A stretch of DNA of 64,000 nucleotides. Source: an uncultured Pseudomonadota bacterium (GTDB lineage Bacteria > Myxococcota_A > UBA796 > SXON01). The notes under the pieces are model-generated. The model saw nothing but the letters and a program-made list of their open reading frames with translations, did no database searches and was not told where the DNA came from. Below, in pieces: positions 1 through 64,000 of this stretch. A program made the position numbers and the translations under genes. Location of the stretch: the NCBI GenBank assembly GCA_903844155.1, contig CAIMSU010000070.1, positions 1 through 64,000 of the forward strand, written 5' to 3'. How positions within the stretch are numbered: the first letter of the stretch is position 1; every line of letters starts with the position of its first letter.

Positions 1-59
1 CTCTATTGAACGTACGAAAATCTGCTACCAATTTTTCAAAGACCAGCGAGCCTTCCGGT

Positions 60-88
60 CGAAACCGGGTGACCCGTTTTCGGTTTCG
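60..88 (-). terminator. Inverted repeat downstream of the exported-protein operon
   Basis: A perfect 8-bp inverted repeat (CGAAACCG / CGGTTTCG, 60-67 and 81-88) encloses a second short palindrome GGGTGACCC. It lies about 160 bases beyond the stop of the last gene of the minus-strand operon that ends at 246. There is no clear U-tract, so it could equally be a non-terminator hairpin. Bases 1-245 otherwise hold no supported gene; the first ~60 bases are AT-richer than the rest of the window. Confidence 0.3.
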
Positions 89-245
89 TGCCTCCCGAAG
101 GGGGTCCGTCCGAAGCCCCGCCACCTTATCGGACGACCGCGGGGGCGTCAAGGACCTTTTTTTCGGTCGCTGGCGCGTCGGGTGGACGTTCGGGGGGCGA
201 GACGTGCGCCTTGTACCGCACCGCGAGGACGCCGTCAAGCAGGGA

Positions 246-2501
246 TCAGTGGCTGTCCACGCCCCCGCTGTCGGTGCCGCCCGAATCCGAGGTCCCGCTG
301 TCCGACGCTGCGGTGTCAGAACCCGCGGTATCTCCGGCCGAACCCTCCACGCCGGTCGCCAGCGTACAGTCGGGGTCGATGCTGTCGACGAGCCCGTCCG
401 CATCGTTGTCAACACCGTCGTTACAGCCCGCGGTGCCGTAGCCGAGCTCGCGCGCACCGGCAGCGCAGTCGGGATCAGCGGCGTCAGTCCAGCCATCGCC
501 GTCGTTGTCGAGGCCGTCAGCGCAATCCGGCGCGTCGCTCGCGGTCTCGTTGCCGCCGGCGACGCATTCGGGATCGGCGGCGTCCGTCAGGCCATCATGG
601 TCATTGTCCAGCCCGTCGCTGCAATTACTCTCGTCGTCGTCGGTCGCGGAGTCGCACAGACTGTCCTTGCTGTCCTTCTTCCCGTCGCCGTCGTTGTCGA
701 TGCCGTCGTTGCATTGCGTCGTCCCAAGGCCCGTTTCCTCGGTGCCCGAGGCGCAGTCCGGGTCCTCGGCGTCTGTCCAACCGTCGTTGTCGTCGTCCAG
801 GCAGTTGTGGCAGCCGTCGGACTCGGTCGGGTTCGTCCAGCCGTAGAAGCCAAAATCGCCGGTCGTATACGAAAAGACCACATCGCCCTTGAGGTTCGAC
901 GCCATCGTGTAGTCCGTCACCCGCTGGAACTCGACGACGACGTACCCCCAGTTCCCGATCGTGGCGTCCAGATACCCGTCGCCCACCTTGGGCGCCTGGG
1001 GGACAAGCACCGTTGGAAACTGGTACATCACGGATGCCGGCACTTCGAGGTGCGATTGCTTCGAGGTGCGGTCGTACTCGTTGTCGTCCGGGACCTCGAT
1101 GACCGCTCGCACCGGGTAGTTGGTCGCCCCGAACCAGTTCAACCCGAGCTCGGTGATAGTCACGCGCACGTAGGTGCGAGCGTCGAGAATCGCGCCGGCC
1201 GAGCTGGCGACGGCGGCCGACGGCGTCCACGCGAACTGGACCGCGGTGTCGTCGAGCTGCTCCGGGTTGCCGGCCGTGTCGGCAAAGCACGAGTCGAGGC
1301 TGCCGATCGACCAGAGGTCGGTCTGGGTGTCGGTGGCGTCCTTCGGCGGGGTGATCCCCTGGGTCGTGTAGACGACGATGGGCTCGGGGAGCGTGAGGGG
1401 GACGGCGGCGAGCCCGGCGGTCGGCGCGTCGAGCGTGATGTCGACCGGGGCAAGGTGGGCGACGTCGTCCTTCTTGCTGGTGGCGAAGAAGTCGTCGGCG
1501 ACGGGCCAATCGGCGTTGTAGACGTCGGTGGGGATGCCGTTGACGTCGTCGGACGTGCAGAAATTCAGCGTCGAGAGGTCGTAGGTCGTTTGACCGCTGG
1601 GGCAGACGTCCGCGGTCGAGCCCGGCGGAATGCTGTCGACGGAGACGACGTAGGCGTCCGGATTGCCGCTCTCCCCGCCGCCGTACCGGTAGGATGCCGT
1701 CGAATTGAGGTCCGCGCAATAGGGTTTTCCACCGTTCCAGAACGCGTTGTGCAACGCGACAGGGCCGACGTCCTGGTGCAGCTTGTCAACGCCGAAGGGC
1801 GCGCTCAACTGACCGGGACGCTCGACGTGCCAATCGGGACTCCCGGCGTCGCTGGCCCCGAAAAACCCGCTCGTCGGCGTGTGGACCCGAGGGTACAGAA
1901 AGCTGTAGCCCTCCGCCGTGCCCGACGTCCCCGTGTAGCCAAGGTACGCGATCGTCGAACACCCGAGGTTCCCGTGCTCGTCGTCCGAGCGCGTCGACAG
2001 GCCGCCGAGGCAGCTCTCCCAGTAATTGTTGACCTGCACGTAGGCGGACTGGTTGTCGTAGGTCCCGGACGTGTCGTAGGTATAGCCACCGGTCAACGCT
2101 GAAAATCCCGTCGGTGTCGCCACATCCACATCGACTGCCCCGCCGCTGAGCGGGCCAGGCGGCACGATGACCGTCAGCGCCGTGTCCGCCGCGCTGACCA
2201 CGGTCGCCGAGTGCTCCGCGAATTCGACCACCAGCCGCGTGGGATCGGTTCCGAACCCGGAGCCGGTGATGGTCACGGTGCCACCGCCCTCCGTCCCCAG
2301 CTCCGAGGCCGTCGACAGCGACGACAGCGTCGGCGGTGCCCAATTGTCCCCGTAGTAGGCGTTGGGTTGGACGCCAAGCGCACAAGCAGAGAGGCGGCCG
2401 ACGGCGAGGAAAATCAGGGCATGGCGAGCGCCGAGGCCCCCCTCCGCCCTTCGGGTACGTCCCCCCAGAGGGGGGAGGGAGACGCGGGTCCATCCCTTCA
2501 T
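246..2501 (-). CDS. Lipoprotein with IPT/TIG domain and five CxDGxDNDxDG repeats
   Basis: Predicted surface lipoprotein of 751 residues, last gene of a four-gene operon. A hydrophobic stretch ends in a lipobox-like LSAC near residue 40. Residues ~57-145 resemble an IPT/TIG immunoglobulin-like fold (GGTVTITGSGFG). A long central region with no recognised family follows. The C-terminal ~190 residues hold five Cys-flanked Asp-rich repeats, likely calcium-binding by their DxDxDG spacing, then a Ser/Thr/Asp/Gly-rich tail. The ATG overlaps the preceding stop (ATGA). The first ~27 residues are unusually long and basic for a signal peptide and are encoded by a GC-rich hairpin element, so the true start is uncertain; no in-frame ATG lies closer. 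Function unknown; a surface adhesion or scaffold role is inference. Confidence 0.8.
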   Translation of the reverse strand: MKGWTRVSLPPLGGRTRRAEGGLGARHALIFLAVGRLSACALGVQPNAYYGDNWAPPTLSSLSTASELGTEGGGTVTITGSGFGTDPTRLVVEFAEHSATVVSAADTALTVIVPPGPLSGGAVDVDVATPTGFSALTGGYTYDTSGTYDNQSAYVQVNNYWESCLGGLSTRSDDEHGNLGCSTIAYLGYTGTSGTAEGYSFLYPRVHTPTSGFFGASDAGSPDWHVERPGQLSAPFGVDKLHQDVGPVALHNAFWNGGKPYCADLNSTASYRYGGGESGNPDAYVVSVDSIPPGSTADVCPSGQTTYDLSTLNFCTSDDVNGIPTDVYNADWPVADDFFATSKKDDVAHLAPVDITLDAPTAGLAAVPLTLPEPIVVYTTQGITPPKDATDTQTDLWSIGSLDSCFADTAGNPEQLDDTAVQFAWTPSAAVASSAGAILDARTYVRVTITELGLNWFGATNYPVRAVIEVPDDNEYDRTSKQSHLEVPASVMYQFPTVLVPQAPKVGDGYLDATIGNWGYVVVEFQRVTDYTMASNLKGDVVFSYTTGDFGFYGWTNPTESDGCHNCLDDDNDGWTDAEDPDCASGTEETGLGTTQCNDGIDNDGDGKKDSKDSLCDSATDDDESNCSDGLDNDHDGLTDAADPECVAGGNETASDAPDCADGLDNDGDGWTDAADPDCAAGARELGYGTAGCNDGVDNDADGLVDSIDPDCTLATGVEGSAGDTAGSDTAASDSGTSDSGGTDSGGVDSH
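366..812 (-). repeat. Five tandem Cys/Asp-rich coding repeats
   Basis: The gene's 3' part encodes five copies of a ~20-residue unit CxDGxDNDxDGxxDxxDPxC separated by variable linkers of roughly 10-15 residues. The first copy (CHNCLDDDNDG) is the most diverged. Regularly spaced Asp residues resemble DxDxDG calcium loops, and each unit begins and ends with Cys, which could close a disulfide-bonded loop. Such repeats are common in secreted proteins of myxobacteria-like organisms. Confidence 0.8.
2437..2475 (-). repeat. GC-rich palindromic (REP-like) element inside the 5' coding region
   Basis: Perfect inverted repeat CCCCCCTC / GAGGGGGG at 2437-2444 and 2468-2475, with a nested C6-AGA-G6 hairpin at 2461-2475 and a small CCCTTCGGG hairpin between. 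On the minus strand it is translated as the residues LPPLGGRTRRAEGG at the N-terminus of the downstream lipoprotein. It resembles an extragenic palindrome that has entered, or replaced, the start of the gene. A single copy was seen in this window. Confidence 0.5.
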
Positions 2502-4027
2502 TTTCCGCTCCCGTCGAACCAGAACCGTCCGATGTCGATGGCCCGGCTCGTCACCTTGACGGGGTTGATGTCGAGGCGCTGATTGTACTGGTCCTTCGCC
2601 GACGGGACGTTGGCCTCAAGCTCGGTTGACCGCGCAAAGTAGAACACCGCCCCCTGCGCGCCGTGCGTCCGCGCGTAGGTCTCGGCCTCGCTCACGATGT
2701 CCGACGTGAGGGTGAACGACCCGTCATCCTTGAGCCGACAGGTGACCTCCGCCATGTTGTGGAAGGGGTCGCCGCGCATGGCGGGGGCGAGGTTGCCGTC
2801 CTGGGAGAGGAAGGCGTCGTCGAACACCCACGCGCCCTTCTCGCACGCCGCAGGGGCTCGCCTGCCCTGTGGGATGGTGGCGTCGGTGGGGACACTCCCG
2901 GCCCGCTGGGCCTTGTTCCACGCGGTGTTGGCGGCGTCGTCCGGGGTGACGAGCACGACGTCCTCCTGCAGGTTCGGATCGGTCTGGTCCACGGGGCCGA
3001 GGAACCGGACCGCGAGCGACACGTATTCGTCCGGCTGATCGCCGGGAGTCCAGTGGAAGTCCACTCCCGAATCGCTGTCCCAGGGGCCCGTGTACATCTG
3101 ACCGATCAGGCTCGCGCCCGTTGGAGGAATGTCCGCGGCGTCGCAATCGGGCGCGGACGCAGGCGCGAGCGCGTCGTCCGTCGGGTAGGCGAGGCAGCGG
3201 GCCTCGGGGCCAGAGTCGAGCGACGACCCGAATTCGTCGTACCGGGGGCCGCTCCAGGTCAGCAGCACGCCGCCAGGCTGCTGCGGCAGGGTGAACTGGT
3301 TGTCGCCCTGTGATGCCGACGGCATCGGCACCGAGGCCACGGGCGCGTCTGCGGGGGCGAGGCCGCCGGGGAAGGAGAACCCGACGGTCTGGCCAAACGG
3401 GAAATTGTTCCGTCGAACGACGCTCTGCGTCATCTGCGAGGGCTTCTTCTCGCCGTTGTACACGTACCCGTTCTGAACGGTCTCGTTCCAGAAGTCGATG
3501 GCGCTGTAGTAGATGAACATGTCCTGCCGGTTCGCCGGATAATCGCCGGGGAGACGGTCGAGGACCAGGCCGCCGGTGCCGTCCGCGGTCAGGATGGAGA
3601 TTCCGCTGCCGACGTCCGAGGTCTTGAAGGAGCCGATGGGGCCGGTCGCCTCAAAGGTGGTGTAGCAGGTGTCGTCGACGCTTGGGGGCACCGAGGTGAC
3701 GCCGCCGAGGCTGTCGGCTGAGGCAAGCTTGCGGTCGAAGATGTAGCTGAACCCGTATACGGCCGCGTAGGGCGGCTTGTACCCCGAGAGGCCGGGCCCA
3801 ACCTCGTCAAACGCGCCGAGGCCCATGAGCGCGAGCGACAAGCCCCCGCCCGCAAAGTTGACCCAGCTGTACTCGACAACGCCCCCGTAGGGTGTCGGCG
3901 CAGGGCCGATCTCCTCCGGGTTGTAGCCGACGCCGACGAGCTTGACCGGGGCATCCTCGTAGTTGGGCTGGCAGGAGACAGCGCCAAGGAGCGCTACGGG
4001 GAGGCAGCAGGCGAGCAGGGTCCTCAT
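2498..4027 (-). CDS. Exported lipoprotein of unknown function
   Basis: 509-residue predicted lipoprotein: a short signal peptide ends in GAVSC with the lipobox Cys at about residue 19, followed by QPNYEDAP. No known domain is recognised. The body is rich in Gly, Asp, Pro and aromatic residues and has few Cys, suggesting a beta-rich secreted fold. It starts directly after the stop of the peptidase/propeller gene (TAGATG, no gap) and its stop overlaps the start of the repeat-containing lipoprotein, so the three are very likely cotranscribed. It shares the general plan of its downstream neighbour (lipoprotein, mixed beta-rich body), but I see no clear sequence repeat between them. Confidence 0.8.
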   Translation of the reverse strand: MRTLLACCLPVALLGAVSCQPNYEDAPVKLVGVGYNPEEIGPAPTPYGGVVEYSWVNFAGGGLSLALMGLGAFDEVGPGLSGYKPPYAAVYGFSYIFDRKLASADSLGGVTSVPPSVDDTCYTTFEATGPIGSFKTSDVGSGISILTADGTGGLVLDRLPGDYPANRQDMFIYYSAIDFWNETVQNGYVYNGEKKPSQMTQSVVRRNNFPFGQTVGFSFPGGLAPADAPVASVPMPSASQGDNQFTLPQQPGGVLLTWSGPRYDEFGSSLDSGPEARCLAYPTDDALAPASAPDCDAADIPPTGASLIGQMYTGPWDSDSGVDFHWTPGDQPDEYVSLAVRFLGPVDQTDPNLQEDVVLVTPDDAANTAWNKAQRAGSVPTDATIPQGRRAPAACEKGAWVFDDAFLSQDGNLAPAMRGDPFHNMAEVTCRLKDDGSFTLTSDIVSEAETYARTHGAQGAVFYFARSTELEANVPSAKDQYNQRLDINPVKVTSRAIDIGRFWFDGSGK

Positions 4028-7000
4028 CTACCACCCCGTCCCAAGGCCAAGGTAGAACCTTGGTCCTGGCTTTTCGGTCTCATTGGAGAGGCCGTTCCCG
4101 ATGCCGGTGTTGGTCGTGTCCTGGATGCCGTCGCCGTTGACGTCGCCGATTCCGTGGATCTCATTGAACCCCCAGGCCGCGCGCACAAAGCAGTTCCACG
4201 GGATCGTGAAAAGGTCGGCGCTCACACGCAATTCCGCGCCCGCGTCGTAGAGCATGTAGTTGCCGTTCTTGTAGGCCTTGTCGACGAACGGGATCTCCCG
4301 ATGGACAGACGCCGGGTTTCGCGCGACCCGGTCCCCGTACTCGTTGACGTAGTAGTTGTTCGGGTCCGTCGGCGCGCGGTAGGACCACAGGTTGCCCGCG
4401 GTCCCCATCACCTGCGCGGTCACGTCGTAGAAGTAGAAAGGACCGACCTTTTTGTTGAGGTAGCGGCGGATGGGAAACCGGTAGGCGAGGTTCAGGATCG
4501 CCATCGTCTCGCCCGAGAGGCTGTTCGCGGGGTAGCCGGAGAAGAGCGTGTTGGGACGAAGCGAGTCGGACCCGAAGTTGTAGGGGTGCTGGCCACCAGC
4601 GCGAAACTCATCGTTGAAGCTCACGTTCTGGTCGATGACCCCGCCCTGGAAGTCGAGCTGGATCACATGGCGGTGGCTGTTGGCGGCCTGGAGCACAGTC
4701 CCCCACGCCGGAACCTGGATCTGCTCCGTCCAACGCCCTTCAATCCGGTCATAGCCGTAGTTGTCCAGGAGCTGGCCGTCATCGACCTGGTGGCCACCAT
4801 ACGGCGCGTAGACGATGTCCGTTTGGCCACGCCCAACGCTCAGATCGATGTTTCGGCCGCCCATCGGGTTCGCGCGGCGGCTCGCGTAGGAGATGTTCGA
4901 GAAGTTCATGTCCAGGCTGACGATCCCGCCCGCCTGGAACGGTTGGTAGCTGGTATCGGACGAGGTGCGGAACCCATATTCCAGGTAGTTGGCGTTGATG
5001 TCCGTCGAGAACTGGTCGTTCCACGGGTAGTGGACATTCAGGTTGGCGAGGTCCTCGTACTGCTGGTTCTTGCCCTCAAACGTGGTTTGATCGGTGGTCG
5101 TGGCAGTGTTGCCGTCCGTGTCGAGCAGGTAGCCGTAGGTGAACTTGCCCTCATACCGGAGCATCGTGAGCGTGAAGTCGGGGTACCACCCGGTGTAGCT
5201 GTACTGGCCCTCGATCAGGTTGTCCTCACCGAGCAGACCCGTGATGGAAACCGTGTTTTTCTGGACGTAGTCCTGCACGAAGACGTACGCGCCTGCCTGG
5301 ATCGAAAAGTCGTCCGCGCTGTCGTTGGAGCCCCGGATGATGGGCACGGCAGCCGGCGCCATGATCTGGCCCTTGTACTTTTCGGCCTTGTACATGCTCA
5401 GATCCTCGCGCGAGTCCCAGCTTGCCGCCGCAACTTCGGGCGCCACGGTGGTCTGGTACCGCGCGGTCGCGTCCTTCCACAGAAAATCCGCCTTGTCCAA
5501 CCCCCACATCTTCCAGCCATGCGCCGTGTAGTTCGCGAACACGAGGTTCCCCTCGGGCGTGAGCGACGGTGCCTCTGCCCCACCGATCACGTTCGTCACC
5601 TGCTGGATGTGGCGGGTCGCGACATTGTAGGCATACACATTGAAGATGCCGGAGCTGTCGGACGAGAAGTAGATGTTCCCGTCCTTCGCCCAGCACGGGT
5701 CCATGTCCTCCCACTTGTCCCACATCAACGGGTGGATGTCGGCCGCGGTGTTCATCTTCGTGGCGTCGAGGACGTAGAGATCCTGCTGGTCGTTCCGATA
5801 GATCCCGACCACGATCTGCTTGCCGTCGGGCGACCAGTCGGCGCGCTGCATCCACGTGCCGTCGTTGAAGTTCGTGAGGTAGATCTTCTGGGAACCATCC
5901 AGGTTGATGCTGACGAGATTGAGCGTGCCGTCGGTGTACTCAAAGTAGGCGACGTGGTGGCCATCGGGGCTCACGACCGGCTCCATCGCGCGCAGCGTGT
6001 TCGGGATCTTCCGCCACTTCTTCCAGTCCGCCGGGGACTGCGGGACGGGCCGACCCATGAACGTGCGATCCTTGTGCCCCTCGTACTCCAGGTTCTTCTC
6101 GCGCTCGGTCTTCTCCACCAGCGGCGCGACCCAGAGCTGGTTCCAGTCGTACGTGGATGTGCCAAGTTGAACGCCGGTCAGCATCGTCGCGAGGCCCTGC
6201 GCCCGCTCGGTCCCAACCACGACGAGGGAATCCTGTCCGGGGACGAAGTCCCACTCCGTCATCATCCCTGCGGGGATCGCGTGCCCGTGCTCGTCGACGC
6301 GCGCCTGCGTCCCAGGATCGGGCTTGCCGTCGGCGCCAAACGCGGTCATGGCGCGCTCGGGTGTCTGGCTCACAACGACGCTGCCACGCGAGTTGTAGCC
6401 GTACCACTTGCCGTCGTCGGAGAATCGCGGCGTGTCCTGATAGGTCCCCGACTTCAGCTTCGCGCGTTCGCGCTCCTGCTGCGCCAATTCCGGGCCGGTG
6501 ACGCCGTGTTTGCGCTTCCACCGCAGGTCGTACCACTTGTCCCGGCCATCCGGGTCCGTGTACTCCCAGTCGTCCACGCTCGTCTTCAGTTCGCGGCCAA
6601 CGGTCTCACCCTCGGCCTTCACCGCCGCATATTGCTTGCCGTAGATATCCTTCATGGTGGCCAGCCAGTCGTTGTAGAGCGTCTCGCCGTCCACGCCGAG
6701 CACCTTCTTGAAGACCACGTTCCAGTCCGGGTGCCAGCCCTTCGCGTTCTCCAACCCCAGCTTCTGGTACGTGTCGTGCCCGAACCGGTGCCGGAGGTAC
6801 AGCGCAAAACTGTAGCCCTGCTGGTAGTAGCGCTCGGGGTCGTTCCACGTCCAGTCCTGGTTCTGGATCTGCCACTCCTGCCACGTCAACTGCCGATCTT
6901 CGAGGATCGTCGTGCGGATGTGCATGTCCCGGCTGGGTGTCCACCAGTTGTAGCCGGACTCGTCGGACCAGTATTCGGCGCCGCCCTCGACCCAGAACTC

Positions 7001-7552
7001 GCTTGGGTTCTCCCGCAAGATCACGTCGCCGCCCGCCTCGGTGTTGGACTTCCCCTCCCCGTACAGCCCGCCGATCTCGACCGCCTCGACGCCTTCTGCC
7101 ATGGCCGCCTCGGCCTTGAGCGAGACGACGTGCGCGAATTCATGGGCGAGGACGTCCGGAAGCCAGTCCATGCGCCCGCGCTGCCGGTAGAAGTCCGACC
7201 CCGGGTTCGCCGAGATCTCGATCCAGTCCCATGGCGGCACGGTGAACCCCTCCAGGTCGTCCGTGTCGTTCGTGATGACGATGTTGACGCGCTCCTTGAT
7301 CCAATAGTTGAAGTTCGCGCACTCGCGCGGGTAGATCTCCTCGGCGACCTTCGCCGCCTTCTTCGCGGTCCACTCGGCCGTAAGGTAGTGCGCGTTGTCC
7401 TTGGCGTTCCGGGACTGCGGGTAGTGGACGACGAAGTGTTCCGTCTCGATCGAGTACCACTGGAGGTCGGGATGGCCGCTGGCTTGCGCCGGACGTGGGG
7501 CCAGCGCGAGGAGCAGGGCGAGCGCGGCGAGCGAGATCGGGGCGCGGCGCAT
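4028..7552 (-). CDS. HExxH peptidase-like protein with WD40/TolB-like propeller and outer-membrane barrel
   Basis: 1174-residue exported protein. Signal peptide residues 1-24 (cleavage near AQA-SG). Residues ~30-200 look like a gluzincin metallopeptidase domain: HEFAH at 137-141, with a plausible third ligand Glu in VEGGAEYW (~189). Residues ~350-720 contain several TolB/WD40-like blades (VSPDGHHVAYF, WSPDGKQIVVGI, TPEGNLVFAN). From ~740 to the end the pattern of alternating residues, YRFPIRRYL and a terminal GLGTGW fits an outer-membrane barrel of the BamA/surface-antigen kind. A peptidase anchored in the outer membrane with a propeller between is the simplest reading; activity and substrate are unknown. 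It sits between a small barrel protein and two lipoproteins in one operon. Confidence 0.85.
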   Translation of the reverse strand: MRRAPISLAALALLLALAPRPAQASGHPDLQWYSIETEHFVVHYPQSRNAKDNAHYLTAEWTAKKAAKVAEEIYPRECANFNYWIKERVNIVITNDTDDLEGFTVPPWDWIEISANPGSDFYRQRGRMDWLPDVLAHEFAHVVSLKAEAAMAEGVEAVEIGGLYGEGKSNTEAGGDVILRENPSEFWVEGGAEYWSDESGYNWWTPSRDMHIRTTILEDRQLTWQEWQIQNQDWTWNDPERYYQQGYSFALYLRHRFGHDTYQKLGLENAKGWHPDWNVVFKKVLGVDGETLYNDWLATMKDIYGKQYAAVKAEGETVGRELKTSVDDWEYTDPDGRDKWYDLRWKRKHGVTGPELAQQERERAKLKSGTYQDTPRFSDDGKWYGYNSRGSVVVSQTPERAMTAFGADGKPDPGTQARVDEHGHAIPAGMMTEWDFVPGQDSLVVVGTERAQGLATMLTGVQLGTSTYDWNQLWVAPLVEKTEREKNLEYEGHKDRTFMGRPVPQSPADWKKWRKIPNTLRAMEPVVSPDGHHVAYFEYTDGTLNLVSINLDGSQKIYLTNFNDGTWMQRADWSPDGKQIVVGIYRNDQQDLYVLDATKMNTAADIHPLMWDKWEDMDPCWAKDGNIYFSSDSSGIFNVYAYNVATRHIQQVTNVIGGAEAPSLTPEGNLVFANYTAHGWKMWGLDKADFLWKDATARYQTTVAPEVAAASWDSREDLSMYKAEKYKGQIMAPAAVPIIRGSNDSADDFSIQAGAYVFVQDYVQKNTVSITGLLGEDNLIEGQYSYTGWYPDFTLTMLRYEGKFTYGYLLDTDGNTATTTDQTTFEGKNQQYEDLANLNVHYPWNDQFSTDINANYLEYGFRTSSDTSYQPFQAGGIVSLDMNFSNISYASRRANPMGGRNIDLSVGRGQTDIVYAPYGGHQVDDGQLLDNYGYDRIEGRWTEQIQVPAWGTVLQAANSHRHVIQLDFQGGVIDQNVSFNDEFRAGGQHPYNFGSDSLRPNTLFSGYPANSLSGETMAILNLAYRFPIRRYLNKKVGPFYFYDVTAQVMGTAGNLWSYRAPTDPNNYYVNEYGDRVARNPASVHREIPFVDKAYKNGNYMLYDAGAELRVSADLFTIPWNCFVRAAWGFNEIHGIGDVNGDGIQDTTNTGIGNGLSNETEKPGPRFYLGLGTGW

Positions 7553-8583
7553 CAGTACCTCAGCTCCAGCGTCGCGCTGTAGGTGAGCCCGCGCGTCGGC
7601 GTGAGGTCCTCGAACGGAAAGAACGTGAGATCCTCGCCGCGAAGGGGGATATCCACGGCGGCGACGAGGTCGAAGCCGCGGGTGACGTTGGCGGTCAGGG
7701 CCGGTGTCAGGTCGAGCGACCAGCCGTCCGAGCCGGCGATCGGCGTGAGGTGCTGGTCGGGGATGATGCCGCCGGACGTGGTGCCCATCGCAGCCTGCGC
7801 GCGCGCGGCGTACGCGAGCTCGGCGCTCACGCCAACGGGCCCGAGCTGAACCTCGGGATCGAGCCGCAGCCGTAGCTCATCGCCCGGCTTGAATCGGCCG
7901 AGGAACTGGTATTGTTCCACCTCGATGACGTACTGGGTCACGCCGGAGAACTTGTGCGTCGCTCGGATGCCCGCGGTGACCGCCATCGGGCCAAGTTGCT
8001 GCTTGCCGGCCAACTCCAGGCCGACATCCAGGGTTCCCGTCGAGAGCGGAAACGTGGAGACGGTGTTGGGACCGCCGATGAACGTGCCGGGCGACTCGCC
8101 CCCCGCGGGCACCTTCAGGAACAGGTCGGTGATGACGGAGCTTGTTGGCGCGTGCTTTCGCAGCCACTCGATCTTCCAGCCCATCTTCGGGTCCCCGATT
8201 CCGAACGCGCTCGTGTCCGTCCCCAGCAGGCCATTCTTCAGGTTCACGTAGTGGAACGGCACGTTCAGGTAGAGTTCGGCCCGGCGGGCGATGCCGTAGC
8301 GCAGGCCCGCGCGTTCGGTGGTGTAGAGCCAGTGCGCGCCGTGCCCGCTGTCATCCAGGAACGTCTGGGCGGTGCCGTCCGCGCCCCAGTACCCAGTGGC
8401 CTCCTTGTAGTCGCCGCCAAGGTCGAACTCCAGCCATCCGCGGCCGATGATCAAGCCGCGCTCGACGTCCGTGGTGGCGAGGGGTGCCCGCATCGTCTTG
8501 GCCTGGAACCCGGCGGCCTCTGCCGTGCCGACCGCGAAACGGGCGAGCAGGGGAGCGAGGAGTGAGCAGGCGACGGCGAACAC
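7552..8583 (-). CDS. Outer-membrane beta-barrel protein
   Basis: About 343 residues with an N-terminal signal peptide (hydrophobic core followed by GTAEAAGF). The rest alternates polar and hydrophobic residues and ends in LELRY, a C-terminal aromatic beta-signal of barrel proteins. It resembles the broad transporter/MetA-pathway-like barrel group but I cannot assign a family. GTG at 8583 is chosen because GAGG lies 8 bases upstream; a GTG three codons earlier (8592) is an alternative. Its stop overlaps the start of the peptidase gene (TGATG). First gene of the four-gene exported operon, with a candidate promoter at 8631-8662. Confidence 0.75.
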   Translation of the reverse strand: MFAVACSLLAPLLARFAVGTAEAAGFQAKTMRAPLATTDVERGLIIGRGWLEFDLGGDYKEATGYWGADGTAQTFLDDSGHGAHWLYTTERAGLRYGIARRAELYLNVPFHYVNLKNGLLGTDTSAFGIGDPKMGWKIEWLRKHAPTSSVITDLFLKVPAGGESPGTFIGGPNTVSTFPLSTGTLDVGLELAGKQQLGPMAVTAGIRATHKFSGVTQYVIEVEQYQFLGRFKPGDELRLRLDPEVQLGPVGVSAELAYAARAQAAMGTTSGGIIPDQHLTPIAGSDGWSLDLTPALTANVTRGFDLVAAVDIPLRGEDLTFFPFEDLTPTRGLTYSATLELRY

Positions 8584-8630
8584 GGAAAGCACCTCAACAA
8601 CGGGAGCGTGCGGGGATGACGGGCACCCGA

Positions 8631-8662
8631 AGTATAGAACACCGTCAGGCCGGCGCTGTCAA
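8631..8662 (-). promoter_or_regulatory. Candidate sigma70-like promoter of the exported-protein operon
   Basis: On the minus strand a perfect TTGACA (8657-8662) precedes TATACT (8631-8636), with a 20-base spacer; the overlapping TCTATA would give an 18-base spacer. It lies about 50 bases upstream of the first gene of the operon in a 110-base gap. The spacing is not ideal, so this is a candidate only. Confidence 0.4.
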
Positions 8663-8694
8663 TTCGATGTGGAGGCGGCGACCAACGGACCCTT

Positions 8695-9429
8695 TCAGCC
8701 CCGAACGGCGTGCCACTGCTGAAGGTCGCGTGCGCGCAGCATCGGGTTCGTTCGTCGCACATCCGACAGCTTCGCGTGGTGGCCACCGTAGGCGTGGCCC
8801 GGCCACAGCTCCATGTCGCCAGGGAGCGTGGAAAGGCGCTGGGAGAGGGTCCGGAACATCTCGTCCGAGTCGCCCCCGGGCAGGTCCACGCGCCCGCACC
8901 CCTGGAGAAACAGCGTGTCCCCCGCAACGAGCGCGTCTCCTTGCCCCGCCTGTCCGCCCATCGGCACGCGAAAGCAGCTTGATCCCGGCGTATGTCCGGG
9001 GGTATGCAGCCACTCGATCCGCACCCCGCCGACCTCGACGTGGTCGCCAGACGCATGGGGGACGAGGTCGTTCGCCGACAAGCCGGTCACCCTGCGCACC
9101 CACTCCGTCTCCAGCTGGTGGACGTGCAGCTTGCAGCCGCAGCGCGCGAGCAGCCCGGCGGCGCCTTCGACGCGAAAGCCCATCATCGACCCGCCTACGT
9201 GGTCGGGATGGTAGTGGGTACCAAGCGCCCCCACGATCCGCATGCCATCGGCCTCAGCGACGTTGACGATGTCGTCGATGGCCCAAGCGGGGTCGACGAC
9301 GACGCACTCGCGCGTCTCGCGGTCGCCGATGAGGTAGACGAAGTTCTCCATCTGGCAACAAACGGGGTTGTCTGCGCCGAAATCGCGGCCGGCGAAAAGC
9401 TGGCGAAAGTAGAGCTGGGTCGGTGACAT
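8695..9429 (-). CDS. Metallo-beta-lactamase-fold hydrolase (glyoxalase II-like)
   Basis: 244 residues. The zinc-binding signature HYHPDH occurs at about residues 72-77, with further His in HTPGHTPGSS and GHAYGGHHA in the expected order for the MBL fold. It resembles the glyoxalase II / persulfide dioxygenase branch, which hydrolyses thioesters or oxidises glutathione persulfide; which one cannot be settled by eye. The C-terminus (RTNPMLRARDLQQWHAVRG) is typical of the glyoxalase-II-like group. ATG has a strong GGAGG four bases upstream. Stand-alone gene between the exported operon and the ferritin-like gene. Confidence 0.85.
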   Translation of the reverse strand: MSPTQLYFRQLFAGRDFGADNPVCCQMENFVYLIGDRETRECVVVDPAWAIDDIVNVAEADGMRIVGALGTHYHPDHVGGSMMGFRVEGAAGLLARCGCKLHVHQLETEWVRRVTGLSANDLVPHASGDHVEVGGVRIEWLHTPGHTPGSSCFRVPMGGQAGQGDALVAGDTLFLQGCGRVDLPGGDSDEMFRTLSQRLSTLPGDMELWPGHAYGGHHAKLSDVRRTNPMLRARDLQQWHAVRG

Positions 9430-9495
9430 CAGGCCTCCAAGGCGCCATACGAAAAGTGACGTCGTCGGTTTTGATACATCTGGGTCGACGGGGGG

Positions 9496-10323
9496 CTACG
9501 CTCGAAAGCCCAGTTCGGTCAGGTAGGTGTGCTCCAGGACGCTACGCGAGCGGGCGAATTGCGACCGTACAAAGAGCAAGGCTCCCGAGAGCATGCACAA
9601 CGCGCGAACGAGGCCGGCTGGCTCAACGGCCGGCACGAACCCGAGCGCCCGCCCCTGCGCGCGTACCTGCGTCTGCACGTAGGCCACGAACCCCGGCAAG
9701 TGCCGCAGGACCCGATGCCCCCGGGCCCGGTCCGCAAACGCCCGCACGACGAAGGGCGCGACCGCGAGCTGTAGCAGAAGGATGCCATAAAAGGGATGAC
9801 GCAACCAGGGCTTCTCAGCGAGGAGCCTCCTCGTCTCCTTCTCGCCCCAGGCCACATGCTCCTCCTCCTCGCGGCAGACCACGGCGAGCTTCTTCTTGAT
9901 CTCCGGGACCCGCGGGTCGGCGTCCGGGAGCGTCTGGATCAGGACTTCCTTGAAGATGTCGAGCACCATGCCCTCTCCGATCGCATGCTCCATCAGGACC
10001 TTGAGCGGGTAGTAGTTGTTGTGCGCCGACAACAGGCGAATCACCCAGTGCGCCCGGACTGGCTCCATCTCCAGCTTCCGGAAGATCTCCGCGAACAATT
10101 CGAGGTGGTTCAACTCCTGTCTCGCTTGCCGGAGGTAGAACCTCGCCGCCTCCAGCGTTCCGGCGGCGTAGAGTGATTTACCGCAGTAGACGCCGGTTGC
10201 CTCGCCGTAAAGCGCCTGCGAGAGCACAAAGCACACGAGCTCGCGGTCCCTGGGGTCCGCCAGATCGAAGCTGTCGCCGCCAAAATCGTAGGACCCGGCC
10301 GCGCGGTCCCAGTCCTCAGCCAT
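9496..10323 (-). CDS. Ferritin-like diiron protein
   Basis: 275 residues with the ferritin-like four-helix metal-ligand pattern: Glu41 (YGEATG), Glu70-x-x-His73 (QELNH), Glu112/Glu117 (EHAIGEG) and Glu153-x-x-His156 (EEEEH). This fits a carboxylate-bridged diiron oxygenase or ferritin-like fold. The C-terminal third is hydrophobic (FYGILLLQLAVAPFVV) and may associate with membrane. The substrate is unknown; alternatives include MiaE-like or COQ7-like hydroxylases. Its start overlaps the stop of the exported-protein gene upstream (TGATG), so the two are cotranscribed. Confidence 0.8.
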   Translation of the reverse strand: MAEDWDRAAGSYDFGGDSFDLADPRDRELVCFVLSQALYGEATGVYCGKSLYAAGTLEAARFYLRQARQELNHLELFAEIFRKLEMEPVRAHWVIRLLSAHNNYYPLKVLMEHAIGEGMVLDIFKEVLIQTLPDADPRVPEIKKKLAVVCREEEEHVAWGEKETRRLLAEKPWLRHPFYGILLLQLAVAPFVVRAFADRARGHRVLRHLPGFVAYVQTQVRAQGRALGFVPAVEPAGLVRALCMLSGALLFVRSQFARSRSVLEHTYLTELGFRA

Positions 10324-11147
10324 CAGCGGACGAGCCTCGGGTCAAAGACCTCGGTGCAATGCCGATGGGTGTTCATCTCGACGATCTCGTCCTCCGTGAA
10401 CGGGGTCGACGACTGCATCACGACGCCCTTGATGAAGTTCATGATCGCCAGCCGGGCGTAGTCGCCGTCGGCGTTGTCGTTCCGGGTGTCCCAGTAGGTG
10501 TAGAGCAGCCGGCGGCGTGCGTCCTCGGGCAGCTTCTGCGACCAGATCTGCTCGCAGTCCGCCGGGATGTCGTTGTTCACACGCAGTTCAAGCTGCTTGC
10601 GGGCGACGGCCTCGTTCAGGTTCAGCACGTCCTGATGCGTGGCATCGAGGATATCCCCTTCCATCGAACGGTATTTGTGGGGTCCGACCATCCAGCCGCC
10701 GATGGAGATGCAGGCGGTCGGCGCGAGGATGCACCACAGGTAGTTGGCGGGCGCGCCCTGGTCGGCAAAGGTGCGGCCGGGGATGTGGATGCGCGGGGGC
10801 TCACGCTGCAGGTACACCCAGCCGTCGTCGTGGACGATGACGCGGGGGTGGTAGGGCACGTAGCTCTTGAAGACGGTGCGGTTGTTCTTGTGGTCGCCCT
10901 TGCGGTATCCGTTGTCCCGGAGATCCTGGAAGAGCTGGGCGCGGGCGCGGGCGACGGCGGGATCCGCCAGGACGTCCACGTCGACGCCACCGGCCTCTTC
11001 CGCCGCAGCGGCGTTGTCCTCAGCTGCGGTTGGGGGTGCGACCGGCGCGGGGAGGGGCGCGGGCGAGGCGACGGGCGTGCCGGCCGGCGCCGGGGACGGG
11101 TCCGCGGCGAAAGCGACGGCGGAGATCAGCAGGATGAGCGGGTGCAC
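10323..11147 (-). CDS. Exported protein of unknown function
   Basis: 274 residues with a short signal peptide (LILLISAVAFAA-DP), a Pro/Ala-rich linker to about residue 45, then a compact soluble domain with no recognised family. The domain has several His and Trp residues and two spaced Cys pairs (LWCILAPTACIS and DCEQIW / HRHCTEVF), suggesting a periplasmic fold with possible disulfides. It is translationally coupled to the ferritin-like gene by a one-base overlap. No function can be assigned. Confidence 0.7.
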   Translation of the reverse strand: MHPLILLISAVAFAADPSPAPAGTPVASPAPLPAPVAPPTAAEDNAAAAEEAGGVDVDVLADPAVARARAQLFQDLRDNGYRKGDHKNNRTVFKSYVPYHPRVIVHDDGWVYLQREPPRIHIPGRTFADQGAPANYLWCILAPTACISIGGWMVGPHKYRSMEGDILDATHQDVLNLNEAVARKQLELRVNNDIPADCEQIWSQKLPEDARRRLLYTYWDTRNDNADGDYARLAIMNFIKGVVMQSSTPFTEDEIVEMNTHRHCTEVFDPRLVR

Positions 11148-11156
11148 GCCAGACTA

Positions 11157-12158
11157 CTAATCACCTGCATCGGCAAGGACGCGACGAAGCGCGTCCCGCT
11201 GGCTGTGCGCGGACAGTCCGAGCCGAAGCTGGCCCTCCGCGCGGAAACGGTTGTGCGCGACGCGGGACGGAAAGCGGGCGGAATTCCAGCCGAAATAGCG
11301 GTCCTCGATCGCGTCGAGGCAGAAGCGGCTCGCCAGCTCCAGCGCGATGCGTTCGGGCCCCGCGGCCACCGCGGAGCGCTCCCGGTCGGTCAGACGACGG
11401 ACCGAGAGGTACCCTTGCATGGCAGCCTCAAAAAGATCGAGGTCAAACCAGGTGTCGAGGCTGTCCTCACCAACGGGGTTGCACCACGAGCGCAGCGCGT
11501 CCCCAAGCTCCACATCGATGGGGAGCAGCGAGAGGGTGTCGAGGTCGAGCAGGCACACGCCGCGGCCATCGCCGTCAAAACGCAGGTTGGAGATCTTCAG
11601 GTCGCCATGCGCGTGCCGTGGCGGCTCGTCGAGCGACCCTTCCCAGCGGCGCCAGGCCTCGAGGATCTGCTCGGCGACGGCAACGTCCTCACCCGGCACG
11701 CCGCCACTACGAATTCGCGCCCCCAGACGCGCCATGTGCGCAAGCGTGTCGTGCGCGCCCGCGCGGACGTGACGATAGGCCCACTCCAACGCGTCCGTCG
11801 CTCGATGAAACCGCGCCACGAGCGCCCCCGCCTCAGCAGCGACGCCCGCGTCCGTCACCCGGTGGACCGTTCGCCCTGGAACGTACGTCCACACCCGCCA
11901 CACGCCATCATCGGCGTCGGCAGCCCATAGTGCACCATCGTCCGTCCGGACCAGCCGTGGCGTGGCAAGCCCCTGCCGCGCCAGATGCGCGGTCACGGCC
12001 TCGATGTCCTCGTGGACGGTCGGCCCAAAAATCGGGTTGACCCGCTGCGCGACAAAGCGCGGCGGATGGCCGATCTCGTAGGTCTGGTTGATCAACCCTG
12101 CGTCCGGCGCCGAGCACACCGAGTGCCCTCGGAGCGCGGCCCAGGCGCCCGGGATCAC
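11157..12158 (-). CDS. APH-family phosphotransferase (sugar or small-molecule kinase)
   Basis: 333 residues of the aminoglycoside phosphotransferase/choline kinase fold. The catalytic loop HGDLKISNLRF and the metal-binding LLDLDTLS lie in the expected order, and the N-terminal LINQTYEIG corresponds to the nucleotide-binding loop. The overall plan (N-terminal ntyxv-like strand, HGD loop, C-terminal RFCLDAIEDRYFGW) resembles N-acetylhexosamine-kinase-like or homoserine-kinase-like enzymes more than true antibiotic-resistance kinases. Substrate unknown. The start overlaps the end of the small membrane-protein gene on the same strand by four bases. Confidence 0.8.
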   Translation of the reverse strand: MIPGAWAALRGHSVCSAPDAGLINQTYEIGHPPRFVAQRVNPIFGPTVHEDIEAVTAHLARQGLATPRLVRTDDGALWAADADDGVWRVWTYVPGRTVHRVTDAGVAAEAGALVARFHRATDALEWAYRHVRAGAHDTLAHMARLGARIRSGGVPGEDVAVAEQILEAWRRWEGSLDEPPRHAHGDLKISNLRFDGDGRGVCLLDLDTLSLLPIDVELGDALRSWCNPVGEDSLDTWFDLDLFEAAMQGYLSVRRLTDRERSAVAAGPERIALELASRFCLDAIEDRYFGWNSARFPSRVAHNRFRAEGQLRLGLSAHSQRDALRRVLADAGD

Positions 12159-12394
12159 GCGTCAGGGTCCTTGTTGCCACCCATGAAGCCCACGGCGAGG
12201 AACACGATCGCCAACACGCCGGACAGGCAGCAACAGCCGCTGTTGACGTAGCTGATCGTCGCGCTGAGCGGCGCCAGGGTGATGCCCAGGTCCTGGTTGG
12301 AGTTCGCGATGATCGCGATGATCGGCCCGGTGGCGAACATCGAGACGAGAAAGAAGACGGCGAGACAGCCGAAACAAAAACCAGCGTACTTCAC
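12155..12394 (-). CDS. Small two-helix membrane protein
   Basis: 79 residues when started at GTG 12394, which has CAGGAG seven bases upstream; a longer reading to 12511 adds an unsupported basic leader. Two hydrophobic helices are seen (FCFGCLAVFFLVSMF and SGVLAIVFLAVGFMG), with a SGCCC cluster between them. No family recognised. It overlaps the phosphotransferase start by four bases. The 194 bases to the divergent pal gene hold a TTGACA but no correctly spaced -10 element. Confidence 0.65.
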   Translation of the reverse strand: MKYAGFCFGCLAVFFLVSMFATGPIIAIIANSNQDLGITLAPLSATISYVNSGCCCLSGVLAIVFLAVGFMGGNKDPDA

Positions 12395-12588
12395 GGCAAG
12401 GCTCCTGGAATCACGGGAACGAGAGGCTACCCCAGCAGCGGGGGAAAAGCCAGCATCGGGGCGAAGCGCAGCCGGATGTTGCTCAGCTCTTGACATGGGT
12501 ATAGTTGGCATGCAACCCCCCTCAGCGGTGTTCCCTCACCGCCACCTGCCCGCCACCACCCGCCAATCGCCCCCACCCGGAGCCCTCC

Positions 12589-13128
12589 ATGACCCTCACT
12601 CGCGCCCTCTCCCTGACCGCGCTGCTCTGCGGCCTCATCCTCGCCCCGGGCTGCAAGAAGAAGCCGCCGCCCTCGGATATCCCCGACGCGCCCATCGCCG
12701 TCGTCGCGCCGCCGGAGGCCCCGCCCAAAGTGGCGCCGCCCCAGGTGCAACAGATGGTCGAGAATTTCTCCAAGGTCTACTTTGATTTTGACGCGGCGAT
12801 CCTCTCCGGGGACAGCAAGACCGCCCTGGACGCCAACGTCGCCATCATGCAGCAGTACCAGGACATCAAGGTCGAGGTCCAGGGCAACGCGGACGAGCGC
12901 GGCACCACCGACTACAACCTCGCGCTCGGGCAGAAGCGCGCGGACGCTGTGCTGAAATACATGCTCGCGAAGGGCGTTTCGACGAGCCGCGTCAAGGTCG
13001 TCTCCTACGGCGAGGAGCGTCCGGTGGCGCAGGGCGACAGCGAGACCGCGTATGCCCAGAATCGCCGCGCCGAATTCGTCATCACCTACGGCGCGGGCGC
13101 GCCGGTGCAGGGGACGACGGGCGGTTAG
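12589..13128 (+). CDS. pal: Peptidoglycan-associated lipoprotein Pal
   Basis: 179-residue OmpA-family lipoprotein. The signal peptide ends in LAPGC with the acylated Cys at residue 22, followed by KKK and a Pro-rich linker. The C-terminal domain carries the Pal/OmpA signature: VYFDFD start, GNADERGTTDYNLALGQKRA, then VSYGEERP and a final NRRAEFVI. It binds peptidoglycan non-covalently and links it to the outer membrane in the Tol-Pal system. The ATG at 12589 has GGAG upstream and gives a proper signal peptide. No tolB or tolQRA neighbours in the window; a tatD-like gene follows after 9 bases. Confidence 0.9.
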   Translation: MTLTRALSLTALLCGLILAPGCKKKPPPSDIPDAPIAVVAPPEAPPKVAPPQVQQMVENFSKVYFDFDAAILSGDSKTALDANVAIMQQYQDIKVEVQGNADERGTTDYNLALGQKRADAVLKYMLAKGVSTSRVKVVSYGEERPVAQGDSETAYAQNRRAEFVITYGAGAPVQGTTGG

Positions 13129-13137
13129 TTCTCGCCC

Positions 13138-13971
13138 GTGCGCGGCCTCCTCGACAGCCACTGCCACCTCGATGATCCGCGCTACGTGGACCGCGAGGGG
13201 GTGGAGCGACGACGATTGGAGGCGGGGGTGCGGGTGTTGGTGCCGGGGGTGCGCCCATGGGAGTTCGACAGACTCCGACACGATGGGGGCGCGCGAGGCT
13301 GGCTCATCGGCCTTGGCTTTCATCCCCAATTCATCCCGAGCGGCCTCATGGAGTTCCCGTTCCAGTTGCTCGGGAAGATTCTCCGGCACGAGTCCGCGGG
13401 CGCTCAAGCAATCGGGGAATGCGGTCTACACCGCCCCAACCCCACGCCCATGCCGGACCAACTCGCCCTCCTGCGCCTCCATGCCGAGGCGGCCCGCAAA
13501 CACGACCTCCCCATCGTCCTCCACTGCGTCCGCTGCCACCACATCCTCCCGGGGTTTCTCGCCGAGTTCATCGCCAGGAACGGCCCGATCCGCGGCGTCA
13601 TCCACAGCTACTCCGGCGGCGCCGGGCTCGTGCCCGTCTACGAAAAGCTCGGCTTGCACCTCTCCTTCGGCGGGCTCATCACCTGGCCCACCGCCACCCG
13701 CCCCATCGCCGCCCTCCGCGCCGTCCGCCCCGACCGCCTCCTCCTCGAAACCGACGGCCCCGACCAGCCTCCCTACCTCCCGCCACCGCCCGATCTCCCA
13801 CAACTGCAGAGAGCAGATCTGGTAGATCGACGCGCGGACCGGTCCCGAGTCGCCCAATCCGAACCCTCGATGCTCCCGATGATCGCGGCGAAAGCAGCGG
13901 AGCTACGCAGCGTTGCCCTTCCCGAATTCCTCGAACAGCTCGACGCCAACGCGGCGGCCCTCGGCTGGTGA
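13138..13971 (+). CDS. TatD-family metal-dependent hydrolase
   Basis: 277 residues starting at GTG. The TatD amidohydrolase pattern is clear: DSHCHLDD at the N-terminus, IGECGLH, PIVLHCVRCH, HSYSGG and LLLETDGPDQ, providing the metal-binding His, Glu and Asp. Family members act as 3'-5' DNases or RNases with two divalent metals. The C-terminal SMLPMIAAKAAELR segment matches the usual NEP..L..va..iA..rg block loosely. It is 9 bases downstream of pal and probably cotranscribed with it. It converges with the aspartoacylase-like gene, 12 bases apart. Confidence 0.85.
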   Translation: MRGLLDSHCHLDDPRYVDREGVERRRLEAGVRVLVPGVRPWEFDRLRHDGGARGWLIGLGFHPQFIPSGLMEFPFQLLGKILRHESAGAQAIGECGLHRPNPTPMPDQLALLRLHAEAARKHDLPIVLHCVRCHHILPGFLAEFIARNGPIRGVIHSYSGGAGLVPVYEKLGLHLSFGGLITWPTATRPIAALRAVRPDRLLLETDGPDQPPYLPPPPDLPQLQRADLVDRRADRSRVAQSEPSMLPMIAAKAAELRSVALPEFLEQLDANAAALGW

Positions 13972-13983
13972 CCGGCATGCTGC

Positions 13984-14997
13984 TCAGACGGCAAACCCGT
14001 AGGTGCAAACCGGAACACCGCTCACCACGTGCGCCCGCTCCACGAACGAGACGACAAACCCCTCCCCCTCCGCGCGGATTCGCTCCAACACGCCACCGCC
14101 GAGTGTGCGCACCTCCGCCAGAACGTCGCCGCGATGCACCGCAACCCCAGGTTGCACCATCGCAATCAGCACCCCCGCCGCCCCTGCCCTCGGCCCGCTG
14201 TCCCTCCGCCATGCGCCAGGGAGCTGGGTCGGGTGCGGCGTCGGCTCGCCCGGGAGCATCTGCAGCGACGCGAGGATGCCGCGAACGGCGTGCAGCACGG
14301 TGTCCATCGCACGCGCGTCCATCACCAGCCGGGGCCCGGCCTCGATGGTGAGCGCCGGGATCTGCATCCGGTTCAGCACCGCGCCCGTCAGCGAACGATC
14401 GAGGCGATACCTCGAATACCGCTCGTCCGGGTACTCCTGCAGGACCGTCAGGCCCGTCGCCTCGGCCAGCCGTTGGCACTCCGCCTCCAGCCTGGTGCGC
14501 TCGCTGCCGCGCAAGGCCACCGCGCGATCCACCAGCACATACGGAATGGCGCCCGGGGCGTCCGCGTGGATGTCGACGACGAGGTCGGGGCGACGGGCGG
14601 AGATGTCGGTCCAGGTCGCGTGCACGAGCCGCTCCGCCGGGCTGCCGTGCACCTCTCCCGGAAAGAGACGGTTCAAATCAACGTCTTCGTCGGGATGGCG
14701 ACGGGTGCGGCGCTCCAGCGCCTCGGGGTTGAGCGAGGGGTAGAGGTGCAGGGTGCCGGCCGTCAGGACCTCGTCCAGCTCCTCCGCGAGCCGCAGACAC
14801 GCGCCGACGCCCGTGCACTCGTCGCCGTGGACGTTCCCGGTCACGACGACGACGGGTTCGCGCGCGCTGTCCCGGGCGTGGCGTGCGGACGACGCGGTTG
14901 CGTACGGTGCCCGGCGCCGGGAGGTTGGCACCACGCTGATCACGGTCACGTCAGGCGGACGCCCACCCTGGTCCACGCGCGCGACGGACCGGGGCAC
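13984..14997 (-). CDS. Succinylglutamate desuccinylase/aspartoacylase-family zinc hydrolase
   Basis: 337 residues. The zinc site of the M14-like aspartoacylase family is visible: His57 and Glu60 in GNVHGDE and His144 in DIHAD, with the substrate-binding LNPEALERRTR and VDLNRLFPG motifs between. The C-terminal half has the small beta-barrel domain of this family (VQPGVAVHRGDVLAEV, FVERAHVVSG). Members cleave amide bonds in N-acyl amino acids; the substrate here is unknown. The start is GTG and could lie further downstream (VTVISVV). The 107 bases to the sulfatase-like gene hold no gene. Confidence 0.8.
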   Translation of the reverse strand: MPRSVARVDQGGRPPDVTVISVVPTSRRRAPYATASSARHARDSAREPVVVVTGNVHGDECTGVGACLRLAEELDEVLTAGTLHLYPSLNPEALERRTRRHPDEDVDLNRLFPGEVHGSPAERLVHATWTDISARRPDLVVDIHADAPGAIPYVLVDRAVALRGSERTRLEAECQRLAEATGLTVLQEYPDERYSRYRLDRSLTGAVLNRMQIPALTIEAGPRLVMDARAMDTVLHAVRGILASLQMLPGEPTPHPTQLPGAWRRDSGPRAGAAGVLIAMVQPGVAVHRGDVLAEVRTLGGGVLERIRAEGEGFVVSFVERAHVVSGVPVCTYGFAV

Positions 14998-15104
14998 TCA
15001 GGGGCTCCGAAGCCGGGAAAACCCGCCGATTGCCGGTCCCCGCGCCGCCAAGCAAGCAAACAGACCCGACCCCGCGCTATGGCCGATAATCCCGGCAATC
15101 TCCA

Positions 15105-17030
15105 TCAAGGGCACCTCCCGTCGTTGTACCCGAGCGCCTTGAGCCGGGCGCACTCGTCCGCATCCGGCGCGGCTGCTGCGGGGGCTGCGGCACGCGCAGC
15201 GAGGCCGGCCATGCAGTTGGTCGTCCCCGCACGGCCCCGGGCGACGGCGTCCGGCTCCTGCGCGGAGATGTCGTGCAGCTCCCCCGGGTCGTTCACCAGA
15301 TCGAAGAAAAGCTCGGTCCCATCCTGCTTTCGGATGTACTTCGCGTTCGGCGAGCGCACGCCGCAGAGCTGGCCGTCTGCGAGCGAAGCGCTGTCCCGGC
15401 CCTGCACGGGGAGCGACGCCGCGGTGCTCTGGTCGCCGTCGAGAAAGCCGAGCAGGTTGGTCGACTGCGTGCCGGTCAGCGGGCTGATCCCCGAAAACCC
15501 GAGGAGCGTGTTGGCGATGTCCGCGGTCGTCACGGTGTGGTCAAATCGCTTGCCCGCCCGGTCCGGGTTCGCGGGCTTGCCGTCGTAGCCGCCCATGTCC
15601 GAGTCCCACACCACGAGCGGCACACGAAGCACGTCGTCGTAGACGCCGTGGTGGTTGAAGTAGATGTTGTGCTGCCCCAGGCTCTCGCCGTGGTCGCCGG
15701 CGACGACGACGATGGCATGGTCTAGCATCCCCTGCGCCTGCAGCCCGTCCAGCAGCACCTTCACCTGGCTGTCCGCATAGGCGCACTCCTGGCGATAAAG
15801 CTCCTGAAGTCCCGCAACCTCCTCGGGCTTGTAGAGGTAGCCGGGCTCCTGGGCGAGGATGGCGCGATGGTCGATCGCTCGGGCCTCGTCGGAGACCGGA
15901 AAGCCCTCCCGCGGCTCGTAGGGCGCGTGGGGGTCGAAAAGGTGGACCCACAGAAAGGTCGGTCGATGCTCGCTCATCCCGCTGTCGACCCACGCGAGCG
16001 CGCGACGGATCGTCTCCGCCGAGGCGCGCTCCAGCAGGAAAGGAAAATCGGCGGGGTTCGCCGCCCGCATGAGCAGCGGCAGGCCGGTCCGCGCAGCCCT
16101 CGTCGACGAAATACCGCGGAGGTAAGGGAAGAAGTCGTCGTCGTAGACCTGGAAGCCCTGGTCGAGCCCGGTCGCGCCGGCCACCGCGAAGCTGGAGACG
16201 AACGCGCCAGTCCGGTAGCCGGCCGCCCCCAACTGCTCGGCGACGGTGAGGAAGCTGTGGCTGACGTGATCGCCGTTGGAGAGGACGTGGATGCGGGCGG
16301 GCTGGTTGCCCGTGAGCATGGCCGCGTGGCTGGGGAGGGTCTCGGGGATGGTGGTGATGGCGTCGTCGAAGATGAGCCCGGCCCGACCGAGCGCGTCGAT
16401 CGTTGGCGTGGGGACGAGGCTGCCGTAGATGCCGACGTGATCGCGCCGCAGCGTGTCGATGGTGACGAGGATCACGTTGTTGTCGTCACTGCCGATGACG
16501 GTCTGTTCGGCGACAGCGGGGGCCTGGACGATCACGCTGATCGCCCCCAGCACCGCGGCGACGGTGAACATCACAGCGCGGTAGCCCAGGGCAGGACCGG
16601 CGCCCACAAGCCAGCGGCGGAGGAAATAGCCGCCGTGGAACCACGCGGTCATCGAGACGAGCAGCGCCAGGAAGATCATGCCGAAGCCGGCGGATTTTCG
16701 TTCGCTCAGCCACAGCTCCCGGGCGAGCGGCACCAAGAAGAAGCTGGCCAGGAGCAGGACGCCGAGCGTGAACGCCACCTGGTAGCGACGCGCGAGGTGG
16801 AGGTCGCCGCCAAGCGCGCGCGGCAGGCGATCCGCGTACTTCGCCCACAACGCCGGTGGGAACGCCGCCAGGAGGCCAACGCCGGCGTCCATCGCGATCA
16901 CGGTGAGGGCCAGCTCGCCCATCTCCAGGCGTGTCATCTGCAGGGAGAGCGTGTGCGCGAGCGCCATGCACTCGAGCCCGCCGACGAACGCGCCCGTCGC
17001 AGCGCCAAGTCCGCACAGGAACGAGACCAT
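15105..17030 (-). CDS. Membrane-anchored sulfatase-superfamily enzyme
   Basis: 641 residues from the ATG at 17030. The N-terminal ~190 residues have about four membrane helices; the rest is an alkaline phosphatase/sulfatase fold. Metal-site motifs are ILVTIDTLRRDHVGIYG and, near the C-terminus, GDHGESLGQHN; LKALGYNDG closes it as in many sulfatases. The nucleophile segment reads IPETLPSHAAMLTG, so Thr stands where formylglycine sulfatases have Cys/Ser, and the Arg is replaced by His. That resembles phospho-transfer members of the superfamily rather than a true sulfatase, so a phosphoethanolamine- or phosphoglycerol-type role is possible. A CTG at 17084, overlapping the upstream stop (CTGA), is an alternative start. 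Confidence 0.8.
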   Translation of the reverse strand: MVSFLCGLGAATGAFVGGLECMALAHTLSLQMTRLEMGELALTVIAMDAGVGLLAAFPPALWAKYADRLPRALGGDLHLARRYQVAFTLGVLLLASFFLVPLARELWLSERKSAGFGMIFLALLVSMTAWFHGGYFLRRWLVGAGPALGYRAVMFTVAAVLGAISVIVQAPAVAEQTVIGSDDNNVILVTIDTLRRDHVGIYGSLVPTPTIDALGRAGLIFDDAITTIPETLPSHAAMLTGNQPARIHVLSNGDHVSHSFLTVAEQLGAAGYRTGAFVSSFAVAGATGLDQGFQVYDDDFFPYLRGISSTRAARTGLPLLMRAANPADFPFLLERASAETIRRALAWVDSGMSEHRPTFLWVHLFDPHAPYEPREGFPVSDEARAIDHRAILAQEPGYLYKPEEVAGLQELYRQECAYADSQVKVLLDGLQAQGMLDHAIVVVAGDHGESLGQHNIYFNHHGVYDDVLRVPLVVWDSDMGGYDGKPANPDRAGKRFDHTVTTADIANTLLGFSGISPLTGTQSTNLLGFLDGDQSTAASLPVQGRDSASLADGQLCGVRSPNAKYIRKQDGTELFFDLVNDPGELHDISAQEPDAVARGRAGTTNCMAGLAARAAAPAAAAPDADECARLKALGYNDGRCP

Positions 17031-17080
17031 CCGGGCGAGAGGGACGGGCGGGTTCTCGAAGTCGGAGGGGTCCAGGTCCG

Positions 17081-18271
17081 TCAGAGCGCGATCCCGCCGA
17101 CCTCGATGACGTAGTCCGGCTGCGAGGGGTCGTTGGAGAGGATGTGGACGACGTTGGCGTCCAGGCTCTTTTGGGGCACGTCGATGCATGACGTGCCCGA
17201 ATAGCTGATCGTGAACGAGGTCGTGTTGCCGGCCGTTACCGTTTTTGGTCCGGTGAAGCCGGAGATCTGGAACGTTCCGCAGGTGGCGATGAAGTCGTTG
17301 TTGACGCTCACCGAGCTGACGGTCAGGTCCTCGTCACCGTCGTTGCGGATGGTCCAGTTGCGGCTGTCCGGGGAACCGAACGTGAAGAAGTCCGTGACCG
17401 AGTAGGGGTCGCCCCCCGTGTCGACGGTGATCAACGGCGAGCACACGGTGCAGCCCTGCACGCCGGTACCCGAGAGGCTGGCGGTCACGTTCGCGGGCGT
17501 GAGATCCGTGTGCAACGTGAGCGTGGACGTGTAGGCGCGCGCGTCCGTCGGCGCGAAGACCACGCTGACGGTCTTGCTCGACCCGGCCGGGACCTCCGAC
17601 GGCGCCGTCAACGTGCCACCGCTCACCGTGAACGCAGGGTTGGAGCTCGCGACGCTGTCGACCAACACCGCGGCCGAGCCGCCGTTCGCCACCGTGAACG
17701 AGTAGCTCCCCGAACTCCCCACGTTCACACTGCCATAGTCCTTAGTGGACGGCGTGATCGTGAGCGCACCGGTCCCGGACCCGGTGTCACCCCCGTTCCC
17801 GCCGTTGTCCCCGCCCGTTCCGCCGACCCCGGTGATCGGGACCGTCAGGCTCGTGCCGTCCTCCAGATCGAGGCCGAGGTTCGCGTCGTACGTCATCGTC
17901 GACGTTGGCGAGAACGTGACCGAGAGCGTGCTGTCACCTCCCGGCGCCATGGCGATGCTCGCGTCGGAGAGCCCGTACACCGCCGCTCCGCTCACAGCCG
18001 CCGCGACGCGCAGGGTGTCCGCGGAGCTGTTCGAGAGCACGAGCGCCTGCGTGGCCGTCGATCCCGGCGCCACGGTGCCGAAGTCGAGCGACGCCTTGTC
18101 CACGGTCAGCGCGCCGGCCGTTGCGCCGGAGTCGCCAGAGTCCGACCCGCCGACGCCGTCCTTCGTGGGGAACGACGTCAGCCCTAAGCACCCACTCGCC
18201 AGCACCGCGCAGACGCTCCACCCGGCGCGGGGGAGCCGCCTCAGGATGCGGAGCGGGCCGGCGTGCTGCAT
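17081..18271 (-). CDS. Lipoprotein with ASH/choice-of-anchor-D repeats
   Basis: About 396 residues. The signal peptide ends in VLASGC, followed by a Gly/Ser/Asp-rich linker. Two to three immunoglobulin-like ASH (ASPM-SPD2-Hydin) modules follow, with the typical LDFGTVAPGSTATQALVLSNSS opening split over the first module and YGSVNVGSSGSYSFTVAN in the second; the last module carries four Cys. Such modules occur in surface proteins of delta-proteobacterial lineages. ATG at 18271 is preferred over TTG two codons earlier. It precedes the sulfatase-like gene on the same strand. Confidence 0.8.
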   Translation of the reverse strand: MQHAGPLRILRRLPRAGWSVCAVLASGCLGLTSFPTKDGVGGSDSGDSGATAGALTVDKASLDFGTVAPGSTATQALVLSNSSADTLRVAAAVSGAAVYGLSDASIAMAPGGDSTLSVTFSPTSTMTYDANLGLDLEDGTSLTVPITGVGGTGGDNGGNGGDTGSGTGALTITPSTKDYGSVNVGSSGSYSFTVANGGSAAVLVDSVASSNPAFTVSGGTLTAPSEVPAGSSKTVSVVFAPTDARAYTSTLTLHTDLTPANVTASLSGTGVQGCTVCSPLITVDTGGDPYSVTDFFTFGSPDSRNWTIRNDGDEDLTVSSVSVNNDFIATCGTFQISGFTGPKTVTAGNTTSFTISYSGTSCIDVPQKSLDANVVHILSNDPSQPDYVIEVGGIAL

Positions 18272-18284
18272 GCGCAAATCACTG

Positions 18285-19019
18285 CTAGAACGTGTATTTC
18301 AGGGCGCCCGAGGCGTTGATCGCCAGGCTCCACCCGATGTAATAGGCGGCGTCCACGTCCACGCCCACGGAGAAGTGGGAGAGCTTCGTGTAGTACTCGA
18401 TCGTCGGCCCGCCGAAGGCCATCGGCACCGGGCTGCCCTGAAGGCTCGCCTGCCCGCCGTACATCGGCAGCACGTTCTGATTGAAGTAGTCGCGGTTCAT
18501 CAGGAGCGGGCTGTACATCACGCCACCGCCAACGCGCGCGCCGATGCCGACGCGACGGGTGACATAGGTCGAAATCTCGTAATTGGCCTGCAACGTGTAG
18601 GTGCGAAGGTCGCCCTCCGTGCACGCACCGCCGCTCAAGCAGCCGTCCGCCACGTTGTCCCCGTCGTTGTCGATGCCGTTGTGCAGGCCCTGCGCGAGGC
18701 CGACCTCCCACGCCATCGAGAGGTGCTCGCTGTCGACGAAGTCGTCGCCAACGCCGAGCATGACGAGTGTGCCTGAGCTGATCGACTGCGAGAACGGCGG
18801 GAGCACCCAGAGCGCACCGCCGACGTTCGCCTTTGCGTAGAAGCCGCGCACGATCTCGCGAACCTGCGCATCCTTCTTCGCGGATGTCGACGTGGTCTTG
18901 TGCTTCTTGCCTCCCTTGTCCGCGTCGCTCTCCTCAAGATCGGTGGGCTCGTCGTCATTCGCCGCAAACGCCATGGGGGCCGCTGGTGACTGCAGGAGGG
19001 CGAGAGACAGCATGAACAT
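18285..19019 (-). CDS. Outer-membrane barrel protein, possibly CglE-like gliding protein
   Basis: 244 residues. Signal peptide at residues 1-20, an acidic then Lys-rich linker (30-50), then a beta-rich domain with strongly alternating residues ending in INASGALKYTF. The closing block VGVDVDAAYYIGWSLAINASG resembles proteins annotated as adventurous-gliding protein CglE in myxobacteria, though this is from memory of the family pattern and not proven. A short GIDNDGDN motif with two Cys sits in a loop, echoing the Asp-rich repeats of the first gene in the window. ATG has TGAGG seven bases upstream. It precedes the ASH lipoprotein on the same strand with a small gap. Confidence 0.6.
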   Translation of the reverse strand: MFMLSLALLQSPAAPMAFAANDDEPTDLEESDADKGGKKHKTTSTSAKKDAQVREIVRGFYAKANVGGALWVLPPFSQSISSGTLVMLGVGDDFVDSEHLSMAWEVGLAQGLHNGIDNDGDNVADGCLSGGACTEGDLRTYTLQANYEISTYVTRRVGIGARVGGGVMYSPLLMNRDYFNQNVLPMYGGQASLQGSPVPMAFGGPTIEYYTKLSHFSVGVDVDAAYYIGWSLAINASGALKYTF

Positions 19020-19115
19020 GGACGGACCTCAGCGATGGCGGGGGCGAGGGGAAGACGGGCGCGCGCTCGCGTGACGCAAGCGCCGGCAGCATATCACGAA
19101 CGGGCGCGGGTTGCC

Positions 19116-19136
19116 GGAACGCTCTATCCGCGTTCC
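19116..19136 (-). terminator. Hairpin immediately after tig
   Basis: On the minus strand GGAACGC-GGATAGA-GCGTTCC forms a perfect 7-bp stem with a 7-base loop directly abutting the tig stop codon. There is no U-tract, so it may be a Rho-dependent or mRNA-stabilising hairpin rather than a classic terminator. Confidence 0.45.
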
Positions 19137-20618
19137 CTACTCCGCCTTCTTCTTGGCCTTCTTCTTCGGGGCGGCGTCAGCCTCGACCGCAGGCGCGGTC
19201 TCGACAGCGGCGGTCTCGACAGCGGCCGTCTCAGCAGCCGCAGCAGCCTCGGCCTTCGCGGCCTTCCGCTTCTTGGGCGGGGGGGCGTCTTCCGCGGCAG
19301 GCTCGGCGGCGACCTGCATGGTCAGGGGCTCGGCGGCGACCGGCTCGGCGACGGGCGCCTCGGCAGTCACCAGCTCGGCGCGCTCCAGCAACCAGTCCAG
19401 CGTGCGCTCCTCGGAGAGCCGCTTGCGGAGCTCCTCGACCGCGTTGTCCTTCGCAAAATAGCCTTTGATGGCCTCCTTGCGCTGGCCGCGCATGTCGGCG
19501 ATCTCCTGGTACTTCGCGTCCAGATCGTCGTCCGTCACGACGATGGCCTCGGCCTTGGCGACGGCGTCGAGCAGGATCGACGAACGGGCCGCGAACGCGC
19601 CGCGCTCGCGCAGGTCCGCCAACTGGGCCTCGCTGTACCGGAGGTTCCGGGGATCGCGACCGCGCTGGGCAGCCTGGATCTTGAGCTCCTCCAGCAGGAG
19701 CTGGAGGTGACTCTCGACCATCGCGGGCGGCACCTCGATCGGGTGACGAGCGAGCAGCACCTGGAGGAGGTTCACGCGCGCCTGGTTGCGGGCCGCCTCG
19801 TTCGCCGTGTTCTCTTCCTGCATGCGGAGGGCCGCGCGCATCGCCTCGACGCCACCCTCATAACCAAGCTCGGTGGCGACCTCGTCGGACAGCTCGGGGA
19901 CACGCGAAACCTGGATGCCAACGACGGTGACGCGCACGTCACGCGTCTGGCCGCGGAGCGACTGGGCCGGCGCGTTCGAGCCGAAGCTCACGCTGCCATT
20001 CGCGCTACCGCCGCGCTTCAACCCGACGACCAGCGCGTCCACGCCCGGGTAGTACCGATCGCCGACCGTGTTGACCATCGTGCCACTCTCCACCACGTCG
20101 TCGCCAACCGCGATCTCGGTGAGGACGAGGTCGCCGCGCTCGACAGCCCGGTCTTCCTCAACCGCCACGAGCCGGGCAGCGGCGCCGAGCCGCGCGCGCA
20201 CCTGCGCCTCGACCTGCTCATCGCTCACGGCCACGACCGGAAAATCAACCTTCACGCCGGCGTAGTTGCTGACCTGGACGCTCGGCTTGACCTGCACCTT
20301 GATGCTGAACGCGAAATCGCTGGCGACGGACAGGTCCTCCGCGGTTTCGACCTCGGGCTGGCCGAGGTACTCAACGTCCACGGAAGCCTCGCGGAACTTG
20401 AAGTTCATGAGGTCCGATGCGACCTCTGCGCGGATCTGCTTTCCGAAGCGCGCCTCGATGATGTTGCGGGGGATGTGACCGCGACGAAACCCGGGGAGGT
20501 TGATCTTGCCGGCGTAGCGCTTGAACGCGTCGTCGACCTTCTTCTTGACCTCGGCCTGCGGGACCGTGATGGCGATGCGCTTCTGAGTGGCGGAGATCTG
20601 GTCTACCTGAACGGACAT
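19137..20618 (-). CDS. tig: Trigger factor, ribosome-associated chaperone
   Basis: 493 residues from ATG 20618 (SVQVDQISATQKRI); the longer reading runs into the tRNA. The N-terminal ribosome-binding domain contains GFRRGHIPRNIIEARFG, equivalent to the GFRxGxxP ribosome-docking signature. An FKBP-like prolyl-isomerase domain follows (~150-240), then a helical C-terminal chaperone domain (~250-430). The last ~70 residues are an Ala/Glu/Lys/Pro-rich tail, longer than in standard trigger factors (~430 aa), ending in alternating Lys/Ala. It folds nascent chains at the ribosome exit. clpP/clpX, its frequent neighbours, are not here. Three tRNA genes lie just upstream on the same strand. Confidence 0.9.
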   Translation of the reverse strand: MSVQVDQISATQKRIAITVPQAEVKKKVDDAFKRYAGKINLPGFRRGHIPRNIIEARFGKQIRAEVASDLMNFKFREASVDVEYLGQPEVETAEDLSVASDFAFSIKVQVKPSVQVSNYAGVKVDFPVVAVSDEQVEAQVRARLGAAARLVAVEEDRAVERGDLVLTEIAVGDDVVESGTMVNTVGDRYYPGVDALVVGLKRGGSANGSVSFGSNAPAQSLRGQTRDVRVTVVGIQVSRVPELSDEVATELGYEGGVEAMRAALRMQEENTANEAARNQARVNLLQVLLARHPIEVPPAMVESHLQLLLEELKIQAAQRGRDPRNLRYSEAQLADLRERGAFAARSSILLDAVAKAEAIVVTDDDLDAKYQEIADMRGQRKEAIKGYFAKDNAVEELRKRLSEERTLDWLLERAELVTAEAPVAEPVAAEPLTMQVAAEPAAEDAPPPKKRKAAKAEAAAAAETAAVETAAVETAPAVEADAAPKKKAKKKAE

Positions 20619-20672
20619 GGGAACCTCGAGGTCGAGTGGGAGGCGCGGTGCGATCGCGCCATCGAAAGGGAG

Positions 20673-20754
20673 TGCGAGAAGGGGGAGTTGAACCCCCAAG
20701 GGTTGCCCCGCCAGATCCTAAGTCTGGTGCGTCTGCCAGTTCCGCCATTCTCGC
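20673..20754 (-). tRNA. tRNA-Leu (UAG)
   Basis: The minus strand folds as a class II tRNA: acceptor GCGAGAA paired with TTCTCGC, a long variable arm, T-loop GTTCAACTC and anticodon loop CTTAGGA giving UAG. The discriminator is A and CCA is not encoded. It lies 54 bases upstream of tig. Confidence 0.95.
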
Positions 20755-20828
20755 CTAGCAGGCAGCCGGAGAGTTCCGGAAAAATCAGATGCGGGGAGTG
20801 CTGAGGGTTCAGCGCCTCCCCGCATGGA

Positions 20829-20904
20829 TGGTGGGCCCCCCGGGAATCGAACCCGGAACCTGCGGATTAAGAGTCCGATGCTCTGCCAATTGAGCTAGGA
20901 GCCC
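20829..20904 (-). tRNA. tRNA-Lys (CUU)
   Basis: Minus strand: acceptor GGGCTCC with GGGGCCC, D-arm GCTCAATTGGCAGAGC, anticodon loop CTCTTAA (CUU) and T-arm CCGGGTTCGATTCCCGG. The discriminator A is followed by an encoded CCA (20829-20831). Position 27-43 of the anticodon stem is unpaired. Confidence 0.95.
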
Positions 20905-20922
20905 GTGTCATACGACGAAAGC

Positions 20923-20998
20923 TGGGGTGGAAGACGGGGCTTGAACCCGCGACACCTGGAATCACAATCCAGTGCTCTACCAACTGAGCTACATCCAC
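20923..20998 (-). tRNA. tRNA-His (GUG)
   Basis: Minus strand: GTGGATG acceptor, D-arm GCTCAGTTGGTAGAGC, anticodon loop TTGTGAT (GUG). A G at -1 (20999) pairs with the C discriminator, the histidine identity element. CCA is encoded (20923-20925). The acceptor stem has a T6-T67 mismatch. First tRNA of the Leu-Lys-His cluster in transcription order. Confidence 0.93.
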
Positions 20999-21012
20999 CG
21001 TAGCCGCCGCGG

Positions 21013-21040
21013 CTTATATTCACCTGACGTGAACGTGCAA
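21013..21040 (-). promoter_or_regulatory. Candidate promoter of the His-Lys-Leu tRNA cluster
   Basis: On the minus strand TTGCAC (21035-21040) and TATAAG (21013-21018) are separated by 16 bases, and the -10 ends 13 bases before tRNA-His. The spacing and position suit a tRNA promoter. It overlaps the proposed GTG start of the divergent lipoprotein. Confidence 0.5.
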
Positions 21041-21748
21041 GGCGCGAGAACCGGCCTCCCGAGGCGCTGCCTCCAGGCGGCGCGTTGCTGCATGCTGCTG
21101 GTGCTGCCGATCGGCGCCTGCTTCCACGTCGCCGGCGAGACCTCCCCGGCGGCCCCGGCCGAGCCCCCCGGCCAACTCGCGGCGGACATCGCCGAGAGCG
21201 AAAACCTCTTTCTGGCTCACAACGTCGGGTTTGGCCCGGCGGTCGCCTACACCGCGCAGACGCGCTCGCAGGGCGGCGTCGTGGTCACCGCCACGCCGGC
21301 CCGGCTCGAAGCCGAGGCATGGAATTCCTGGCCCGACGGGACCGCGCGCCTCGTCAACGACGCCGTCGCGTTCGGAATGGAAATCGCCATCCACCCCGAC
21401 CCGGACCACGCCTCGGTGCAGTGGGACCCGCGCCACACCGAGCTCGCCGTCAACACCACGGACCAGGTCTTCCCGCCCGCCATCGAGCCCGACGAGATCC
21501 TCACCCGACTCCTGCTCCTCGCCCGCTACGAGGCTCGCGGCGGCCTCCCGCCCGACGCGCAACTGCGGCTCCGCAACGCCGACGCCTTCCGGACCGCGTA
21601 CCTGACCACCGCGCCCGCCCCCTCGGCAGTCGGTACCGTCATCTTTCCCGCGCCGGCCGCCAACCTGTTCGCGGTCGCGCTGCAGCTCAAGCTGGGCGTG
21701 GAGGTCGACGGAAGCCGGGTCGAAACGTTCGTCTTCCTGTTTGAGTAG
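21029..21748 (+). CDS. Lipoprotein of unknown function
   Basis: About 239 residues from the GTG at 21029, giving an Arg-rich n-region and the hydrophobic MLLVLPIGAC with a lipobox. Starting at the ATG 21092 would leave only ten residues before the lipobox Cys and no positive charge, so the upstream GTG is favoured. The mature part starts with an Ala/Pro linker and then a soluble domain without a recognised family. It is transcribed away from the tRNA cluster and converges with aroQ, three bases from its stop. Confidence 0.6.
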   Translation: MNVQGARTGLPRRCLQAARCCMLLVLPIGACFHVAGETSPAAPAEPPGQLAADIAESENLFLAHNVGFGPAVAYTAQTRSQGGVVVTATPARLEAEAWNSWPDGTARLVNDAVAFGMEIAIHPDPDHASVQWDPRHTELAVNTTDQVFPPAIEPDEILTRLLLLARYEARGGLPPDAQLRLRNADAFRTAYLTTAPAPSAVGTVIFPAPAANLFAVALQLKLGVEVDGSRVETFVFLFE

Positions 21749-21751
21749 CCC

Positions 21752-22189
21752 TCAGGCCGCCCGGAGCCGGCTCACGAGGCCCCGCAGCCCGAGCAGGTAG
21801 CTCTCCGCGCCGAAGCCGAACACCACCCCCGCCGCCACGTCCGAGAGGTAGGAGTGGTGACGGAAGGGCTCACGCGCCGCGACGTTCGACAAGTGCACCT
21901 CGACAAAAGGGAGGTTCGCCGCAAGTAGCGCGTCCCGGAGGGCTACGGAGGTGTGCGTCCAACCACCGGCGTTGATGACGATGCCGGCAAATGCACCCCG
22001 AGCGCCCGCGATCCGGTCGAGGACCACCCCCTCGTGGTTTGACTGCTCGCAGTCCACGGCGACGCCGAGCTCCTGCGCCAGCGCCGACAGCCGCGCATGA
22101 ATCTCTGGCAGCGTGGTCGAGCCGTAGCGGTCCGGCTCGCGTGTTCCAAGCATCTGCAGGTTGGGGCCCGACAACACGAGGATCCTCAC
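21752..22189 (-). CDS. aroQ: Type II 3-dehydroquinate dehydratase
   Basis: 145 residues, the usual length. It dehydrates 3-dehydroquinate to 3-dehydroshikimate in the shikimate pathway, as a dodecamer. Family motifs: [17 protein letters not shown] with the catalytic Tyr, EQSNHEG, the substrate-binding [10 protein letters not shown], and EVHLSN with the catalytic His. GTREP matches the flexible lid Arg. The start overlaps the end of the TPR gene by four bases, and aroB and aroK lie upstream on the same strand beyond two other genes. Confidence 0.93.
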
Positions 22190-22914
22190 GACGGGCCTCC
22201 AGCCGGCCAGAGCGCCGCGGAGAGCGCGTACCGCTCAGCCCCTGTGGGGCGCTCCGTGGTCTCCCCGGCGAGGGCAGCCGCGACCTTGGCCCGTCCAGGC
22301 AGCACCCGGTACGCGCGGGGCTCCAGCGCCTCGACCCACGAAACCGGCCGCCCGCCCGCCGCCCAGGCGAGGTCGGCCAACCGCTCCGCGCCACCCGTGC
22401 TCGGCGCCCCCTGCTCGGCCCGGCCCGCGATGGCAAGCGCGCGCCCGTAGTCGCCGGACGACACGCACTGCCGAATAAGCGAGTCCGAATCAAACGGATC
22501 TTCCGGAGGGGCGGGACGTTCCACAGGCGGAAGCGTCACGCCGACCCCCGTCGCCTCACCGATTCCGGCCATGCGAAGGGCGTCGAGCTGCGCTCGGGCC
22601 TCCGCGAGCCGCCGCTGACCGAGCAGCAGCCGGACGAGCAGCCCGCGCGCGGCATCGTTCGCGGGATCCTGCTGGACGACCTCCACGAGAATGTCAGCGG
22701 CCAGCGCAGGTCGCCCAGCGTCATCATGCAGCCTGGCCGCCACGAATCGAGCCGAGGGCTGATCGGGGTGATGGACGTGGCCTTGCCGAAGGGCGGCGAG
22801 CGCCTCGTCGGCCCGCCCCGCCTTCCGCAGCGCCTCTGCCAGCGCAACGAACGCAAGTGACCTTGGATCTTCCTTGACTTTCTGAGCGTACCGCTCGACG
22901 TCGAGCGAGGCCAA
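22186..22914 (-). CDS. Tetratricopeptide-repeat protein
   Basis: 242 residues from TTG 22914. The N-terminal ~115 residues contain about three TPR units ([58 protein letters not shown]). The C-terminal half is Ala/Gly-rich, with no known domain. No signal peptide, so it is probably cytoplasmic. It lies between the lipoprotein and aroQ, overlapping the latter. Partner unknown. Confidence 0.7.
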
Positions 22915-22916
22915 CG

Positions 22917-23510
22917 CTAGAACGTAGGCGCGAGCTGGAAGGACAGGGTCTCGGTGCCGATGCTGGCGAAGATCGGGATGTTCACCGGCGAATCACTGCT
23001 GTCGACGCCGACGGAGTCGACGAAGACGTAGACCGGAAGGATGCCGCGGTTGTCCGTCGCTGCGGACATGTAGGTGGGCTGGAAACCACCGAGCTCCGCG
23101 TAGTCGCCGCTGAACTCGATGTACTGCTGACCTTCCACGTCAAACCAGGCATAGCAGGGGTCCGTCGGGTCCGTCGGCGGGTTCGTGGCGCAGTTGGTCT
23201 CGTACCCGTCCACAACGCGCACGGCCTGTTCCGCGATGAGGTACGCGCCGGTCCAGCCGGACGTCACCTCGATCTGGATGTCGTTGAGCGGCTCGCCGTC
23301 GGGCCCGAGGACGCCGATGTACGTGTAGAAGAGGCCACCGACCTGATCGCCCGGCGTGGTCCAGGACGAATCGACCGCGAACGAGATGTCCTCCGGCATC
23401 ACGAGCTGGGAACCGTACGGCGCGGCGATCGGCCCCGGAGCGCACCCGGCGAGCGCGAAGGCGGCGATGAGGGAACCAAAAGCGGCGAGCGGGGCGAGGG
23501 AGCTGGACAT
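22917..23510 (-). CDS. Lipoprotein of unknown function
   Basis: 197 residues from ATG 23510 (SSSLAPLAAFG), giving a signal peptide that ends in FALAGC. The mature domain reads like a single beta-sandwich (GGLFYTYIGVLGPDGEPLNDIQIEV split over several strands), possibly an immunoglobulin-like fold, with one Cys pair (NCAT / PCYAW). No function assigned. A longer reading to 23672 is not supported. Confidence 0.7.
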   Translation of the reverse strand: MSSSLAPLAAFGSLIAAFALAGCAPGPIAAPYGSQLVMPEDISFAVDSSWTTPGDQVGGLFYTYIGVLGPDGEPLNDIQIEVTSGWTGAYLIAEQAVRVVDGYETNCATNPPTDPTDPCYAWFDVEGQQYIEFSGDYAELGGFQPTYMSAATDNRGILPVYVFVDSVGVDSSDSPVNIPIFASIGTETLSFQLAPTF

Positions 23511-23532
23511 ACTAGCCTCCGAAGGGAGCGAA

Positions 23533-24663
23533 TCAGGCGGACGGAGAGGGTGACGGGCCCTGGGGCCGGGAGTCGAAGAGCACATCGACCAGCGCCGGCA
23601 CCTCAACGAGGGGCAGGCTCCGGAGTTCCACGCGACCTGGGGCCGCGGGCACAACGAGGGTGATTGTAGCACGGTCCCGCTTCTTGTCGAAGGCCACGGC
23701 CGAAACGAGCGCGCTGCGGTCGAGGTCGAGGGGGGGGGCGACAGGCAAACGCAGGCCGGCGCAGACCTGCTCGATCCGGCGCGCGAGCCCCCGTTCCGTC
23801 CATCCCCGGCGTTCGCAATAGGCCGTCACCGCCACGAGGCCGATCGCGACAGCCTCGCCATGGCGGAGGCGCCCGTACCCGGCCACCGACTCCAACGCGT
23901 GTGCCAGCGTGTGCCCGAGGTTCAGCGTGGCGCGCACCCCGGATTCGCGCGGGTCAGCGGCGACGACGGCCGCTTTGCACGCGACGGAGGCGCGCACCGC
24001 ACGGGCGAGCGCCTCATGGGATCGCGCGTTGAGGTCGGCCCGGTCGGCCTCGAGCTGGGCGAGGGCGTCCTCCCCCGACAACACGGCATGCTTCACGACC
24101 TCGCCCAGGCCGGAGCGCACCTCGTCGTCCGGGAGCGTGTCGAGCACGTCGAACGGCGCGTACACCAGCCTCGGCTGCCAGAACGCGCCCACCAGGTTCT
24201 TCCCGTGCACGGTGTTCACCGCCACTTTTCCCCCAACACTCGCGTCCACCATGGCCAGCAGCGTCGTGGGCACCTGGACGAACGGCAATCCGCGCAGGAT
24301 GGCCGCTGCGGCGAAGCCGACAAGATCGCCCGTCACCCCGCCGCCAAGCGCCAGCACGGGCGTCCGACGGTCGATCTGCAAGGCGAGGACGTCCTCGACC
24401 AGCCCCTGCCACGTCCCGAGCGTCTTGTGGGCCTCCCCGTCGGGAAGCGTGATGCGGACGGGATCCCAGCCCGCCCCACGCAGGGATGCCTCGGCTCTGG
24501 CCGCGTGCAGCGGACCGACGACATCGTTGGTCACGACGACGACCCGCCCGGGGGGCAGGACTGCTGACACGGCCGCCCCGAGCCCCGTCAAGTCGGCCGC
24601 CAACGCCACCGGATAGGTGCTCCCCTCCACGGCGACCAACGTCGTCCCGAACGACGTGCTCAC
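23533..24663 (-). CDS. aroB: 3-dehydroquinate synthase
   Basis: 376 residues from GTG 24663, which overlaps the aroK stop (GTGA). Converts DAHP to 3-dehydroquinate using NAD and zinc. Signatures: ALGGGVTGDLVGFAAA, QVPTTLLAMVDASVGGKVAVN, HGKNLVGAFWQP, SGLGEVVKH and NLGHTLAHALE, supplying the zinc ligands Glu and two His. Second enzyme of the shikimate pathway; aroQ (third step) lies just downstream. The aroK-aroB pair directly follows pilQ, as in gammaproteobacteria. Confidence 0.93.
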   Translation of the reverse strand: MSTSFGTTLVAVEGSTYPVALAADLTGLGAAVSAVLPPGRVVVVTNDVVGPLHAARAEASLRGAGWDPVRITLPDGEAHKTLGTWQGLVEDVLALQIDRRTPVLALGGGVTGDLVGFAAAAILRGLPFVQVPTTLLAMVDASVGGKVAVNTVHGKNLVGAFWQPRLVYAPFDVLDTLPDDEVRSGLGEVVKHAVLSGEDALAQLEADRADLNARSHEALARAVRASVACKAAVVAADPRESGVRATLNLGHTLAHALESVAGYGRLRHGEAVAIGLVAVTAYCERRGWTERGLARRIEQVCAGLRLPVAPPLDLDRSALVSAVAFDKKRDRATITLVVPAAPGRVELRSLPLVEVPALVDVLFDSRPQGPSPSPSA

Positions 24664-25148
24664 CACATCGCCTCCACCCGAGCGGCGACGCGCTCGGGCG
24701 ACACCCCGTCGGTGTGCACCCAGACCCCGAACCCGCGCCAGCCGGGCTCGCGTTGCACCAGCAACCGCCTCACCCCAAGCGCGCGGTCGCCACGCAGCAT
24801 CGGCCGCGCCACGGCATCGCGGCTGAGCCGCCCCACCAGCACCTCCGCGTTCGCCATGAGCACAACCCGGGACCATGCCATGAGCCTCGGTAGCCCCTCG
24901 CCGACCGTCCCGCCCCCGAGCGCGAGCACGACGTCGGTCAACGCCGCGACCGCCGTCAGCGCGGCGCTCTCCCAGCGGCGGAACTCGGCCTCGCCACCCC
25001 GCGCAAAGATCGCGGGAATGCTCGCCCTGGCAACCCGCTCGACCTCGGCGTCCAGATCAACAAAGCGCAGCGACGATCGGGCGGCGATCAAGCTCCCAAC
25101 CGTGGACTTGCCGACCCCCGAGGGCCCGGCGATGGCGATGCGCTTCAC
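24660..25148 (-). CDS. aroK: Shikimate kinase
   Basis: 162 residues, slightly short of the usual ~170. P-loop GPSGVGKST near the N-terminus, shikimate-binding DLDAEVE, FRRWESAAL with the substrate Arg, and LALGGGTV. It phosphorylates shikimate at the 3-OH with ATP. The lid and adenine-binding arm (RDAVARPMLRGD) are recognisable. GTG start, 28 bases after the pilQ stop, and a four-base overlap with aroB. Confidence 0.9.
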   Translation of the reverse strand: MKRIAIAGPSGVGKSTVGSLIAARSSLRFVDLDAEVERVARASIPAIFARGGEAEFRRWESAALTAVAALTDVVLALGGGTVGEGLPRLMAWSRVVLMANAEVLVGRLSRDAVARPMLRGDRALGVRRLLVQREPGWRGFGVWVHTDGVSPERVAARVEAMW

Positions 25149-25176
25149 GACCTGACCGCTGGCCGACCCGCCCGGC

Positions 25177-27579
25177 CTACTTGGAGGACGTGGAGACGCT
25201 GGCGGCCGTCGACCCCGTGATCGGAACGATGTGCGGGGTGATGAACACCAGCATCTCGTTCTGCGAGCTTGACTTCAGCGAGTTCTTGAAGAGGTACCCG
25301 ATGATCGGGATGCTTCCGAGACCAGGAACCCGGCCTCCGGACTGCGACTCGGAGGTCGCGTACACGCCGCCAAGAACGGCCGTGTCCCCGTCCGCCACGA
25401 GGACCCGCGTGGTGATCTCCTTCGTGGAGATCGCGGGCTGCCCCTGGACCGCCTGCGAGAAGTCAGCGCGGTTGTTCGTAAGCGCGATCTCAAGCGAAAC
25501 GGTGTTGTCCGAGGTGATGTGCGGCGTGACCTTCAACTCCAACGCGGCCGTGAGGAACTGAACGGACGTGCCGTTCTGGCTGGTGGACAGGTAGGGAATG
25601 CGCGCGCCCTGGGTCACCGTCGCCGCCTCGTTGTCGAGGGCCGTCACGGACGGGCTGGAAACGATCTTGCCCCAGCCTTCGGTTTGCGCGGCGGTGAGGC
25701 GGGCGTCGATGTTCAAGAGCCCCGGGATCGACCCGAGGGCCAGATTCACGCCGCTGGTGGCCGCGGTCGCGCCGAGGTCCATCAACAAGCTGTCGCTCGC
25801 GGCGGACGTGTAGAAGTGGGTCCCGCCGGTGGTCGTCTTGCCGATAGCGCCATCCGCCCCGATGGAGTTCGGGAAGAAGGCCCCGGTGGGGTACCCCGTG
25901 CTCGCGGACGCATTCACGTCCGACCCCCACTGGATTCCGAGGGAGCGGGTGAACTGCGAGGTTGCCTCGACGAAACGGGACTCGATGCGCACTTCGCGCG
26001 CCGGAGAGTCCAGCTTGCGGATGAGCGCGCGTGCCTGCGCCACATTGCTCGGCAAATCCTGGATGATGAGCTGGTTGCCGCGGGTATCCGTCTCCACGGA
26101 GCCGCGGTCACTGAGCACGGAGGACACCTGGTCCTTGACCTCGTCCGCCTTCGCGTAGTTCAGCGGCGCAACGTAGACCTGCAGCTCTTCGAGGGCGTGC
26201 TGCGCCTTCTCCGCCTCGAGCTGGTCCTGCTGCTCGGACTTGATGGTCTCGATGGAGGCCACGCGGATGACGTGCCCCATGCGCTGTGCCGCCAGGCCCT
26301 TGGCCTGCAGCACCGCAGAGAGCGCCTCGTCCCACGGCACGTCCTTCAGCCGCACCGTGACGGTGCCCTTCACCTCATCCGACGCGACGATGTTCACGTC
26401 CGCGAACTCGGCGATGAACCGGAAGACCGCGTGGATGTCCGCGTTCTGCAGGTCGATGCTCATGCGGCGACCGACGAATTTCGTGGACGAGTCCCCGACC
26501 GAGCTGGCGAATGACAGGTCCGAGGAGCCACCGGTGCCGTTGGCGAGCGTCGACTGCGCGTCGATCTGGTTGCCCTTGCCGCCGATCAACAGCTCACCGC
26601 CGCTGGAGTTGGAGAGCCCTTGCCCGCCGTTCGTGGCGGGGGTCGACGGCGCAACGTCGGAACCCTTGTCCACCGCGGCATCCCGCGCGTCCATCTGGTC
26701 CTTGGGGATCTGGATGGAGAGCACCTCCAGCCCGCCTTCCTTCGCGACGGAGTACTCTGCACCCTCGCGCAGCCGAACCGCAATGCGAACGCCGGACTTC
26801 GTCGTGTAGGCCTTGACGGAGTCGACCGCGCTGTAGAAGAACTGGCTGTTCAACTCGCGCTTGAGGCTCGCGGGCATCGAGGCGCCGGCAAGGTCGACCG
26901 TGATGAGGTTCTTCTCGGGCTGGGTGATGACCGGCTCCACGTCCTTCGCGCCGATCAGCACGCGGCTGACGCGGTCCTTCTGCTGGAAGTCGAGGGTTGC
27001 CAGGGTCGCGCCGGCGGGGAGGGCGGCAGGGCCGGAGAGCTTGAGGGCCTCCCCCGAGCCGGACGACGTCTCCACCGGCGCGGGGGCGACGGTCGCAGCC
27101 GGAGCGGTTGGAGCGGCGCTGAGGGCGGCAGCAAGCGGATCAGCGGCCTCGCCGGCCTTCAGGGTGAGGATGATCGCCCCCCCGTCGGACTTCACGTCCC
27201 AGGTCGCAGCCTTCTCCAGGTACAACGTCAGCCGGACGTTGTCGGAGCCGTCGTTGAAGGCGGAGAACTCCGACTTCGTGACGATCCCGCCGGCAGGCGC
27301 AGTGCTGCCTTCGGCGAGCTTGGCCCCGGCGATGTCGATCACGAGCCGCTCGGGATTGGTCTCCCGGAATGGGCTGACGGTGGGCGACGAACCCGTGGCC
27401 GTGACCGCGATGCGGACCACGGTCAGGTCCGCAGCGGTGCCGATCACCGCGCTTGACACGGTGACAGGATCGGCCGCGTACGCCGGGCGCGCGAGGGCGG
27501 TCCCCAGCGCGAGCGCCAACACGAGCCCTCGGACGAGGCTTGAGCTGGTGAGGGGATTCCGAGGGGCATGGAACTGCAT
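25177..27579 (-). CDS. pilQ: Type IV pilus secretin PilQ
   Basis: About 800 residues. Signal peptide (LVLALALGTALARPAYA-AD). Two AMIN domains (~35-125 and ~175-300) bind peptidoglycan, followed by a low-complexity linker, an STN/N0 domain (SIDLQNADIHAVFRFIAEFA), an N1 domain and the secretin core with GWGKIVSSPSV and VPGLGSIPIIGYLFKN. It forms the outer-membrane pore for the pilus. ATG 27579 has GGAG five bases before; the pilP stop overlaps an alternative start 24 bases upstream. Last pil gene of the operon, followed by aroK. Confidence 0.95.
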   Translation of the reverse strand: MQFHAPRNPLTSSSLVRGLVLALALGTALARPAYAADPVTVSSAVIGTAADLTVVRIAVTATGSSPTVSPFRETNPERLVIDIAGAKLAEGSTAPAGGIVTKSEFSAFNDGSDNVRLTLYLEKAATWDVKSDGGAIILTLKAGEAADPLAAALSAAPTAPAATVAPAPVETSSGSGEALKLSGPAALPAGATLATLDFQQKDRVSRVLIGAKDVEPVITQPEKNLITVDLAGASMPASLKRELNSQFFYSAVDSVKAYTTKSGVRIAVRLREGAEYSVAKEGGLEVLSIQIPKDQMDARDAAVDKGSDVAPSTPATNGGQGLSNSSGGELLIGGKGNQIDAQSTLANGTGGSSDLSFASSVGDSSTKFVGRRMSIDLQNADIHAVFRFIAEFADVNIVASDEVKGTVTVRLKDVPWDEALSAVLQAKGLAAQRMGHVIRVASIETIKSEQQDQLEAEKAQHALEELQVYVAPLNYAKADEVKDQVSSVLSDRGSVETDTRGNQLIIQDLPSNVAQARALIRKLDSPAREVRIESRFVEATSQFTRSLGIQWGSDVNASASTGYPTGAFFPNSIGADGAIGKTTTGGTHFYTSAASDSLLMDLGATAATSGVNLALGSIPGLLNIDARLTAAQTEGWGKIVSSPSVTALDNEAATVTQGARIPYLSTSQNGTSVQFLTAALELKVTPHITSDNTVSLEIALTNNRADFSQAVQGQPAISTKEITTRVLVADGDTAVLGGVYATSESQSGGRVPGLGSIPIIGYLFKNSLKSSSQNEMLVFITPHIVPITGSTAASVSTSSK

Positions 27580-27599
27580 GGAGACTCCGCGTTCTGACA

Positions 27600-28121
27600 T
27601 CACTTCTTGGTGTCCTTGCCGGGGAAATGGACAGTGACCGGGTTGACGACGAGCTCGCCGTCGATGGTCTGGTACTCTTCGGTGACAACCACCGCCTCAT
27701 CCGAGATGGAAGTGACCTTCCCCCAGTTCCGGCCGACGTAGGTGCCGACCTGAATGCAATGGCCGGTGCCCTCGGGGTCGATGAGCAGGGCCCGGGGAAC
27801 GTTCGTGGCCCAGATCACGCCTGAGAGCACGAACTTGTCGACATCGTAGCGCTGCAGGGGCGGCGTGTTCGGGTCGATCGGGGCTCCGACCCCCTTGTCC
27901 TTCCCGGTGTCGTAGAACGGCTTGAAGGGATCGCGCTTGCCGGCGGGATTGTAGAAGTATTCGTCCACCGCCGGTCCGGCAGCGACGTCCTCGGCAACGT
28001 CCGCCTTCTTGGCAGCGGGGGCCGCGACAGGCGCGTTGCCCGTCGGAATCGGGTCGCCGCAGCCCGCGGTGGCGCCCATGACACCGAGCGCAAGGAGGAA
28101 GATCGTGACGTGCTTATTCAC
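27600..28121 (-). CDS. pilP: Type IV pilus lipoprotein PilP
   Basis: 173 residues from GTG 28121. Signal peptide ending in GATAGC with the lipobox Cys. A Pro/Ala linker is followed by the PilP hallmark RDPFKPF and a small beta-domain (YVGRNWGKVTSISDEAVVV) similar to the HR domain of GspC. It links the inner-membrane PilN/PilO complex to the secretin PilQ. The start lies within the end of pilO (8-base overlap). Confidence 0.93.
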   Translation of the reverse strand: MNKHVTIFLLALGVMGATAGCGDPIPTGNAPVAAPAAKKADVAEDVAAGPAVDEYFYNPAGKRDPFKPFYDTGKDKGVGAPIDPNTPPLQRYDVDKFVLSGVIWATNVPRALLIDPEGTGHCIQVGTYVGRNWGKVTSISDEAVVVTEEYQTIDGELVVNPVTVHFPGKDTKK

Positions 28122-28758
28122 CTTTGCCTCCCGCCGGGGCCTTGCCGCCCTTCTTGTCCTTCGCATGCGCGAGGTTCGCGGCGATCTCGTCGTCGCTCAG
28201 GAACCGGTAGGTCACCACCTTGCCACTGACCGTCAGGCTGACCTCCTCACCGCTCTGCTGCGGCGACCCCATGTCCACGTCCGTGACCGAGACGATTCGG
28301 CTCATCTTGCTCACGCGGTCGAAGAAGATGCCGACCTCGTGGTAGCCGCCATCCATCACGATCTCCACGGGGACCTCCGCGTAGTAGTCGTGCATCACTT
28401 CGGGCAGGGGTTGGAACTTCCGAACGTCCAGACCGCTCTTGCGCGCCAGGCCGTCGATCTCGCTCAGCAGGCCAGGGATCTCCCGGTCGTTGGGCAGCTC
28501 CTTGAGCGCCTGCTTGAGCTTCGCCGCGAGGTCTTCAAGCCGCGCCTCAAAGGCGGGCCGGTTTGACGCCCGGGCCCGCACCGCATCCCGCTTGGTGGTC
28601 AGATCCTTCTTCTTGGCGTTCGCCACGTCGATACCCTCGAACGTGGGCGCGATGAGCGAGAAGTAGACGGCGACGAGGATGATGATGTAGCCGAGTGCCG
28701 CCACGAGCCAGCGCTGCGAGCGCGGGAGCCGTTGGAACTGGTCGATGAACCGATTCAC
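28114..28758 (-). CDS. pilO: Type IV pilus alignment protein PilO
   Basis: 214 residues. Short cytoplasmic N-terminus, one membrane helix (WLVAALGYIIILVAVYFSL), a coiled coil (~40-95) and a periplasmic ferredoxin-like domain (~115-195), the standard PilO plan. It heterodimerises with PilN. The C-terminus is Lys/Gly-rich. It overlaps pilN by four bases. Confidence 0.93.
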   Translation of the reverse strand: MNRFIDQFQRLPRSQRWLVAALGYIIILVAVYFSLIAPTFEGIDVANAKKKDLTTKRDAVRARASNRPAFEARLEDLAAKLKQALKELPNDREIPGLLSEIDGLARKSGLDVRKFQPLPEVMHDYYAEVPVEIVMDGGYHEVGIFFDRVSKMSRIVSVTDVDMGSPQQSGEEVSLTVSGKVVTYRFLSDDEIAANLAHAKDKKGGKAPAGGKGE

Positions 28759-29591
28759 GTGCCACCTCCAGCGGGGGCGGCCGGCGGCGCTGCCGCGGGC
28801 GCGGGGAGAAGGTCAGGGGCGGGCGGAGAGGCCGGAGCCGGAGCGGGTGCGGCCGCCGGGGCTGCGGCTGGGGCGGCAGGCGGGGTGCCCGTGGCGGGTG
28901 CCGCAGGCGCTGCGGGGGCGTCAGCCGGCTTTGCACCGGGCGCGGCCGGCGACTCGAGAGGAGCGCCAGTGGCCGCAGGACTCGCGCCGGCGGGTGCGGT
29001 GGTAGCGGGTGCGGCGGTTGCCTTCCCGTTCGCGTCGACCTTGACCGAGGTGACCCGCGCCGTGATCTCGAATTTCTTGAGCGTCGTCGACGAATTCTTG
29101 TCCGGGGTCACCGCTTCGATGTTCTTCAGGAACACCTGCTCGAAGTAGGGCGAGGCGTCGAGCGCCCGCAAGTACTCGGAGATCATCGTGTTGGTCGCCG
29201 CGATGCCCTGAATCGTCAGGCTGTCGCCCTTCTGCGTCATCCGCGTGAGCGTCAGCTTCTCGGGCGCGGCCGTGGACATGTCGTCCAGCATGTGAACGGG
29301 GCCGGCCTTCTTGCCGCGCAGGTCGTCGATGACGTCGAGCTTGCGCTGGAGGTCCTTCTCGAACTTCTCCATCTCGTCGACGCGCTTGGCGTCGGCGGAC
29401 AGCTTGTCGATCTCGTTCTGCAGCGCGGTGTTGTCCGCCTCCACGTGCGAGAGCTGGAGCTGGGTCGCCCCCCAGATGGCGAGCCCCGCGAACAGGGCCA
29501 GGGCAGCCCCGGCGGCAGCCAGAAACGCTTCACGGCGTACCGCTTCCTGCTTCTTGGACGTCCGTACCGGTAGAAGGTTGATCCGAATCAT
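28755..29591 (-). CDS. pilN: Type IV pilus protein PilN with long Ala/Pro tail
   Basis: 278 residues. N-terminal IRINLLPVR, the conserved PilM-binding motif; a membrane helix (AAAGAALALFAGLAIWGA); a coiled coil (~50-95); and a ferredoxin-like domain (~100-180). The last ~95 residues are an Ala/Pro/Gly/Thr-rich periplasmic tail that ordinary PilN (~200 aa) lacks. It couples PilM in the cytoplasm to the periplasmic PilO/PilP. It overlaps pilM and pilO by four bases each. Confidence 0.93.
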   Translation of the reverse strand: MIRINLLPVRTSKKQEAVRREAFLAAAGAALALFAGLAIWGATQLQLSHVEADNTALQNEIDKLSADAKRVDEMEKFEKDLQRKLDVIDDLRGKKAGPVHMLDDMSTAAPEKLTLTRMTQKGDSLTIQGIAATNTMISEYLRALDASPYFEQVFLKNIEAVTPDKNSSTTLKKFEITARVTSVKVDANGKATAAPATTAPAGASPAATGAPLESPAAPGAKPADAPAAPAAPATGTPPAAPAAAPAAAPAPAPASPPAPDLLPAPAAAPPAAPAGGGT

Positions 29592-30658
29592 TTGTCTTCC
29601 GCCCTCCGCAACCCCAGACCGACGGCGATGGCAGCCTGAGGCGCCATGTTCTGGAGGAAGTTCGGGTTGATGGCGCGTTCATCAACCTGGATCTTGCGGA
29701 ACGGGTCCGCAATCTCAACCGCACACCCGCAGCGCGCTTCGAGGCTGGGCTTGAGCCCAGGCGTCACACACGCGCCGCCCGTCAACACGACCCGCCCGAG
29801 CGCTCCGCCACCGGCGGTCGAGAGGTAGAAGTCGAGCGAACGATGGACTTCACCCGCGATGTTCTCGGAGACGTTTGCGAGCACGCGCTCGACCTCCTCG
29901 GGAACGACCGCGCTGCGATCACGCTCGGCCCCGCCGACCTTGAAGGCTTCGGCCTCCTCAAAGGAGACGTTGAGCGAGCGCTGGATCTCCTCCGTGTAGT
30001 TGCGGCCGCCGATCTGCAGGTCGCGCGTGAAGGCGCTCACCCCGCGCCGCAGCACGTTGATGTTCACGGTGCTGGCCCCGACGTTCACGAGCGCGACGGG
30101 GTCCGCCGAAACCTCGTTGTTGAGCGTGTACATGTTCTCCATCGCGAAGGCCGCGACGTCCACGCAAACCGGCTTCAGCCCCGCCTCCAGCAACACGCTC
30201 TGGTACTCGTTCACGAGCTCCTTGCGGGCTGCCACGAGCAGGACTTCCATCTGCCCGGCCTCGTCGGCCTGCCCCTGGAGGATGAACGCGTCGATGTACA
30301 CGTCGTTCACGTCAAAGGGGATGTACTGCTCGGCCTCCCAGGTGATCGACTCGTCAAGCTCGTCCTGCGTCATCACCGGCAGGGAGATGCGCTTGATGAT
30401 GACCGAGTTTCCGGAGACGCCGACCACGGCCTCCTTCGTCTTCACCTTGTTGCGGGCGACGAGGTCCCGGATGGTGCTGACGATGGCGGTGGTGTTCATG
30501 AACGCGCCGTCCACGATCGCCTCCGGGGGAAGCGGCGCAACACCGAAGTGCTTGAGCCGGTACTTCCCTGAGCGTTCCTGCTCCAGCTCAAGCAACTTGA
30601 CGTGGCTGGAACCGATGTCGAGCGCGATGGCGTTCTTGGTGCGAGCGATGAGAGCCAA
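29588..30658 (-). CDS. pilM: Type IV pilus actin-like ATPase PilM
   Basis: 356 residues from TTG 30658, with AAGGA seven bases upstream, giving the usual short N-terminus (ALIARTKNAIALDIGSS). A TTG at 30709 would add 17 residues. Actin/FtsA-like fold: phosphate-1 loop ALDIGSSHVKLLEL, VVGVSGNSVIIKRI, EAEQYIPFDV (pilus-specific) and LTGGACVTPGL. It binds PilN's N-terminus at the inner membrane. First gene of pilMNOPQ; transcribed away from the large TPR protein, which starts 100 bases away. Confidence 0.93.
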   Translation of the reverse strand: MALIARTKNAIALDIGSSHVKLLELEQERSGKYRLKHFGVAPLPPEAIVDGAFMNTTAIVSTIRDLVARNKVKTKEAVVGVSGNSVIIKRISLPVMTQDELDESITWEAEQYIPFDVNDVYIDAFILQGQADEAGQMEVLLVAARKELVNEYQSVLLEAGLKPVCVDVAAFAMENMYTLNNEVSADPVALVNVGASTVNINVLRRGVSAFTRDLQIGGRNYTEEIQRSLNVSFEEAEAFKVGGAERDRSAVVPEEVERVLANVSENIAGEVHRSLDFYLSTAGGGALGRVVLTGGACVTPGLKPSLEARCGCAVEIADPFRKIQVDERAINPNFLQNMAPQAAIAVGLGLRRAEDK

Positions 30659-30759
30659 CGGGGAATCCTTCTTGCCGAGCAGGTGCAGCCCGGCACGCGG
30701 TTGTACCAAGAACTATCCCCCCGAGTCAACGATTGTCGATCTGCGATACGAGAAGACCC

Positions 30760-33645
30760 ATGACGATGACCCCCGGAACCCGCCAGAGGAACCCGCGCGC
30801 AGGCCTGTCAGCGGGGCTGCAGTGGGCCGGCCTCGGCCTCTGGGTATCGGCATATATCGCGAGCTATACGTCGCTCTTCGGCTCGGGGCTGCTGGTCATG
30901 GGAGGCACCCTCGCGGCCCTGACGCTCGGCGCCGTACTTCTTCCCCAACCGCGACATCGCCGATTCGCCATGATCGGCCCGGTCCTTGGCGCGCTGGGCT
31001 GCCTCGGCGCGCAGTCCGTCCTCGCCGGCCTCCCCGCCGATCTGGTGCCCGCTGGCGCGTTCGGGCTCGCCGTCCTGGCCGCGTGGGGCGTGTCGCCGCT
31101 GTTGGCATGTCAATCGCTCGCCTTGAACCCCCTCTCTGGCTCGCTTCTGCTGGCAGGCACCTGTGCCGGCTACGAGCTCGGCGTGCTGCCCGCGCTCTTC
31201 AGCGCCATCGCCCTCGGCGGCTGTGGCGCGTGGCTGGCGGGCTCGGATGTAACGGCGGATTTTCGCACGTCGACGGACGGGATCGCGCATAAGGTAGCGC
31301 GCACCTTTGCTTTCCTCGCCGTGCTCATCGGGCTGGGCGCGGGATTGTCGGTGCTCCGAAGCCCGCTGACACCCGCGACTGCGGGCGCGCTGGCCGGTTT
31401 CGTGGGGGTCATCGCGGGTTTGTCCCTCCCCGGCTCGCGCGCCTGGGGGCGGGTGTGGATGGCGCTGGGCGCCAGCGGCGCCGCGGGAATCGCGTTCCTC
31501 GCCGGGGCGCTACCGCCCCGAATGGCGGCGCTCACGACATGGCTGGCGGCGCATTCGGCCGCCCTGACGCAAACGGATCGCCCCGCACTCCTGGTTCTGG
31601 CGGCCACAGGCCTGGCCGCCGGCGCGATCCTCAACGGGATCCAGGCGCGCCCGCGCGAGCAGGCGTGGGCTGCCGTGGCGGCGGCTGGCCTCCTGCCCTT
31701 CGCCCTGCCGCTCCTGTCCACGGAGACCACTGAGCACGCCGCCTCCGCGCTCGTCAGCGTCGGCGCGGACTCCGGGATGCGCGAGCGGCTCGACGCTCAG
31801 CGTGCGCGACTGCCCGTGCAATTCGCCTCGTTCACCGCCGCGGGCCCCGCTCTGGTGCGTGGAAAGAAGGGGGAGCTGCTCGCCGAGCTGGACGGCTCGG
31901 TCGTCGATCCCGACAGCCGGGCCGCCCGTGGCGAGCGGTTTGCCGGAACGCTCGGCGCCTGCCTCACGGACGGGCGGTCGCAGGCGCGGGTGGCGGGCGA
32001 CGACATGGGGATCGCCGTAAAGGCGCTGTTGTCACAGGGTTTTCACGCGGTCGACACAGCAGTTCCCGACCCCGCTCGCATGCAGGTGTGGGCTGATCTG
32101 GCGCCCCTGGCGAAGGCCGCGTGGACCCACCCGGCCACGCGCATTCTCGGCCTACCAGCGCCATTCGTCGCGCAGGGGGGTGCGCCCGCAGACGTGGTCG
32201 TCAACATCCTGCGCAACGGCTGGACGGACGCGCGCCAGGCCCTCCCCTCACCCGCCGCCCTCTCCGCGACGCGACGCTCGCTGTTCCCCGGCGGCGTCTA
32301 CGTCCTCTCCGTCTCGACCACCCGCATCGACGCAGACGCGTTCATCGGCCTCGCCAACGCCGTCAGCGCCGCCTTCCCGTCGGTCACGGTCTGGCTCCCG
32401 CCTGTCGGCGTCGACACGGCCATCTTCGTCGCCCGGCCCGAGGCGTCCCCGACCTTCGCCTGGTCCCGCCTCGCCTCCTGCATCGCAACCGACCGCGAAG
32501 AGCTGCGCCACGACGCGATCCGGAGCCCCAACGACCTCGCGGGGCTGCTGCTCGGCGATGGCACGATCATCCCAACCGGCGACCCGCCGTCCGGGCTGCG
32601 GATGCCCCAGCGGCTGGCGGTCGGCGACCCCAACCCGCTCGCCCGCCTGAACGCCACCAATTTCGACGCCGCCACCGCCTGGGCCGGGGCCGAGGCCGAG
32701 GCTCCCGACCTCCGGGCCCGGCACGAGTCACTCCTGCGCTTCCAGGACGCGATCGCCCAGGCTGCCGCAGGCGACATGCAGGCCGCGGTAAAGGCCGCTC
32801 GAACCCTGTCGACCGCTCCCGGCGGCGGCCGCAGCGTGGAGACGCTGGTGCGTGGCTACCTGGACCGGGCGCGGTCGCTCATCGAGCACGCCGGCAAGGA
32901 GGGCCCTTCGTCAAAAAGCTGGGGTCCCGCCGAGACGGCCCTCGCCAACGCCCGCCTGCTCTACCCCGACCTCGGGGAGGCCTGGTGCGTGGAGGGCCGA
33001 ATGGACGAGCTTCGCGGCCAGCTTCCGCGCGCCGAGGAGGCGTACACGACATGCGCCGAAAAAGACCCCGACTCGCTCGAAGCGCTGGACGGGCTGGCCC
33101 GAACGCGCGGGGAGAGCGGCAACCTGACGGGTGAGGAAGAGGCGCTACGCAACGCTGTGACCCGCCATCCCGAGTCGTGGCGGGACAAGCAGTCGCTTGC
33201 CACGCTTTACAAGGATCTGGGCCGATTCCCGGAGGCTGAGGCCCTGGCGCGCGAGGCCGTGGCCGACTCTGCCCGCGAGGCCTCCCCCCCCTGGCAGCCG
33301 CACCTCCTCCTCGCGGAGGTCTACGCGGCGACTGATCGGTACACTTTGGCGATCACCGAGGCGAACACGGCGCTCAGCGTCAAGCCCAACGCCGAGGCGC
33401 TGGCCATCCGCGCCGGCGCCAAGCTGAACCTCAACCAGCCCGACCAGGCCGAACGCGACGCCCGGGACGCCCTCTCGCTCGATCCGGACAGCGTGGCCGC
33501 CCGATTCGAGCTGGGGCACATCCAGGCCGTCAAGGGCGATTACGACGGCGCAACAGCCTCGTTCAAGGCGGTGCTGGCGCTGGACCCGAAGAACGAGGCC
33601 GCCAGGGCCAACCTGCAGAAGCTCGCGCAGATGGGGAAGGAGTAG
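30760..33645 (+). CDS. Large membrane protein with C-terminal TPR repeats
   Basis: 961 residues from ATG 30760 (GAGAAG upstream). The first ~330 residues contain about ten hydrophobic helices in a layout like membrane-embedded spermidine-synthase-like or polytopic transport proteins, but I cannot name a family. A soluble Ala-rich middle follows, and residues ~690-960 hold at least six TPR units (LEALDGLARTRGESGNLTGEE, FPEAEALAREAVADS, VAARFELGHIQAVKGDYDGA). It is divergent from pilMNOPQ across a 100-base gap, so a shared promoter region is possible, but a pilus role is inference. Confidence 0.75.
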   Translation: MTMTPGTRQRNPRAGLSAGLQWAGLGLWVSAYIASYTSLFGSGLLVMGGTLAALTLGAVLLPQPRHRRFAMIGPVLGALGCLGAQSVLAGLPADLVPAGAFGLAVLAAWGVSPLLACQSLALNPLSGSLLLAGTCAGYELGVLPALFSAIALGGCGAWLAGSDVTADFRTSTDGIAHKVARTFAFLAVLIGLGAGLSVLRSPLTPATAGALAGFVGVIAGLSLPGSRAWGRVWMALGASGAAGIAFLAGALPPRMAALTTWLAAHSAALTQTDRPALLVLAATGLAAGAILNGIQARPREQAWAAVAAAGLLPFALPLLSTETTEHAASALVSVGADSGMRERLDAQRARLPVQFASFTAAGPALVRGKKGELLAELDGSVVDPDSRAARGERFAGTLGACLTDGRSQARVAGDDMGIAVKALLSQGFHAVDTAVPDPARMQVWADLAPLAKAAWTHPATRILGLPAPFVAQGGAPADVVVNILRNGWTDARQALPSPAALSATRRSLFPGGVYVLSVSTTRIDADAFIGLANAVSAAFPSVTVWLPPVGVDTAIFVARPEASPTFAWSRLASCIATDREELRHDAIRSPNDLAGLLLGDGTIIPTGDPPSGLRMPQRLAVGDPNPLARLNATNFDAATAWAGAEAEAPDLRARHESLLRFQDAIAQAAAGDMQAAVKAARTLSTAPGGGRSVETLVRGYLDRARSLIEHAGKEGPSSKSWGPAETALANARLLYPDLGEAWCVEGRMDELRGQLPRAEEAYTTCAEKDPDSLEALDGLARTRGESGNLTGEEEALRNAVTRHPESWRDKQSLATLYKDLGRFPEAEALAREAVADSAREASPPWQPHLLLAEVYAATDRYTLAITEANTALSVKPNAEALAIRAGAKLNLNQPDQAERDARDALSLDPDSVAARFELGHIQAVKGDYDGATASFKAVLALDPKNEAARANLQKLAQMGKE

Positions 33646-33729
33646 GGACGCTGGAGGCCGGGATGCCCTCACCCGTCCTCCACCCTGACGCCTTCCTCCT
33701 GCAGCCTGACGCCTCCAGCCTTCCTCCCC
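33646..33729. repeat. Intergenic CCTCCAGCCT-type repeat at convergent gene ends
   Basis: Between the converging TPR-protein and pilY1 genes lie degenerate copies of CCTCC(A/T)(G/C)CCTGACG. An 8-bp inverted repeat CTGGAGGC (33651-33658) / GCCTCCAG (33711-33718) spans the region. The same unit recurs in the convergent gap 45929-45966. It could act as a bidirectional terminator or be a small dispersed repeat; no coding potential is seen. Confidence 0.5.
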
Positions 33730-36700
33730 TCAGTACATCTCCATCCACGCGACCGTCGCCGTGTTCATGAAGACGGCGTTGGTCGCGGTGATCGTATCGA
33801 CGACAGCGTCCGAGCCGTCCGTCGTGGGGGTCGCGGTGCCGTAGTAGACGGTGCCGTTGCCAACGGTGACGCCCGAGGTGTAGCCAGACATGGACACGGA
33901 CGAGTCGTCCGAGCTGTCCGCGACGCCGTCGCCGTTGGTGTCGATGCCGGGTGAGCAATCGTCGAACTTGATGCCGTAGACCTTGCCCGTGCCGTCTTCG
34001 CAGCGGTCGGCGTTGGGGGTGTACGTCGTGAAGTACACCACGCCGGCGTAGACGAGCGGGTCCGAGGTCAAGCCCTCGCCGGAGTCGAGCGGGAGGTACC
34101 CGTCATTCCCGTTGCAGGTGATCGGCTGCGCCGTGGACGTGCAGCTTGTCGGATCGGCATCGTACATGGCGAAGAAGTAGCCGGTGTCCGTACCGTCGCG
34201 GTTGAAGGGCGTGCCCGTGCCCCAGTAGACGCCGAGGGAGCCGTCCGAGCGCCAGGACGTGGTCGCCGCGTAGTAGACCTCAGGGCGCGCGCCAACGCCG
34301 TTGGAGCCGTCCGTGCCGTTCAGCGGGTCGTACCACTCGCACCAGGTCAGGTCGTCGACGTCCGCGGTGTTGATGAGCGCCTTGTACATCCACGACGATC
34401 CCGGAACGAGCGGCGTGCTCGGGCCGGCGCCGCCCTGATCGGTCGGCGTGTAGGCGGTCGTGACGGGGAAGTACATCACGTCCGCGTCGCCATCGCCGTC
34501 CGCGTCGACCACGGCCAGCGCGGCCGAGATGTACGTGTTCTCGATGTTGGAGTCGGAGTCGTAGTTCAGCGCGCTGGCGCTCTCGTGGCTGTCGAGGATC
34601 TCGGGGTGCTGGTCCCCGATGTTGTCGCCAGCGTCGGAGTAGCCGACGTTCTCGGAGGTGGAGAACGGCGTGTCGCCGACGTTCCACATGTAGAGGTTCG
34701 CCTCGGCCGACTGGTAGTAGGCCGTGCCGCTGCTCCCGGTGAACCCGGCCGCCCGACCGCCGCCCCACATCGCGACCCACTGGTCGTGGTTGCGCGAGCC
34801 GTCGTTGACGTTGAACACCACCGGACGGCTGGTCGTGTAGCCCATCGCCGTGGCATCGGTCGTGTTGGTCTCTTCCCAGAGGAACGTCGGGTACCGGGTG
34901 CTGGTGATGTCCAGCGCCATCGTGACCGGCCCGCCGAGCCCCTGCGAGACGACGACGACGCGGTGCCACTCGCTGCCGTCAGCCGCCTTGGTGCCGTCGC
35001 CATCGGAGTCGATCCAGACGTCCTCGACGACCGGCGTGGCGTCGAACATGAACGTGCGGCCGTAGAACATCTGATCGACGAGGTGGTTCGCCCACTCCGT
35101 GTCATGCTCGCGCTGGAGCAGGTAGCCAGGGATCCAGCCCCAAAGCTCCTGGCCCTTCTCATCGTTGACCGTGTCCGGGTCGTCTTCCAGGCGGAAGGCA
35201 TGGAGCATGCCGTCGTTCGCGGGGACGAGGACGATCGTGGGGACGTTCGAGGTATCGGCCTCCAACCCGGCGAGGAACGCCTGGTAGGTCGTGTCCATCG
35301 AGAACATGCCGTCGCGCGCCGAGACGACGACGGGCACCGCGTAGGGAGAATCCTGCAACTTCCAGGAGCCGTGCTCCTGGTCGATGTAGCGGAAGGTCGA
35401 CGTCGGCAGACCACGGCCGAAGTCGACCATCGCCTGCAGATCGTCGTCGTCGACGTCGCAGTCCAGATCGAGATCGTAGGCCTCGGGCGAGGAGGAGCCC
35501 GCGACGCAAGCGGACCAGTCGACACGACTGGTGTCGAGGAAGCTGTCCAGCAGCGACGACGTGCCGACCGCGGTGACGAAGTCGTTGTCGAACGAGAGGC
35601 GCTGGTCGGCGGCCTGCGAGCTCATCTTCGTCGCGACGTTGTCGTCCCAGAAGTAGATGTCACGGTGACGGATACCGTCGTCGTCGAACTCGTTGTGGTC
35701 GGCGTGCTCGACGATACGGCTGACGAGCAGGTCGCCGCCGTCCCACACCGCGCCGCCGTAGCTTGCGTCGCCGGCCGTGTAGTCCACGGTCCCGTAGTAC
35801 GGGTCGGTCGGGTCGGTGACGAGGGAGTACGCGCGGACGTGACCTTCTGCGAGCGGGTTGTCCCCGGTCATCTCGTAGAAGTCGTAGATCATGTACGCGC
35901 CGTCCGTCGTGATGACGGGCGAGGAGCGCGTGTAGGTACCGGCCTCGATCTCGGCGAAGATGTTGGTGATCGCGCCGAGGATCTCGTCGCCGGTGGAGAC
36001 GAGCGTGTACGTGCCCTCGCCGACCGTGTTCAACTCGGCGTTGTAGTAGAGGTCGTCCGCGACCGTGCCCGAGGCATACCCGAGCCCGATCGTGTGCACG
36101 ACCGCGCGCTGCGTGCCCGAGAGCGAGGACCAGTCCGTGTTGTAGAGGTGCGTCACGAGCTGATCGTAGAGGCACTCGGAGTCGGGCGAGGTCGCCTCCA
36201 CGTAGGTCGAGTCGCAGGTGATGTCCGGGCTGATCGAGGCGTGGGACGCCGCGAAGCCGATCTGGTCGTCGTCGACCGGCGCGCCCTTGGCGAGCACGAC
36301 GATGTACGTGCTCGTGCACGCGTAGCCGATCGGCGAATCGCCGAAGGCGGCCACGCCGTCCCCATCCTGGGTGCTGGCGCCGAGGTAGCTGTCGCCGATG
36401 TCCTCGAGGGTCTCCGCCATGTTCCGGGTCGTGCCGGTGCCCGGGCTCACCGCCGCCAGGTCCGCCGAGATCTCCGCGTAGGAGCTACCGACTGGCGCGA
36501 TTGGAGTGAACGTGTCCGTGCCCGCGGACGTCGCCGTGCCGACCACGCCAAAACGGGCAAAGTCGTAGTGGCGCGAGAGGTTCTCGATGGCGGTGACGGT
36601 GTCCGTCCAGCAGGAGTTGGTGCTCACGCCGTCGCACGAATTGTTCATGTCCGCCGACATGTCGACCACGAAGATGACGACGGGCGGCACGCGCTGCAGA

Positions 36701-36843
36701 TCGCTCAGCAGCTCGTCCGTGCCGTCTCCGCTGGTCGCATACGCGGGCGTTGGCGCCGCGAGGAGCGCCACGCCAGCGAGCATCGCGACGGAGAAGGTCG
36801 TTTGAAGCAGGAGGGAGGTCGCGGACCTACGGGTGGCAGTCAT
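33730..36843 (-). CDS. pilY1: PilY1-like pilus tip adhesin
   Basis: 1037 residues from ATG 36843 (AGAGG six bases before). Signal peptide ends near PAYA-TS. A von Willebrand A-like domain starts at ~55 (VIFVVDMSADMNNS) and spans ~300 residues; the MIDAS DxSxS reads DMSAD. The C-terminal half has the PilY1 beta-propeller: LVPANDGMLHAF, WGWIPGYLL, TPVVEDVW, VVVVSQGLGG, ATTSWRSDGSLGVYWGTG. Several DxDGDG loops (near DSDGDGT, DADGDGDAD and DTNGDGVADS) suggest calcium sites. It sits at the pilus tip for adhesion and pilus extension. Last gene of the minor-pilin operon. Confidence 0.9.
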   Translation of the reverse strand: MTATRRSATSLLLQTTFSVAMLAGVALLAAPTPAYATSGDGTDELLSDLQRVPPVVIFVVDMSADMNNSCDGVSTNSCWTDTVTAIENLSRHYDFARFGVVGTATSAGTDTFTPIAPVGSSYAEISADLAAVSPGTGTTRNMAETLEDIGDSYLGASTQDGDGVAAFGDSPIGYACTSTYIVVLAKGAPVDDDQIGFAASHASISPDITCDSTYVEATSPDSECLYDQLVTHLYNTDWSSLSGTQRAVVHTIGLGYASGTVADDLYYNAELNTVGEGTYTLVSTGDEILGAITNIFAEIEAGTYTRSSPVITTDGAYMIYDFYEMTGDNPLAEGHVRAYSLVTDPTDPYYGTVDYTAGDASYGGAVWDGGDLLVSRIVEHADHNEFDDDGIRHRDIYFWDDNVATKMSSQAADQRLSFDNDFVTAVGTSSLLDSFLDTSRVDWSACVAGSSSPEAYDLDLDCDVDDDDLQAMVDFGRGLPTSTFRYIDQEHGSWKLQDSPYAVPVVVSARDGMFSMDTTYQAFLAGLEADTSNVPTIVLVPANDGMLHAFRLEDDPDTVNDEKGQELWGWIPGYLLQREHDTEWANHLVDQMFYGRTFMFDATPVVEDVWIDSDGDGTKAADGSEWHRVVVVSQGLGGPVTMALDITSTRYPTFLWEETNTTDATAMGYTTSRPVVFNVNDGSRNHDQWVAMWGGGRAAGFTGSSGTAYYQSAEANLYMWNVGDTPFSTSENVGYSDAGDNIGDQHPEILDSHESASALNYDSDSNIENTYISAALAVVDADGDGDADVMYFPVTTAYTPTDQGGAGPSTPLVPGSSWMYKALINTADVDDLTWCEWYDPLNGTDGSNGVGARPEVYYAATTSWRSDGSLGVYWGTGTPFNRDGTDTGYFFAMYDADPTSCTSTAQPITCNGNDGYLPLDSGEGLTSDPLVYAGVVYFTTYTPNADRCEDGTGKVYGIKFDDCSPGIDTNGDGVADSSDDSSVSMSGYTSGVTVGNGTVYYGTATPTTDGSDAVVDTITATNAVFMNTATVAWMEMY

Positions 36844-36852
36844 GGGCACCTC

Positions 36853-37410
36853 TCATCGGATCTTGCACCCACCGGGGACCACCTTGCGCAAGGTGGCCAT
36901 CACGGTGGCGCGTGTGGGGTTCATATCGGTCCAGCTCGTATCCATGAACTCGGCCTGCGAGGTCATGTTCCAGAAGTCCGAGCGGAAGGCCGCTTTGCCC
37001 TGCTCGGTGCTGTACCCCGGAGGCGGGTTGGAGCACTTGAGATAGCTGGCGTCGACCCAGTAGTTTCCCTGGGTGACCGGAAAGGCGATGCCCTCGAACA
37101 TCGGCATGGCGTCGTCCTTGGTCACGAACGTCTGCGCCGTCGCCGCGTCCCAGCCCTCGTTCACGGGATCCGCGTACATCAGGGAGTAGCGCGAGTGATC
37201 CGTGCCGGCGTCCGCCGAGTCGGTGATCGTCATGTGGCGCATGTTGTGGATGGCGATCTGCTCGTCGACCCCGGCGATCGAGAGCGACGTCGCGCCGATG
37301 ACCGCGAGCACCGCCATCAGGATCATCGCGATGAGCATGGCGTAGCCGCCCCGACCACCATGGCGACGGGAACGACGATGCAAACGGGCGTTCAATGTGG
37401 GCTTCGTCAT
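36853..37410 (-). CDS. pilX: PilX-like minor pilin
   Basis: 185 residues. A long basic leader precedes the prepilin-type helix GGYAMLIAMILMAVLAVIG, with Gly before Tyr as the likely cleavage site. The region after the helix (SIAGVDEQIAIHNMRH) matches the PilX N-terminal family. A Cys pair is seen (KCSNPPP / GCKIR). It is incorporated below the pilus tip with PilV, PilW and PilY1. Its start overlaps the pilW stop by one base; pilY1 follows after 9 bases. Confidence 0.85.
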   Translation of the reverse strand: MTKPTLNARLHRRSRRHGGRGGYAMLIAMILMAVLAVIGATSLSIAGVDEQIAIHNMRHMTITDSADAGTDHSRYSLMYADPVNEGWDAATAQTFVTKDDAMPMFEGIAFPVTQGNYWVDASYLKCSNPPPGYSTEQGKAAFRSDFWNMTSQAEFMDTSWTDMNPTRATVMATLRKVVPGGCKIR

Positions 37411-38528
37411 CAGAGGTTCGCCTGGAGACGGAGGTTACGAACCGCGACGCGGGTCGTGAGCAACTGGCGATAGTAGTGGTCCGGCGTGGCGCTCGGCGCG
37501 TTGTTTTCCACGCTGAGCGGCGCCCCCTGGTAGTCGCCCGACAGGTCCGGCCGGGACGAGCGCACGACCAGCGAGAGGCGCACCATGTAGACGTCCTTGG
37601 CGCTGCCCGCCGGGATGGTGTCCGACCAGTCCGGGCCCCCGTCCGCGCAATCCGTCGTCGCACCGGCCGGCTTGAGGCAGTATGCGACCTGGAAGTCCTC
37701 GACGTTGTCCACGACCGGGATGTCGTCGTCGTCCGGCGACTGGAAGTCGAGATCCATCATCAGCACCGGGTGGTCGGCGCTGCCGGACCCCACGCCGTCG
37801 CTGTCGTTCGCGTCGATGTAGAACGTGGCGACCTCCGCGCGGGAGCACGTCATGATCATCGGCAGGTTGCTGGTCGAGGGGCATGCGGTCTCAAAGTCCG
37901 CGTACGTCGACCCGGACGCGATGCTCACGACCCCGTTCGCCGCGTCTGGCGCGCCGTCCATGCTCCAGAGGTAGCTCGTGAAGTGCCCGATGCCTGCGTA
38001 GTCGACGCATAGCAGCAGCTCGCCGTTGGAGAGCTGCTCGAGCTTGGACTGCTGGTCGTTCACGCTCGGGACGACCGTGAGCGATGTGGAGCCACACGGG
38101 GGCGGCGATGTCTCGTAGGTGTCGAACACGAGCGCCGGGTCCATCGACACGACCGTGATCGCGTCCGCGCCGTTGGGCCCCGTGCCATCGTAGGAGATGA
38201 TCGAGGAGAGCGCTGCGTTGTTGTCGCCGCCGTCGCCGAACACACCGTCCGTGTAGGCCCCGTCCGGGGATCCGGTCCCGTAGCCCGCCATGCGGACCGT
38301 CCGGGTGAGGATGTCCATGCCGAGCCGCATGTTCTGGTGCATCTCCATCTGGAGATCCTGGTACATGAACTGGCGCATCTGCCCGACGAACAGGGCGTAG
38401 AGCGCCGAAACGACGAAGGCGCCGATGACGACGGCGATCATCAACTCGATGAGCGTGAAGCCCGCGCGCACCGCGGCCCGCACCAGCAGGCGACGAAGAC
38501 GGCGAGGGGGTTGGGAGGGATGGGCCAT
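37410..38528 (-). CDS. pilW: PilW-like minor pilin
   Basis: 372 residues from ATG 38528, overlapping the pilV stop (TGATG); the longer reading is unlikely. Prepilin motif AGFTLIELMIAVVIGAFVVSA with the cleavage Gly, then a helix (MRQFMYQDLQMEMHQNMR) and the conserved LTRTVRMAGYGTG of PilW. A DSDG loop (NDSDGVGSG) is present. It forms the tip complex with PilV, PilX and PilY1. Confidence 0.88.
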   Translation of the reverse strand: MAHPSQPPRRLRRLLVRAAVRAGFTLIELMIAVVIGAFVVSALYALFVGQMRQFMYQDLQMEMHQNMRLGMDILTRTVRMAGYGTGSPDGAYTDGVFGDGGDNNAALSSIISYDGTGPNGADAITVVSMDPALVFDTYETSPPPCGSTSLTVVPSVNDQQSKLEQLSNGELLLCVDYAGIGHFTSYLWSMDGAPDAANGVVSIASGSTYADFETACPSTSNLPMIMTCSRAEVATFYIDANDSDGVGSGSADHPVLMMDLDFQSPDDDDIPVVDNVEDFQVAYCLKPAGATTDCADGGPDWSDTIPAGSAKDVYMVRLSLVVRSSRPDLSGDYQGAPLSVENNAPSATPDHYYRQLLTTRVAVRNLRLQANL

Positions 38529-39040
38529 CAGGAGTCCCGGAACCGGTAGCTGGAGATGGTGGCGGAGTGGTAGGTGCTGAACTGGGAGTCCGGGTAGGTA
38601 CAACGTACCCGGATTCGCACCCAGTCGTCGCCGGTTGTGGTGCTGCCGCCCATGCCCTGGATGTCCCAGGAGATCGCGTAGAGCAGCGGGCCGTGAGCGG
38701 TGACGATGTCGTTCCCGGCGTTCACGGGTGTGTAGGTTGGCGTGTGCTCAAAAGCGTCGTTGATGCCCAGGGTCGAGGGGTCCGTGCCACCCCAGTCCGC
38801 GAGATCGGTCGGGCTGCTCGACTGGGTCCAGTCCTCGGCGAGGAGCGTCTCAAGCTGGGCCTGAGCCAGGTACGTGCAGTCCGTCATGCGGTGTGCGTTC
38901 ATGTTGGAGCGCACGGCCTGACTGTGGAAGCCGAACATCACGACGAGCGAAAGGCCGAGGATCGCGGACGCGATCATGACCTCGATCAGCGTAAAGCCGG
39001 CGCGCCGTGCGGGCCGCAGGGTCTGGTGGCGAGCGTTCAT
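38528..39040 (-). CDS. pilV: PilV-like minor pilin
   Basis: 170 residues. Class III/type IV prepilin leader RRAGFTLIEVMIASAILGLSL with Gly before Phe and Glu5. The PilV-like AQAQLETLLAEDW follows the helix. It overlaps the GspH/FimT gene by four bases and pilW by one. It helps prime pilus assembly in the tip complex. Confidence 0.88.
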   Translation of the reverse strand: MNARHQTLRPARRAGFTLIEVMIASAILGLSLVVMFGFHSQAVRSNMNAHRMTDCTYLAQAQLETLLAEDWTQSSSPTDLADWGGTDPSTLGINDAFEHTPTYTPVNAGNDIVTAHGPLLYAISWDIQGMGGSTTTGDDWVRIRVRCTYPDSQFSTYHSATISSYRFRDS

Positions 39041-39777
39041 TGCGTTGTCGTTCCTCCTGCGCCGATGCCGCCGTCGGCCAACGCGGTGCCTTCCGATGCT
39101 TCCATGTGCACAAGTCCCGTGCGCGCCGCGCGCAGGTAGACGTGCGGGAGCGTGCCGTCCGCAGCGGGCTCCCCACGCTTGTTCACCAGCTCCACGCTGA
39201 TGAACCCGTTGACAAAGTCGCCCCCCGGGTTCGAGATGAACCCACGCGGCGAAAAGACGATGGCGTCCTGATTGCCAAGCCCCGGCCCCTGGATCGTCGA
39301 CCAGGGCGCGAGGCTGATGCCCGGGCGCTCCTGACTGCCGCCGACGTCCAGGCTGCGCTCACCAGCGTCGCTCACTGCGACAGCGCCCATGTCGATGGGC
39401 AGGGTGTCCCACTCGGTGCTGCCGGAGGACTTGTCGCCCACCTGCAGGAGCCACATCCCGACCTGCGCGTCGTTCGGGTCCATCGTCGCGTCTGCCTCGG
39501 TCAGCACGATGCGGGCCTCGCGGTTGGTCCCGATCGCGAGCTCACGCAGGTTCTGCGCGTCCGACTGGAAGAGGCGGGCGGCGCTCATGAGGCGGAACTG
39601 CCCGATCTGGCCGCGCCCGCTCGACCACCCGATCGCCGCGAGGACGCCGAGGATGGCGATGACGACCGCGAGTTCGACGAGCGAATGCCCTGCAGACCAA
39701 GCACGCCCCCACACGCCGGAAGCTCCGGTGCGAGGGTGGGACGGCGGTCGTGCGAGGTGGCCATGCCCTGCCAGCAT
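39037..39777 (-). CDS. GspH/FimT-type minor pilin
   Basis: 246 residues, first gene of the minor-pilin operon. Prepilin motif SAGHSLVELAVVIAILGVLAAIG: the residue after the cleavage Gly is His rather than Phe, while Glu5 is kept. A domain of the GspH/FimT type follows (ARLFQSDAQNLRELAIGTNREARIV). The leader before the Gly is long (~30 residues) and basic, so a start closer to the motif is possible. The 144 bases upstream, to the TPR gene, hold no gene and no clear promoter. Confidence 0.8.
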   Translation of the reverse strand: MLAGHGHLARPPSHPRTGASGVWGRAWSAGHSLVELAVVIAILGVLAAIGWSSGRGQIGQFRLMSAARLFQSDAQNLRELAIGTNREARIVLTEADATMDPNDAQVGMWLLQVGDKSSGSTEWDTLPIDMGAVAVSDAGERSLDVGGSQERPGISLAPWSTIQGPGLGNQDAIVFSPRGFISNPGGDFVNGFISVELVNKRGEPAADGTLPHVYLRAARTGLVHMEASEGTALADGGIGAGGTTTQ

Positions 39778-39921
39778 GCAAGAATCATACCCCGGATTGC
39801 CACGAGAAGCCCGACGGGAGCACGACGAGCAAGCCCGTGGCGCGTGGATTTTCCCGTCACGACGCCATCGCCCGAGCGGCGCGACGAGCGCTCCGCCGGG
39901 AAACTTTTACCCAACTGGGAA

Positions 39922-40800
39922 CTATTTGACCGGTGCACCGAGCACCCGCAGCCCCGGACAGGCGTCGTCGACCTTGCTGCGCTGCATCAGCACCGTGCGC
40001 CGGGCCTCGGGCAGCTCCGGCACGTCCATGCCGAGCGACTGGGCGAGGTCCAGGTCCTTGTCCGCCTCTGCCAACCACGCGTAGGTAGGGGGCGCGGTGC
40101 CCTTGCAATCCTTGGGATCGACCCGGTTTCCGCTCACCGCCGAGAGGGTCCGCGCGCGCGTCACCAACGCCATCGCCTCGTACCGGCTGCCATCGTCGCC
40201 CGCGCACCGGACCGCCTCGTCGGCCTCCTTCAGCGCCTCATCCAGCCGCTTGAGCTTGAGCAGCGACTCGGCGCGCCCCCAGTGGAACTCGGGGCGATTC
40301 ACATCCGTTTTCAGCAAGTCGTCAAACCCGCTCAACGCGGCCTCCCCGTCCTTTCCCTGGAGCGCCAGCATCGCAAGGTCGTACTCGATCTTGATGGCCT
40401 CCGGGCCGGTGCCAGCCTTCTCGAGCGCCTTCGCCCAGGCCGCCTTCGCCTCCTTGCCGTTGGACCCAGCCATCCAAACGCTCCCCATCCCCTTGTACCC
40501 AAGCGGACTCTCCGGGTGCACCTGCTCCAGCAGTTGGAAGGCTTCCCGTGCTTGATCCTGCTCCCCTGCCATGTGCCAGGCCCAGCCGATGCCGTACATG
40601 GCGCGTTCGTTGTCGGGGTCGCGGGTGAGCGCCCGGCGAAAGGCCGCCTCGGCGAGATCCGGACGCCCGGCCGCGATCGCCTGATCGCCGGCTCGCAGAT
40701 CGGCCGCGAGCGAGTGGGCGTAGACGTACCAACCCGCGACCAGGACGATCAGCCCCAGCACGACCGCCGTCACGATGACGTTGCGACGCTCAGGATTCAC
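39922..40800 (-). CDS. Membrane-anchored TPR protein
   Basis: 292 residues. One N-terminal membrane helix (VIVTAVVLGLIVLVAGWYVY), then TPR repeats to ~210 (ALTRDPDNERAMYGIGWAWHM; RLDEALKEADEAVRC). The C-terminal part has two spaced Cys (KDCKGT, DACPGL). It overlaps the NtrC-type regulator gene by four bases, so it is cotranscribed with it. Position between the regulator and the minor-pilin operon hints at a pilus link, not proven. Confidence 0.75.
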   Translation of the reverse strand: MNPERRNVIVTAVVLGLIVLVAGWYVYAHSLAADLRAGDQAIAAGRPDLAEAAFRRALTRDPDNERAMYGIGWAWHMAGEQDQAREAFQLLEQVHPESPLGYKGMGSVWMAGSNGKEAKAAWAKALEKAGTGPEAIKIEYDLAMLALQGKDGEAALSGFDDLLKTDVNRPEFHWGRAESLLKLKRLDEALKEADEAVRCAGDDGSRYEAMALVTRARTLSAVSGNRVDPKDCKGTAPPTYAWLAEADKDLDLAQSLGMDVPELPEARRTVLMQRSKVDDACPGLRVLGAPVK

Positions 40801-42152
40801 GAATCCAGCCCGTAGTCTCGGATCTTGTAGAGCAGCGCCTTGTACGATATCTCCAGCACGCGGGCCGCAGCGGCCTTGTTCCCGGCGCTCTCCTTGAGCG
40901 CCTGTTCGATCAGGCGCCGCTCCAATGCCTCCGTTTGGCGAGGAATCGAGAGATCGCCTGGCGAAGGGGTCGTCACCGCCCGCCGGGCGATGTCCGTCGG
41001 GAGATCGTCGCAGGTCAGGGTCTTGCCGTCGCAGACGACCATCGCGCGCTCGAGCGCGTTCTCGAGCTGACGGACGTTGCCGGGCCAGGTGTGGCTCAAC
41101 AGCAGCCTGCGGGCGTCTTCGTCGACGACGGGGCGGGAGAGGCGGAGGCGGGCAGACAGGCCGGCGAGGAGGTGGTCGAGGAGCGGGGGCACGTCCTCGG
41201 GGCGCTCGCGAAGCGGCGGGAGGTGCAGGTGGACGACGGCGAGGCGGTAGTAGAGGTCCTCGCGAAAGCGCGGCGGCGTCAGCGCTTGCGCCGAGGCGGC
41301 CAGGACGCGGACGTCGACCTTGTCGTCCGCGCGGGCACCGAGCCGTCGGACGGTGCCCTCCTGGAGCGCGCGCAGCAGCTTTCCCTGCAGCGCCAGCGGC
41401 AAATCGCCGATCTCATCCAGAAAGAGCGTGCCGCCGTTCGCCTGCTCGAACAAGCCGGCGTGGGCCCGGTCCGCGCCCGTGAACGCCCCGCGGACGTAGC
41501 CAAAAAGCTCGCTCTCCAGGAGGTTGTCCGGGATCGCCGCGCAATTGATCGCGACCCAGGGCTTCTGCGAGCGCGTGGAGAGGCGGTGGATGGCGCGCGC
41601 CAGCACCTCCTTGCCGGTGCCACTCTCGCCAGTGATCAAGACGGTGGTGTCGTGCGGCGCGACGCGACTCGCGATCCGCAGCACCTCGCGCATCGCGGGG
41701 GCATGGGAGATGAACCCCTCGATCGGCTCGCCCGAGCGCTCCGACAGCCGCGCGTTCTCAACCGCCAGCGCCCCGCGGTCGGTCAGGAGCCGCTCGCGCT
41801 CCTCCAACTTCCGGAGCGTCAGGACGATCTCGTCCTGCTTGAACGGCTTGGAGACGTAGTCGTAGGCCCCGCGCCGCATCGCCTCAAGCGCGGTGTCGAC
41901 GGATCCGTACGCGCTCATCATCACCACCGGCGGCGCCCCGGCTGGCAGCGCGTCCAGGAACGCGAGCCCGTCCATGTCGGGCATCCGGATGTCGCAGAGC
42001 ACCACGTCCACACCACCGAGCCGGCCCAGCGCCTCACGCCCGTTGCGCGCGCCCGAGACCTCGTAGCCAACACGCCCGAGCATGAGCCCGAGCACGTGGC
42101 GTAGGCTCTCCTCGTCGTCGACGACGAGGACGCGGAGGGCAGGTTTGGACAC
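40797..42152 (-). CDS. NtrC-family sigma54-dependent response regulator
   Basis: 451 residues from GTG. Receiver domain at 5-120 with LVVDDEES and phospho-acceptor Asp in VVLCDIRMPDMDG. AAA+ domain with Walker A GESGTGKE, the sigma54-contacting GAFTGA, and Walker B FLDEIGDLP. C-terminal Fis-type HTH (NKAAAARVLEISYKALLYKI). All parts intact, so it should activate sigma54 promoters on phosphorylation. Its kinase is not in the window. Proximity to minor-pilin genes makes a PilR-like role plausible, but this is inference. Confidence 0.9.
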   Translation of the reverse strand: MSKPALRVLVVDDEESLRHVLGLMLGRVGYEVSGARNGREALGRLGGVDVVLCDIRMPDMDGLAFLDALPAGAPPVVMMSAYGSVDTALEAMRRGAYDYVSKPFKQDEIVLTLRKLEERERLLTDRGALAVENARLSERSGEPIEGFISHAPAMREVLRIASRVAPHDTTVLITGESGTGKEVLARAIHRLSTRSQKPWVAINCAAIPDNLLESELFGYVRGAFTGADRAHAGLFEQANGGTLFLDEIGDLPLALQGKLLRALQEGTVRRLGARADDKVDVRVLAASAQALTPPRFREDLYYRLAVVHLHLPPLRERPEDVPPLLDHLLAGLSARLRLSRPVVDEDARRLLLSHTWPGNVRQLENALERAMVVCDGKTLTCDDLPTDIARRAVTTPSPGDLSIPRQTEALERRLIEQALKESAGNKAAAARVLEISYKALLYKIRDYGLDS

Positions 42153-42191
42153 TCCGGGATTCTACTTCGTTGCGGCGCTGGTCGGTGATCG

Positions 42192-42755
42192 CTACCGCGT
42201 TCCGTCCGCTCCCCGACCCGACGCCCACTCCCGCATCCGACCCGCGTACGCCGCCCAGCCCGGCGCCGTCCGCTCCTCCGCGTAGCGACGGAACATCGTC
42301 CCAAGCATCCAGTGCAATTCCTCGTACAGGAACATCCGGTCGAGCAGGATCTCGGTCGGCTCGCCGGTCTTGACCTGCTGCGGGAGCTTGGCGCCGGAGA
42401 TCGCCACGTTCGGGCCGCGCAGGGTGACGCTGTACTCACGATCATCGCGGCGCAGCGCGAGTCGCAGGTCGCGGAGCACCTTTCCGCCGGCCAGCGCGGC
42501 GCGCGCCTCGGGCGTGGTCGACGGGTTGTCGCCCGTCAGCACCGCGTTGACCTTGTCCTCGCCCGCCGGCCGGAACGACAGGCGGTCGTCCACCCACCAC
42601 GAGAACGGCGAGCCGTCCGCAGGTTCGATGACGCCACGGCCAACCTCGCTGGCAAACCACAGGAAGAGGTAGAAATCACTCGCGATGTGCGGGGGCGTCT
42701 CGTTTTCCGGGGCGCTGTCGACACCGCCGCCCTCGTCGGAAGTCCTGTCGCTCAT
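42192..42755 (-). CDS. Conserved protein, possible C-terminal half of an RdgC-like protein
   Basis: 187 residues, no signal peptide. Short acidic N-terminus, then an alpha/beta domain (SDFYLFLWFASEVGRG, WWVDDRLSF, ALAGGKVLRDLRLAL, LPQQVKTG, MFLYEELHWMLGTMFRRY). This pattern recalls the C-terminal domain of long RdgC-family proteins, with a recurring GKxxxxARL and LERMxLxEEL block; that is my recollection and needs a profile search. The ATG overlaps the stop of the RdgC-like gene (ATGA), consistent with a split pair translated together. Confidence 0.6.
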   Translation of the reverse strand: MSDRTSDEGGGVDSAPENETPPHIASDFYLFLWFASEVGRGVIEPADGSPFSWWVDDRLSFRPAGEDKVNAVLTGDNPSTTPEARAALAGGKVLRDLRLALRRDDREYSVTLRGPNVAISGAKLPQQVKTGEPTEILLDRMFLYEELHWMLGTMFRRYAEERTAPGWAAYAGRMREWASGRGADGTR

Positions 42756-43387
42756 GCACCCTCCCGGGAGTCGCTGCTGCGCAGATCGGTGGAGCCGACG
42801 CTCAGGAGGCGCGCGGCCACGTCCGGAAGGTCGGCGACGTAGTCGAGCGGGGTGAACGGCATCAGCACGAAGCCGAAGGTCCGCAGGAACAACTTGCGGA
42901 ACCGGTCAGCCTGAGCCTCGGAGTGGCTGGTGAACAGCACCCAGCCCTCGTGCGTGTTCCAGATCACGTCCACGATGGTGATGCGGGGCAGCGTGCGCTC
43001 CAGCAGCTCCGTCTCCAACGCCTCGCGCAGCTCCGCCTTCACCGAGAACGGCACGCGTTCACGGTTGTTCGCCTTGCACCAGGCTTGCTGGCGTTTCTGG
43101 AACATTGCGCGGAACAGGGTCGCGGGGATGACCTTTTTATCGACGCGCATCGAGAACGTGGCGTACTGCTGGTAGAGCCAGTGGTTGACGTCGTCGAACT
43201 CGGTGTCGAGCAGGTTGTGGACCTGCGCCCAGCCGAGCCGCTCCTCCTTGTGGACTGCGGTGAGCGCGTCGCGAAACGCGTTCTGGTTGAGCTTCTCGAC
43301 CGCTTCGGCCGTCCAAAGCGCGTGGTCGGCGATCTCGCCCACGACCTGGAACCGACGCGCGGACAGGCCGCCCTTGAGCGCGCCCAT
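42752..43387 (-). CDS. RdgC-like recombination-associated protein (N-terminal type)
   Basis: 211 residues. The order of elements matches RdgC: an N-terminal FQVVGEI strand, MRVDKKVIPATLFRAMF, KAELREALETELLERTLPRI (the basic/acidic helix before LLPRAF in E. coli RdgC), IVDVIWNTHEGWVLFTS, and FRKLFLRTFGFVLMPFTPLD. RdgC forms a DNA-binding ring that limits RecA activity; here only one part is present and a second short gene follows. It overlaps the Hfq-like gene stop by one base (TGATG). No recA or other recombination gene lies adjacent. Confidence 0.65.
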   Translation of the reverse strand: MGALKGGLSARRFQVVGEIADHALWTAEAVEKLNQNAFRDALTAVHKEERLGWAQVHNLLDTEFDDVNHWLYQQYATFSMRVDKKVIPATLFRAMFQKRQQAWCKANNRERVPFSVKAELREALETELLERTLPRITIVDVIWNTHEGWVLFTSHSEAQADRFRKLFLRTFGFVLMPFTPLDYVADLPDVAARLLSVGSTDLRSSDSREGA

Positions 43388-44229
43388 CAGCTCTTTCCCG
43401 GGTGCGCGTGCTCACCCTTGCGGGCCTCGGCGGCGTCTGCGAGGGCGTGCCGGAACACCACCAGCTCGGCGCCCGCCCGGGTCTTCAACCCGATCTCGAA
43501 CCGTGAGAACCACGCGATCTCCCCGGTGTACACCTCGCCCTCCATCGTCGCCAGCCGGACCTGTGTCTTCTGATCCCACCAACCGCCGATCTTCCTGTCG
43601 GAGCAGGCGTAGCGGTCTTGCGGCCGCAACCTCGGCTCGGCCGCCTGGGCGCGCAGGTCCTTGTCGTACTCGAGGTGCTTTCGGATCGCCTTGTAGTCCG
43701 CCGGCGCGAAGGCATATTTGACCGTGGTCTTGTGGATCATCTCAGGTTCGCCGGGCCCCGCGTCGCGCACCTCGCGCACCTCCACCTCGTACTTGTCGTT
43801 TCGCACGAAGACGACCTGCCGGGTTGCCTGGCCGTACACGCCGATCGACCAGGTGGGGCCGATCGAATCGAAGATCGTGCGGCTGCTGTGCTCCTTCACG
43901 TAGGCCTCGATCCGGCGCTTGCTCAGCACCGCCGCGAGGTCGGCATGCCCCATCGCAACCTGCATCGCGAGCGAGGCCGGGATGTCGTGCAGCCTGGCGA
44001 TCCGCCCGGCTTCGTCCTCCCGCTGGAGCGCGATCACCGCCTCGTTCACGGTGAGCTGCCCGTTCGCCACAGCCTGCGCCGACGGCAACGGAAGGCCCTG
44101 CCGCATCAGCTCCTCCACCTTCTTCCGCCGGGCGATCGCTGCCGCGCTGAGCGGTGGCTTTCCGCCCTTGTGGTGGGGCTTTCCCGGGGTTCCCCCAAAC
44201 TGCTTCTTGCGTTCCTGCACCGGCACCAT
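43387..44229 (-). CDS. Protein with C-terminal Hfq/Sm-like domain
   Basis: 280 residues from ATG 44229 (longer readings run into the divergent gene). A basic N-terminus (QERKKQFGG, KPHHKGGK) precedes a helical segment (~20-110). Residues ~221-268 read TQVRLATMEGEVYTGEIAWFSRFEI-GLKT-VVFRHAL, matching the Hfq Sm1 (G-Q-I-x-x-F-x-x-F) and Sm2 (YKHAI) pattern closely. A second block (VVFVRNDKYEVEV … EMIHKTTVKYAF) at ~120-165 may be a degenerate Sm-like repeat. RNA binding is therefore plausible. It is the first gene of a three-gene operon with the RdgC-like pair. Not a known Hfq by length or layout. Confidence 0.65.
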   Translation of the reverse strand: MVPVQERKKQFGGTPGKPHHKGGKPPLSAAAIARRKKVEELMRQGLPLPSAQAVANGQLTVNEAVIALQREDEAGRIARLHDIPASLAMQVAMGHADLAAVLSKRRIEAYVKEHSSRTIFDSIGPTWSIGVYGQATRQVVFVRNDKYEVEVREVRDAGPGEPEMIHKTTVKYAFAPADYKAIRKHLEYDKDLRAQAAEPRLRPQDRYACSDRKIGGWWDQKTQVRLATMEGEVYTGEIAWFSRFEIGLKTRAGAELVVFRHALADAAEARKGEHAHPGKS

Positions 44230-44307
44230 CCTCGGGCTGGGGCGTATCAAGAAACCGGGTGGGACGGTCCCCCGGCGACGACGACGCTTTCGGATTACCC
44301 CGCCGCC

Positions 44308-45449
44308 GTGCTCGTACTGCTCCTCGCCGCCTGCCATCACGCGAAGGGCCCTGTCGCGCCCACCGTCGCCCCGCTGCGCTACACCCCCTGGCCCACGCTT
44401 GCGGACGTCGCCTGCGTTCCCACTGCCGCCGCCCCCCCGGCCACCACCTGCGTCGTCCTCGACCGCGACGGCCTCTGGCGCGTGTCACCGACCGATCTGC
44501 GCGTGCGCACAGCCATCGTCGGCCCGAACGCCGGCATCTCCGGCCTGCGCGTGGAAGCCGGCGTCATCCAGCTCGTCGGCGACTGCCCGGACGTCGGTCG
44601 GTGCGCCCGTCCCCTCGACGCCACCGATCCACCCACGCCGCCCGTCGGCCTGCCGCTGGCCGAGTCCACCCCCGCGCCCGAGGACACCGATGCCGACGCG
44701 CAGGGCGTCCTCTTCGCCCACCAGTTCACGGCCGCGACCCACCATCTCGACCGCATCGGCTTCTACCGGCTCGTCCTGACGCCCGACCAGGGCCGCGTCA
44801 CCCTGCTTCCAGGCGGCGGGTCCACGCTGCTCCGCACAGGCCACGGTATCAAGGCCGTCCGCCTCGGCCTGCCGGACGCCGTACAACCCTGGCCGGCCAC
44901 GCTCTCGCTCCACCCCACGGGCCAGGAGCTGTACGTCCTCGCCTGGCCGGACGGCACGCTCCGCGCGCTCGACCCGCTCACCCTCGCGCCCCACTGGTCG
45001 CTCCCGCTCGACGCCCCCGCGTTCGGGCTGTACGTCGATGGCGGCGGGCGCTACCTCGTCGGGGAATTGGGCGCGCTTGAGGCCCCACCGTCCGTCGCCG
45101 CCTTTTCGGCCGACGACCCGGCCGGGCCGACCTCCGCCCTCGACCGCATCGCTCCCTGGCCCGAGCCGAACGGGGCAACCGACGACGAGGTCCTCCGCGC
45201 GCTCGACGCCCCGCCCGCCGTCGCCACCTTCGTGGTCGACCTCGCCAACCGCAGCGTCGCGCTCGCGATCCCCGGTCGTCTGCGCCGCGCCGTCGCGATC
45301 CCCGCGAGCCCCGGCGAGGACGCTGGCCTCCTCGTCGCGACGACGGACGCCATCCAGTACATTGCGCCCTCCCCGCGCCCGCCCTCACAGGGCGCAGCGC
45401 CTGTCGCACCACCCCCTGTCGCCCCCTCCCCCCTTGCCCCGGCATCCCC

Positions 45450-45453
<4 letters not shown>
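44308..45453 (+). CDS. Lipoprotein, possible beta-propeller
   Basis: About 381 residues from GTG 44308 (LVLLLAAC, lipobox Cys at 9); the signal peptide is short and lacks a positive n-region, so the start is tentative. The body contains repeated FxLxVxxxG and LSLHPTGQELYVLAWPDGTL motifs that look like blades of a WD/YVTN-like propeller. No known function. The C-terminus is Pro/Ala-rich. It overlaps bcp by four bases. Only 78 bases separate it from the divergent Hfq-like gene. Confidence 0.6.
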
Positions 45454-45902
<449 letters not shown>

Positions 45903-45912
45903 GCGGGAGGCG

Positions 45913-45928
45913 GGAAAGCGTTCTTTCC
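45913..45928. terminator. Hairpin between convergent bcp and mreB
   Basis: GGAAAG-CGTT-CTTTCC, a perfect 6-bp stem 10 bases after the bcp stop. Copies of CCTCCAGCCT follow at 45926-45966. No strong U-tract, so termination activity is uncertain. Similar repeat units occur at 33646-33729. Confidence 0.35.
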
Positions 45929-45966
45929 TCCAGCCTAAGACCTCCAGCCTTGGGCCTGGCGCCTCC

Positions 45967-46998
<1,032 letters not shown>

Positions 46999-47060
46999 CG
47001 CAGTCCTCCAGAGCCCCTTCGGGCGGGTTTTGGGTGGTCGCCGGACATAACCGCCGACGA

Positions 47061-47540
47061 CTAGTTCTGATCGGCCGACTTGGACAGGTCGTGCTCGGTG
47101 TACGGCCGGCCAATCTCATCCGCGAGCTGGTGCGCCTGCAGATCGAGCGGCTCGTCGCCTTGCTTGAAGACATACCGCTTGCCGGCGACGGTCAGCACAT
47201 CGACCTCGAACGGGCGCGGGCGCGTGTTGGACACGTATTCCACCGACGCGACATCCTTGAAGTACACGCGGTCGGCCTCGGTGCGCGTGGCGTACCGGGT
47301 CGTGAAGACGATGGACTGCGTCTCCTTGTCGATGGAGATCTTGAACGTCTTGTTCTGGTCCTGCATGTACCCGAACGCGACCGCGCTCACGATCGCGCAG
47401 CCCAGCGCGAGCAGGACGATCGGGAACAACGGCGATTTTGTCGTCTTCGGGATCGCCTTGAAGTCGTGGAAGCAGCTCTTGCACAGGTTCGCGATCTGGG
47501 GGACTTCAGTTCCACAGTTCGGACAGACCTTGGTAGACAC
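47061..47540 (-). CDS. Zinc-ribbon membrane protein
   Basis: 159 residues from GTG 47540 (GGAG five bases before). An N-terminal rubredoxin-like zinc ribbon CPNCGTE…CKSCF (Cys at ~6, 9, 20, 23), one membrane helix (~37-58) and a soluble beta-rich C-terminal domain (~65-150) with Bacterial-PH-like strands (VYFKDVASVEYV, KRYVFKQGDEP). No function known. It precedes mreB on the same strand, with 62 bases between them. Confidence 0.7.
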   Translation of the reverse strand: MSTKVCPNCGTEVPQIANLCKSCFHDFKAIPKTTKSPLFPIVLLALGCAIVSAVAFGYMQDQNKTFKISIDKETQSIVFTTRYATRTEADRVYFKDVASVEYVSNTRPRPFEVDVLTVAGKRYVFKQGDEPLDLQAHQLADEIGRPYTEHDLSKSADQN

Positions 47541-47587
47541 ATGTACTCCGACGTCCCGGGCTTTCTACCGGCCAAGGGGCGACCGCG

Positions 47588-48334
47588 TCAAGCGCGCGGG
47601 TGCAAAGGACTGGCGAATTCTCGGATCTGGAGCGGGTCGTCCAGGGCGGAGTCAAAGGCGACGAACGTCCCGTGCGTCACGCCATCACCGATGTTCACCA
47701 CGATCTGGTCGGGCTTTTCGGGCCTCGGCACGCGCAGCAGCGCGGGAGCGTGGGTGTGCCCGTAGATGACGACGTCGTCGGGCTGACGGCTGGCCCACGC
47801 GACCTGCGCTGCGATCAGCGCCGAGTTCTCCCGCACCTCCCCATGGCCGGCGAGCCAGGCAAGGAACCGCCACGCTCGCCCCGGCGACATCGCGTTCACG
47901 AACGCCCGGAATGCCGAGCCACGCAACAGGGCCGAGAGGGCTGCGTAGCCGACGCTGACATCGGCCTGGTCGCCGTGCGCGAGCAGCACGCGTCGCCCAG
48001 CCCACTCAGCGCGAACCGCGCCTTCATCGCCCGGAATCGTCGCACCGAGGGCGCCGAAGAACTCGTGGACGTGCCAGTCGTGGTTGCCGGGGAGCACCAC
48101 GAGCCGCCCCGGCAGGAAGGGGCGGAGCGCGTCGACGACCTCGGCGTACTGCGGGAGCGGGACGAGCCCTTCGCTGCCGGGCCAGTGCCACCAGTGCTGG
48201 AAGACGTCGCCGCAAAGGCAGAGCTGGTCGACGTTTCCCTCCTCCGCGAGCGCGGCCAGGAACGCGAGGAAGGCCCGCTGCCTGGGGCAATCCGGACCGG
48301 CGATGTGCAGGTCGGAGACGCAGAGGACGCGCAC
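47588..48334 (-). CDS. LpxH-like metallophosphoesterase
   Basis: 248 residues, GTG start. The metallophosphoesterase dimetal signature is intact: SDLHIAG, CGDVFQHWW, LPGNHDWHV, LAHGDQAD and YGHTHAP. The WW after GDVF and overall length fit UDP-2,3-diacylglucosamine hydrolase (LpxH), which makes lipid X in lipid A synthesis, but LpxH-like families with other substrates exist. Same strand as the membrane protein upstream, 22 bases away. Confidence 0.8.
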   Translation of the reverse strand: MRVLCVSDLHIAGPDCPRQRAFLAFLAALAEEGNVDQLCLCGDVFQHWWHWPGSEGLVPLPQYAEVVDALRPFLPGRLVVLPGNHDWHVHEFFGALGATIPGDEGAVRAEWAGRRVLLAHGDQADVSVGYAALSALLRGSAFRAFVNAMSPGRAWRFLAWLAGHGEVRENSALIAAQVAWASRQPDDVVIYGHTHAPALLRVPRPEKPDQIVVNIGDGVTHGTFVAFDSALDDPLQIREFASPLHPRA

Positions 48335-48356
48335 GGCCGTTGTGCCTGGGGCTCGC

Positions 48357-49088
48357 CTAGAACGACGGATCGGGCATGAAGTCCTGGCTGCGACCGCTCA
48401 AATGCACGTAGACGAGGCCCTGGGCGACCAGCACGATGGGCGCGACCACGATGAGCCCGAGCCCGCACGTGCCGCAAAACGCCACGAACACCGCAAACGA
48501 CGCGATGAGCCCGAACACGAAGAGGTTGAGCAGGTGGTCGCTCGCCAGCTTCCACGCGTACGACAGCGCGCCGAACGCCCCGAGATCGGTGTCCATGACG
48601 ATCATCATCGTGAACTGCAGCCCGATGGCGACCACGATGCCCGGGAGGAAGCACATGCAGCAGCCGACCACGATCGCCAACGTCATCAGCAAAAACGCCC
48701 CGAGGAGCGAGCCGATCCGGGAGAAGGCGACGCTGAACACCCCCATGTCGGGCGCCTCACCTCGCGCCACCGACAAGCCAAGCCGCGCCAGCGCCCCGGA
48801 GACGAGCACCGAGAGCGGGAGCGTCAGCGCCGTGGCGGCGAGCTGCAGGACCAGCCGGATCCCCGCCACCAGCGCCTGCGCACCATCCCCTCCCCGTTTA
48901 TCGGCGAACACCGTCGCGATGCCAACCACGACGCCCTGGACCATCCCGATGGCGAAGTTGATCCCGAACTGGACCACCCACGTCGCAAAGCAGATCCCGA
49001 TCAGGATGGGGAGGTGCGGCAACGCCCGCTCCCACGCCCGCTGCAGCATCTCGATGGGGGACCACTCTGCGGCTACGTAGGGTTCCAT
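48357..49088 (-). CDS. Polytopic membrane protein of unknown function
   Basis: 243 residues with about six hydrophobic segments, in the arrangement of DUF975-type or glycerophosphoryl-diester-like membrane proteins (ERALPHLPILIGICFATWVV; VGCCMCFLPGIVVAIGLQF; LLNLFVFGLIASFAVFVAFC). A CCMC cluster and CGTCGLG occur in two loops. No family can be named. It is in the same operon as the LpxH-like and SRPBCC genes. Confidence 0.7.
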   Translation of the reverse strand: MEPYVAAEWSPIEMLQRAWERALPHLPILIGICFATWVVQFGINFAIGMVQGVVVGIATVFADKRGGDGAQALVAGIRLVLQLAATALTLPLSVLVSGALARLGLSVARGEAPDMGVFSVAFSRIGSLLGAFLLMTLAIVVGCCMCFLPGIVVAIGLQFTMMIVMDTDLGAFGALSYAWKLASDHLLNLFVFGLIASFAVFVAFCGTCGLGLIVVAPIVLVAQGLVYVHLSGRSQDFMPDPSF

Positions 49089-49112
49089 GGGGGCTCCGGT
49101 GTTGCGCGGGTA

Positions 49113-49586
49113 TCAAGGAACCGGTCGGGAGGAGCCCTCGGCGCGCGCGCGAAACGCCTCCAGCATCTCCCCCAGGCTCGTCCCCGCCAACGTGGTCGCC
49201 AGCGAGGTCGGCAGGAACATCGCCAGGTCTATCGCCAGCTCGTACGTCGCGCGCGTCCCGACGCGGCCATCCTCCCCCGCCGGCGTAGGCACCAGCGTCC
49301 AGCTCCCCTCATTCGCCCGGAACGCCTGCCCCTCCACCAGCGACCACCGCACGACGATCGCGCCATCGTCGCGCTCCGGCAGGCGCCACAGCCGCAACGT
49401 GTAGTGCAGGTGGCGGATGACCTCGATGCCGAACACGACCGTCCAGTCATCGGTGCCAGCGGTCAGCAACGGCGTGGCGCTCCGCACGTTCCCCAGGAAC
49501 TCGGGGTACCGCGGAAAGTCCACGATCACGGCGTAGAGCTCCGCGGGCGCCACGGCGACGTCGATCGTCCGCGACACCCGGGGCAT
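49113..49586 (-). CDS. SRPBCC/COQ10-like lipid-binding protein
   Basis: 157 residues of the START/SRPBCC fold. The opening RTIDVAVAPAELYAVIVDFPRYPEFLGNV matches the polyketide-cyclase/COQ10 family (ybaW-like layout), with a hydrophobic ligand cavity. It may carry a lipid or quinone. Its ATG overlaps the stop of the RecG-like gene (TGATG), so the two are translationally coupled. Confidence 0.8.
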   Translation of the reverse strand: MPRVSRTIDVAVAPAELYAVIVDFPRYPEFLGNVRSATPLLTAGTDDWTVVFGIEVIRHLHYTLRLWRLPERDDGAIVVRWSLVEGQAFRANEGSWTLVPTPAGEDGRVGTRATYELAIDLAMFLPTSLATTLAGTSLGEMLEAFRARAEGSSRPVP

Positions 49587-52546
49587 CAGCGGCGACGCCT
49601 GCGCTTGCGTCCGTTCGCCCGCGCCTGGGCCTGCGCCTGCGCCGGCGTTGCCTGCGTGCTCGGCCCCGCCGCAGGAACTGGGCGTTCAACCTCCATGTCC
49701 AGCGAAACGTCCTCCCCGAGGCGCGTGCGCACCTGCGCGAGCAGCGCCCGATGCACCCGGCGCTTCAACCCGGGGTCGACGGCGAGCAGCCGAACCGCGT
49801 CCTGCCGCGTCCGGATGAGCAGTTCCCGGTCTTTCGCAGGCTCGGCCCAGGTGAATCCGGGGATCTCCTCCGAGCCGCTCTGGCCCGCGTACAGCTCGGC
49901 GATCTGCCAGCCGTCGGTCTCCTTGCAGAACGCGTCGATGCGCGCGCGCGCGGCGATGTCCGGCTCCTGGCCCATGACGAGCAGGCAGCGGCCGGGCGTC
50001 GCACCCTGACCGACAAGCGCCCGGAGCTGATGCAGCCGCACGATGTCAAACTCCTCGGCGTGCTCGATGATCACGACGGCCGCGTTGGGGATGACCGGGC
50101 CGTTCTCGACATGCGTCGTCGCGAGCAACACGTCGGCGCGGCGATGCAGAAAATCGTCGAACGCCCGGAACCGCTCTTCCTTGGACAGCGCGCCGTGGAA
50201 GATCCCCACACGCGCGCCTGGAAACGCGCTTTCCCGGAGCGATTCCGCCATGTGGCGCGCCTCGGACGACGACAGGAGGTCCATCCCGCGCAGCAACGGA
50301 AAGACCAGCAGGACCTGGTTCTTACGGTCAAGCGCCTCGCGGGCGACGGCGTAGGCATCGGTGCGCTGCTCGGCAGACCACACGGATGTGGTCACGGCGG
50401 GCACTGGCGCCGGGAGGGTCGTCAGCGCGAGGTGGCCGTAGACGGAGAGGGCGACGGCCGCGGCGACCGGCGTTGGGGTCACGACGAGGACGTCCGGACG
50501 CCCCCCCTCCTCCAGCCGCGACAGGTCGACGCCACCGAAGTTGCCGTGCTCCTGCAGGATCACCAGCCCGAGCTTGCGGAACGGCGGTGGGTCCGTGGCG
50601 AGGCCGTGCGTGCCGAAAACGACCAGCGACTCGCCCTTCTTGATGGCATCCGCCGCCGCACCCCGGGCGGGACCGCTCACCAGCACGGGCTCGACGCCCC
50701 CGTTGCGAAGGAGCTCCTGGGCGAAGAGGAACTGGTGCTCGGCGCTCTGGGCATCGGGGCAGAGGAACAGCACCTGGTGCTTGCCCTCGGCGACGGTGAG
50801 CATGGCGGCAGCGAGCACCTCGTGGGCGCCAGCGCCGGCGTCCGCTTGAAGGAGCCGCGCCATCGGCTGTGAACGCCGAAGATCCCGCCGGATGTCGTCC
50901 AACGCGGACTCCTGCGCGTCGCTGAGCTGCCAGCCGGCCTGGGCGAGCGAGCGGGCGACGAGGCCGAACAGCGCGGAGTTGGCGGTGCCACGCTCCCGGC
51001 CCTGCCGCTGCCGCATCATCGCGACGCCGAGCTGCACCTGCAGGAGTTCATCGAACGCGAGGCGTGCACGGCCCTTTCGCGACATGTTGGCGGGGAAGTG
51101 GACGTCCTTGAGCGCAGGCGCGAGCGCGATGAGCTTGTGACGCTCGACCAGCTCGGGCGGAAGGTGATCGGCGAGGCCGTCGACATAGCGCTTGAGCGCG
51201 ACCCGCAGCCCGGCCCGGACGCGCGCGTCGTCCACTCCGGGGATCGCGTAGCGCGGCAACCAATCGCCGCCGCGACCGTCGATCCCGAGCAGCTCGGCCT
51301 CCAGGACAACGCCGTCCCAGACCCGCGACCCGCCCGCCTCCTCGATTCCCTCCTGAGGCGTCGCCGCTTCGCCCGGCTCCCAATGGCCCGCAACGCCAAG
51401 CTCCGTCCCGCCAGCAGCGTCCCGAACGTCCGCCGGAGGCGCCGACCAGCGGCAGACCACCGAACCCCGCTCGCTCACGAGCCGCAGCTCAAAACGCCGG
51501 GCTCCGGCACCAAACCGCGTGCAACGCCCGCGGACCGTCCCGCGCACGATCACCGGTCCCGTCGGCGAGACGCCGCTCACCAGCCGGTCTCCTGCCCGCT
51601 CCGTGGCGACGGGCGCGCGCAGGAGCAGCCCCGCGATGTCCTCGACGCCCGCCTCATCCAGCGCGGCGATCTCGTCGTCCGTGTACACGCCAAGCGCGGC
51701 CAGGGGCGCGCCCGTGTGCTCGGGGTGCCCGAGCGCCCAGGACCGGATCTCCGGCGGGGGCTCGGGTTCACGGCGGCGCGGCTCCCGATCCTCCGCCGGC
51801 GGACCCTGCCGACCCGACGCGTCCTCGTTTCGTCCGTCGCGACGAGGCTCATCCCGCCGCGGTTCATCGCGCCGGCCTTCGTCGCGTCGTGGCTCACGGG
51901 GCTCACGGGGCTCGTCCCGGCGAGCCTGCTCAGGCCGCGGCTCCCGCGCTTCGTCGCGGCGATGGTCGTCCCGTCGACCGTCCTCGCGGCCACCTCGCCG
52001 GGGCCCACGATCGTCACCTTGCCGGGCTCCCCGCTCGTCGCCCTGCCTCGGCCCGCGGTCGTCGTTCTGCCTCGGCCGCTCGGGCTCACCTGCCGCCTGT
52101 TCGTTCGGCTCAAACGCGCCGGCGCTCTCCCGCAAGGCACGAACCTCCTCGCGAATATCGGCAGTCACCACCTCCACGACCGGAGGCGGCGGCGGTGGCG
52201 CCAGCACGCGTCGCTCGCTCGCCACCTCGGCCGGCAGCAACTGGGCTCGCGGCTCGCCGGCGACCCCGGGCGACCCAACCTGCGCCTGCAACGCGGAAAG
52301 CTCCGCCAACGCCATCCCGATCCGCTCGGTGCGTTCGCCTTCCTCCGCATCGCCCAGGCCCACCACGAGCGCCTCGATCGTCGAAAACCGCGCACCGTGC
52401 TCGGGATTCGCTGCCCCGCTCGTGAGCCATCGTCGCAACGCCCCCTCGACCGCGCCTACAGCAGCCGCAGGAGCCGACGAACGGGAAACCCAAAGCAACG
52501 TACGGTTCAGCACGTCGACCGCGCTGACCACCGATTCATCCGACAT
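49586..52546 (-). CDS. RecG-like protein with degenerate helicase motifs
   Basis: 986 residues from ATG 52546 (AAGGA eight bases before). The C-terminal ~550 residues align by eye with RecG: FDELLQVQLGVAMMRQ, KDVHFPANMSR, LSDAQESALDDIRRDL, then the helicase core. But the Walker A counterpart (568-577, ADAGAGAHEV) lacks GK[ST], the DExH counterpart reads ILQEHGN, TAT reads VTPTP, and motif VI reads ALVGQG instead of GRVGRG. Residues ~270-430 resemble the RecG wedge/OB region. An Arg/Asp/Glu/Pro-rich insert fills ~154-262 and the C-terminus ends in RKRRRRR. A motor-dead paralogue that might bind branched DNA or RNA is the simplest view. It is downstream of greA (59 bases). Confidence 0.75.
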   Translation of the reverse strand: MSDESVVSAVDVLNRTLLWVSRSSAPAAAVGAVEGALRRWLTSGAANPEHGARFSTIEALVVGLGDAEEGERTERIGMALAELSALQAQVGSPGVAGEPRAQLLPAEVASERRVLAPPPPPPVVEVVTADIREEVRALRESAGAFEPNEQAAGEPERPRQNDDRGPRQGDERGARQGDDRGPRRGGREDGRRDDHRRDEAREPRPEQARRDEPREPREPRRDEGRRDEPRRDEPRRDGRNEDASGRQGPPAEDREPRRREPEPPPEIRSWALGHPEHTGAPLAALGVYTDDEIAALDEAGVEDIAGLLLRAPVATERAGDRLVSGVSPTGPVIVRGTVRGRCTRFGAGARRFELRLVSERGSVVCRWSAPPADVRDAAGGTELGVAGHWEPGEAATPQEGIEEAGGSRVWDGVVLEAELLGIDGRGGDWLPRYAIPGVDDARVRAGLRVALKRYVDGLADHLPPELVERHKLIALAPALKDVHFPANMSRKGRARLAFDELLQVQLGVAMMRQRQGRERGTANSALFGLVARSLAQAGWQLSDAQESALDDIRRDLRRSQPMARLLQADAGAGAHEVLAAAMLTVAEGKHQVLFLCPDAQSAEHQFLFAQELLRNGGVEPVLVSGPARGAAADAIKKGESLVVFGTHGLATDPPPFRKLGLVILQEHGNFGGVDLSRLEEGGRPDVLVVTPTPVAAAVALSVYGHLALTTLPAPVPAVTTSVWSAEQRTDAYAVAREALDRKNQVLLVFPLLRGMDLLSSSEARHMAESLRESAFPGARVGIFHGALSKEERFRAFDDFLHRRADVLLATTHVENGPVIPNAAVVIIEHAEEFDIVRLHQLRALVGQGATPGRCLLVMGQEPDIAARARIDAFCKETDGWQIAELYAGQSGSEEIPGFTWAEPAKDRELLIRTRQDAVRLLAVDPGLKRRVHRALLAQVRTRLGEDVSLDMEVERPVPAAGPSTQATPAQAQAQARANGRKRRRRR
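51752..52087 (-). repeat. Arg/Asp/Glu/Pro-rich low-complexity coding region
   Basis: This stretch encodes ~110 residues made mostly of R, D, E, P and G in short repeats such as RRDEPRRDEP and DDRGPRQGDE, inside the RecG-like protein. It is probably disordered and resembles RG/RD-rich RNA-binding tails. The nucleotide sequence repeats only imperfectly, so it is not a satellite or CRISPR. Confidence 0.7.
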
Positions 52547-52605
52547 GAAGACCATCCTTGCCGATCACGCGAGGGCGACCAGCGGTTTGGCGCTCCCCAG
52601 CGCCT

Positions 52606-53085
52606 CTACTTGTAGAGGACCGCCTTGATGATCACGGTCCGGGTGCCCTTCGGGGTCTCGAAGCGCACCTCGTCGTCCACCCGGCGGCCGAGCAGGGCAC
52701 GCCCGATGGGGGACGAATAGGAAATCTGCCCGGCCCGGACGTTGGCCTCCTCAAGCCCGACGATGCGGTAGGTGAACCGCTCCTCGGAGTCCTCGTCCTC
52801 CAGGTCCACCGTTGTTCCGAAGACCACGGTGTTGCTGGGAACCATCTTGGTGACGTCCACAACCTCGGAGAGCGCGAGCCGGTATTCCAGCTCCCGCACC
52901 CGGCCCTCGATGTGGGCCTGACGCTCCTTGGCGTCCTCAAACTCGGCGTTCTCGCTGATGTCCCCGTGCTCGCGCGCCTCTTCGATGTCGCGCACCACCT
53001 GGGGCCGAAGCACTTCCCGCACGTGCTTGAACTCCGCCAGCATCTTCTGGTAGCCGGCGGGGGTCATGGGAATGCGTTCGCTCAT
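52606..53085 (-). CDS. greA: Transcription elongation factor GreA
   Basis: 159 residues. N-terminal coiled coil (~10-75) with the tip motif EHGDISENAEFEDAKE (acidic D/E for RNA polymerase cleavage activation), then the globular domain with SPIGRALLGR(R)VDDEV and FETPKG. Standard GreA length. It rescues backtracked polymerase. Its start overlaps the pyrC-like gene stop (ATGA), so it lies at the end of the pyr unit. Confidence 0.93.
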   Translation of the reverse strand: MSERIPMTPAGYQKMLAEFKHVREVLRPQVVRDIEEAREHGDISENAEFEDAKERQAHIEGRVRELEYRLALSEVVDVTKMVPSNTVVFGTTVDLEDEDSEERFTYRIVGLEEANVRAGQISYSSPIGRALLGRRVDDEVRFETPKGTRTVIIKAVLYK

Positions 53086-54275
53086 GCCGGCAAGGTAACC
53101 AGAAACTCCATCGAAGGGAACGTGGCCACGACGCGGCCCCGGAGGCGCACGCCGGCGAGGGCGTCGTTTCGGGCCAGCGATCGGTGGCTGACGGGGTCGA
53201 CGATGCTGACGGCCACGGGGTCGACGAGGGCCCAGCCCCCGGTGGTCTCTGGCAGGACGGCGCGCGGGGCGAGGGCGAGGGCGTGGACGGTCGCTTCGAG
53301 GTCGCCGTCGAGGGCGGTGAGCGTAGCCGCGAAGGCCGTTTCAAGCCCGGTGGCGCCGGGAACGGCACGTTCGAACTCCAGCTCCTTCTCCTCGGGCGCG
53401 CGCGGTCCGTGGTCGGCGGCGACGGCCAGCACACGGTCACGCACCCCCTCCACGAGCGCCTCCCGGTCGTCCGCGGAGCGTAGCGGCGGGTGCAGGCGCA
53501 CGCGGGTGTCGTAGGGCCCCTGCTCCACCACGCGCTCATCGAGGATGAGGTTCCGGGCGGCGACGTACCCCAGGATCGGGAGCCGGTCGGCCGCGGCGCG
53601 ACGGAGCAGGTCGACCCCGACGCGGGTCCCGATCGGCCCGGTGACGACGCGTGCGCCGGTCGCGCGCACCAGCGCGATGATGCGCGTGAGCCCGATCTCC
53701 TCGTTGGCGCCCGGGTTTCCGCGCAAGCCGAGCACGCAGGCGAAGGGGCTGTCGTGCACGACGCCAAGCGCGTCCAGCCCGGGATCGGCGGGACGAAGCC
53801 ACAGCCGAAGCTTGAACTCCCGCGCGTACTCCATCGCGTTGCGGAGGATCACCGTGTCCGCCATCGCCAGGCCGCCGTCGCTCACACCGGGGATGGAAAA
53901 CCGCGAGAGGAGGCCGAGTTCACTCAGTGCGAGGCCTGCGAGGCCCCGGGTGAGCGCGGGCGTCGGCCACACCCGGACGCCGCCAGGCAGGGTTCGGCGC
54001 AGGTCCGCCAGGTGCTCGGGCTGGTCGGGGACGGGGTCGACGCAGGGACGGGTGACGAGGTCGGCGTAGCCGCCAGCGAGCGCAGCGTCGGCGAGGCTGC
54101 CTGGGGTCTCGCGGACCGGAAAGCCCGGAAACCCAGGGTCGCAGCCCAGATCGACGAACGACGGGACGAGCACGAGCCCGCGCCCGTCGATCGTCTCGCC
54201 GGGTGGACCCGCGGCCGCCTCGACCACGCGCGGACCGGTCTCGCCCCACACGCGAACGCCCTCAATCCGCGGCAT
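53082..54275 (-). CDS. Inactive dihydroorotase homologue (PyrC'-like)
   Basis: 397 residues of the dihydroorotase fold (VPSFVDLG, GLAMADTVI, PPLRSADDREAL, GLETAFAA). The metal centre is gone: the DxHxH motif reads D42-L-G-C-D, the later histidines of HxSTxxSV and HHL are G-P and A-A, and DHAPH reads DHGPR. It therefore cannot bind zinc in the usual way. In Pseudomonas and relatives a similar dead PyrC' is an obligate structural partner of PyrB; by position (directly after pyrB, 14-base overlap) this is the same kind of protein. A catalytic PyrC should be elsewhere. Confidence 0.85.
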   Translation of the reverse strand: MPRIEGVRVWGETGPRVVEAAAGPPGETIDGRGLVLVPSFVDLGCDPGFPGFPVRETPGSLADAALAGGYADLVTRPCVDPVPDQPEHLADLRRTLPGGVRVWPTPALTRGLAGLALSELGLLSRFSIPGVSDGGLAMADTVILRNAMEYAREFKLRLWLRPADPGLDALGVVHDSPFACVLGLRGNPGANEEIGLTRIIALVRATGARVVTGPIGTRVGVDLLRRAAADRLPILGYVAARNLILDERVVEQGPYDTRVRLHPPLRSADDREALVEGVRDRVLAVAADHGPRAPEEKELEFERAVPGATGLETAFAATLTALDGDLEATVHALALAPRAVLPETTGGWALVDPVAVSIVDPVSHRSLARNDALAGVRLRGRVVATFPSMEFLVTLPA

Positions 54276-55218
54276 GGCTGGTCCCTCCGGCCGTTTCAGG
54301 CGCCCCGTCGCTGCCGAGCAGCAAGTAGAGCAGCGCCATGCGCACCGCGATGCCGTTGGTGACCTGGTCCAGGATCACGCTCTGCGCGGAGTCGGCGACG
54401 TCCGCGCTGATCTCCACGCCCCGGTTGATGGGCCCGGGGTGCATGACCATGACGTTGGGTCCCGCGGCCTTGAGCCTCGCCAGATCGAGTCCGTAGAAGC
54501 TCGCATATTCGCGCGGGCTGGGGAGCACACCGCGCCCGAGCCGCTCGTGCTGGATCCGCAGGAGCATGATCACGTCGGCGTCGCGCACGACATCGTCGAT
54601 GGTGTGCCGCATCTCCACCGGCAACCCGGCCAGCTCCGCGCGGCACATCGTCCCCGGACCGGCGACGAGCACCCGGGCACCCATCGTGGTCAAGCCCCAG
54701 ATGTTCGACCGCGCAACACGGGAATGCTGCACATCGCCGACGATCGCGACGCGAGCGCCATCGAGGCTCCCGAGGCGGTCCCGAATCGTCAACATGTCGA
54801 GCAGGCCCTGCGACGGATGCTCGTGGATGCCGTCGCCGGCGTTGAGCACGTGCCAGCCGAAGTTTCGCGCCAGCAGATGGGGCGCGCCCGCGCACCCGTG
54901 GCGCACAACTACGGCGTCGGGCTGCATCGCGAAGATCGTGCGCGCCGTGTCCATCAGCGTCTCACCCTTGGTGGTCGACGACGTGCTGACGGAGAAGGAG
55001 AGCGTGTCGGCCGAGAGGCGCTTGGCCGCCAGCTCAAAACTCGTCTTCGTCCGGGTGGAGTTCTCGAAGAACAGCGTCACGACGAGCCGACCGCGCAGGG
55101 GCGGCACCTTCTTGACGCGGCGTCGCCCGACCTCGCGCATCTGATCCGCGGTGTCGAGGATCGTGGCGATGGTCTCGCGGGGCATCCCGCGCAATTGGAG
55201 GAGATCCTTGCCGATCAT
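54262..55218 (-). CDS. pyrB: Aspartate carbamoyltransferase
   Basis: 318 residues, catalytic subunit. Carbamoyl-phosphate loop [13 protein letters not shown], the 80s-loop [39 protein letters not shown] and [12 protein letters not shown]. All expected active-site residues are present. Catalyses the committed step of pyrimidine synthesis. The C-terminus has a short extra tail. It overlaps pyrR by four bases and the PyrC'-like gene by 14. Confidence 0.95.
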
Positions 55219-55724
55219 CGCAGGAGGACCTCGTCGCGCGCCCAGTCCACGGTGACCCGGTCGCCGAGCTGCGTCTCGACGCGCAGGCCGACAAAGTCGG
55301 GTTGAATCGGCAACTCCCGATGGCCGCGGTCGACGAGGACGCAGAGCCGGACCCAGGCCGGGCGTCCGAAGTCGTGTAGCTCCCCGAGCGCCGCCCGGAT
55401 CGTCCGACCGGTGAACAGCACGTCGTCAACCAGGACGATGCCCGTGCCGGTCACCTCGAACGGCAGATCGGTATCGCCAAGCAGCGGTTTTTCGAGGCCG
55501 GTGTACAGGTCGTCGCGGTAGAGCGTGATGTCGAGGTGCCCTCGGCTGGTCGGGATGCCGGACGCGGCCAGGCGCGCGCGAAGGCGCTCGGCCAGCGGGA
55601 CGCCGCCGGTGCGAATGCCGACCAGGGCAACCGGCGCCGTTTGCCCCTGCAGGCCCGTGATCAGGCCTTCGGCCAACCGGTCGACGGCCGCAGCCATGCC
55701 GGCCGGGTCGAGAACCAGGCTCAT
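55215..55724 (-). CDS. pyrR: Bifunctional pyr operon regulator / uracil phosphoribosyltransferase PyrR
   Basis: 169 residues from ATG 55724, overlapping the upstream gene's stop; longer reading unsupported. PRTase motif [33 protein letters not shown] and [10 protein letters not shown] fit PyrR. PyrR binds RNA anti-antiterminators in Bacilli to attenuate pyr transcription. No attenuator hairpin is evident in front of it, because the preceding gene overlaps its start. It may therefore be only a uracil PRTase here, or regulate by other means. Confidence 0.9.
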
Positions 55725-56086
55725 CTCTTCTCGGCCGACGTCGCGCCTGGGGCGGCGGCATAGGCCACCCGGAAGTTCAGGCGGCGGCCCTGGTTTCCCG
55801 GGAGCTGCACATCCACGTACCAGGAGCAGTCCACCACCTTGGTATCGCCCACGTCCGTGTAGAAGTTGCAGTCTTCGGTGGTCAGGTACTCGCCAACCCC
55901 GCGGTGCTGCATCTCCTGGCGCAGCGTCTCGTGGGCGCGATCCTCGGAATACGCCGTCCACGACAGCGCGGCGCTCCCGACCACGTCGTTCATCCGGAAC
56001 TCATCCAGGTAGTACGGCCCGAAGTAGTAGCACCAGCCTGCGGCGGCCGCGGCGGCGATGATGAGAACGACAGTGAGGAACTTCAT
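55721..56086 (-). CDS. Small membrane-anchored protein of unknown function
   Basis: 121 residues with an N-terminal hydrophobic anchor ([19 protein letters not shown]) and a small extracytoplasmic domain with two Cys (DCNFY, DCSWY) likely disulfide-linked. No family recognised. It is first in the tight run leading to pyrR, overlapping it by four bases, and has GGAG six bases before ATG. Confidence 0.6.
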
Positions 56087-56134
56087 ACGGGGCTCCGGGA
56101 TGCCAGCACTCGAGGGGCCGGTCCGGCGAGCTTA

Positions 56135-56596
56135 CTAGAACCACTCCGGGATCACCACCTCAACGGGCCCGAAGACCGCCGCTTGACATGCCAGCCGGTC
56201 GCCGCGCGCCGCGGCCTCCGACCCCAGCACGACCTCCTCCATCGGGCCGCGCCGGGAAAGGTGCGCGGCGCCCGATCGCACGTCGATCCTGCAGGTACCG
56301 CACGAGCAGTTGCCGCCGCAGTAGGATCGGAGGTCGATCCCCGCCAACGTCGCGACCTCCAGCACGGTGGCGCCACGCCGCGCCACGACGGACTGCCCCC
56401 CGACCAGAATCGTCACGGCATCGCGCGGATCGTTCGTCGTTCGCCCGTTCGTCGGCGTGGCGTTTGGCGCGAACGGGGGTGGCTCGCTTCCGCGCAGGAC
56501 ACGGTCGACGACGGTCCCTCCCGCGCGACTGGCGGTACGCAGCCCCAGACGGAGCGCGCGGAGGGGCAGCCCACGCAGGGAAGGCGAATCAGCCAT
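56135..56596 (-). CDS. 2Fe-2S ferredoxin-like protein
   Basis: 153 residues from ATG 56596 (ADSPSLRG). A basic Ala/Arg-rich N-terminal extension (~60 aa) precedes a beta-grasp domain with Cys ligands in YCGGNCSCGTC (C-x5-C-x2-C, with an extra Cys between) and RLACQA. This is the adrenodoxin-type spacing. It transfers electrons to an unknown partner. The 145 bases to the divergent TonB-like gene contain no further gene. Confidence 0.8.
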   Translation of the reverse strand: MADSPSLRGLPLRALRLGLRTASRAGGTVVDRVLRGSEPPPFAPNATPTNGRTTNDPRDAVTILVGGQSVVARRGATVLEVATLAGIDLRSYCGGNCSCGTCRIDVRSGAAHLSRRGPMEEVVLGSEAAARGDRLACQAAVFGPVEVVIPEWF

Positions 56597-56741
56597 GCGC
56601 CGAGTGTTGCCGCCAACGGCGCAGCTTGCAAGGCCGCGAAGCACAGATCCCTCGTAGAAGGTAGCCGGGGTGACGCCGCCGGGACGCAGAACGGTGACGG
56701 AGCGCTGGCGGAGTCCTTGTGCCGCCGCGTAGAATGCCAGC

Positions 56742-58898
56742 GTGAGAACCCGCTACGCCAGCGCGCTCGCCCTCTCGGCGGGCCTGCATCTGCTGCCGCT
56801 GTGGTGGTACTGGCCGAACCCCGGCGGATCGGGCGATGAGCCCGTCACCGTCGCGCTTCTCGCCGGTGCGGGCGACGTCGGCGGCGTACCTCGGGAGGGG
56901 CGATCGGGAACGACCGCGACCTCTCCGCGCGCGCTGGCAGTCCGCGATGCTTTGGCGACGCTGCGGGCCGACCTCCAACGGGCGCGGGACGACGAAGCCG
57001 CGGCCAGGCAGGAGCTGGTGGCGGCGGAGCGGGAGTTACAAACTGTCGAAGCGGATCAGACGAGCGCAGCGGAGGTGCTGGCCGAGGCCGAGGATCGTGC
57101 GCGAAGCAGCGCCGGCCTCGTTCGGATGGCGGCCGTCGAGGAGGACGACGCGGAACGGCAAGCGCGCGAGGCCGTCGTCGGCGAGCGACAGGCCGACGAA
57201 CAGGCGCGCGCGGCGCTGGATCGCGTGAGCCTGGCCGCAGCCGCCGCAGCCAACGCGAGCGCGGCGGCCAGCGGGGAAAAGCGCCGCCCGCACGGAGGCG
57301 CGCCGGACCTGAAGGCAGCTGCGGACGTCGCGCAGGTCCGTGTGAACGCCGAACGCGCGCGGGCGGACGCGGCCGCAATGCAGGCCGCACTCGCGGCAGC
57401 GGCGGTCGAGGCGAGCGCGGAGCGGGTTCGGGCGCAGGCGACCCGATTGGCGCCGTTGCAAGCCGCCGCAGAAGCGGACCAGGCCGCCGTCGTGACAGCT
57501 CGCGCGGCGACCGTGACGGCCTCCGCAACGGCAGTCGAGGCCACTGACCGCGTCGCCAAAGCGCGGGCACAGGCCTCCGAGCGCGCTGCATCGACGCGCG
57601 CCGCCGAGACGCGGGCGCGAACGCAGCCAGCCGCGCTGGTACAGGTCCCGGCGCCGAGTGACCCGGAGCCCCGGCCGATGACGGCCGGCTCCACCGCGCC
57701 GCCAAGCGCGCACTCCACGCGTGACGCGAGCGCGTCCGCTGCTGACCGCGTCGAAGGCACGCTTCGTGCCGGGCACGAAGTCGCGCCTTCGACTTGGCCA
57801 GCCACGTCCCCGGCGGGGTCCCCATCGACCGCGGCCTCACCCCTCAGCGCCCAGGCGCCGGGGGCTCCGGCGTCGGCGGATCCCGCGTCCCCGACCTCTG
57901 TCGGCGGGCAACCCCAGGCCCCAGCCTCCGCGGGCGACCCCGCGGGAGATCGTGCCGACCGACCGGCCAATTCGCCCGTCGCGACGACGCCGTCGGCCGC
58001 GACCGCAACGACCAGCCCCCACGGCACCGCCGATGCCACAGGTGAGGGCGGTGGCGACGACGAGGCCGCCGGTGGGCCGCTGCGGTTCGTTCGTACCGGC
58101 GGCACAACGGCCGCCACGACGAGCAGGGGCGCACGCTACATCGGGACCAGCGCGGAGACCGCGGCGATCGAGATGCGCGCCCCGACCAGCACCGCGCCAG
58201 ACCACGTCTACCAGGTGGCGACCGCGACGCCGACTCTGCAGGCTCCGTCGCCGACCGACCCACCTCCAGCCCCATCGCCCCATGCCGCCCCACCGGCCCC
58301 CGCCGCGCTCCCGCCCCTCGCCTGGACCGGCCGCGCCCCGGACGGCTTCGCGCTCGTGCTGGACGAGGAGGCGCTCGCACCGTCGAAGCGTGCGAAGCCA
58401 ACCCCGGACGACACACCCGCGCCGGCCCAGACCGTCGCGAAGACCTCCGCTGTCGCCCTCTCACCCGACGCATTCTGGACGCCCCAGCCCCTCGCCCTCA
58501 CCCCCGAAAACCCGACCAACGACGCCCATGATCCCGCCGGCGATCTCGCGGTGCTCCCCGAGGACGTCGCGGTCGGCGCCATCACCGCACTCACCGTCAG
58601 CGCGCATCCGCTCGCCGCGTGGATGGACGGCCTCGACCAGCAGCTTCGCGACCGCTGGACGTACCCGCCCGAGCAGCGCGCCCTCGGGGTCGAAGGCACC
58701 GTGGAGCTCCGGTTCGACGTCCTCCCGAACGGCCGAACTGCAAACGTGGCCGTCACACGCTCCGACGCAGCGCCGGAGCTGGTTTTTGCTGCCCTCGCCA
58801 GCGTTCCGACCGCCGTTGAGCCGCCGCCGCCGGGCTGGGGACGCCTCGCAATTTCGTACACCTACCGGTACCGCGGCGGCCGCGCCCAGACGCCGTGA
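56742..58898 (+). CDS. TonB-family protein with very long Ala-rich coiled coil
   Basis: 718 residues from GTG. One N-terminal membrane helix (~7-25), an Ala/Arg/Glu-rich region predicted to be one long helix or coiled coil (~65-300), a Pro/Ala/Ser/Thr-rich low-complexity stretch (~300-620), then a TonB C-terminal domain (~630-715: WTYPPEQR, GVEGTVELRFDVLPNGRTANVAV). TonB normally spans the periplasm with a Pro-rich linker; here a helix serves that role. The next gene is a second TonB-like protein, 62 bases downstream. No ExbB/ExbD in the window. Confidence 0.75.
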   Translation: MRTRYASALALSAGLHLLPLWWYWPNPGGSGDEPVTVALLAGAGDVGGVPREGRSGTTATSPRALAVRDALATLRADLQRARDDEAAARQELVAAERELQTVEADQTSAAEVLAEAEDRARSSAGLVRMAAVEEDDAERQAREAVVGERQADEQARAALDRVSLAAAAAANASAAASGEKRRPHGGAPDLKAAADVAQVRVNAERARADAAAMQAALAAAAVEASAERVRAQATRLAPLQAAAEADQAAVVTARAATVTASATAVEATDRVAKARAQASERAASTRAAETRARTQPAALVQVPAPSDPEPRPMTAGSTAPPSAHSTRDASASAADRVEGTLRAGHEVAPSTWPATSPAGSPSTAASPLSAQAPGAPASADPASPTSVGGQPQAPASAGDPAGDRADRPANSPVATTPSAATATTSPHGTADATGEGGGDDEAAGGPLRFVRTGGTTAATTSRGARYIGTSAETAAIEMRAPTSTAPDHVYQVATATPTLQAPSPTDPPPAPSPHAAPPAPAALPPLAWTGRAPDGFALVLDEEALAPSKRAKPTPDDTPAPAQTVAKTSAVALSPDAFWTPQPLALTPENPTNDAHDPAGDLAVLPEDVAVGAITALTVSAHPLAAWMDGLDQQLRDRWTYPPEQRALGVEGTVELRFDVLPNGRTANVAVTRSDAAPELVFAALASVPTAVEPPPPGWGRLAISYTYRYRGGRAQTP

Positions 58899-58960
58899 TC
58901 GGCGGTTCGTCAACCCGGTGGTGGCGAACCGGCCGCCCGTGGCCATACTATGCTGGACCC

Positions 58961-60088
58961 GTGACCGATCCCTACGAGCACCCCGACGATGACGAGTCGC
59001 CCTTCCGGGTGCGACCGGGGTTTGCCGTGGCTTTCTTCCTGATCGCCTCCGTCGCCTTCCACATCGCAGCCACCCCGTTCGTGGACCGCTGGTTAAAGCA
59101 GGGCGAAACTGGGCTGTACGCCCTCCCCACGCACGTCCAGTTCGTGGACGGGGACCTGCCGGACGCCCCCTCGATGGACGACCTCCGCAAGCTCGCCCGC
59201 GAGGACTCGTCCAAGCCGAACGAAAAAACAAAGAAGGACGAGGAGAAGAAGCCGGACCCGCCAAAGCCGAAGCCGCCCGACGGCCAGATCGTCGAAACCC
59301 CGCCACCGGACCAGGAAAAGATCCCGCTCAAAGCCGACTACCTGGCCGAACACAACAACGCCGTCGCCGAAGAGACGCGCACCGACCGCTACAAGATCAA
59401 CCCCGAGGTGCTCTCCAACATGTACAGCGAGGAGTCCAAGTACCAACTGGATGATGCGGCGGACGTTGGCGCGAAGACCAGGTCCAGTGGGGCGACGGCC
59501 GGAAACCAGGTGGACCCGGGCCCGGGCGACAACGGTGCGCCAAAGTCGCTCATTCCCAGCCAGTGGCAGCTCACGAACAAAGCCGGCCTCGAATCACCGA
59601 CGATCGCGAGCGCCGGTCTTCAGTCCCTCGCCGGCGCGCCGCAGAACGATCTCCTCAAAGAGCGTGTGGGCGACACGGTCTCGCTCAACACAATCGAGCT
59701 TCTTGGCGCACAATACATGAACCGCATCCGGCGCCAGGTGAACTTCTACTGGGACCAGAACCTCCAGAACCTGCCGCCGTCCGTGCCGATGACCGCGCCG
59801 CTGTACCGCACCGTGGTCGAGGTGACGCTGGACGGGGACGGCGCGCTTGAAAACCTGGTCGTCAGCCGTGAATCCGGCAGCGGGCCGGTGGATGAGTGCG
59901 TGATCGAGGCGTTCAAGATCGCCGGGCCGTTCCCGAACCCGCCGGCCGAGCTGATCGCCAAGGATGGCCGGGTGTACCTGCCGGACTTCGACTTCAACGT
60001 GGAGGTCGGGCACGCGCAGATGCAGTACCGTGGCGTGGACCCGCGGCAGGGGGTTCAGTTTCCGGGGATCATGAAGGCGCCGCGCTGA
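58961..60088 (+). CDS. TonB-family energy-transducer-like protein
   Basis: 375 residues from GTG 58961 (TDPYEHPDDDE); the longer reading is unsupported. Acidic N-terminus, a membrane helix (FAVAFFLIASVAFHIAATPFV), a Lys/Glu/Pro-rich segment (KKDEEKKPDPPKPKPP), and a TonB_C-like domain (~265-370: NRIRRQVNFYWDQN, VVEVTLDGDGALENLVV, FPNPPAELI). It may work with the preceding TonB-like protein, with a gliding or outer-membrane transport complex, or both. Its 3' end overlaps pdxA by 20 bases on the other strand. Confidence 0.75.
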   Translation: MTDPYEHPDDDESPFRVRPGFAVAFFLIASVAFHIAATPFVDRWLKQGETGLYALPTHVQFVDGDLPDAPSMDDLRKLAREDSSKPNEKTKKDEEKKPDPPKPKPPDGQIVETPPPDQEKIPLKADYLAEHNNAVAEETRTDRYKINPEVLSNMYSEESKYQLDDAADVGAKTRSSGATAGNQVDPGPGDNGAPKSLIPSQWQLTNKAGLESPTIASAGLQSLAGAPQNDLLKERVGDTVSLNTIELLGAQYMNRIRRQVNFYWDQNLQNLPPSVPMTAPLYRTVVEVTLDGDGALENLVVSRESGSGPVDECVIEAFKIAGPFPNPPAELIAKDGRVYLPDFDFNVEVGHAQMQYRGVDPRQGVQFPGIMKAPR

Positions 60089-60980
60089 GCCGCCCCGCCA
60101 GCTCAATCGCCGCGATCATGCTGTCCGCGCGCGCCTTTCCCGTCCCCACGAGCCCGTCCGCCGTGCCGTGATCCACGCTCGTGCGGATGATCGGCAGGCC
60201 GAGCGTCCAGTTCACGGATCGGCCGAAGTCCCCGCGTTTGAGCGGGGCAAGACCCTGATCATGGTACATGGCCACGATCATGTCGCTGGCTCCCGGATCG
60301 GCGAACGCGGTCTCCGCGGAGACGGGGCCCTCTGCGCAGATGCCCAGCGTGCGGGCCTGGGCGATGGCGGGCGCGATCACGTCGATCTCCTCGCGGCCGA
60401 GCAGGCCGGAGTCGCCGGCGTGCGGATTCAGGCCGCAGACGAGCAGACGCGGCGATGCCAGGCGTAGCTGCTTGCGAAGTGCCCGGTCCGCGGTGACCAG
60501 CGTGTGCAGGACGAGGTCAACCGTCATCGCGTCCGCGACCGCGCGTAGCGGCAGGTGTACCGTCACGAGCGCAACCCGAAACTGCCCGCCTGTGAACGCC
60601 ATCACTGGGCGCTGCACCCCGCACAGCTCAGCGAGGAACTCGGTGTGCCCGGCGTGATGGAAACCCCGCGCCGCGAGCCTGGCCTTGTGGATCGGCCCCG
60701 TCACCATCGCGGACGCAATGCCCGCGCGACACGCCGCGACGGCGTCCCGGATCGCCCGGACCTCGACCGGCTCGTCGCCCGGGCGCGGAGCAAGGACCCG
60801 CAGCCCCTCGCCCGGCCGGATGGCATCGACCTCGACCACATCCGGCGCGAAGACCCTCACTGCGTCGACATCGCCGAGCAGGATCGCATCAACCCCGGTC
60901 GCCCGCAGCGCGCGCACGGCAACCTCGGGCCCGATGCCAAGGGGGTCGCCAGGGGTCAGGACGAGCGGCGAGCGGGGCAC
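60069..60980 (-). CDS. pdxA: 4-hydroxythreonine-4-phosphate dehydrogenase
   Basis: 303 residues from GTG 60980. PdxA signatures: TPGDPLGIGPEV, GPIHKA, GHTEFLAEL, GLNPHAGDSGLLG, MYHDQGLAPLKR and DHGTA. The metal-ligand His are in HTEF, NPHAG and YHDQG. It makes the intermediate for pyridoxal phosphate synthesis. Slightly shorter than E. coli PdxA (~329). surA-pdxA adjacency is the classical arrangement; the surA stop is 10 bases upstream. Confidence 0.92.
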   Translation of the reverse strand: MPRSPLVLTPGDPLGIGPEVAVRALRATGVDAILLGDVDAVRVFAPDVVEVDAIRPGEGLRVLAPRPGDEPVEVRAIRDAVAACRAGIASAMVTGPIHKARLAARGFHHAGHTEFLAELCGVQRPVMAFTGGQFRVALVTVHLPLRAVADAMTVDLVLHTLVTADRALRKQLRLASPRLLVCGLNPHAGDSGLLGREEIDVIAPAIAQARTLGICAEGPVSAETAFADPGASDMIVAMYHDQGLAPLKRGDFGRSVNWTLGLPIIRTSVDHGTADGLVGTGKARADSMIAAIELAGRLSAAPS

Positions 60981-60990
60981 GGCCGACCGG

Positions 60991-62100
60991 CTAGAGCAGA
61001 ATTCGAATCGCGGCCTGCCGCTTTGCCTGCTCGAACCAACGCTCCTGCTCGTCCGCCATGCGACTCTGGAAGACCGCCTCCTCCAGCTTCGGGCGCATCG
61101 CCTCAAAATCGTTGGCGCCAGCAGTACGGTCCGCGACCTTCAGCAGGAAGATGCCTTGGGGGGTCTCGATCGGCGCACTGATGCCCCCGGTCGCGGTCGC
61201 CTGCATCGCGGCGTCCAGCGGGCCGACGAGCTCGCCGGCCTTGAACTTGCCCATCTCACCGCCGGCGGCGCCGAACGGTCCCTCGTCGTATTGCTTGGAG
61301 AGCGCGGCGAAATCACCCGTCGCCGCGAGCTTGATGACCTCCGCCGCCTTCGTCCGCACTGCTGCTTTTGCGGCCTCGTCCCCCCCAACCGGCCACGAGA
61401 GGAAGATCGCCTGCACGTGCGCGACCTGCGGCGCGTCCTGCGTCTCGCGGATGAACGCGTCCTTCAGCTCGTCCTCGGTGATGTTGATGCGCGGACGCAG
61501 GACCGACTGGCCGAATTTCTGCTCCTGCAGCCCCTTGGCCAGCTCGGCCCGGTACTGCTCCCACGTCATCTCTTTTTGGACCTCGAGCTTGAGCTGGTCG
61601 CGATCCATGCCGTTTCGCTGGGCGATCTCGTCGATGTTCCGGTCGATCTCCTGCTCGCTCACCTCCAGGTGCAGCCGCGTGACCTCCTGCGCGACCAGGC
61701 GCTGCTGGAGGATGCGGTCGACGACGTCGTGCTCGGCCTTGGACCTTGCAGCCGCGGGGTCCGACGAGGCAGCCGCCTGACCCTCGATGTAGTCCTTGAA
61801 GGCGTAGACCTCCGACAACAGGATGACGTCGTCGTTCACGACGGCAACGACGCGGTCCGCGAGCACCCCGGCCGTCGGCGACGGTCTGGCCGGCGCGGCG
61901 ACGGTGATCGTCGGCAGGACGGGGGCGGGCGCGGCAACCGGCTCCGGCGCGGCGGGCGGCGCAGCGGCGCTCGGTGCGGCGACGGGCGCAGCAGCCACCG
62001 GTTTCTGGTGCTTGCCACCCGCCGCGAGCGCCGGGCTCACGGACCCGGCAACGAGCCACAGGCCAACCAGGAGCGACGCCGCGCGGGGCCGGCCGTGCAC
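60991..62100 (-). CDS. surA: SurA-like periplasmic chaperone/peptidyl-prolyl isomerase
   Basis: 369 residues from GTG 62100. Signal peptide (LLVGLWLVAGSVSPALA), an Ala/Pro linker, the SurA N-terminal helical module (VVNDDVILLSEVYAF, VDRILQQRLVAQEV) and one parvulin-like domain (~225-330: AHVQAIFLSW, GGEMGKFKAGELVG). E. coli SurA has two parvulin domains; only one is seen here. It assists outer-membrane proteins such as the barrels in this window. It is followed by pdxA, and a PrsA-like lipoprotein is upstream on the same strand. Confidence 0.85.
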   Translation of the reverse strand: MHGRPRAASLLVGLWLVAGSVSPALAAGGKHQKPVAAAPVAAPSAAAPPAAPEPVAAPAPVLPTITVAAPARPSPTAGVLADRVVAVVNDDVILLSEVYAFKDYIEGQAAASSDPAAARSKAEHDVVDRILQQRLVAQEVTRLHLEVSEQEIDRNIDEIAQRNGMDRDQLKLEVQKEMTWEQYRAELAKGLQEQKFGQSVLRPRINITEDELKDAFIRETQDAPQVAHVQAIFLSWPVGGDEAAKAAVRTKAAEVIKLAATGDFAALSKQYDEGPFGAAGGEMGKFKAGELVGPLDAAMQATATGGISAPIETPQGIFLLKVADRTAGANDFEAMRPKLEEAVFQSRMADEQERWFEQAKRQAAIRILL

Positions 62101-62105
62101 GTTGC

Positions 62106-63311
62106 CTACTTGCCCGGGACGGGCGCGACGGGCTTGCCGCCGGGGGCGGCGGGCGGGTGCATGGGCATCGGGTGCGCGCCTGCGGGCATCCCGGCACCAC
62201 CGGCGCCAGGCATCACGGGGTGCGGACCCATCGCCGCGCCGGGGGCTGCGCCGGGCAGGCCGGGGGTCGCCGCGCCGTCCGGAGCGCCATCGGGCGCGCC
62301 CATCAGCTCACCAGCGCCTTCCTCGCCACCGCCCTCTTCACCGTCGCCCATGCCGGGCGCGAAGGGCCGACGCTGGCTCTTGACCTCGATGGCGCCGAGC
62401 TTGGCGTCGTCGACGTCGATCTTGGCGCCGGTCTTCAACTTCTCGACGTAGGCCTTGTAGGCGTCGTCTTGCTTGGCGTTCTTGGCCTTGCGGAGCACGG
62501 TGCCCTTCATCTGCTGGAACGTGCGCTCAAGCTGCTCGCGCTTCGCCGCGACGAGGATGACGTTGTAGCCGTCGTCCGTCTTGAACACGTCCGAGACCTT
62601 GCTGACTTCAAGGCTGAACGCCTTGTCGACGACCGCCTGGTCGAGGCCGGGCTTGCCCTCCTTGGACACAAAGCCGACGTCGCCGCCGCGGTGCTTGTAG
62701 GGATCCTCGGAGAACTTCGAGGCGAGGTCCTTGAAGTCGTCCGGGGTCTTCTCGACCTGGGCCTTGATCTTCGTGGCCTGATCCTTCGCCTGCTCGTCCG
62801 TGCGGTCCGGGCCGGTCTTGATCAGGATGCGCTTGATCTGGACCTTCTCGGGGACGATGAACTCGTCCTTGTGTGCATCGTAGTAGGCCTGCAGCACCTC
62901 GTCGGAGAAGTCGGAATTCTTGATCTGGTTGAACACGTCCTCACGAACGAGGGTGTTGACCATGACCTTCTGCACCTTGGGGTCCTTGTCGACGCCCTTG
63001 CGGACGGCTTCCGCGTACAGGAGCTTGTCCTCTACCAGGGAATTCAGCACGTCCTTCTTCTCTTCCAACGAGAGGGAATCGCCGCTCGCGGGGGTCTTGC
63101 GGGCCGCGGCCTGCTCAAACTCCTTGGAGCCGATCTGCATGCCGTTCACGGTCGCGATGACCTCGCCGATGTCGGCATCCGCAGACGCCTCGGTGGCCGC
63201 GGGAGCGCCCTTGGTACCGCCGCCTTTGTCGCAGCCATCGCCCAGAATGAGCGCGGTCCCGAGCAGGGGGGCCAGGAGGGAGACGACTACGGAAGGGACA
63301 GAAAGACGCAT
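62106..63311 (-). CDS. Parvulin-type peptidyl-prolyl isomerase lipoprotein
   Basis: 401 residues from ATG 63311 (GGAG five bases before). Signal peptide ends in LGDGC, a lipobox. SurA-N-like helices (~50-130) and a parvulin domain (~165-265: EKVQIKRILIKTG, FSEDPYKHRGGDVGFVSK, GYNVILVAAKRE). The final ~80 residues are Gly/Pro/Ala/Met-rich with HPMPMHPP. Comparable to PrsA-type foldases. A few bases upstream of surA, likely cotranscribed. Confidence 0.85.
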   Translation of the reverse strand: MRLSVPSVVVSLLAPLLGTALILGDGCDKGGGTKGAPAATEASADADIGEVIATVNGMQIGSKEFEQAAARKTPASGDSLSLEEKKDVLNSLVEDKLLYAEAVRKGVDKDPKVQKVMVNTLVREDVFNQIKNSDFSDEVLQAYYDAHKDEFIVPEKVQIKRILIKTGPDRTDEQAKDQATKIKAQVEKTPDDFKDLASKFSEDPYKHRGGDVGFVSKEGKPGLDQAVVDKAFSLEVSKVSDVFKTDDGYNVILVAAKREQLERTFQQMKGTVLRKAKNAKQDDAYKAYVEKLKTGAKIDVDDAKLGAIEVKSQRRPFAPGMGDGEEGGGEEGAGELMGAPDGAPDGAATPGLPGAAPGAAMGPHPVMPGAGGAGMPAGAHPMPMHPPAAPGGKPVAPVPGK

Positions 63312-63382
63312 GGTTGCTCCAACGCGGAGCGGCCCTATTCCAACCCCGGGGGGATGGCAACCGCGCGCCGCGGCAAGCACGG

Positions 63383-64000
63383 CTACGTGACGGGTTTTGA
63401 CCGGGCCCCGGCGTAGAGTGCGAGCAGGCCGTCGAGGTGGTCGTCAAACGCGGGCGGCGGGCGGACGGCAGCGGGCAGCGGGCGCTTGAGGCACGCGGCG
63501 AGCGCGGCGACGTCGCCGGCAGCGTAGAGCCAGCCGTCGACGCCATCTTTCACGATCTCCGGGATGCCACCGATGTTCGGCGCGACGATCGGGCAGCCCG
63601 CCCGGCGCGCCTCCAGGATCACGAAGGGTGAGTTCTCGGGCCAGATCGAGCCGACCACCAGGGCGCGCGCCCCCTGCAGCAACCCGTGAACATCGCCATG
63701 CGCGATCGGACCATCATTCGGAACGACAAACGCCGGGTCTGGGCCGGTGGGGCCGTGGACGCGAAGCGGCGCTGGCCGACCGGCGAGCTCCCAGGCGGCA
63801 CGGACGAGGTCCGGGCCTTTGTGCTTCGCGAGCGTCCCCAGAAACACGAAGGGAGCATCGGTGGCGCGTACCGACCCGACGACAGCTCCCGGAAGCCCCT
63901 GGGGCAAGACCACCACCGTGCCGAGGCCGTTCGCCGTCGCCGCGTCCGCCAGGAAACGGCTTGGCGAGACCATCGTGCACCCGGCCGCAAACCTACGGAA
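63383..64000 (-). CDS. Glycosyltransferase family 1 (partial)
   Basis: C-terminal 205 residues; the frame stays open to the window edge, so the N-terminus is missing. GT-B donor-binding half: FLGTLAKHKGPDLV, VHGLLQGARALVVGS, and ENSPFVILEARRAGCPIVAP with the EX7E-like Glu pair, then GGIPEIVKDGVDGWLY. It transfers a sugar from a nucleotide sugar, substrate unknown. Confidence 0.85.
   Translation of the reverse strand, partial: FRRFAAGCTMVSPSRFLADAATANGLGTVVVLPQGLPGAVVGSVRATDAPFVFLGTLAKHKGPDLVRAAWELAGRPAPLRVHGPTGPDPAFVVPNDGPIAHGDVHGLLQGARALVVGSIWPENSPFVILEARRAGCPIVAPNIGGIPEIVKDGVDGWLYAAGDVAALAACLKRPLPAAVRPPPAFDDHLDGLLALYAGARSKPVT

Follow-up and report, generated by a model that had tools for sequence, protein, structure and literature searches.

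A four-gene myxobacterial locus encoding a putative zinc peptidase joined to a TolB-type propeller and an Omp85-derived barrel

Introduction

Proteins that join a propeller to an Omp85 barrel have been published under the name WD40-Omp85 (Heinz and Lithgow 2014, PMC4104836, the single paper that the literature search returned for this name); the functions given for them there are hypotheses, none of them tested, and the word "peptidase" is absent from the main text of that paper. Two further systems bear on the locus described here. In the BAM complex of the Bacteroidota, an Omp85 barrel is accompanied by a second barrel, BamG, by the surface lipoproteins BamH and BamM, and by a periplasmic partner, and a peptidase is not among the subunits described in the parts of the paper drawn on here (PMC12611786). 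BepA is a periplasmic zinc peptidase, a separate M48 enzyme that acts at BAM in the quality control of outer-membrane proteins (PMC8423444, PMC7950410; these two papers and PMC4104836 were likewise drawn on in part). A literature search covering titles and the opening lines of abstracts, with subscription papers mostly outside its reach, returned no description of an HExxH-propeller-Omp85 protein, or of an operon of the kind reported below.

The window, i.e., the whole stretch of DNA analysed, spans bases 1 to 64,000 of contig C70, which is 81 kb long and belongs to the 8.1-Mb draft genome of an uncultured myxobacterial lineage. An earlier note on this DNA had proposed that it encodes a four-gene set of surface proteins, comprising a barrel protein, an exported protein with an HExxH motif, a propeller and a barrel, and two lipoproteins.

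Results

Gene layout

The four-gene set is real. Four open reading frames lie on the minus strand in the order A-B-C-D, and each abuts or overlaps the next: A and B have one base in common, B and C abut with no gap, and 4 bases (ATGA) belong to both C and D. Such spacing would fit a single transcript with coupled translation. The features are as follows:

7552..8583, minus strand: gene A, a 343-aa outer-membrane beta-barrel protein with a GTG start, a signal peptide and the end LELRY
4028..7552, minus strand: gene B, a 1174-aa protein with an HExxH peptidase domain, a TolB-type propeller and an Omp85-type 16-strand barrel
2498..4027, minus strand: gene C, a 509-aa all-beta lipoprotein of no known family
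246..2501, minus strand: gene D, a 751-aa lipoprotein with a TIG domain, acidic double-disulfide repeats and a Ser/Asp-rich tail
125..151, minus strand: promoter-like TTGACG-N15-GATAAG after D, presumably the promoter of an rRNA operon
24..40, minus strand: rRNA leader, TTTGAAAAATTGGTAGC; the contig end falls just before the 16S gene

The start of a 16S gene follows D in 11 of the 15 family loci examined; in three others the leader alone stands at the contig end, and the one remaining locus (G019) has a fused 23S-5S stretch after D. Outside the family, 16S follows D in three loci (L049, L064, and L080) and many loci are without it, so that the gene set is independent of the rRNA site. At L043, 16S lies at a contig end.

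Gene B: predicted fold and putative peptidase site

Structure prediction for the 1174-residue protein, which the earlier note had put forward as a check, gave the expected architecture. In the AlphaFold model (42 sequences; pLDDT 81.5, pTM 0.79), a helical HExxH domain is followed by a TolB-type propeller and by 16 long barrel strands of Omp85 type. The parts of B are placed as follows:

6614..7465, minus strand: B residues 30-313, helical gluzincin-like peptidase domain (model, and weak family matches in homologues)
7130..7144, minus strand: B residues 137-141, HExxH motif (HEFAH), invariant in the alignments
6986..6988, minus strand: B E189 (in WVEGGAEY), invariant, probable third zinc ligand
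6824..6826, minus strand: B Y243, invariant, possible transition-state tyrosine
5477..6604, minus strand: B residues 317-692, TolB-type beta-propeller (VIA-align match to 2ojh)
4037..5353, minus strand: B residues 734-1172, 16-strand barrel (model strands; TamA 8us3 and BamA matches)
4529..4543, minus strand: B FSGYP, in the loop that joins strands 11 and 12, at the position of Omp85 [VIL]RG[FY] (alignment and model)

VIA-align pairs residues 317-678 with TolB (Z 22.6, rmsd 3.0, 246 aligned) and residues 731-1174 with TamA (Z 18.3, rmsd 4.0, 277 aligned), with FhaC and BamA near. Foldseek agrees (TolB 3.1e-8, BamA 8.1e-7, CdiB 4.7e-6), and no peptidase was found among the 50 structural matches listed. 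The presence of the TpsB transporters FhaC and CdiB among the fold matches lends something to one alternative, in which B is an export or maturation factor, C and D are its cargo (surface lipoproteins that it would flip or trim) and A is a helper barrel, by likeness to two-partner or Slam-type systems. We consider this unlikely, and the evidence from relatives, taken up below, bears on it in both directions.

The window B itself has no match to PF01103 (Omp85), and an operon-linked paralogue of B (L065) passes this Pfam family at 27.9 bits (cut-off 24). In its own genome, B is not among the TIGR03303 (BamA) matches at E 0.001, and against TIGR02800 (TolB) it reaches 73.6 bits, under the cut-off of 343.15. 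Since a canonical BamA (on contig C228) and a true TolB (on C36) are encoded elsewhere in the genome, both over their cut-offs, B is an addition to these proteins.

The earlier note had staked its proposal on conservation of the HExxH site, and the site is conserved: none of H137, E138, H141, E189, and Y243 varies among the 33 sequences of alignment A1 or the 42 of A3, two alignments that have genomes in common, and HExxH also occurs in 20/20 fetched stand-alone paralogues. The residue pattern suggests a peptidase of the gluzincin type, in which E189 would likewise bind metal. Among curated family profiles, the N-terminal domain of the window B has no match to any peptidase family, and B homologues give weak matches to Peptidase_M9 (5/33) and Peptidase_MA_2 (2/33). 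The collagenase-family similarity represented by Peptidase_M9 would suit a second alternative, namely the degradation of nutrient or prey proteins at the cell surface, in which an external peptidase would be served by C and D as substrate-capturing proteins and by A as the uptake channel.

Genes A, C, and D

The remaining products are as the earlier note had described them, i.e., a barrel protein and two lipoproteins. A has a barrel-type aromatic C-terminus (LELRY) and passes Pfam Phenol_MetA_deg (PF13557) at 27.3 bits (cut-off 22), a family matched by only 9 of 43 A homologues (E 0.01). The lipobox cysteine, read from the sequence, is residue 19 in C and residue 40 in D. Cys19 of C is invariant in all 38 alignment rows, and the lipobox pattern recurs in 23/24 C and 22/24 D orthologues, both D misses having the cysteine in a slightly different box. 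That A resembles small-molecule channel barrels, and that there are two lipoproteins here, as there are lipoproteins in SusCD-like systems, would again be in keeping with degradation at the surface.

The C model is all-beta and confident (pLDDT 87.5, pTM 0.85), and a Foldseek search with it gave no match at E 0.001. Assignment of C to a known fold was dropped (best VIA Z 5.9, rmsd 8.8), which does not in itself make the fold novel. Family profile searches place a TIG domain and acidic double-disulfide repeats in D, and the same combination was found in 10/10 further D proteins, chosen from those fetched. The number of acidic repeats differs among D orthologues, a trait that would sit well with D being cargo of B.

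The operon in relatives

A single-sequence scan of the genome contigs found no relative, a plasmid tblastn search gave matches in the propeller region only, and a profile scan of the contigs returned 47 loci. The order A-B-C-D recurs in loci of the family and order and, in more diverged form, in other families of the class. In all 45 loci with both A and B, these two genes are at most 64 nt apart (gaps of -1 to 64), and in all 42 loci with both B and C the distance is at most 80 nt (gaps of -7 to 80). The genomes behind these counts overlap those of the family, order, and class comparison; start codons and C-D gaps were chosen by script, and large negative or positive C-D values are unreliable. 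Order and spacing thus recur across loci, which makes the gene set more than a chance grouping, and the neighbourhood, whose conservation the earlier note had named as a check, is conserved through the order and in much of the class.

Profiles run over 71 genomes of the class matched A in 60 and C in 49; a C match is absent from 22, in some because of contig breaks. The C matches resolve into 57 places (68 match rows minus 11 that were further pieces of a gene already counted, with one row per B gene), at least 52 of which lie within 250 nt downstream of B, with B among the matches listed. Of the other five, three are pieces that lie on different contigs, one is at 1099 nt and has an internal stop, and one is in G064, where a C-D pair stands apart from A-B. 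The finding of C almost only beside B favours C and D as cargo. Against that reading stand the shorter A-B pairs without C and D at L073, L076, L086, L087, and L148, and the separate C-D pair of G064.

Some genomes carry a second, diverged operon (A'B'), whose genes group separately from the others in the A tree and again in the B tree (matching clades, 4 loci, support 0.998 and 1.0); A and B were therefore copied together. The distances of A, B, and C agree with one another, as would be equally expected from common descent.

Within the genus, the locus is cut by contig ends in G001 and G004. Two other members, G002 and G003, have an intact A followed by ~300 nt and then the rRNA leader, with no B between; in G002 the start of the 16S gene is also present after the leader. 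Neither genome has B or C elsewhere among the matches listed. Consequently, B-C-D can be lost together with A retained, and A has some use of its own. An A homologue in G044 has no B-like open reading frame in the 1.2 kb left before the contig end. The earlier note had regarded independent occurrence of the genes in relatives as counting against it. For the most part the genes do not occur independently, given that C is so regularly found by B, but they do so in G002 and G003 (A alone) and in G064 (C-D apart).

Two clades of B and the loop-6 motif

When 29 operon-linked B proteins were placed in one tree with 24 stand-alone ones (4 from A1 and 20 from fetched loci), the two groups fell into clades separated with a support of 1.0. 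The stand-alone propeller-barrel paralogue is matched in most relatives, among the matches listed, by open reading frames of ~1000 residues; its members include one in the genome of the window (L075, on contig C268), L088-L090, and L160-L179. No A-like open reading frame was found beside it at any of the 20 fetched loci.

In Omp85 proteins, loop 6 lies between barrel strands 11 and 12, and its arginine is considered important for the function of Omp85 and TpsB proteins. The conserved VRGF/Y motif of the loop contacts the barrel wall (PMC12611786). All 23 readable stand-alone proteins have the arginine, within [LI]RG[YFH], the 24th being cut by a contig end. In the 29 operon-linked proteins the same column holds Ala (14), Ser (9), or Pro (6), and never Arg. 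The window B has FSGYP (residues 1004-1008) in place of [VIL]RG[FY], and in the model this site is a long loop between strands 11 and 12. Given that the arginine is absent from all 29 and that HExxH is invariant, the operon-linked barrel has dropped a hallmark of Omp85 with the peptidase site fixed, and we regard this pairing as the most telling result of the analysis. Loss of the arginine may mean loss of barrel-insertase activity. We therefore class B as Omp85-derived and not as a canonical Omp85 member, as it has the barrel and lacks the loop-6 motif. The same loss argues against B as an export factor for C and D.

The OmpA insert and the side of the membrane

The class-level B proteins are longer than the window B, and all six tested contain an OmpA domain (E 1.3e-17 to 2.1e-22) as an insert of ~240 alignment columns inside the propeller, after window residue 644. 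The domain is found in 2 of 33 B homologues, both class-level; the window B and order-level B proteins are without it. A TraB match of the class-level proteins spans the repeat-OmpA segment only and was not read as a sign of kinship.

OmpA domains bind peptidoglycan, and Omp85 barrels hold their N-terminal domains on the periplasmic side, with PlpD as a debated exception. Since the insert would bind peptidoglycan, the propeller, and with it the peptidase domain, most likely lies on the periplasmic side. The surface-facing or prey- or host-directed peptidase that the earlier note had envisaged is thus not supported. The insert and the even-stranded barrel, which would place the N-terminal domains in the periplasm, both oppose degradation at the surface, as does the lack of a transporter or further hydrolase travelling with the operon, since the genes flanking it upstream recur within the genus only. 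We judge that reading to be quite improbable.

In a third alternative, B would tether the outer membrane to peptidoglycan, and its peptidase would trim or remodel wall-linked proteins, as an envelope-integrity module with a role near Tol-Pal. The TolB-type propeller and the OmpA insert of class-level relatives speak for such a tether. The absence of the OmpA domain from the window B and its order-level relatives, together with the canonical TolB of the genome, speaks against it and leaves it very doubtful.

Discussion

Our preferred reading, a tentative one to which we give nearly an even chance, is that B-A-C-D is an outer-membrane-anchored periplasmic zinc endopeptidase complex that matures, or controls the quality of, a few outer-membrane or surface proteins. 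The barrel would anchor B to the outer membrane; beneath it, the TolB-type propeller would recruit partners or peptidoglycan-linked proteins, and the HExxH domain would cut proteins in the periplasm. B may join its partner barrel A and both lipoproteins in a small complex that exists alongside the ordinary BAM and Tol systems and would mature or remove a restricted number of outer-membrane or surface proteins; C and D could be its stable subunits or its first clients. Zinc binding, proteolysis, complex formation, and the substrates of the system are all inferred. Counting against this proposal are the N-terminal domain without a family match, A alone in G002 and G003, the separate C-D pair in G064, and the 22 of 71 genomes without C.

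A bolder version, for which we see only a small chance, is a separate outer-membrane machine that evolved independently in myxobacteria: an Omp85 barrel would have given up its insertase lock, the loop-6 arginine, and become a platform for a peptidase in the periplasm, accompanied by a partner barrel and lipoproteins as in the BAM of the Bacteroidota.

By analogy only, the B system may resemble BepA in what it does and the Bacteroidota BAM in how it is laid out. The peptidase of B is fused to its own barrel and apparently belongs to a family other than that of BepA. The Bacteroidota BamA, unlike B, contains POTRA domains and carries the RGF/Y motif (PMC12611786, in the parts drawn on). TolB and B have the same propeller fold, with B far under the TolB family cut-off.

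The closest described proteins are the WD40-Omp85 proteins, with which B shares a TolB-like propeller before an Omp85-type barrel, and no POTRA domain was found in either (PMC4104836, in the parts drawn on). B is a relative of these published proteins and not a wholly new architecture; the earlier note had called the architecture unusual, and the joining of propeller and barrel has this precedent. B differs from WD40-Omp85 by its peptidase domain, by its conserved operon with A, C, and D, and by the lack of the loop-6 arginine. The stand-alone myxobacterial paralogue is like B in having HExxH, propeller, and barrel, and unlike it in keeping [LI]RG[YFH], in having no A-like neighbour, and in forming a separate clade. 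What is new is the operon-bound clade of B, split from an HExxH-bearing stand-alone paralogue, together with the loss of the arginine, the OmpA insert of class-level B proteins, and the retention of A without B-C-D in two congeners. In myxobacteria, WD40-Omp85 thus comes with a conserved peptidase site, two clades told apart by one motif, and three candidate partners. Its role thereby becomes testable, as one clade stands alone with the motif and the other, without it, lies beside A and usually C-D.

Genomic surroundings of the operon

Across the family, the 16S rRNA gene lies directly after the operon (positions 1-246 of the window, and the relatives), and many contigs of these relatives end at the operon because this gene directly adjoins it. 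Two congeners retain gene A, which encodes the outer-membrane barrel, ahead of the rRNA operon (loci L144, 8063-9381, and L146, 1-1338), with genes B, C and D, for the peptidase-propeller-barrel protein and the two lipoproteins, absent. In these two genomes gene A itself has diverged, with identities of about 55% and 39-43%. A C-D-like lipoprotein pair was also observed in G064, the genome of a relative, where it is found at 4234-7855 of locus L143, separate from the A-B pair.

Upstream of the operon are metallo-hydrolase, ferritin-like and unknown genes (8695-11147, minus strand). These are 71-85% conserved inside the genus, and were not found adjoining the operon outside it in the relatives' loci examined. 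Elsewhere in the window, genes for tRNA-Leu, tRNA-Lys and tRNA-His are clustered at 20672-20998.

A dispersed repeat in gene D

A dispersed repeat of ~43 bases is located in frame within the 5′ end of gene D (2436-2479, minus strand). Including this copy, it occupies six genomic places, which are 82-100% alike. The in-frame repeat lengthens the n-region of the gene D signal peptide, and this region is shorter in most D orthologues than in the window's D.

Follow-up and report, generated by a model that had tools for sequence, protein, structure and literature searches.

A tandem Hfq-like protein behind a helical-repeat domain, encoded in an uncultured bacterium of the phylum Myxococcota_A and in its relatives

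We describe a protein of 280 amino acids in which two diverged Hfq-like domains, designated here Sm1 and Sm2, lie in a single chain behind a helical-repeat domain. Its gene is located in the window analysed here, a stretch of 64,000 nucleotides (contig CAIMSU010000070.1) from an uncultured bacterium (GTDB lineage Bacteria; Myxococcota_A; UBA796; SXON01). The original prediction, made from this stretch by itself, was that an Hfq/Sm domain ends a larger protein in an unusual layout; the predicted fold, the profile searches and the conservation of the protein in dozens of species all bear this out. Beyond that claim, the analysis revealed the full tandem of Sm domains, the separate helical-repeat domain, and the fact that this is the sole gene of Pfam Hfq type in our sample of the phylum. 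By fold and profile the protein is a member of the Hfq/Sm superfamily; it does not qualify as a standard orthologue of Hfq, because its size, its number of domains and its scores against curated models all fail to fit one. Taken overall, we put the probability that it binds RNA in an Hfq-like manner at about 0.55, and that of a true sRNA chaperone role lower.

The reading frame opens with an ATG at 44229 and runs down to 43387, with in-frame GTG codons at 44340 and 44220 as alternative starts; a scan for a promoter and a terminator of this gene found none. A plus-strand open reading frame (611 aa from 43618) overlaps the gene and was rejected as a candidate, as it is the minus-strand frame that carries the conserved protein. 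The first part of the 611-aa frame is probably antisense, and a lipoprotein gene further right is apparently the true divergent gene. A probable lipoprotein gene separates the tandem Hfq-like gene from a gene for a divergent peroxiredoxin (AhpC/TSA), an arrangement also found upstream in a number of relatives. The whole chain was modelled with AlphaFold2 from an alignment of 46 relatives (mean pLDDT 91.6, pTM 0.79), and its parts follow one another as a basic tail, the helical-repeat domain (five helices, 29–114), Sm1, a linker and Sm2 (Table 1).

Table 1. Positions, within the window, of the tandem Hfq-like gene, its parts and the neighbouring genes
Feature	Position	Strand	Basis
Third gene, 187 aa	42192..42755	minus	position shared with relatives
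RdgC-like gene, 211 aa, directly downstream of the tandem Hfq-like gene	42752..43387	minus	Pfam RdgC, E 1.9e-11
Tandem Hfq-like protein gene, whole	43387..44229	minus	280-aa open frame and orthologues
Sm2, residues 204–271	43417..43620	minus	AlphaFold2, superposition, Pfam, PDB profile search
Linker, residues 176–203, two short helices	43621..43704	minus	AlphaFold2
Sm1, residues 98–175	43705..43938	minus	AlphaFold2 and profile searches
Helical domain, residues 28–97, two helix-GxP-helix-G repeats	43939..44148	minus	AlphaFold2 and profile comparison
N-terminal tail, residues 1–27, flexible, basic	44149..44229	minus	AlphaFold2 and charge count
Divergent peroxiredoxin (AhpC/TSA) gene	45450..45902	plus	

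Sm2, at the C-terminus, is an Hfq domain, with modest support from the single sequence and firm support at the level of the family. Residues 212–264 of the window's protein match Pfam Hfq_1 (PF21979) with an E-value of 3.8e-4 (21 bits) and residues 220–264 match Pfam Hfq (PF17209) with 0.07; neither score attains the curated threshold of 27 bits. The best-scoring NCBIfam model, the cyanobacterial Hfq-related NF047718, reaches 2.6e-5 (24.4 bits, cut-off 52 bits). As these scores all stay under the curated cut-offs, the protein is invisible to routine annotation, and the earlier claim of a close match between the block and Hfq goes too far for the window's protein alone. For the family the claim holds: among 30 relatives, Hfq_1 was matched in 19 and Hfq in 14 (best E 1e-6), one close relative scores 27.6 bits against Hfq_1, and in two relatives (G016 and G010) Sm2 lies above the Pfam Hfq cut-off. 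In a PDB search with the family profile, archaeal and bacterial Hfq proteins ranked first. The Sm2 profile was aligned to Hfq with a profile-profile probability of 94%, as compared with 0.9% at most for 40 column shuffles. The predicted domain has the five-strand Sm fold (helix 211–219; strands 223–228, 232–241, 245–250, 255–259 and 263–268), superimposes on E. coli Hfq with an rmsd of 0.8 Å over 58 residues (Z 6.9), and returned a Foldseek list consisting nearly entirely of Hfq structures.

The block preceding Sm2, in which a second and weaker Sm-like unit had been suspected, is indeed a second Hfq-like domain. In the AlphaFold2 model it likewise comprises a helix (98–114) and five strands (126–131, 135–144, 148–155, 163–166 and 170–174). 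A profile built from residues 112–178 of 39 members placed Hfq of S. aureus first in the PDB (E 8e-5), the top matches being the Hfq proteins of S. aureus, B. subtilis and Caulobacter (E 8e-5 to 2e-4). Profile-profile probabilities were 95.8% against a set of nine Hfq proteins and 95.9% against Sm2, the two domains of the chain sharing only 4% identity in the profile alignment; in one relative (G272), Sm1 by itself exceeds the Pfam Hfq cut-off with 28.1 bits. The controls stayed far lower: 2% or less for 40 column shuffles of the Sm1 profile, 0.2–0.3% for reversed profiles, and 0.2% or less when the N-terminal domain, RdgC or the product of the third gene was compared. A chance match to Hfq is ruled out by the shuffled and reversed controls and by conservation in 60 species.

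The roles of F42, K56 and H57 in the proximal U pocket of Hfq are established from solved Hfq–RNA structures. We aligned the predicted strands to set residue equivalences and counted conservation over 67 aligned members. The equivalents of F42 are Y147 in Sm1 and F244 in Sm2, those of K56 are K167 and R260, and those of H57 are T168 and H261. Position 147 is Y or F and position 244 is W, Y or F in every one of the 67 members, and K167 and H261 are invariant; R260 is present in all 46 members of the window's order (46/46), G133 in Sm1 is nearly invariant, and R206, just ahead of Sm2, is invariant across the 67. The histidine equivalent to H57 has been lost from Sm1 in the window's order, whereas outside it 16 of 21 members carry a histidine at position 168 and with it an intact Hfq-like K–H pair. 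From the conservation of these pocket residues it follows that the family retains the face with which Hfq holds U-rich RNA, split over two domains. The N28 position of Hfq is occupied by E or D in this family, the distal-face motifs also differ from those of Hfq, and in most members an acidic residue stands right after the pocket aromatic in both Sm domains.

The region ahead of the Sm tandem starts with a tail of low model confidence (pLDDT about 57–60 at its beginning), which carries a net positive charge in 45 of 46 relatives and commonly contains many G, P and R residues. The helical domain that follows was predicted with a pLDDT of 96.6 when modelled alone, and its two helix-GxP-helix-G copies resemble each other with a profile probability of 96.5%. 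Pfam gave only scattered chance matches for this domain, and among PDB folds Foldseek found none at E < 1 and VIA none with Z above 4.1, although this does not establish that the fold is new. Versions of 428–485 aa occur in one family (f45; L134–L137), in which the helical region at the N-terminus is extended while the tandem of Sm domains still closes the chain; judged by eye, this extended region holds additional similar motifs.

Homologues with the same layout, which the original prediction had proposed to look for, were found in 60 out of 71 class genomes, in almost all of them as a single copy; three genomes had two partial matches, located at contig ends. Among 356 genomes sampled from the phylum (Myxococcota-type MAGs), 84 carry the tandem Hfq-like gene. 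Named matches in public species genomes, obtained with an alignment as query (a pattern scan with the single protein gave none), belong to MAGs labelled Myxococcales, Myxococcota or Deltaproteobacteria, some of them clearly mislabelled. As no relative was found on plasmids, an origin from mobile elements was rejected. The Pfam search of the 356 phylum genomes yielded six PF17209 matches, every one at a tandem Hfq-like locus, and detected no ordinary Hfq besides this family. A search of 67 genomes of the class detected no ProQ, but CsrA in 21 of them, and both are absent from the window's own genome. In one of the families of the class (f9), the tandem protein is missing and no other Hfq was detected, so that the group can evidently do without an Hfq function. 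Myxococcus xanthus and other myxobacteria are reported to have no hfq homologue and yet to use the sRNA Pxr (PMC5684412). The tandem Hfq-like protein may be the substitute for Hfq in its host bacteria, and since neither Hfq nor ProQ is detectable, that of a general RNA chaperone is its most likely function. The family offers a concrete candidate sRNA chaperone for a sizeable part of the phylum.

In the window, the start codon of the RdgC-like gene touches the stop codon of the tandem Hfq-like gene. The 211-aa product matches Pfam RdgC with 44.2 bits (cut-off 25) over the N-terminal half of the profile only. The 187-aa product of the third gene has no match in Pfam, RdgC included, and its alignment with a single E. 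coli RdgC sequence is collinear but insignificant; this gene may encode the missing C-terminal part of an RdgC that has been split. In the window's order, 44 loci had enough flanking sequence, and in 42 of them the RdgC-like gene and then the 187-aa gene follow downstream; RdgC may be split there into two overlapping genes (211 + 187 aa). Owing to the overlapping start and stop codons, the three genes look co-transcribed, as an operon headed by the tandem Hfq-like gene. Elsewhere the neighbours change from family to family, and a universal gene neighbour was therefore rejected: a priA-like gene lies directly downstream or overlaps at eight loci (L121, L123, L126, L127, L129, L130, L132 and L133; PriA domains were confirmed by Pfam in L126) that belong to two other families, rsmD is the next gene in families f44 and f52, and f40 has rodA upstream. 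RdgC-like genes are also found in class genomes that have no tandem Hfq-like gene (f8, f9).

The mechanism we propose is that of a nucleic-acid-binding protein. Three chains probably assemble into a six-domain ring, which would be closed with pseudo-sixfold symmetry, Sm1 alternating with Sm2. Its Hfq-like proximal face would take U-rich RNA ends in pockets provided by Y147/K167 of one domain and W/Y/F244, R260 and H261 of the other. The helical domains and basic tails, joined at the helix side of Sm1, would project outwards from it, either to hold RNA or to bring in a partner. In bacteria with no detectable ordinary Hfq or ProQ, such a protein could act as the general sRNA- and mRNA-binding protein. 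In its most complete form, the proposal is of a phylum-specific Hfq replacement, in which a duplication-fused Sm pair would build a heterotypic ring of six domains from three chains, crowned by the helical repeats, would serve as the main sRNA chaperone of bacteria thought to lack one and, in some lineages, would be in physical contact with recombination proteins; this composite we advance tentatively, as less likely than not. A tandem of Hfq domains with helical repeats would be a bacterial counterpart of the eukaryotic Sm rings of mixed subunits.

Several observations speak against an Hfq-like role on RNA, namely the altered distal face with E or D in place of N28, the acidic residue after the aromatic, the missing H57 equivalent of Sm1, the family f9 with no detected Hfq of any kind, and the neighbours RdgC and PriA, which point to DNA rather than RNA. 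Both of these neighbours act in recombination-dependent replication, and a DNA role of the tandem Hfq-like protein therefore has to be weighed: as a recombination or replication-restart factor, its Sm ring would bind DNA or an RNA–DNA intermediate and work with RdgC, and in another lineage with PriA. Such a role would fit the operon with the RdgC-like gene in nearly all loci of the window's order, the adjoining or overlapping priA-like genes and the structure of E. coli Hfq bound to dsDNA (PDB 5uk7). We consider it unlikely, given that the pocket residues retained are the ones with which Hfq binds RNA, that RdgC-like genes occur without the tandem gene, and that other families adjoin rsmD, rodA or unrelated genes, so that the link to RdgC and PriA is not universal. 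The loss of the H57 equivalent from Sm1 in the window's order, along with the very low identity of the two domains, would also suit an arrangement with one Sm reduced to a pseudo-domain, where a tandem-Sm dimer or monomer, and no ring, would be active; this we regard as improbable, K167, Y147 and G133 being nearly invariant in Sm1 and the K–H pair being retained there in distant families.

Of the known families, the closest to Sm2 by single-sequence match is the cyanobacterial Hfq-related one (PF21979, NF047718), although those models describe one domain of about 60 residues and the window's protein scores below their cut-offs. Cyanobacterial Hfq works via the pilus base, where it binds PilB1, and has no demonstrated sRNA role (PMC4390875), and that its model should score best counts against the sRNA reading. 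It also lends something to the view that the Sm ring is a protein-interaction scaffold, docking other proteins as cyanobacterial Hfq does on the pilus ATPase (PMC4390875), and the extra helical-repeat domain is adaptor-like in kind. A scaffold is nevertheless doubtful, and slightly more so than a factor acting on DNA, as the basic N-terminal tail and the pocket aromatics, K167 and H261, kept in all 67 members, are what would be expected of nucleic-acid binding. Hfq-like binding of RNA is the reading we prefer.

Bacterial Hfq (PF17209) shares with the tandem protein the N-terminal helix and five-strand Sm fold of each domain and, in Sm2, an F42-type aromatic, K/R at K56 and H at H57, and in some relatives either domain is above the Pfam cut-off. 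It differs in having one Sm domain per chain instead of two (ordinary Hfq is a single domain of about 60–110 aa, working as a homohexameric ring on U-rich and A-rich RNA), in lacking the approximately 100 extra N-terminal residues and in its distal face; moreover, the neighbours miaA and hflX of bacterial hfq were not seen at the tandem loci. The archaeal Hfq-like protein MJ1435 of M. jannaschii (PDB 2qtx, 5dy9) provided the top PDB matches for Sm2 (E 0.0035 to 0.0048), but is a single domain of 71 residues. Literature searches for a tandem or fused Hfq found no description of such a layout. Another larger protein with an Hfq_1-type C-terminal domain was encountered in five genomes of the phylum (G059, G057, G219, G300 and G176; 3.1-kb loci L151, L153, L154, L157 and L158). 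It belongs to a different family and, unlike the tandem protein, has a single Sm domain: an FtsH-like AAA+ ATPase ends in an Hfq_1-like Sm domain that scores up to 30.5 bits, above the Pfam cut-off. Its open frames measure 516–650 aa, the M41 peptidase was not seen in them, and a site-2-protease-like gene adjoins in two of the loci.

Follow-up and report, generated by a model that had tools for sequence, protein, structure and literature searches.

RecG is regarded as a near-universal repair translocase, absent from only a few groups in a comparison of 117 species (PMC1193525). In the E. coli enzyme, a phenylalanine of the wedge is critical to the binding of branched DNA (PMC7889586), and the C-terminus matters for unwinding as well as for localisation (PMC4027168). 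Among the papers on inactive RecG or on RecG distribution in the openly accessible journal literature that we searched, none describes a motor-dead RecG, and in the same literature no paper joins RecG with Myxococcota. Pseudo-enzymes are known; as far as we found, a clade-wide pseudo-RecG replacing the sole RecG has gone unreported.

Here we analysed a stretch of 64,000 nucleotides (the window) from an uncultured bacterium, in which an earlier note had read one gene as a motor-dead RecG homologue. In one uncultured Myxococcota order this core enzyme of DNA repair seems to have been put to another job: its motor is lost, a poly-Arg tail has been gained, the gene still sits in the ancestral slot and no working copy is found elsewhere.

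RecG homology and the motor motifs

The gene is a real, single open reading frame and lies on the minus strand, running from an ATG at 52546 to a stop that ends at 49586 and encoding 986 residues (Table 1). In profile searches the RecG models match its product with E-values from 1e-106 to 1e-61, among them NCBIfam NF008168 (E=4.5e-106, 356 bits; equivalog cut-off 718 bits) and TIGR00643 (E=2.6e-83), and all equivalog cut-offs lie far above its scores. The Mfd model aligns to residues 535-869 only (136 bits; cut-off 800). We rejected an Mfd identity on account of this weak and partial match and of a separate, intact Mfd in the same genome. Pfam reports Helicase_C (PF00271) alone. Among solved structures, T. 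maritima RecG (1gm5, E=2.3e-63) comes nearest, together with E. coli RecG (9wm0). We modelled residues 265-955 with AlphaFold2 from a shallow alignment; the model is of moderate quality (mean pLDDT 60.5, pTM 0.33), with a domain arrangement that is not trustworthy. Much of the OB and the two RecA-like domains nevertheless reaches a pLDDT of about 70-90, OB strands are predicted, and Foldseek with this moderate model returned 1gm5 on top (E=2.8e-27, 686 columns). The retained RecG scaffold of the earlier note is thereby borne out by sequence and fold, and we regard it as beyond doubt that the gene is a true RecG homologue. An extended N-terminus is likewise found in the phylum's canonical RecG (model NF008168).

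Table 1. Map of the pseudo-recG and the genes around it, in window positions.
Feature	Position	Strand	Remarks
pseudo-recG	49586..52546	-	986 aa; ATG start; stop overlaps the next gene's ATG (TGATG)
N-terminal region, residues 1-150	52097..52546	-	fast-evolving, dN/dS 0.34-0.58
Arg/Asp/Glu/Pro-rich low-complexity insert, residues 151-268 (approx.)	51743..52096	-	lineage-specific, fast-evolving
OB-fold wedge domain, residues 269-436	51239..51742	-	R366-W367 retained; fork-capping Phe replaced by S368
Linker and first RecA-like domain, residues 437-715	50402..51238	-	
Walker A remnant ADAGAGAH (canonical GDVGSGKT)	50822..50845	-	
Motif II remnant ILQEHGNFG (canonical IxDEQHRFG)	50534..50560	-	
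Motif III remnant TPTPVAAA (canonical TATPIPRT)	50456..50479	-	
Second RecA-like domain, residues 716-886	49889..50401	-	PF00271
R802-R803, invariant Arg pair specific to the order, between motifs IV and V	50138..50143	-	
Motif VI remnant RLHQLRALVGQG (canonical QLHQLRGRVGRG)	50003..50038	-	
TRG-motif remnant DGWQIAELYAGQSGSEEIPGF (RGPGELLGxRQSG lost)	49853..49915	-	
C-terminal poly-basic tail RKRRRRR	49589..49609	-	order-wide synapomorphy, mixed Arg codons
SRPBCC-fold gene	49113..49586	-	adjoins pseudo-recG in families f1, f2, f4, f5, f6
greA	52606..53085	-	ancestral neighbour
pyrC-like pseudo-dihydroorotase (HxH lost)	53082..54275	-	
pyrB, intact aspartate carbamoyltransferase	54262..55218	-	

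Mapping onto E. coli RecG from NC_000913 confirmed that the catalytic residues of Walker A, DExH, TAT and motif VI are gone, as had been claimed. Walker A K302 and T303 have become A574 and H575, motif II D397 and H400 are now Q665 and G668 next to a retained E398, motif III R433 is A696, and in motif VI R584 and R587 are L844 and Q847 with R582 retained. The stretch holding R639 and Q640 of the TRG motif is deleted, the equivalent of Q640 being lost throughout the order, and F97 of the wedge corresponds to S368 beside a retained Trp. A Thr of motif Ia has turned into an Asp that is invariant in the order. Motifs Ib, III and V still have their Thr, and the scaffold persists along with several motif residues (T646, T690, T810, E814 and R842). 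Positions of the SSB-Ct pocket (E. coli R467, R474 and R614) are, in this alignment, not conserved in live Myxococcota RecG either.

Since several independent catalytic groups have lost their residues, ATP hydrolysis and translocation by the window protein are, judged from its sequence, very unlikely. RecG-type fork binding and handling are probably gone too, because the wedge Phe and the TRG are lost and the motif Ia Thr has been exchanged for an invariant Asp. We consider it very improbable that a residual or rewired enzyme still remodels DNA here, with hydrolysis taken over by residues that have migrated or made possible by a partner in a complex. Such an enzyme could draw on the scaffold and the several motif residues that persist, and pseudo-enzymes predicted from lost motifs sometimes turn out active, according to a review (PMC10211241); it would, however, have to work without the P-loop Thr, the Walker B Asp, the Arg residues of motifs III and VI and the TRG, and in the window's genus without the P-loop Lys as well.

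Spread, descent and neighbours

We sampled 63 genomes of the window's order, from 34 genera and 6 families. By profile search, none of the 63 encodes a canonical RecG above cut-off; 59 of them, including the window's genome, carry one sub-threshold orthologue each (80-431 bits), and the remaining four show no sub-threshold RecG orthologue match. The 58 other orthologues were retrieved, and all are open frames, some ended by contig edges. We rejected a low score alone as proof of motor death and read the motifs directly, because RecG proteins elsewhere in the phylum that score only 460-580 bits are fully intact: in other families of the phylum, with these low scorers deliberately included, the motifs were perfect in 18 of the 18 read, and they are fully intact in two other families of the class, f8 and f9. 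No order orthologue that reaches motif II has the canonical DEQH. T303 is substituted in nearly all rows. In the rows from families other than f3, Glu stands in place of D397 in 38 of 39 (Gln in the window), R584 has changed to H or L and R433 is lost. Other features of the nucleotide site are retained outside f3, with the Walker A Lys present as GDVGxGKG in 34 of 39 rows and the acidic residues of motif II (EE) in nearly all; the window's genus (ADAGAGAH/VQ) no longer has K302, nor does about half of f3. Motif loss is thus conserved across the order with no intact copy, on a larger scale than first reported.

The f3 orthologues (loci L080-L101) have diverged to an extreme degree, with scores as low as 80-240 bits, yet keep the poly-Arg tail and the greA synteny; constraint may be weaker in this family. 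Members of the order in public records include the Myxococcota- or proteobacterium-labelled MAGs Baikal-deep-G128, Ki3-D2 bin-0965 and LJ-7-9m bin-1278.

An intact RecG paralogue elsewhere in the window's genome was sought and none was found, the other strong match being its Mfd (C113, L102), whose motifs are intact. Across the order, RuvB is above cut-off in 59 of the 63 genomes and PriA in 50. As RuvB, PriA and Mfd are intact, the decay is specific to RecG. Beyond the order, one genome of another order of the class (G063, family f7) has a dead RecG (L110, G063:C277) of 1559 residues with different substitutions, a huge acidic and basic low-complexity segment and no Arg tail; it lies outside the order's clade on the tree and hence may be a second, independent case. 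In many Myxococcota families (e.g. f13, f17, f23, f34, f43 and the majority of f15 and of f19) the sole match is Mfd-like, and RecG seems to be missing altogether.

The slot pyrR-pyrB-pyrC-greA-recG of the order is also the arrangement around the intact recG of f8 and f9, and the greA-recG pair recurs in f27, f15, f51, f12 and f19. In a tree computed without the motif columns, a single branch (SH-aLRT 100) splits off the 58 usable rows of the order, and the topology inside this clade broadly tracks its families. Because the ancestral slot is shared with live RecG and the order's proteins form a single clade, the pseudo-recG arose by one conversion in place and was then inherited vertically; it is no paralogue. 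It follows that the linkage to greA is ancestral and therefore uninformative on a new role: the earlier note spoke of a coupling to greA, which we dropped as a clue to function, the active RecG of outgroups adjoining greA too.

As for the coupling to the SRPBCC gene that the same note had proposed, this neighbour is derived, occurring in f1 (the window's family), f2, f4, f5 and f6, and was found neither in f3 nor beside live RecG. At 49586 the stop of the pseudo-recG overlaps the SRPBCC start as TGATG, which suggests translational coupling. These observations bear on a possible role as a structural RNA, ribosome or transcription factor that would work with greA and the distantly RatA-like SRPBCC product. 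Arg-rich low complexity, as in the window protein, is typical of RNA binders, and the SRPBCC product gives a match, though a very weak one, to the RatA toxin model (E=9e-4). With that score far below the cut-off, the greA linkage ancestral and no SRPBCC gene found in f3, we judge this role improbable.

The pyrC-like gene of the same cluster has lost its metal-binding HxH across the order (DLGCDPGFPG and others), the pyrC of outgroups f8 and f9 keeping DLHVHLREPG. A dihydroorotase above its model cut-off is encoded elsewhere in the window's genome (C242).

Selection and newly fixed residues

Between close pairs within the order the core evolves with a dN/dS of 0.05-0.23; values for distant pairs were discarded as saturated and compositionally biased. 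A sequencing error or recent pseudogene can be dismissed, given open-frame orthologues in 34 genera with matching losses and this low dN/dS. Live RecG has 105 positions conserved at 90% or more. In the order, 38 of these hold the same residue at 90% or more, which agrees with the earlier claim that fold-bearing residues remain, five are swapped for another residue, motif Ia T to D and motif II D to E among them, and 62 have become variable. Conversely, 67 positions are near-invariant in the order only, a tally that also counts the five swaps; many are Arg or belong to what was the catalytic cleft (R553, R554, D598, R792, R794, R802, R803 and R837).

This constellation of invariant cleft residues points to a ligand, and could belong to a nucleotide-sensing switch in which, in most families, a (d)NTP or a ppGpp-like ligand sits in the altered P-loop and drives a conformational change without translocation, a capacity that the window's genus would have lost later. 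Leaving aside f3 and the window's genus, nucleotide binding, even slow hydrolysis via migrated residues, is possible in most families, because they keep the Walker A Lys and an acidic motif II. A switch is nonetheless unlikely as the general role, as the window's genus and much of f3 have no P-loop any more and the protein is still conserved there.

The other newly fixed feature is the basic C-terminus described in the earlier note, which proved to be order-wide. Defined as at least six Lys/Arg among the last 15 residues, a poly-basic tail ends each of the 53 ORFs of the order that are complete; it is absent from the other 23 RecG ORFs of full length, that of f7 among them, from 2 Mfd proteins and from 214 neighbouring genes. 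Its Arg codons are mixed (CGC 39%, CGT 29%, CGG 20%, AGG 8%), which speaks against a DNA repeat and indicates that the tail is maintained at the protein level. The Arg/Asp/Glu/Pro insert of the same note is present but is not the defining novelty: it evolves fast and stands out only in f1 and in two members of f5, whereas the short poly-Arg tail is order-wide.

The same data weigh on a slow decay toward loss, of the kind that may have emptied the Myxococcota families apparently without RecG. The many families in the phylum with an Mfd-like match only and the very divergent f3 copies would fit such a course. However, frameshifts and internal stops are absent, the dN/dS of close pairs is well below 1, the gene is retained in 34 genera, and residues have become invariant and a tail has been gained anew; slow decay is already largely refuted, and we give it hardly any credence. 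Altogether, for the window's genus we are nearly certain that the protein is an orthologue of RecG that has lost its motor and is maintained by selection.

A proposed role and comparison with known systems

We somewhat favour, over all else, a pseudo-helicase under selection that would serve as a rigid non-catalytic adaptor, anchored by its Arg tail on nucleic acid or on an acidic partner. The order's own recG, at its ancestral locus, has become a vertically inherited pseudo-helicase without the residues needed to hydrolyse ATP, to cap the branch point and to translocate by way of the TRG; purifying selection holds its OB/RecA/RecA scaffold, many new cleft residues have become invariant and the poly-Arg tail has been fixed. 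Without a motor, the protein may then function as a rigid adaptor: the tail, aided in some families by the charged linker, would tether it electrostatically to DNA, RNA or an acidic protein, and the altered, Arg-rich motor cleft together with the OB fold could offer a new surface to a partner or ligand. The motor job of RecG would be dispensable in the order, or covered by RuvAB, PriA or other helicases. The repurposed nucleic-acid-binding scaffold of the earlier note thus stands as repurposed and motor-dead; nucleic-acid binding itself we infer, and binding of the RecG type to forks is probably gone.

A more specific version we put forward tentatively, at a little under an even chance: the order's only RecG would have been converted in situ to a protein that no longer catalyses and is selected for a new function, its Arg-rich cleft and poly-Arg tail binding a specific new partner, and the adjacent pyrC would be a pseudo-enzyme too, giving an operon with two.

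Automated annotation would credit this order with a RecG, although a recognisable RecG motor is missing from every one of its genomes. The graded loss of motifs provides a natural set for asking what the RecG scaffold does without ATP, and the clade-wide pseudo-RecG bears on which RecG functions are dispensable and on how a repair motor gains a new role. A handful of purified proteins would allow the mechanism to be tested directly.

Compared with described systems, the protein is closest to RecG itself (NF008168/TIGR00643, 1gm5, 9wm0), with which it shares the orthologous locus, the OB wedge and two RecA domains, the helical C-terminal region and the phylum's extended N-terminus. Unlike RecG, it lacks intact Walker A and B, the motif III and VI residues, the TRG Arg/Gln and the fork-capping Phe, and it has gained the poly-Arg tail and new invariant residues. 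With Mfd it has the RecG-like translocase module in common, by sequence and fold, but the window's genome has a separate intact Mfd. Like other pseudoenzymes and pseudo-helicases, it keeps a fold under selection after the loss of catalytic motifs; here, however, the sole copy of a near-universal repair helicase has been converted in place in a whole order, with no active paralogue. The neutralisation of ruvA in Wolbachia (PMC4224334) is similar in that one of two overlapping branch-migration systems is relaxed. There, ruvA drifts neutrally and recG is conserved, whereas in this order it is recG that has changed, under purifying selection and with gained features.
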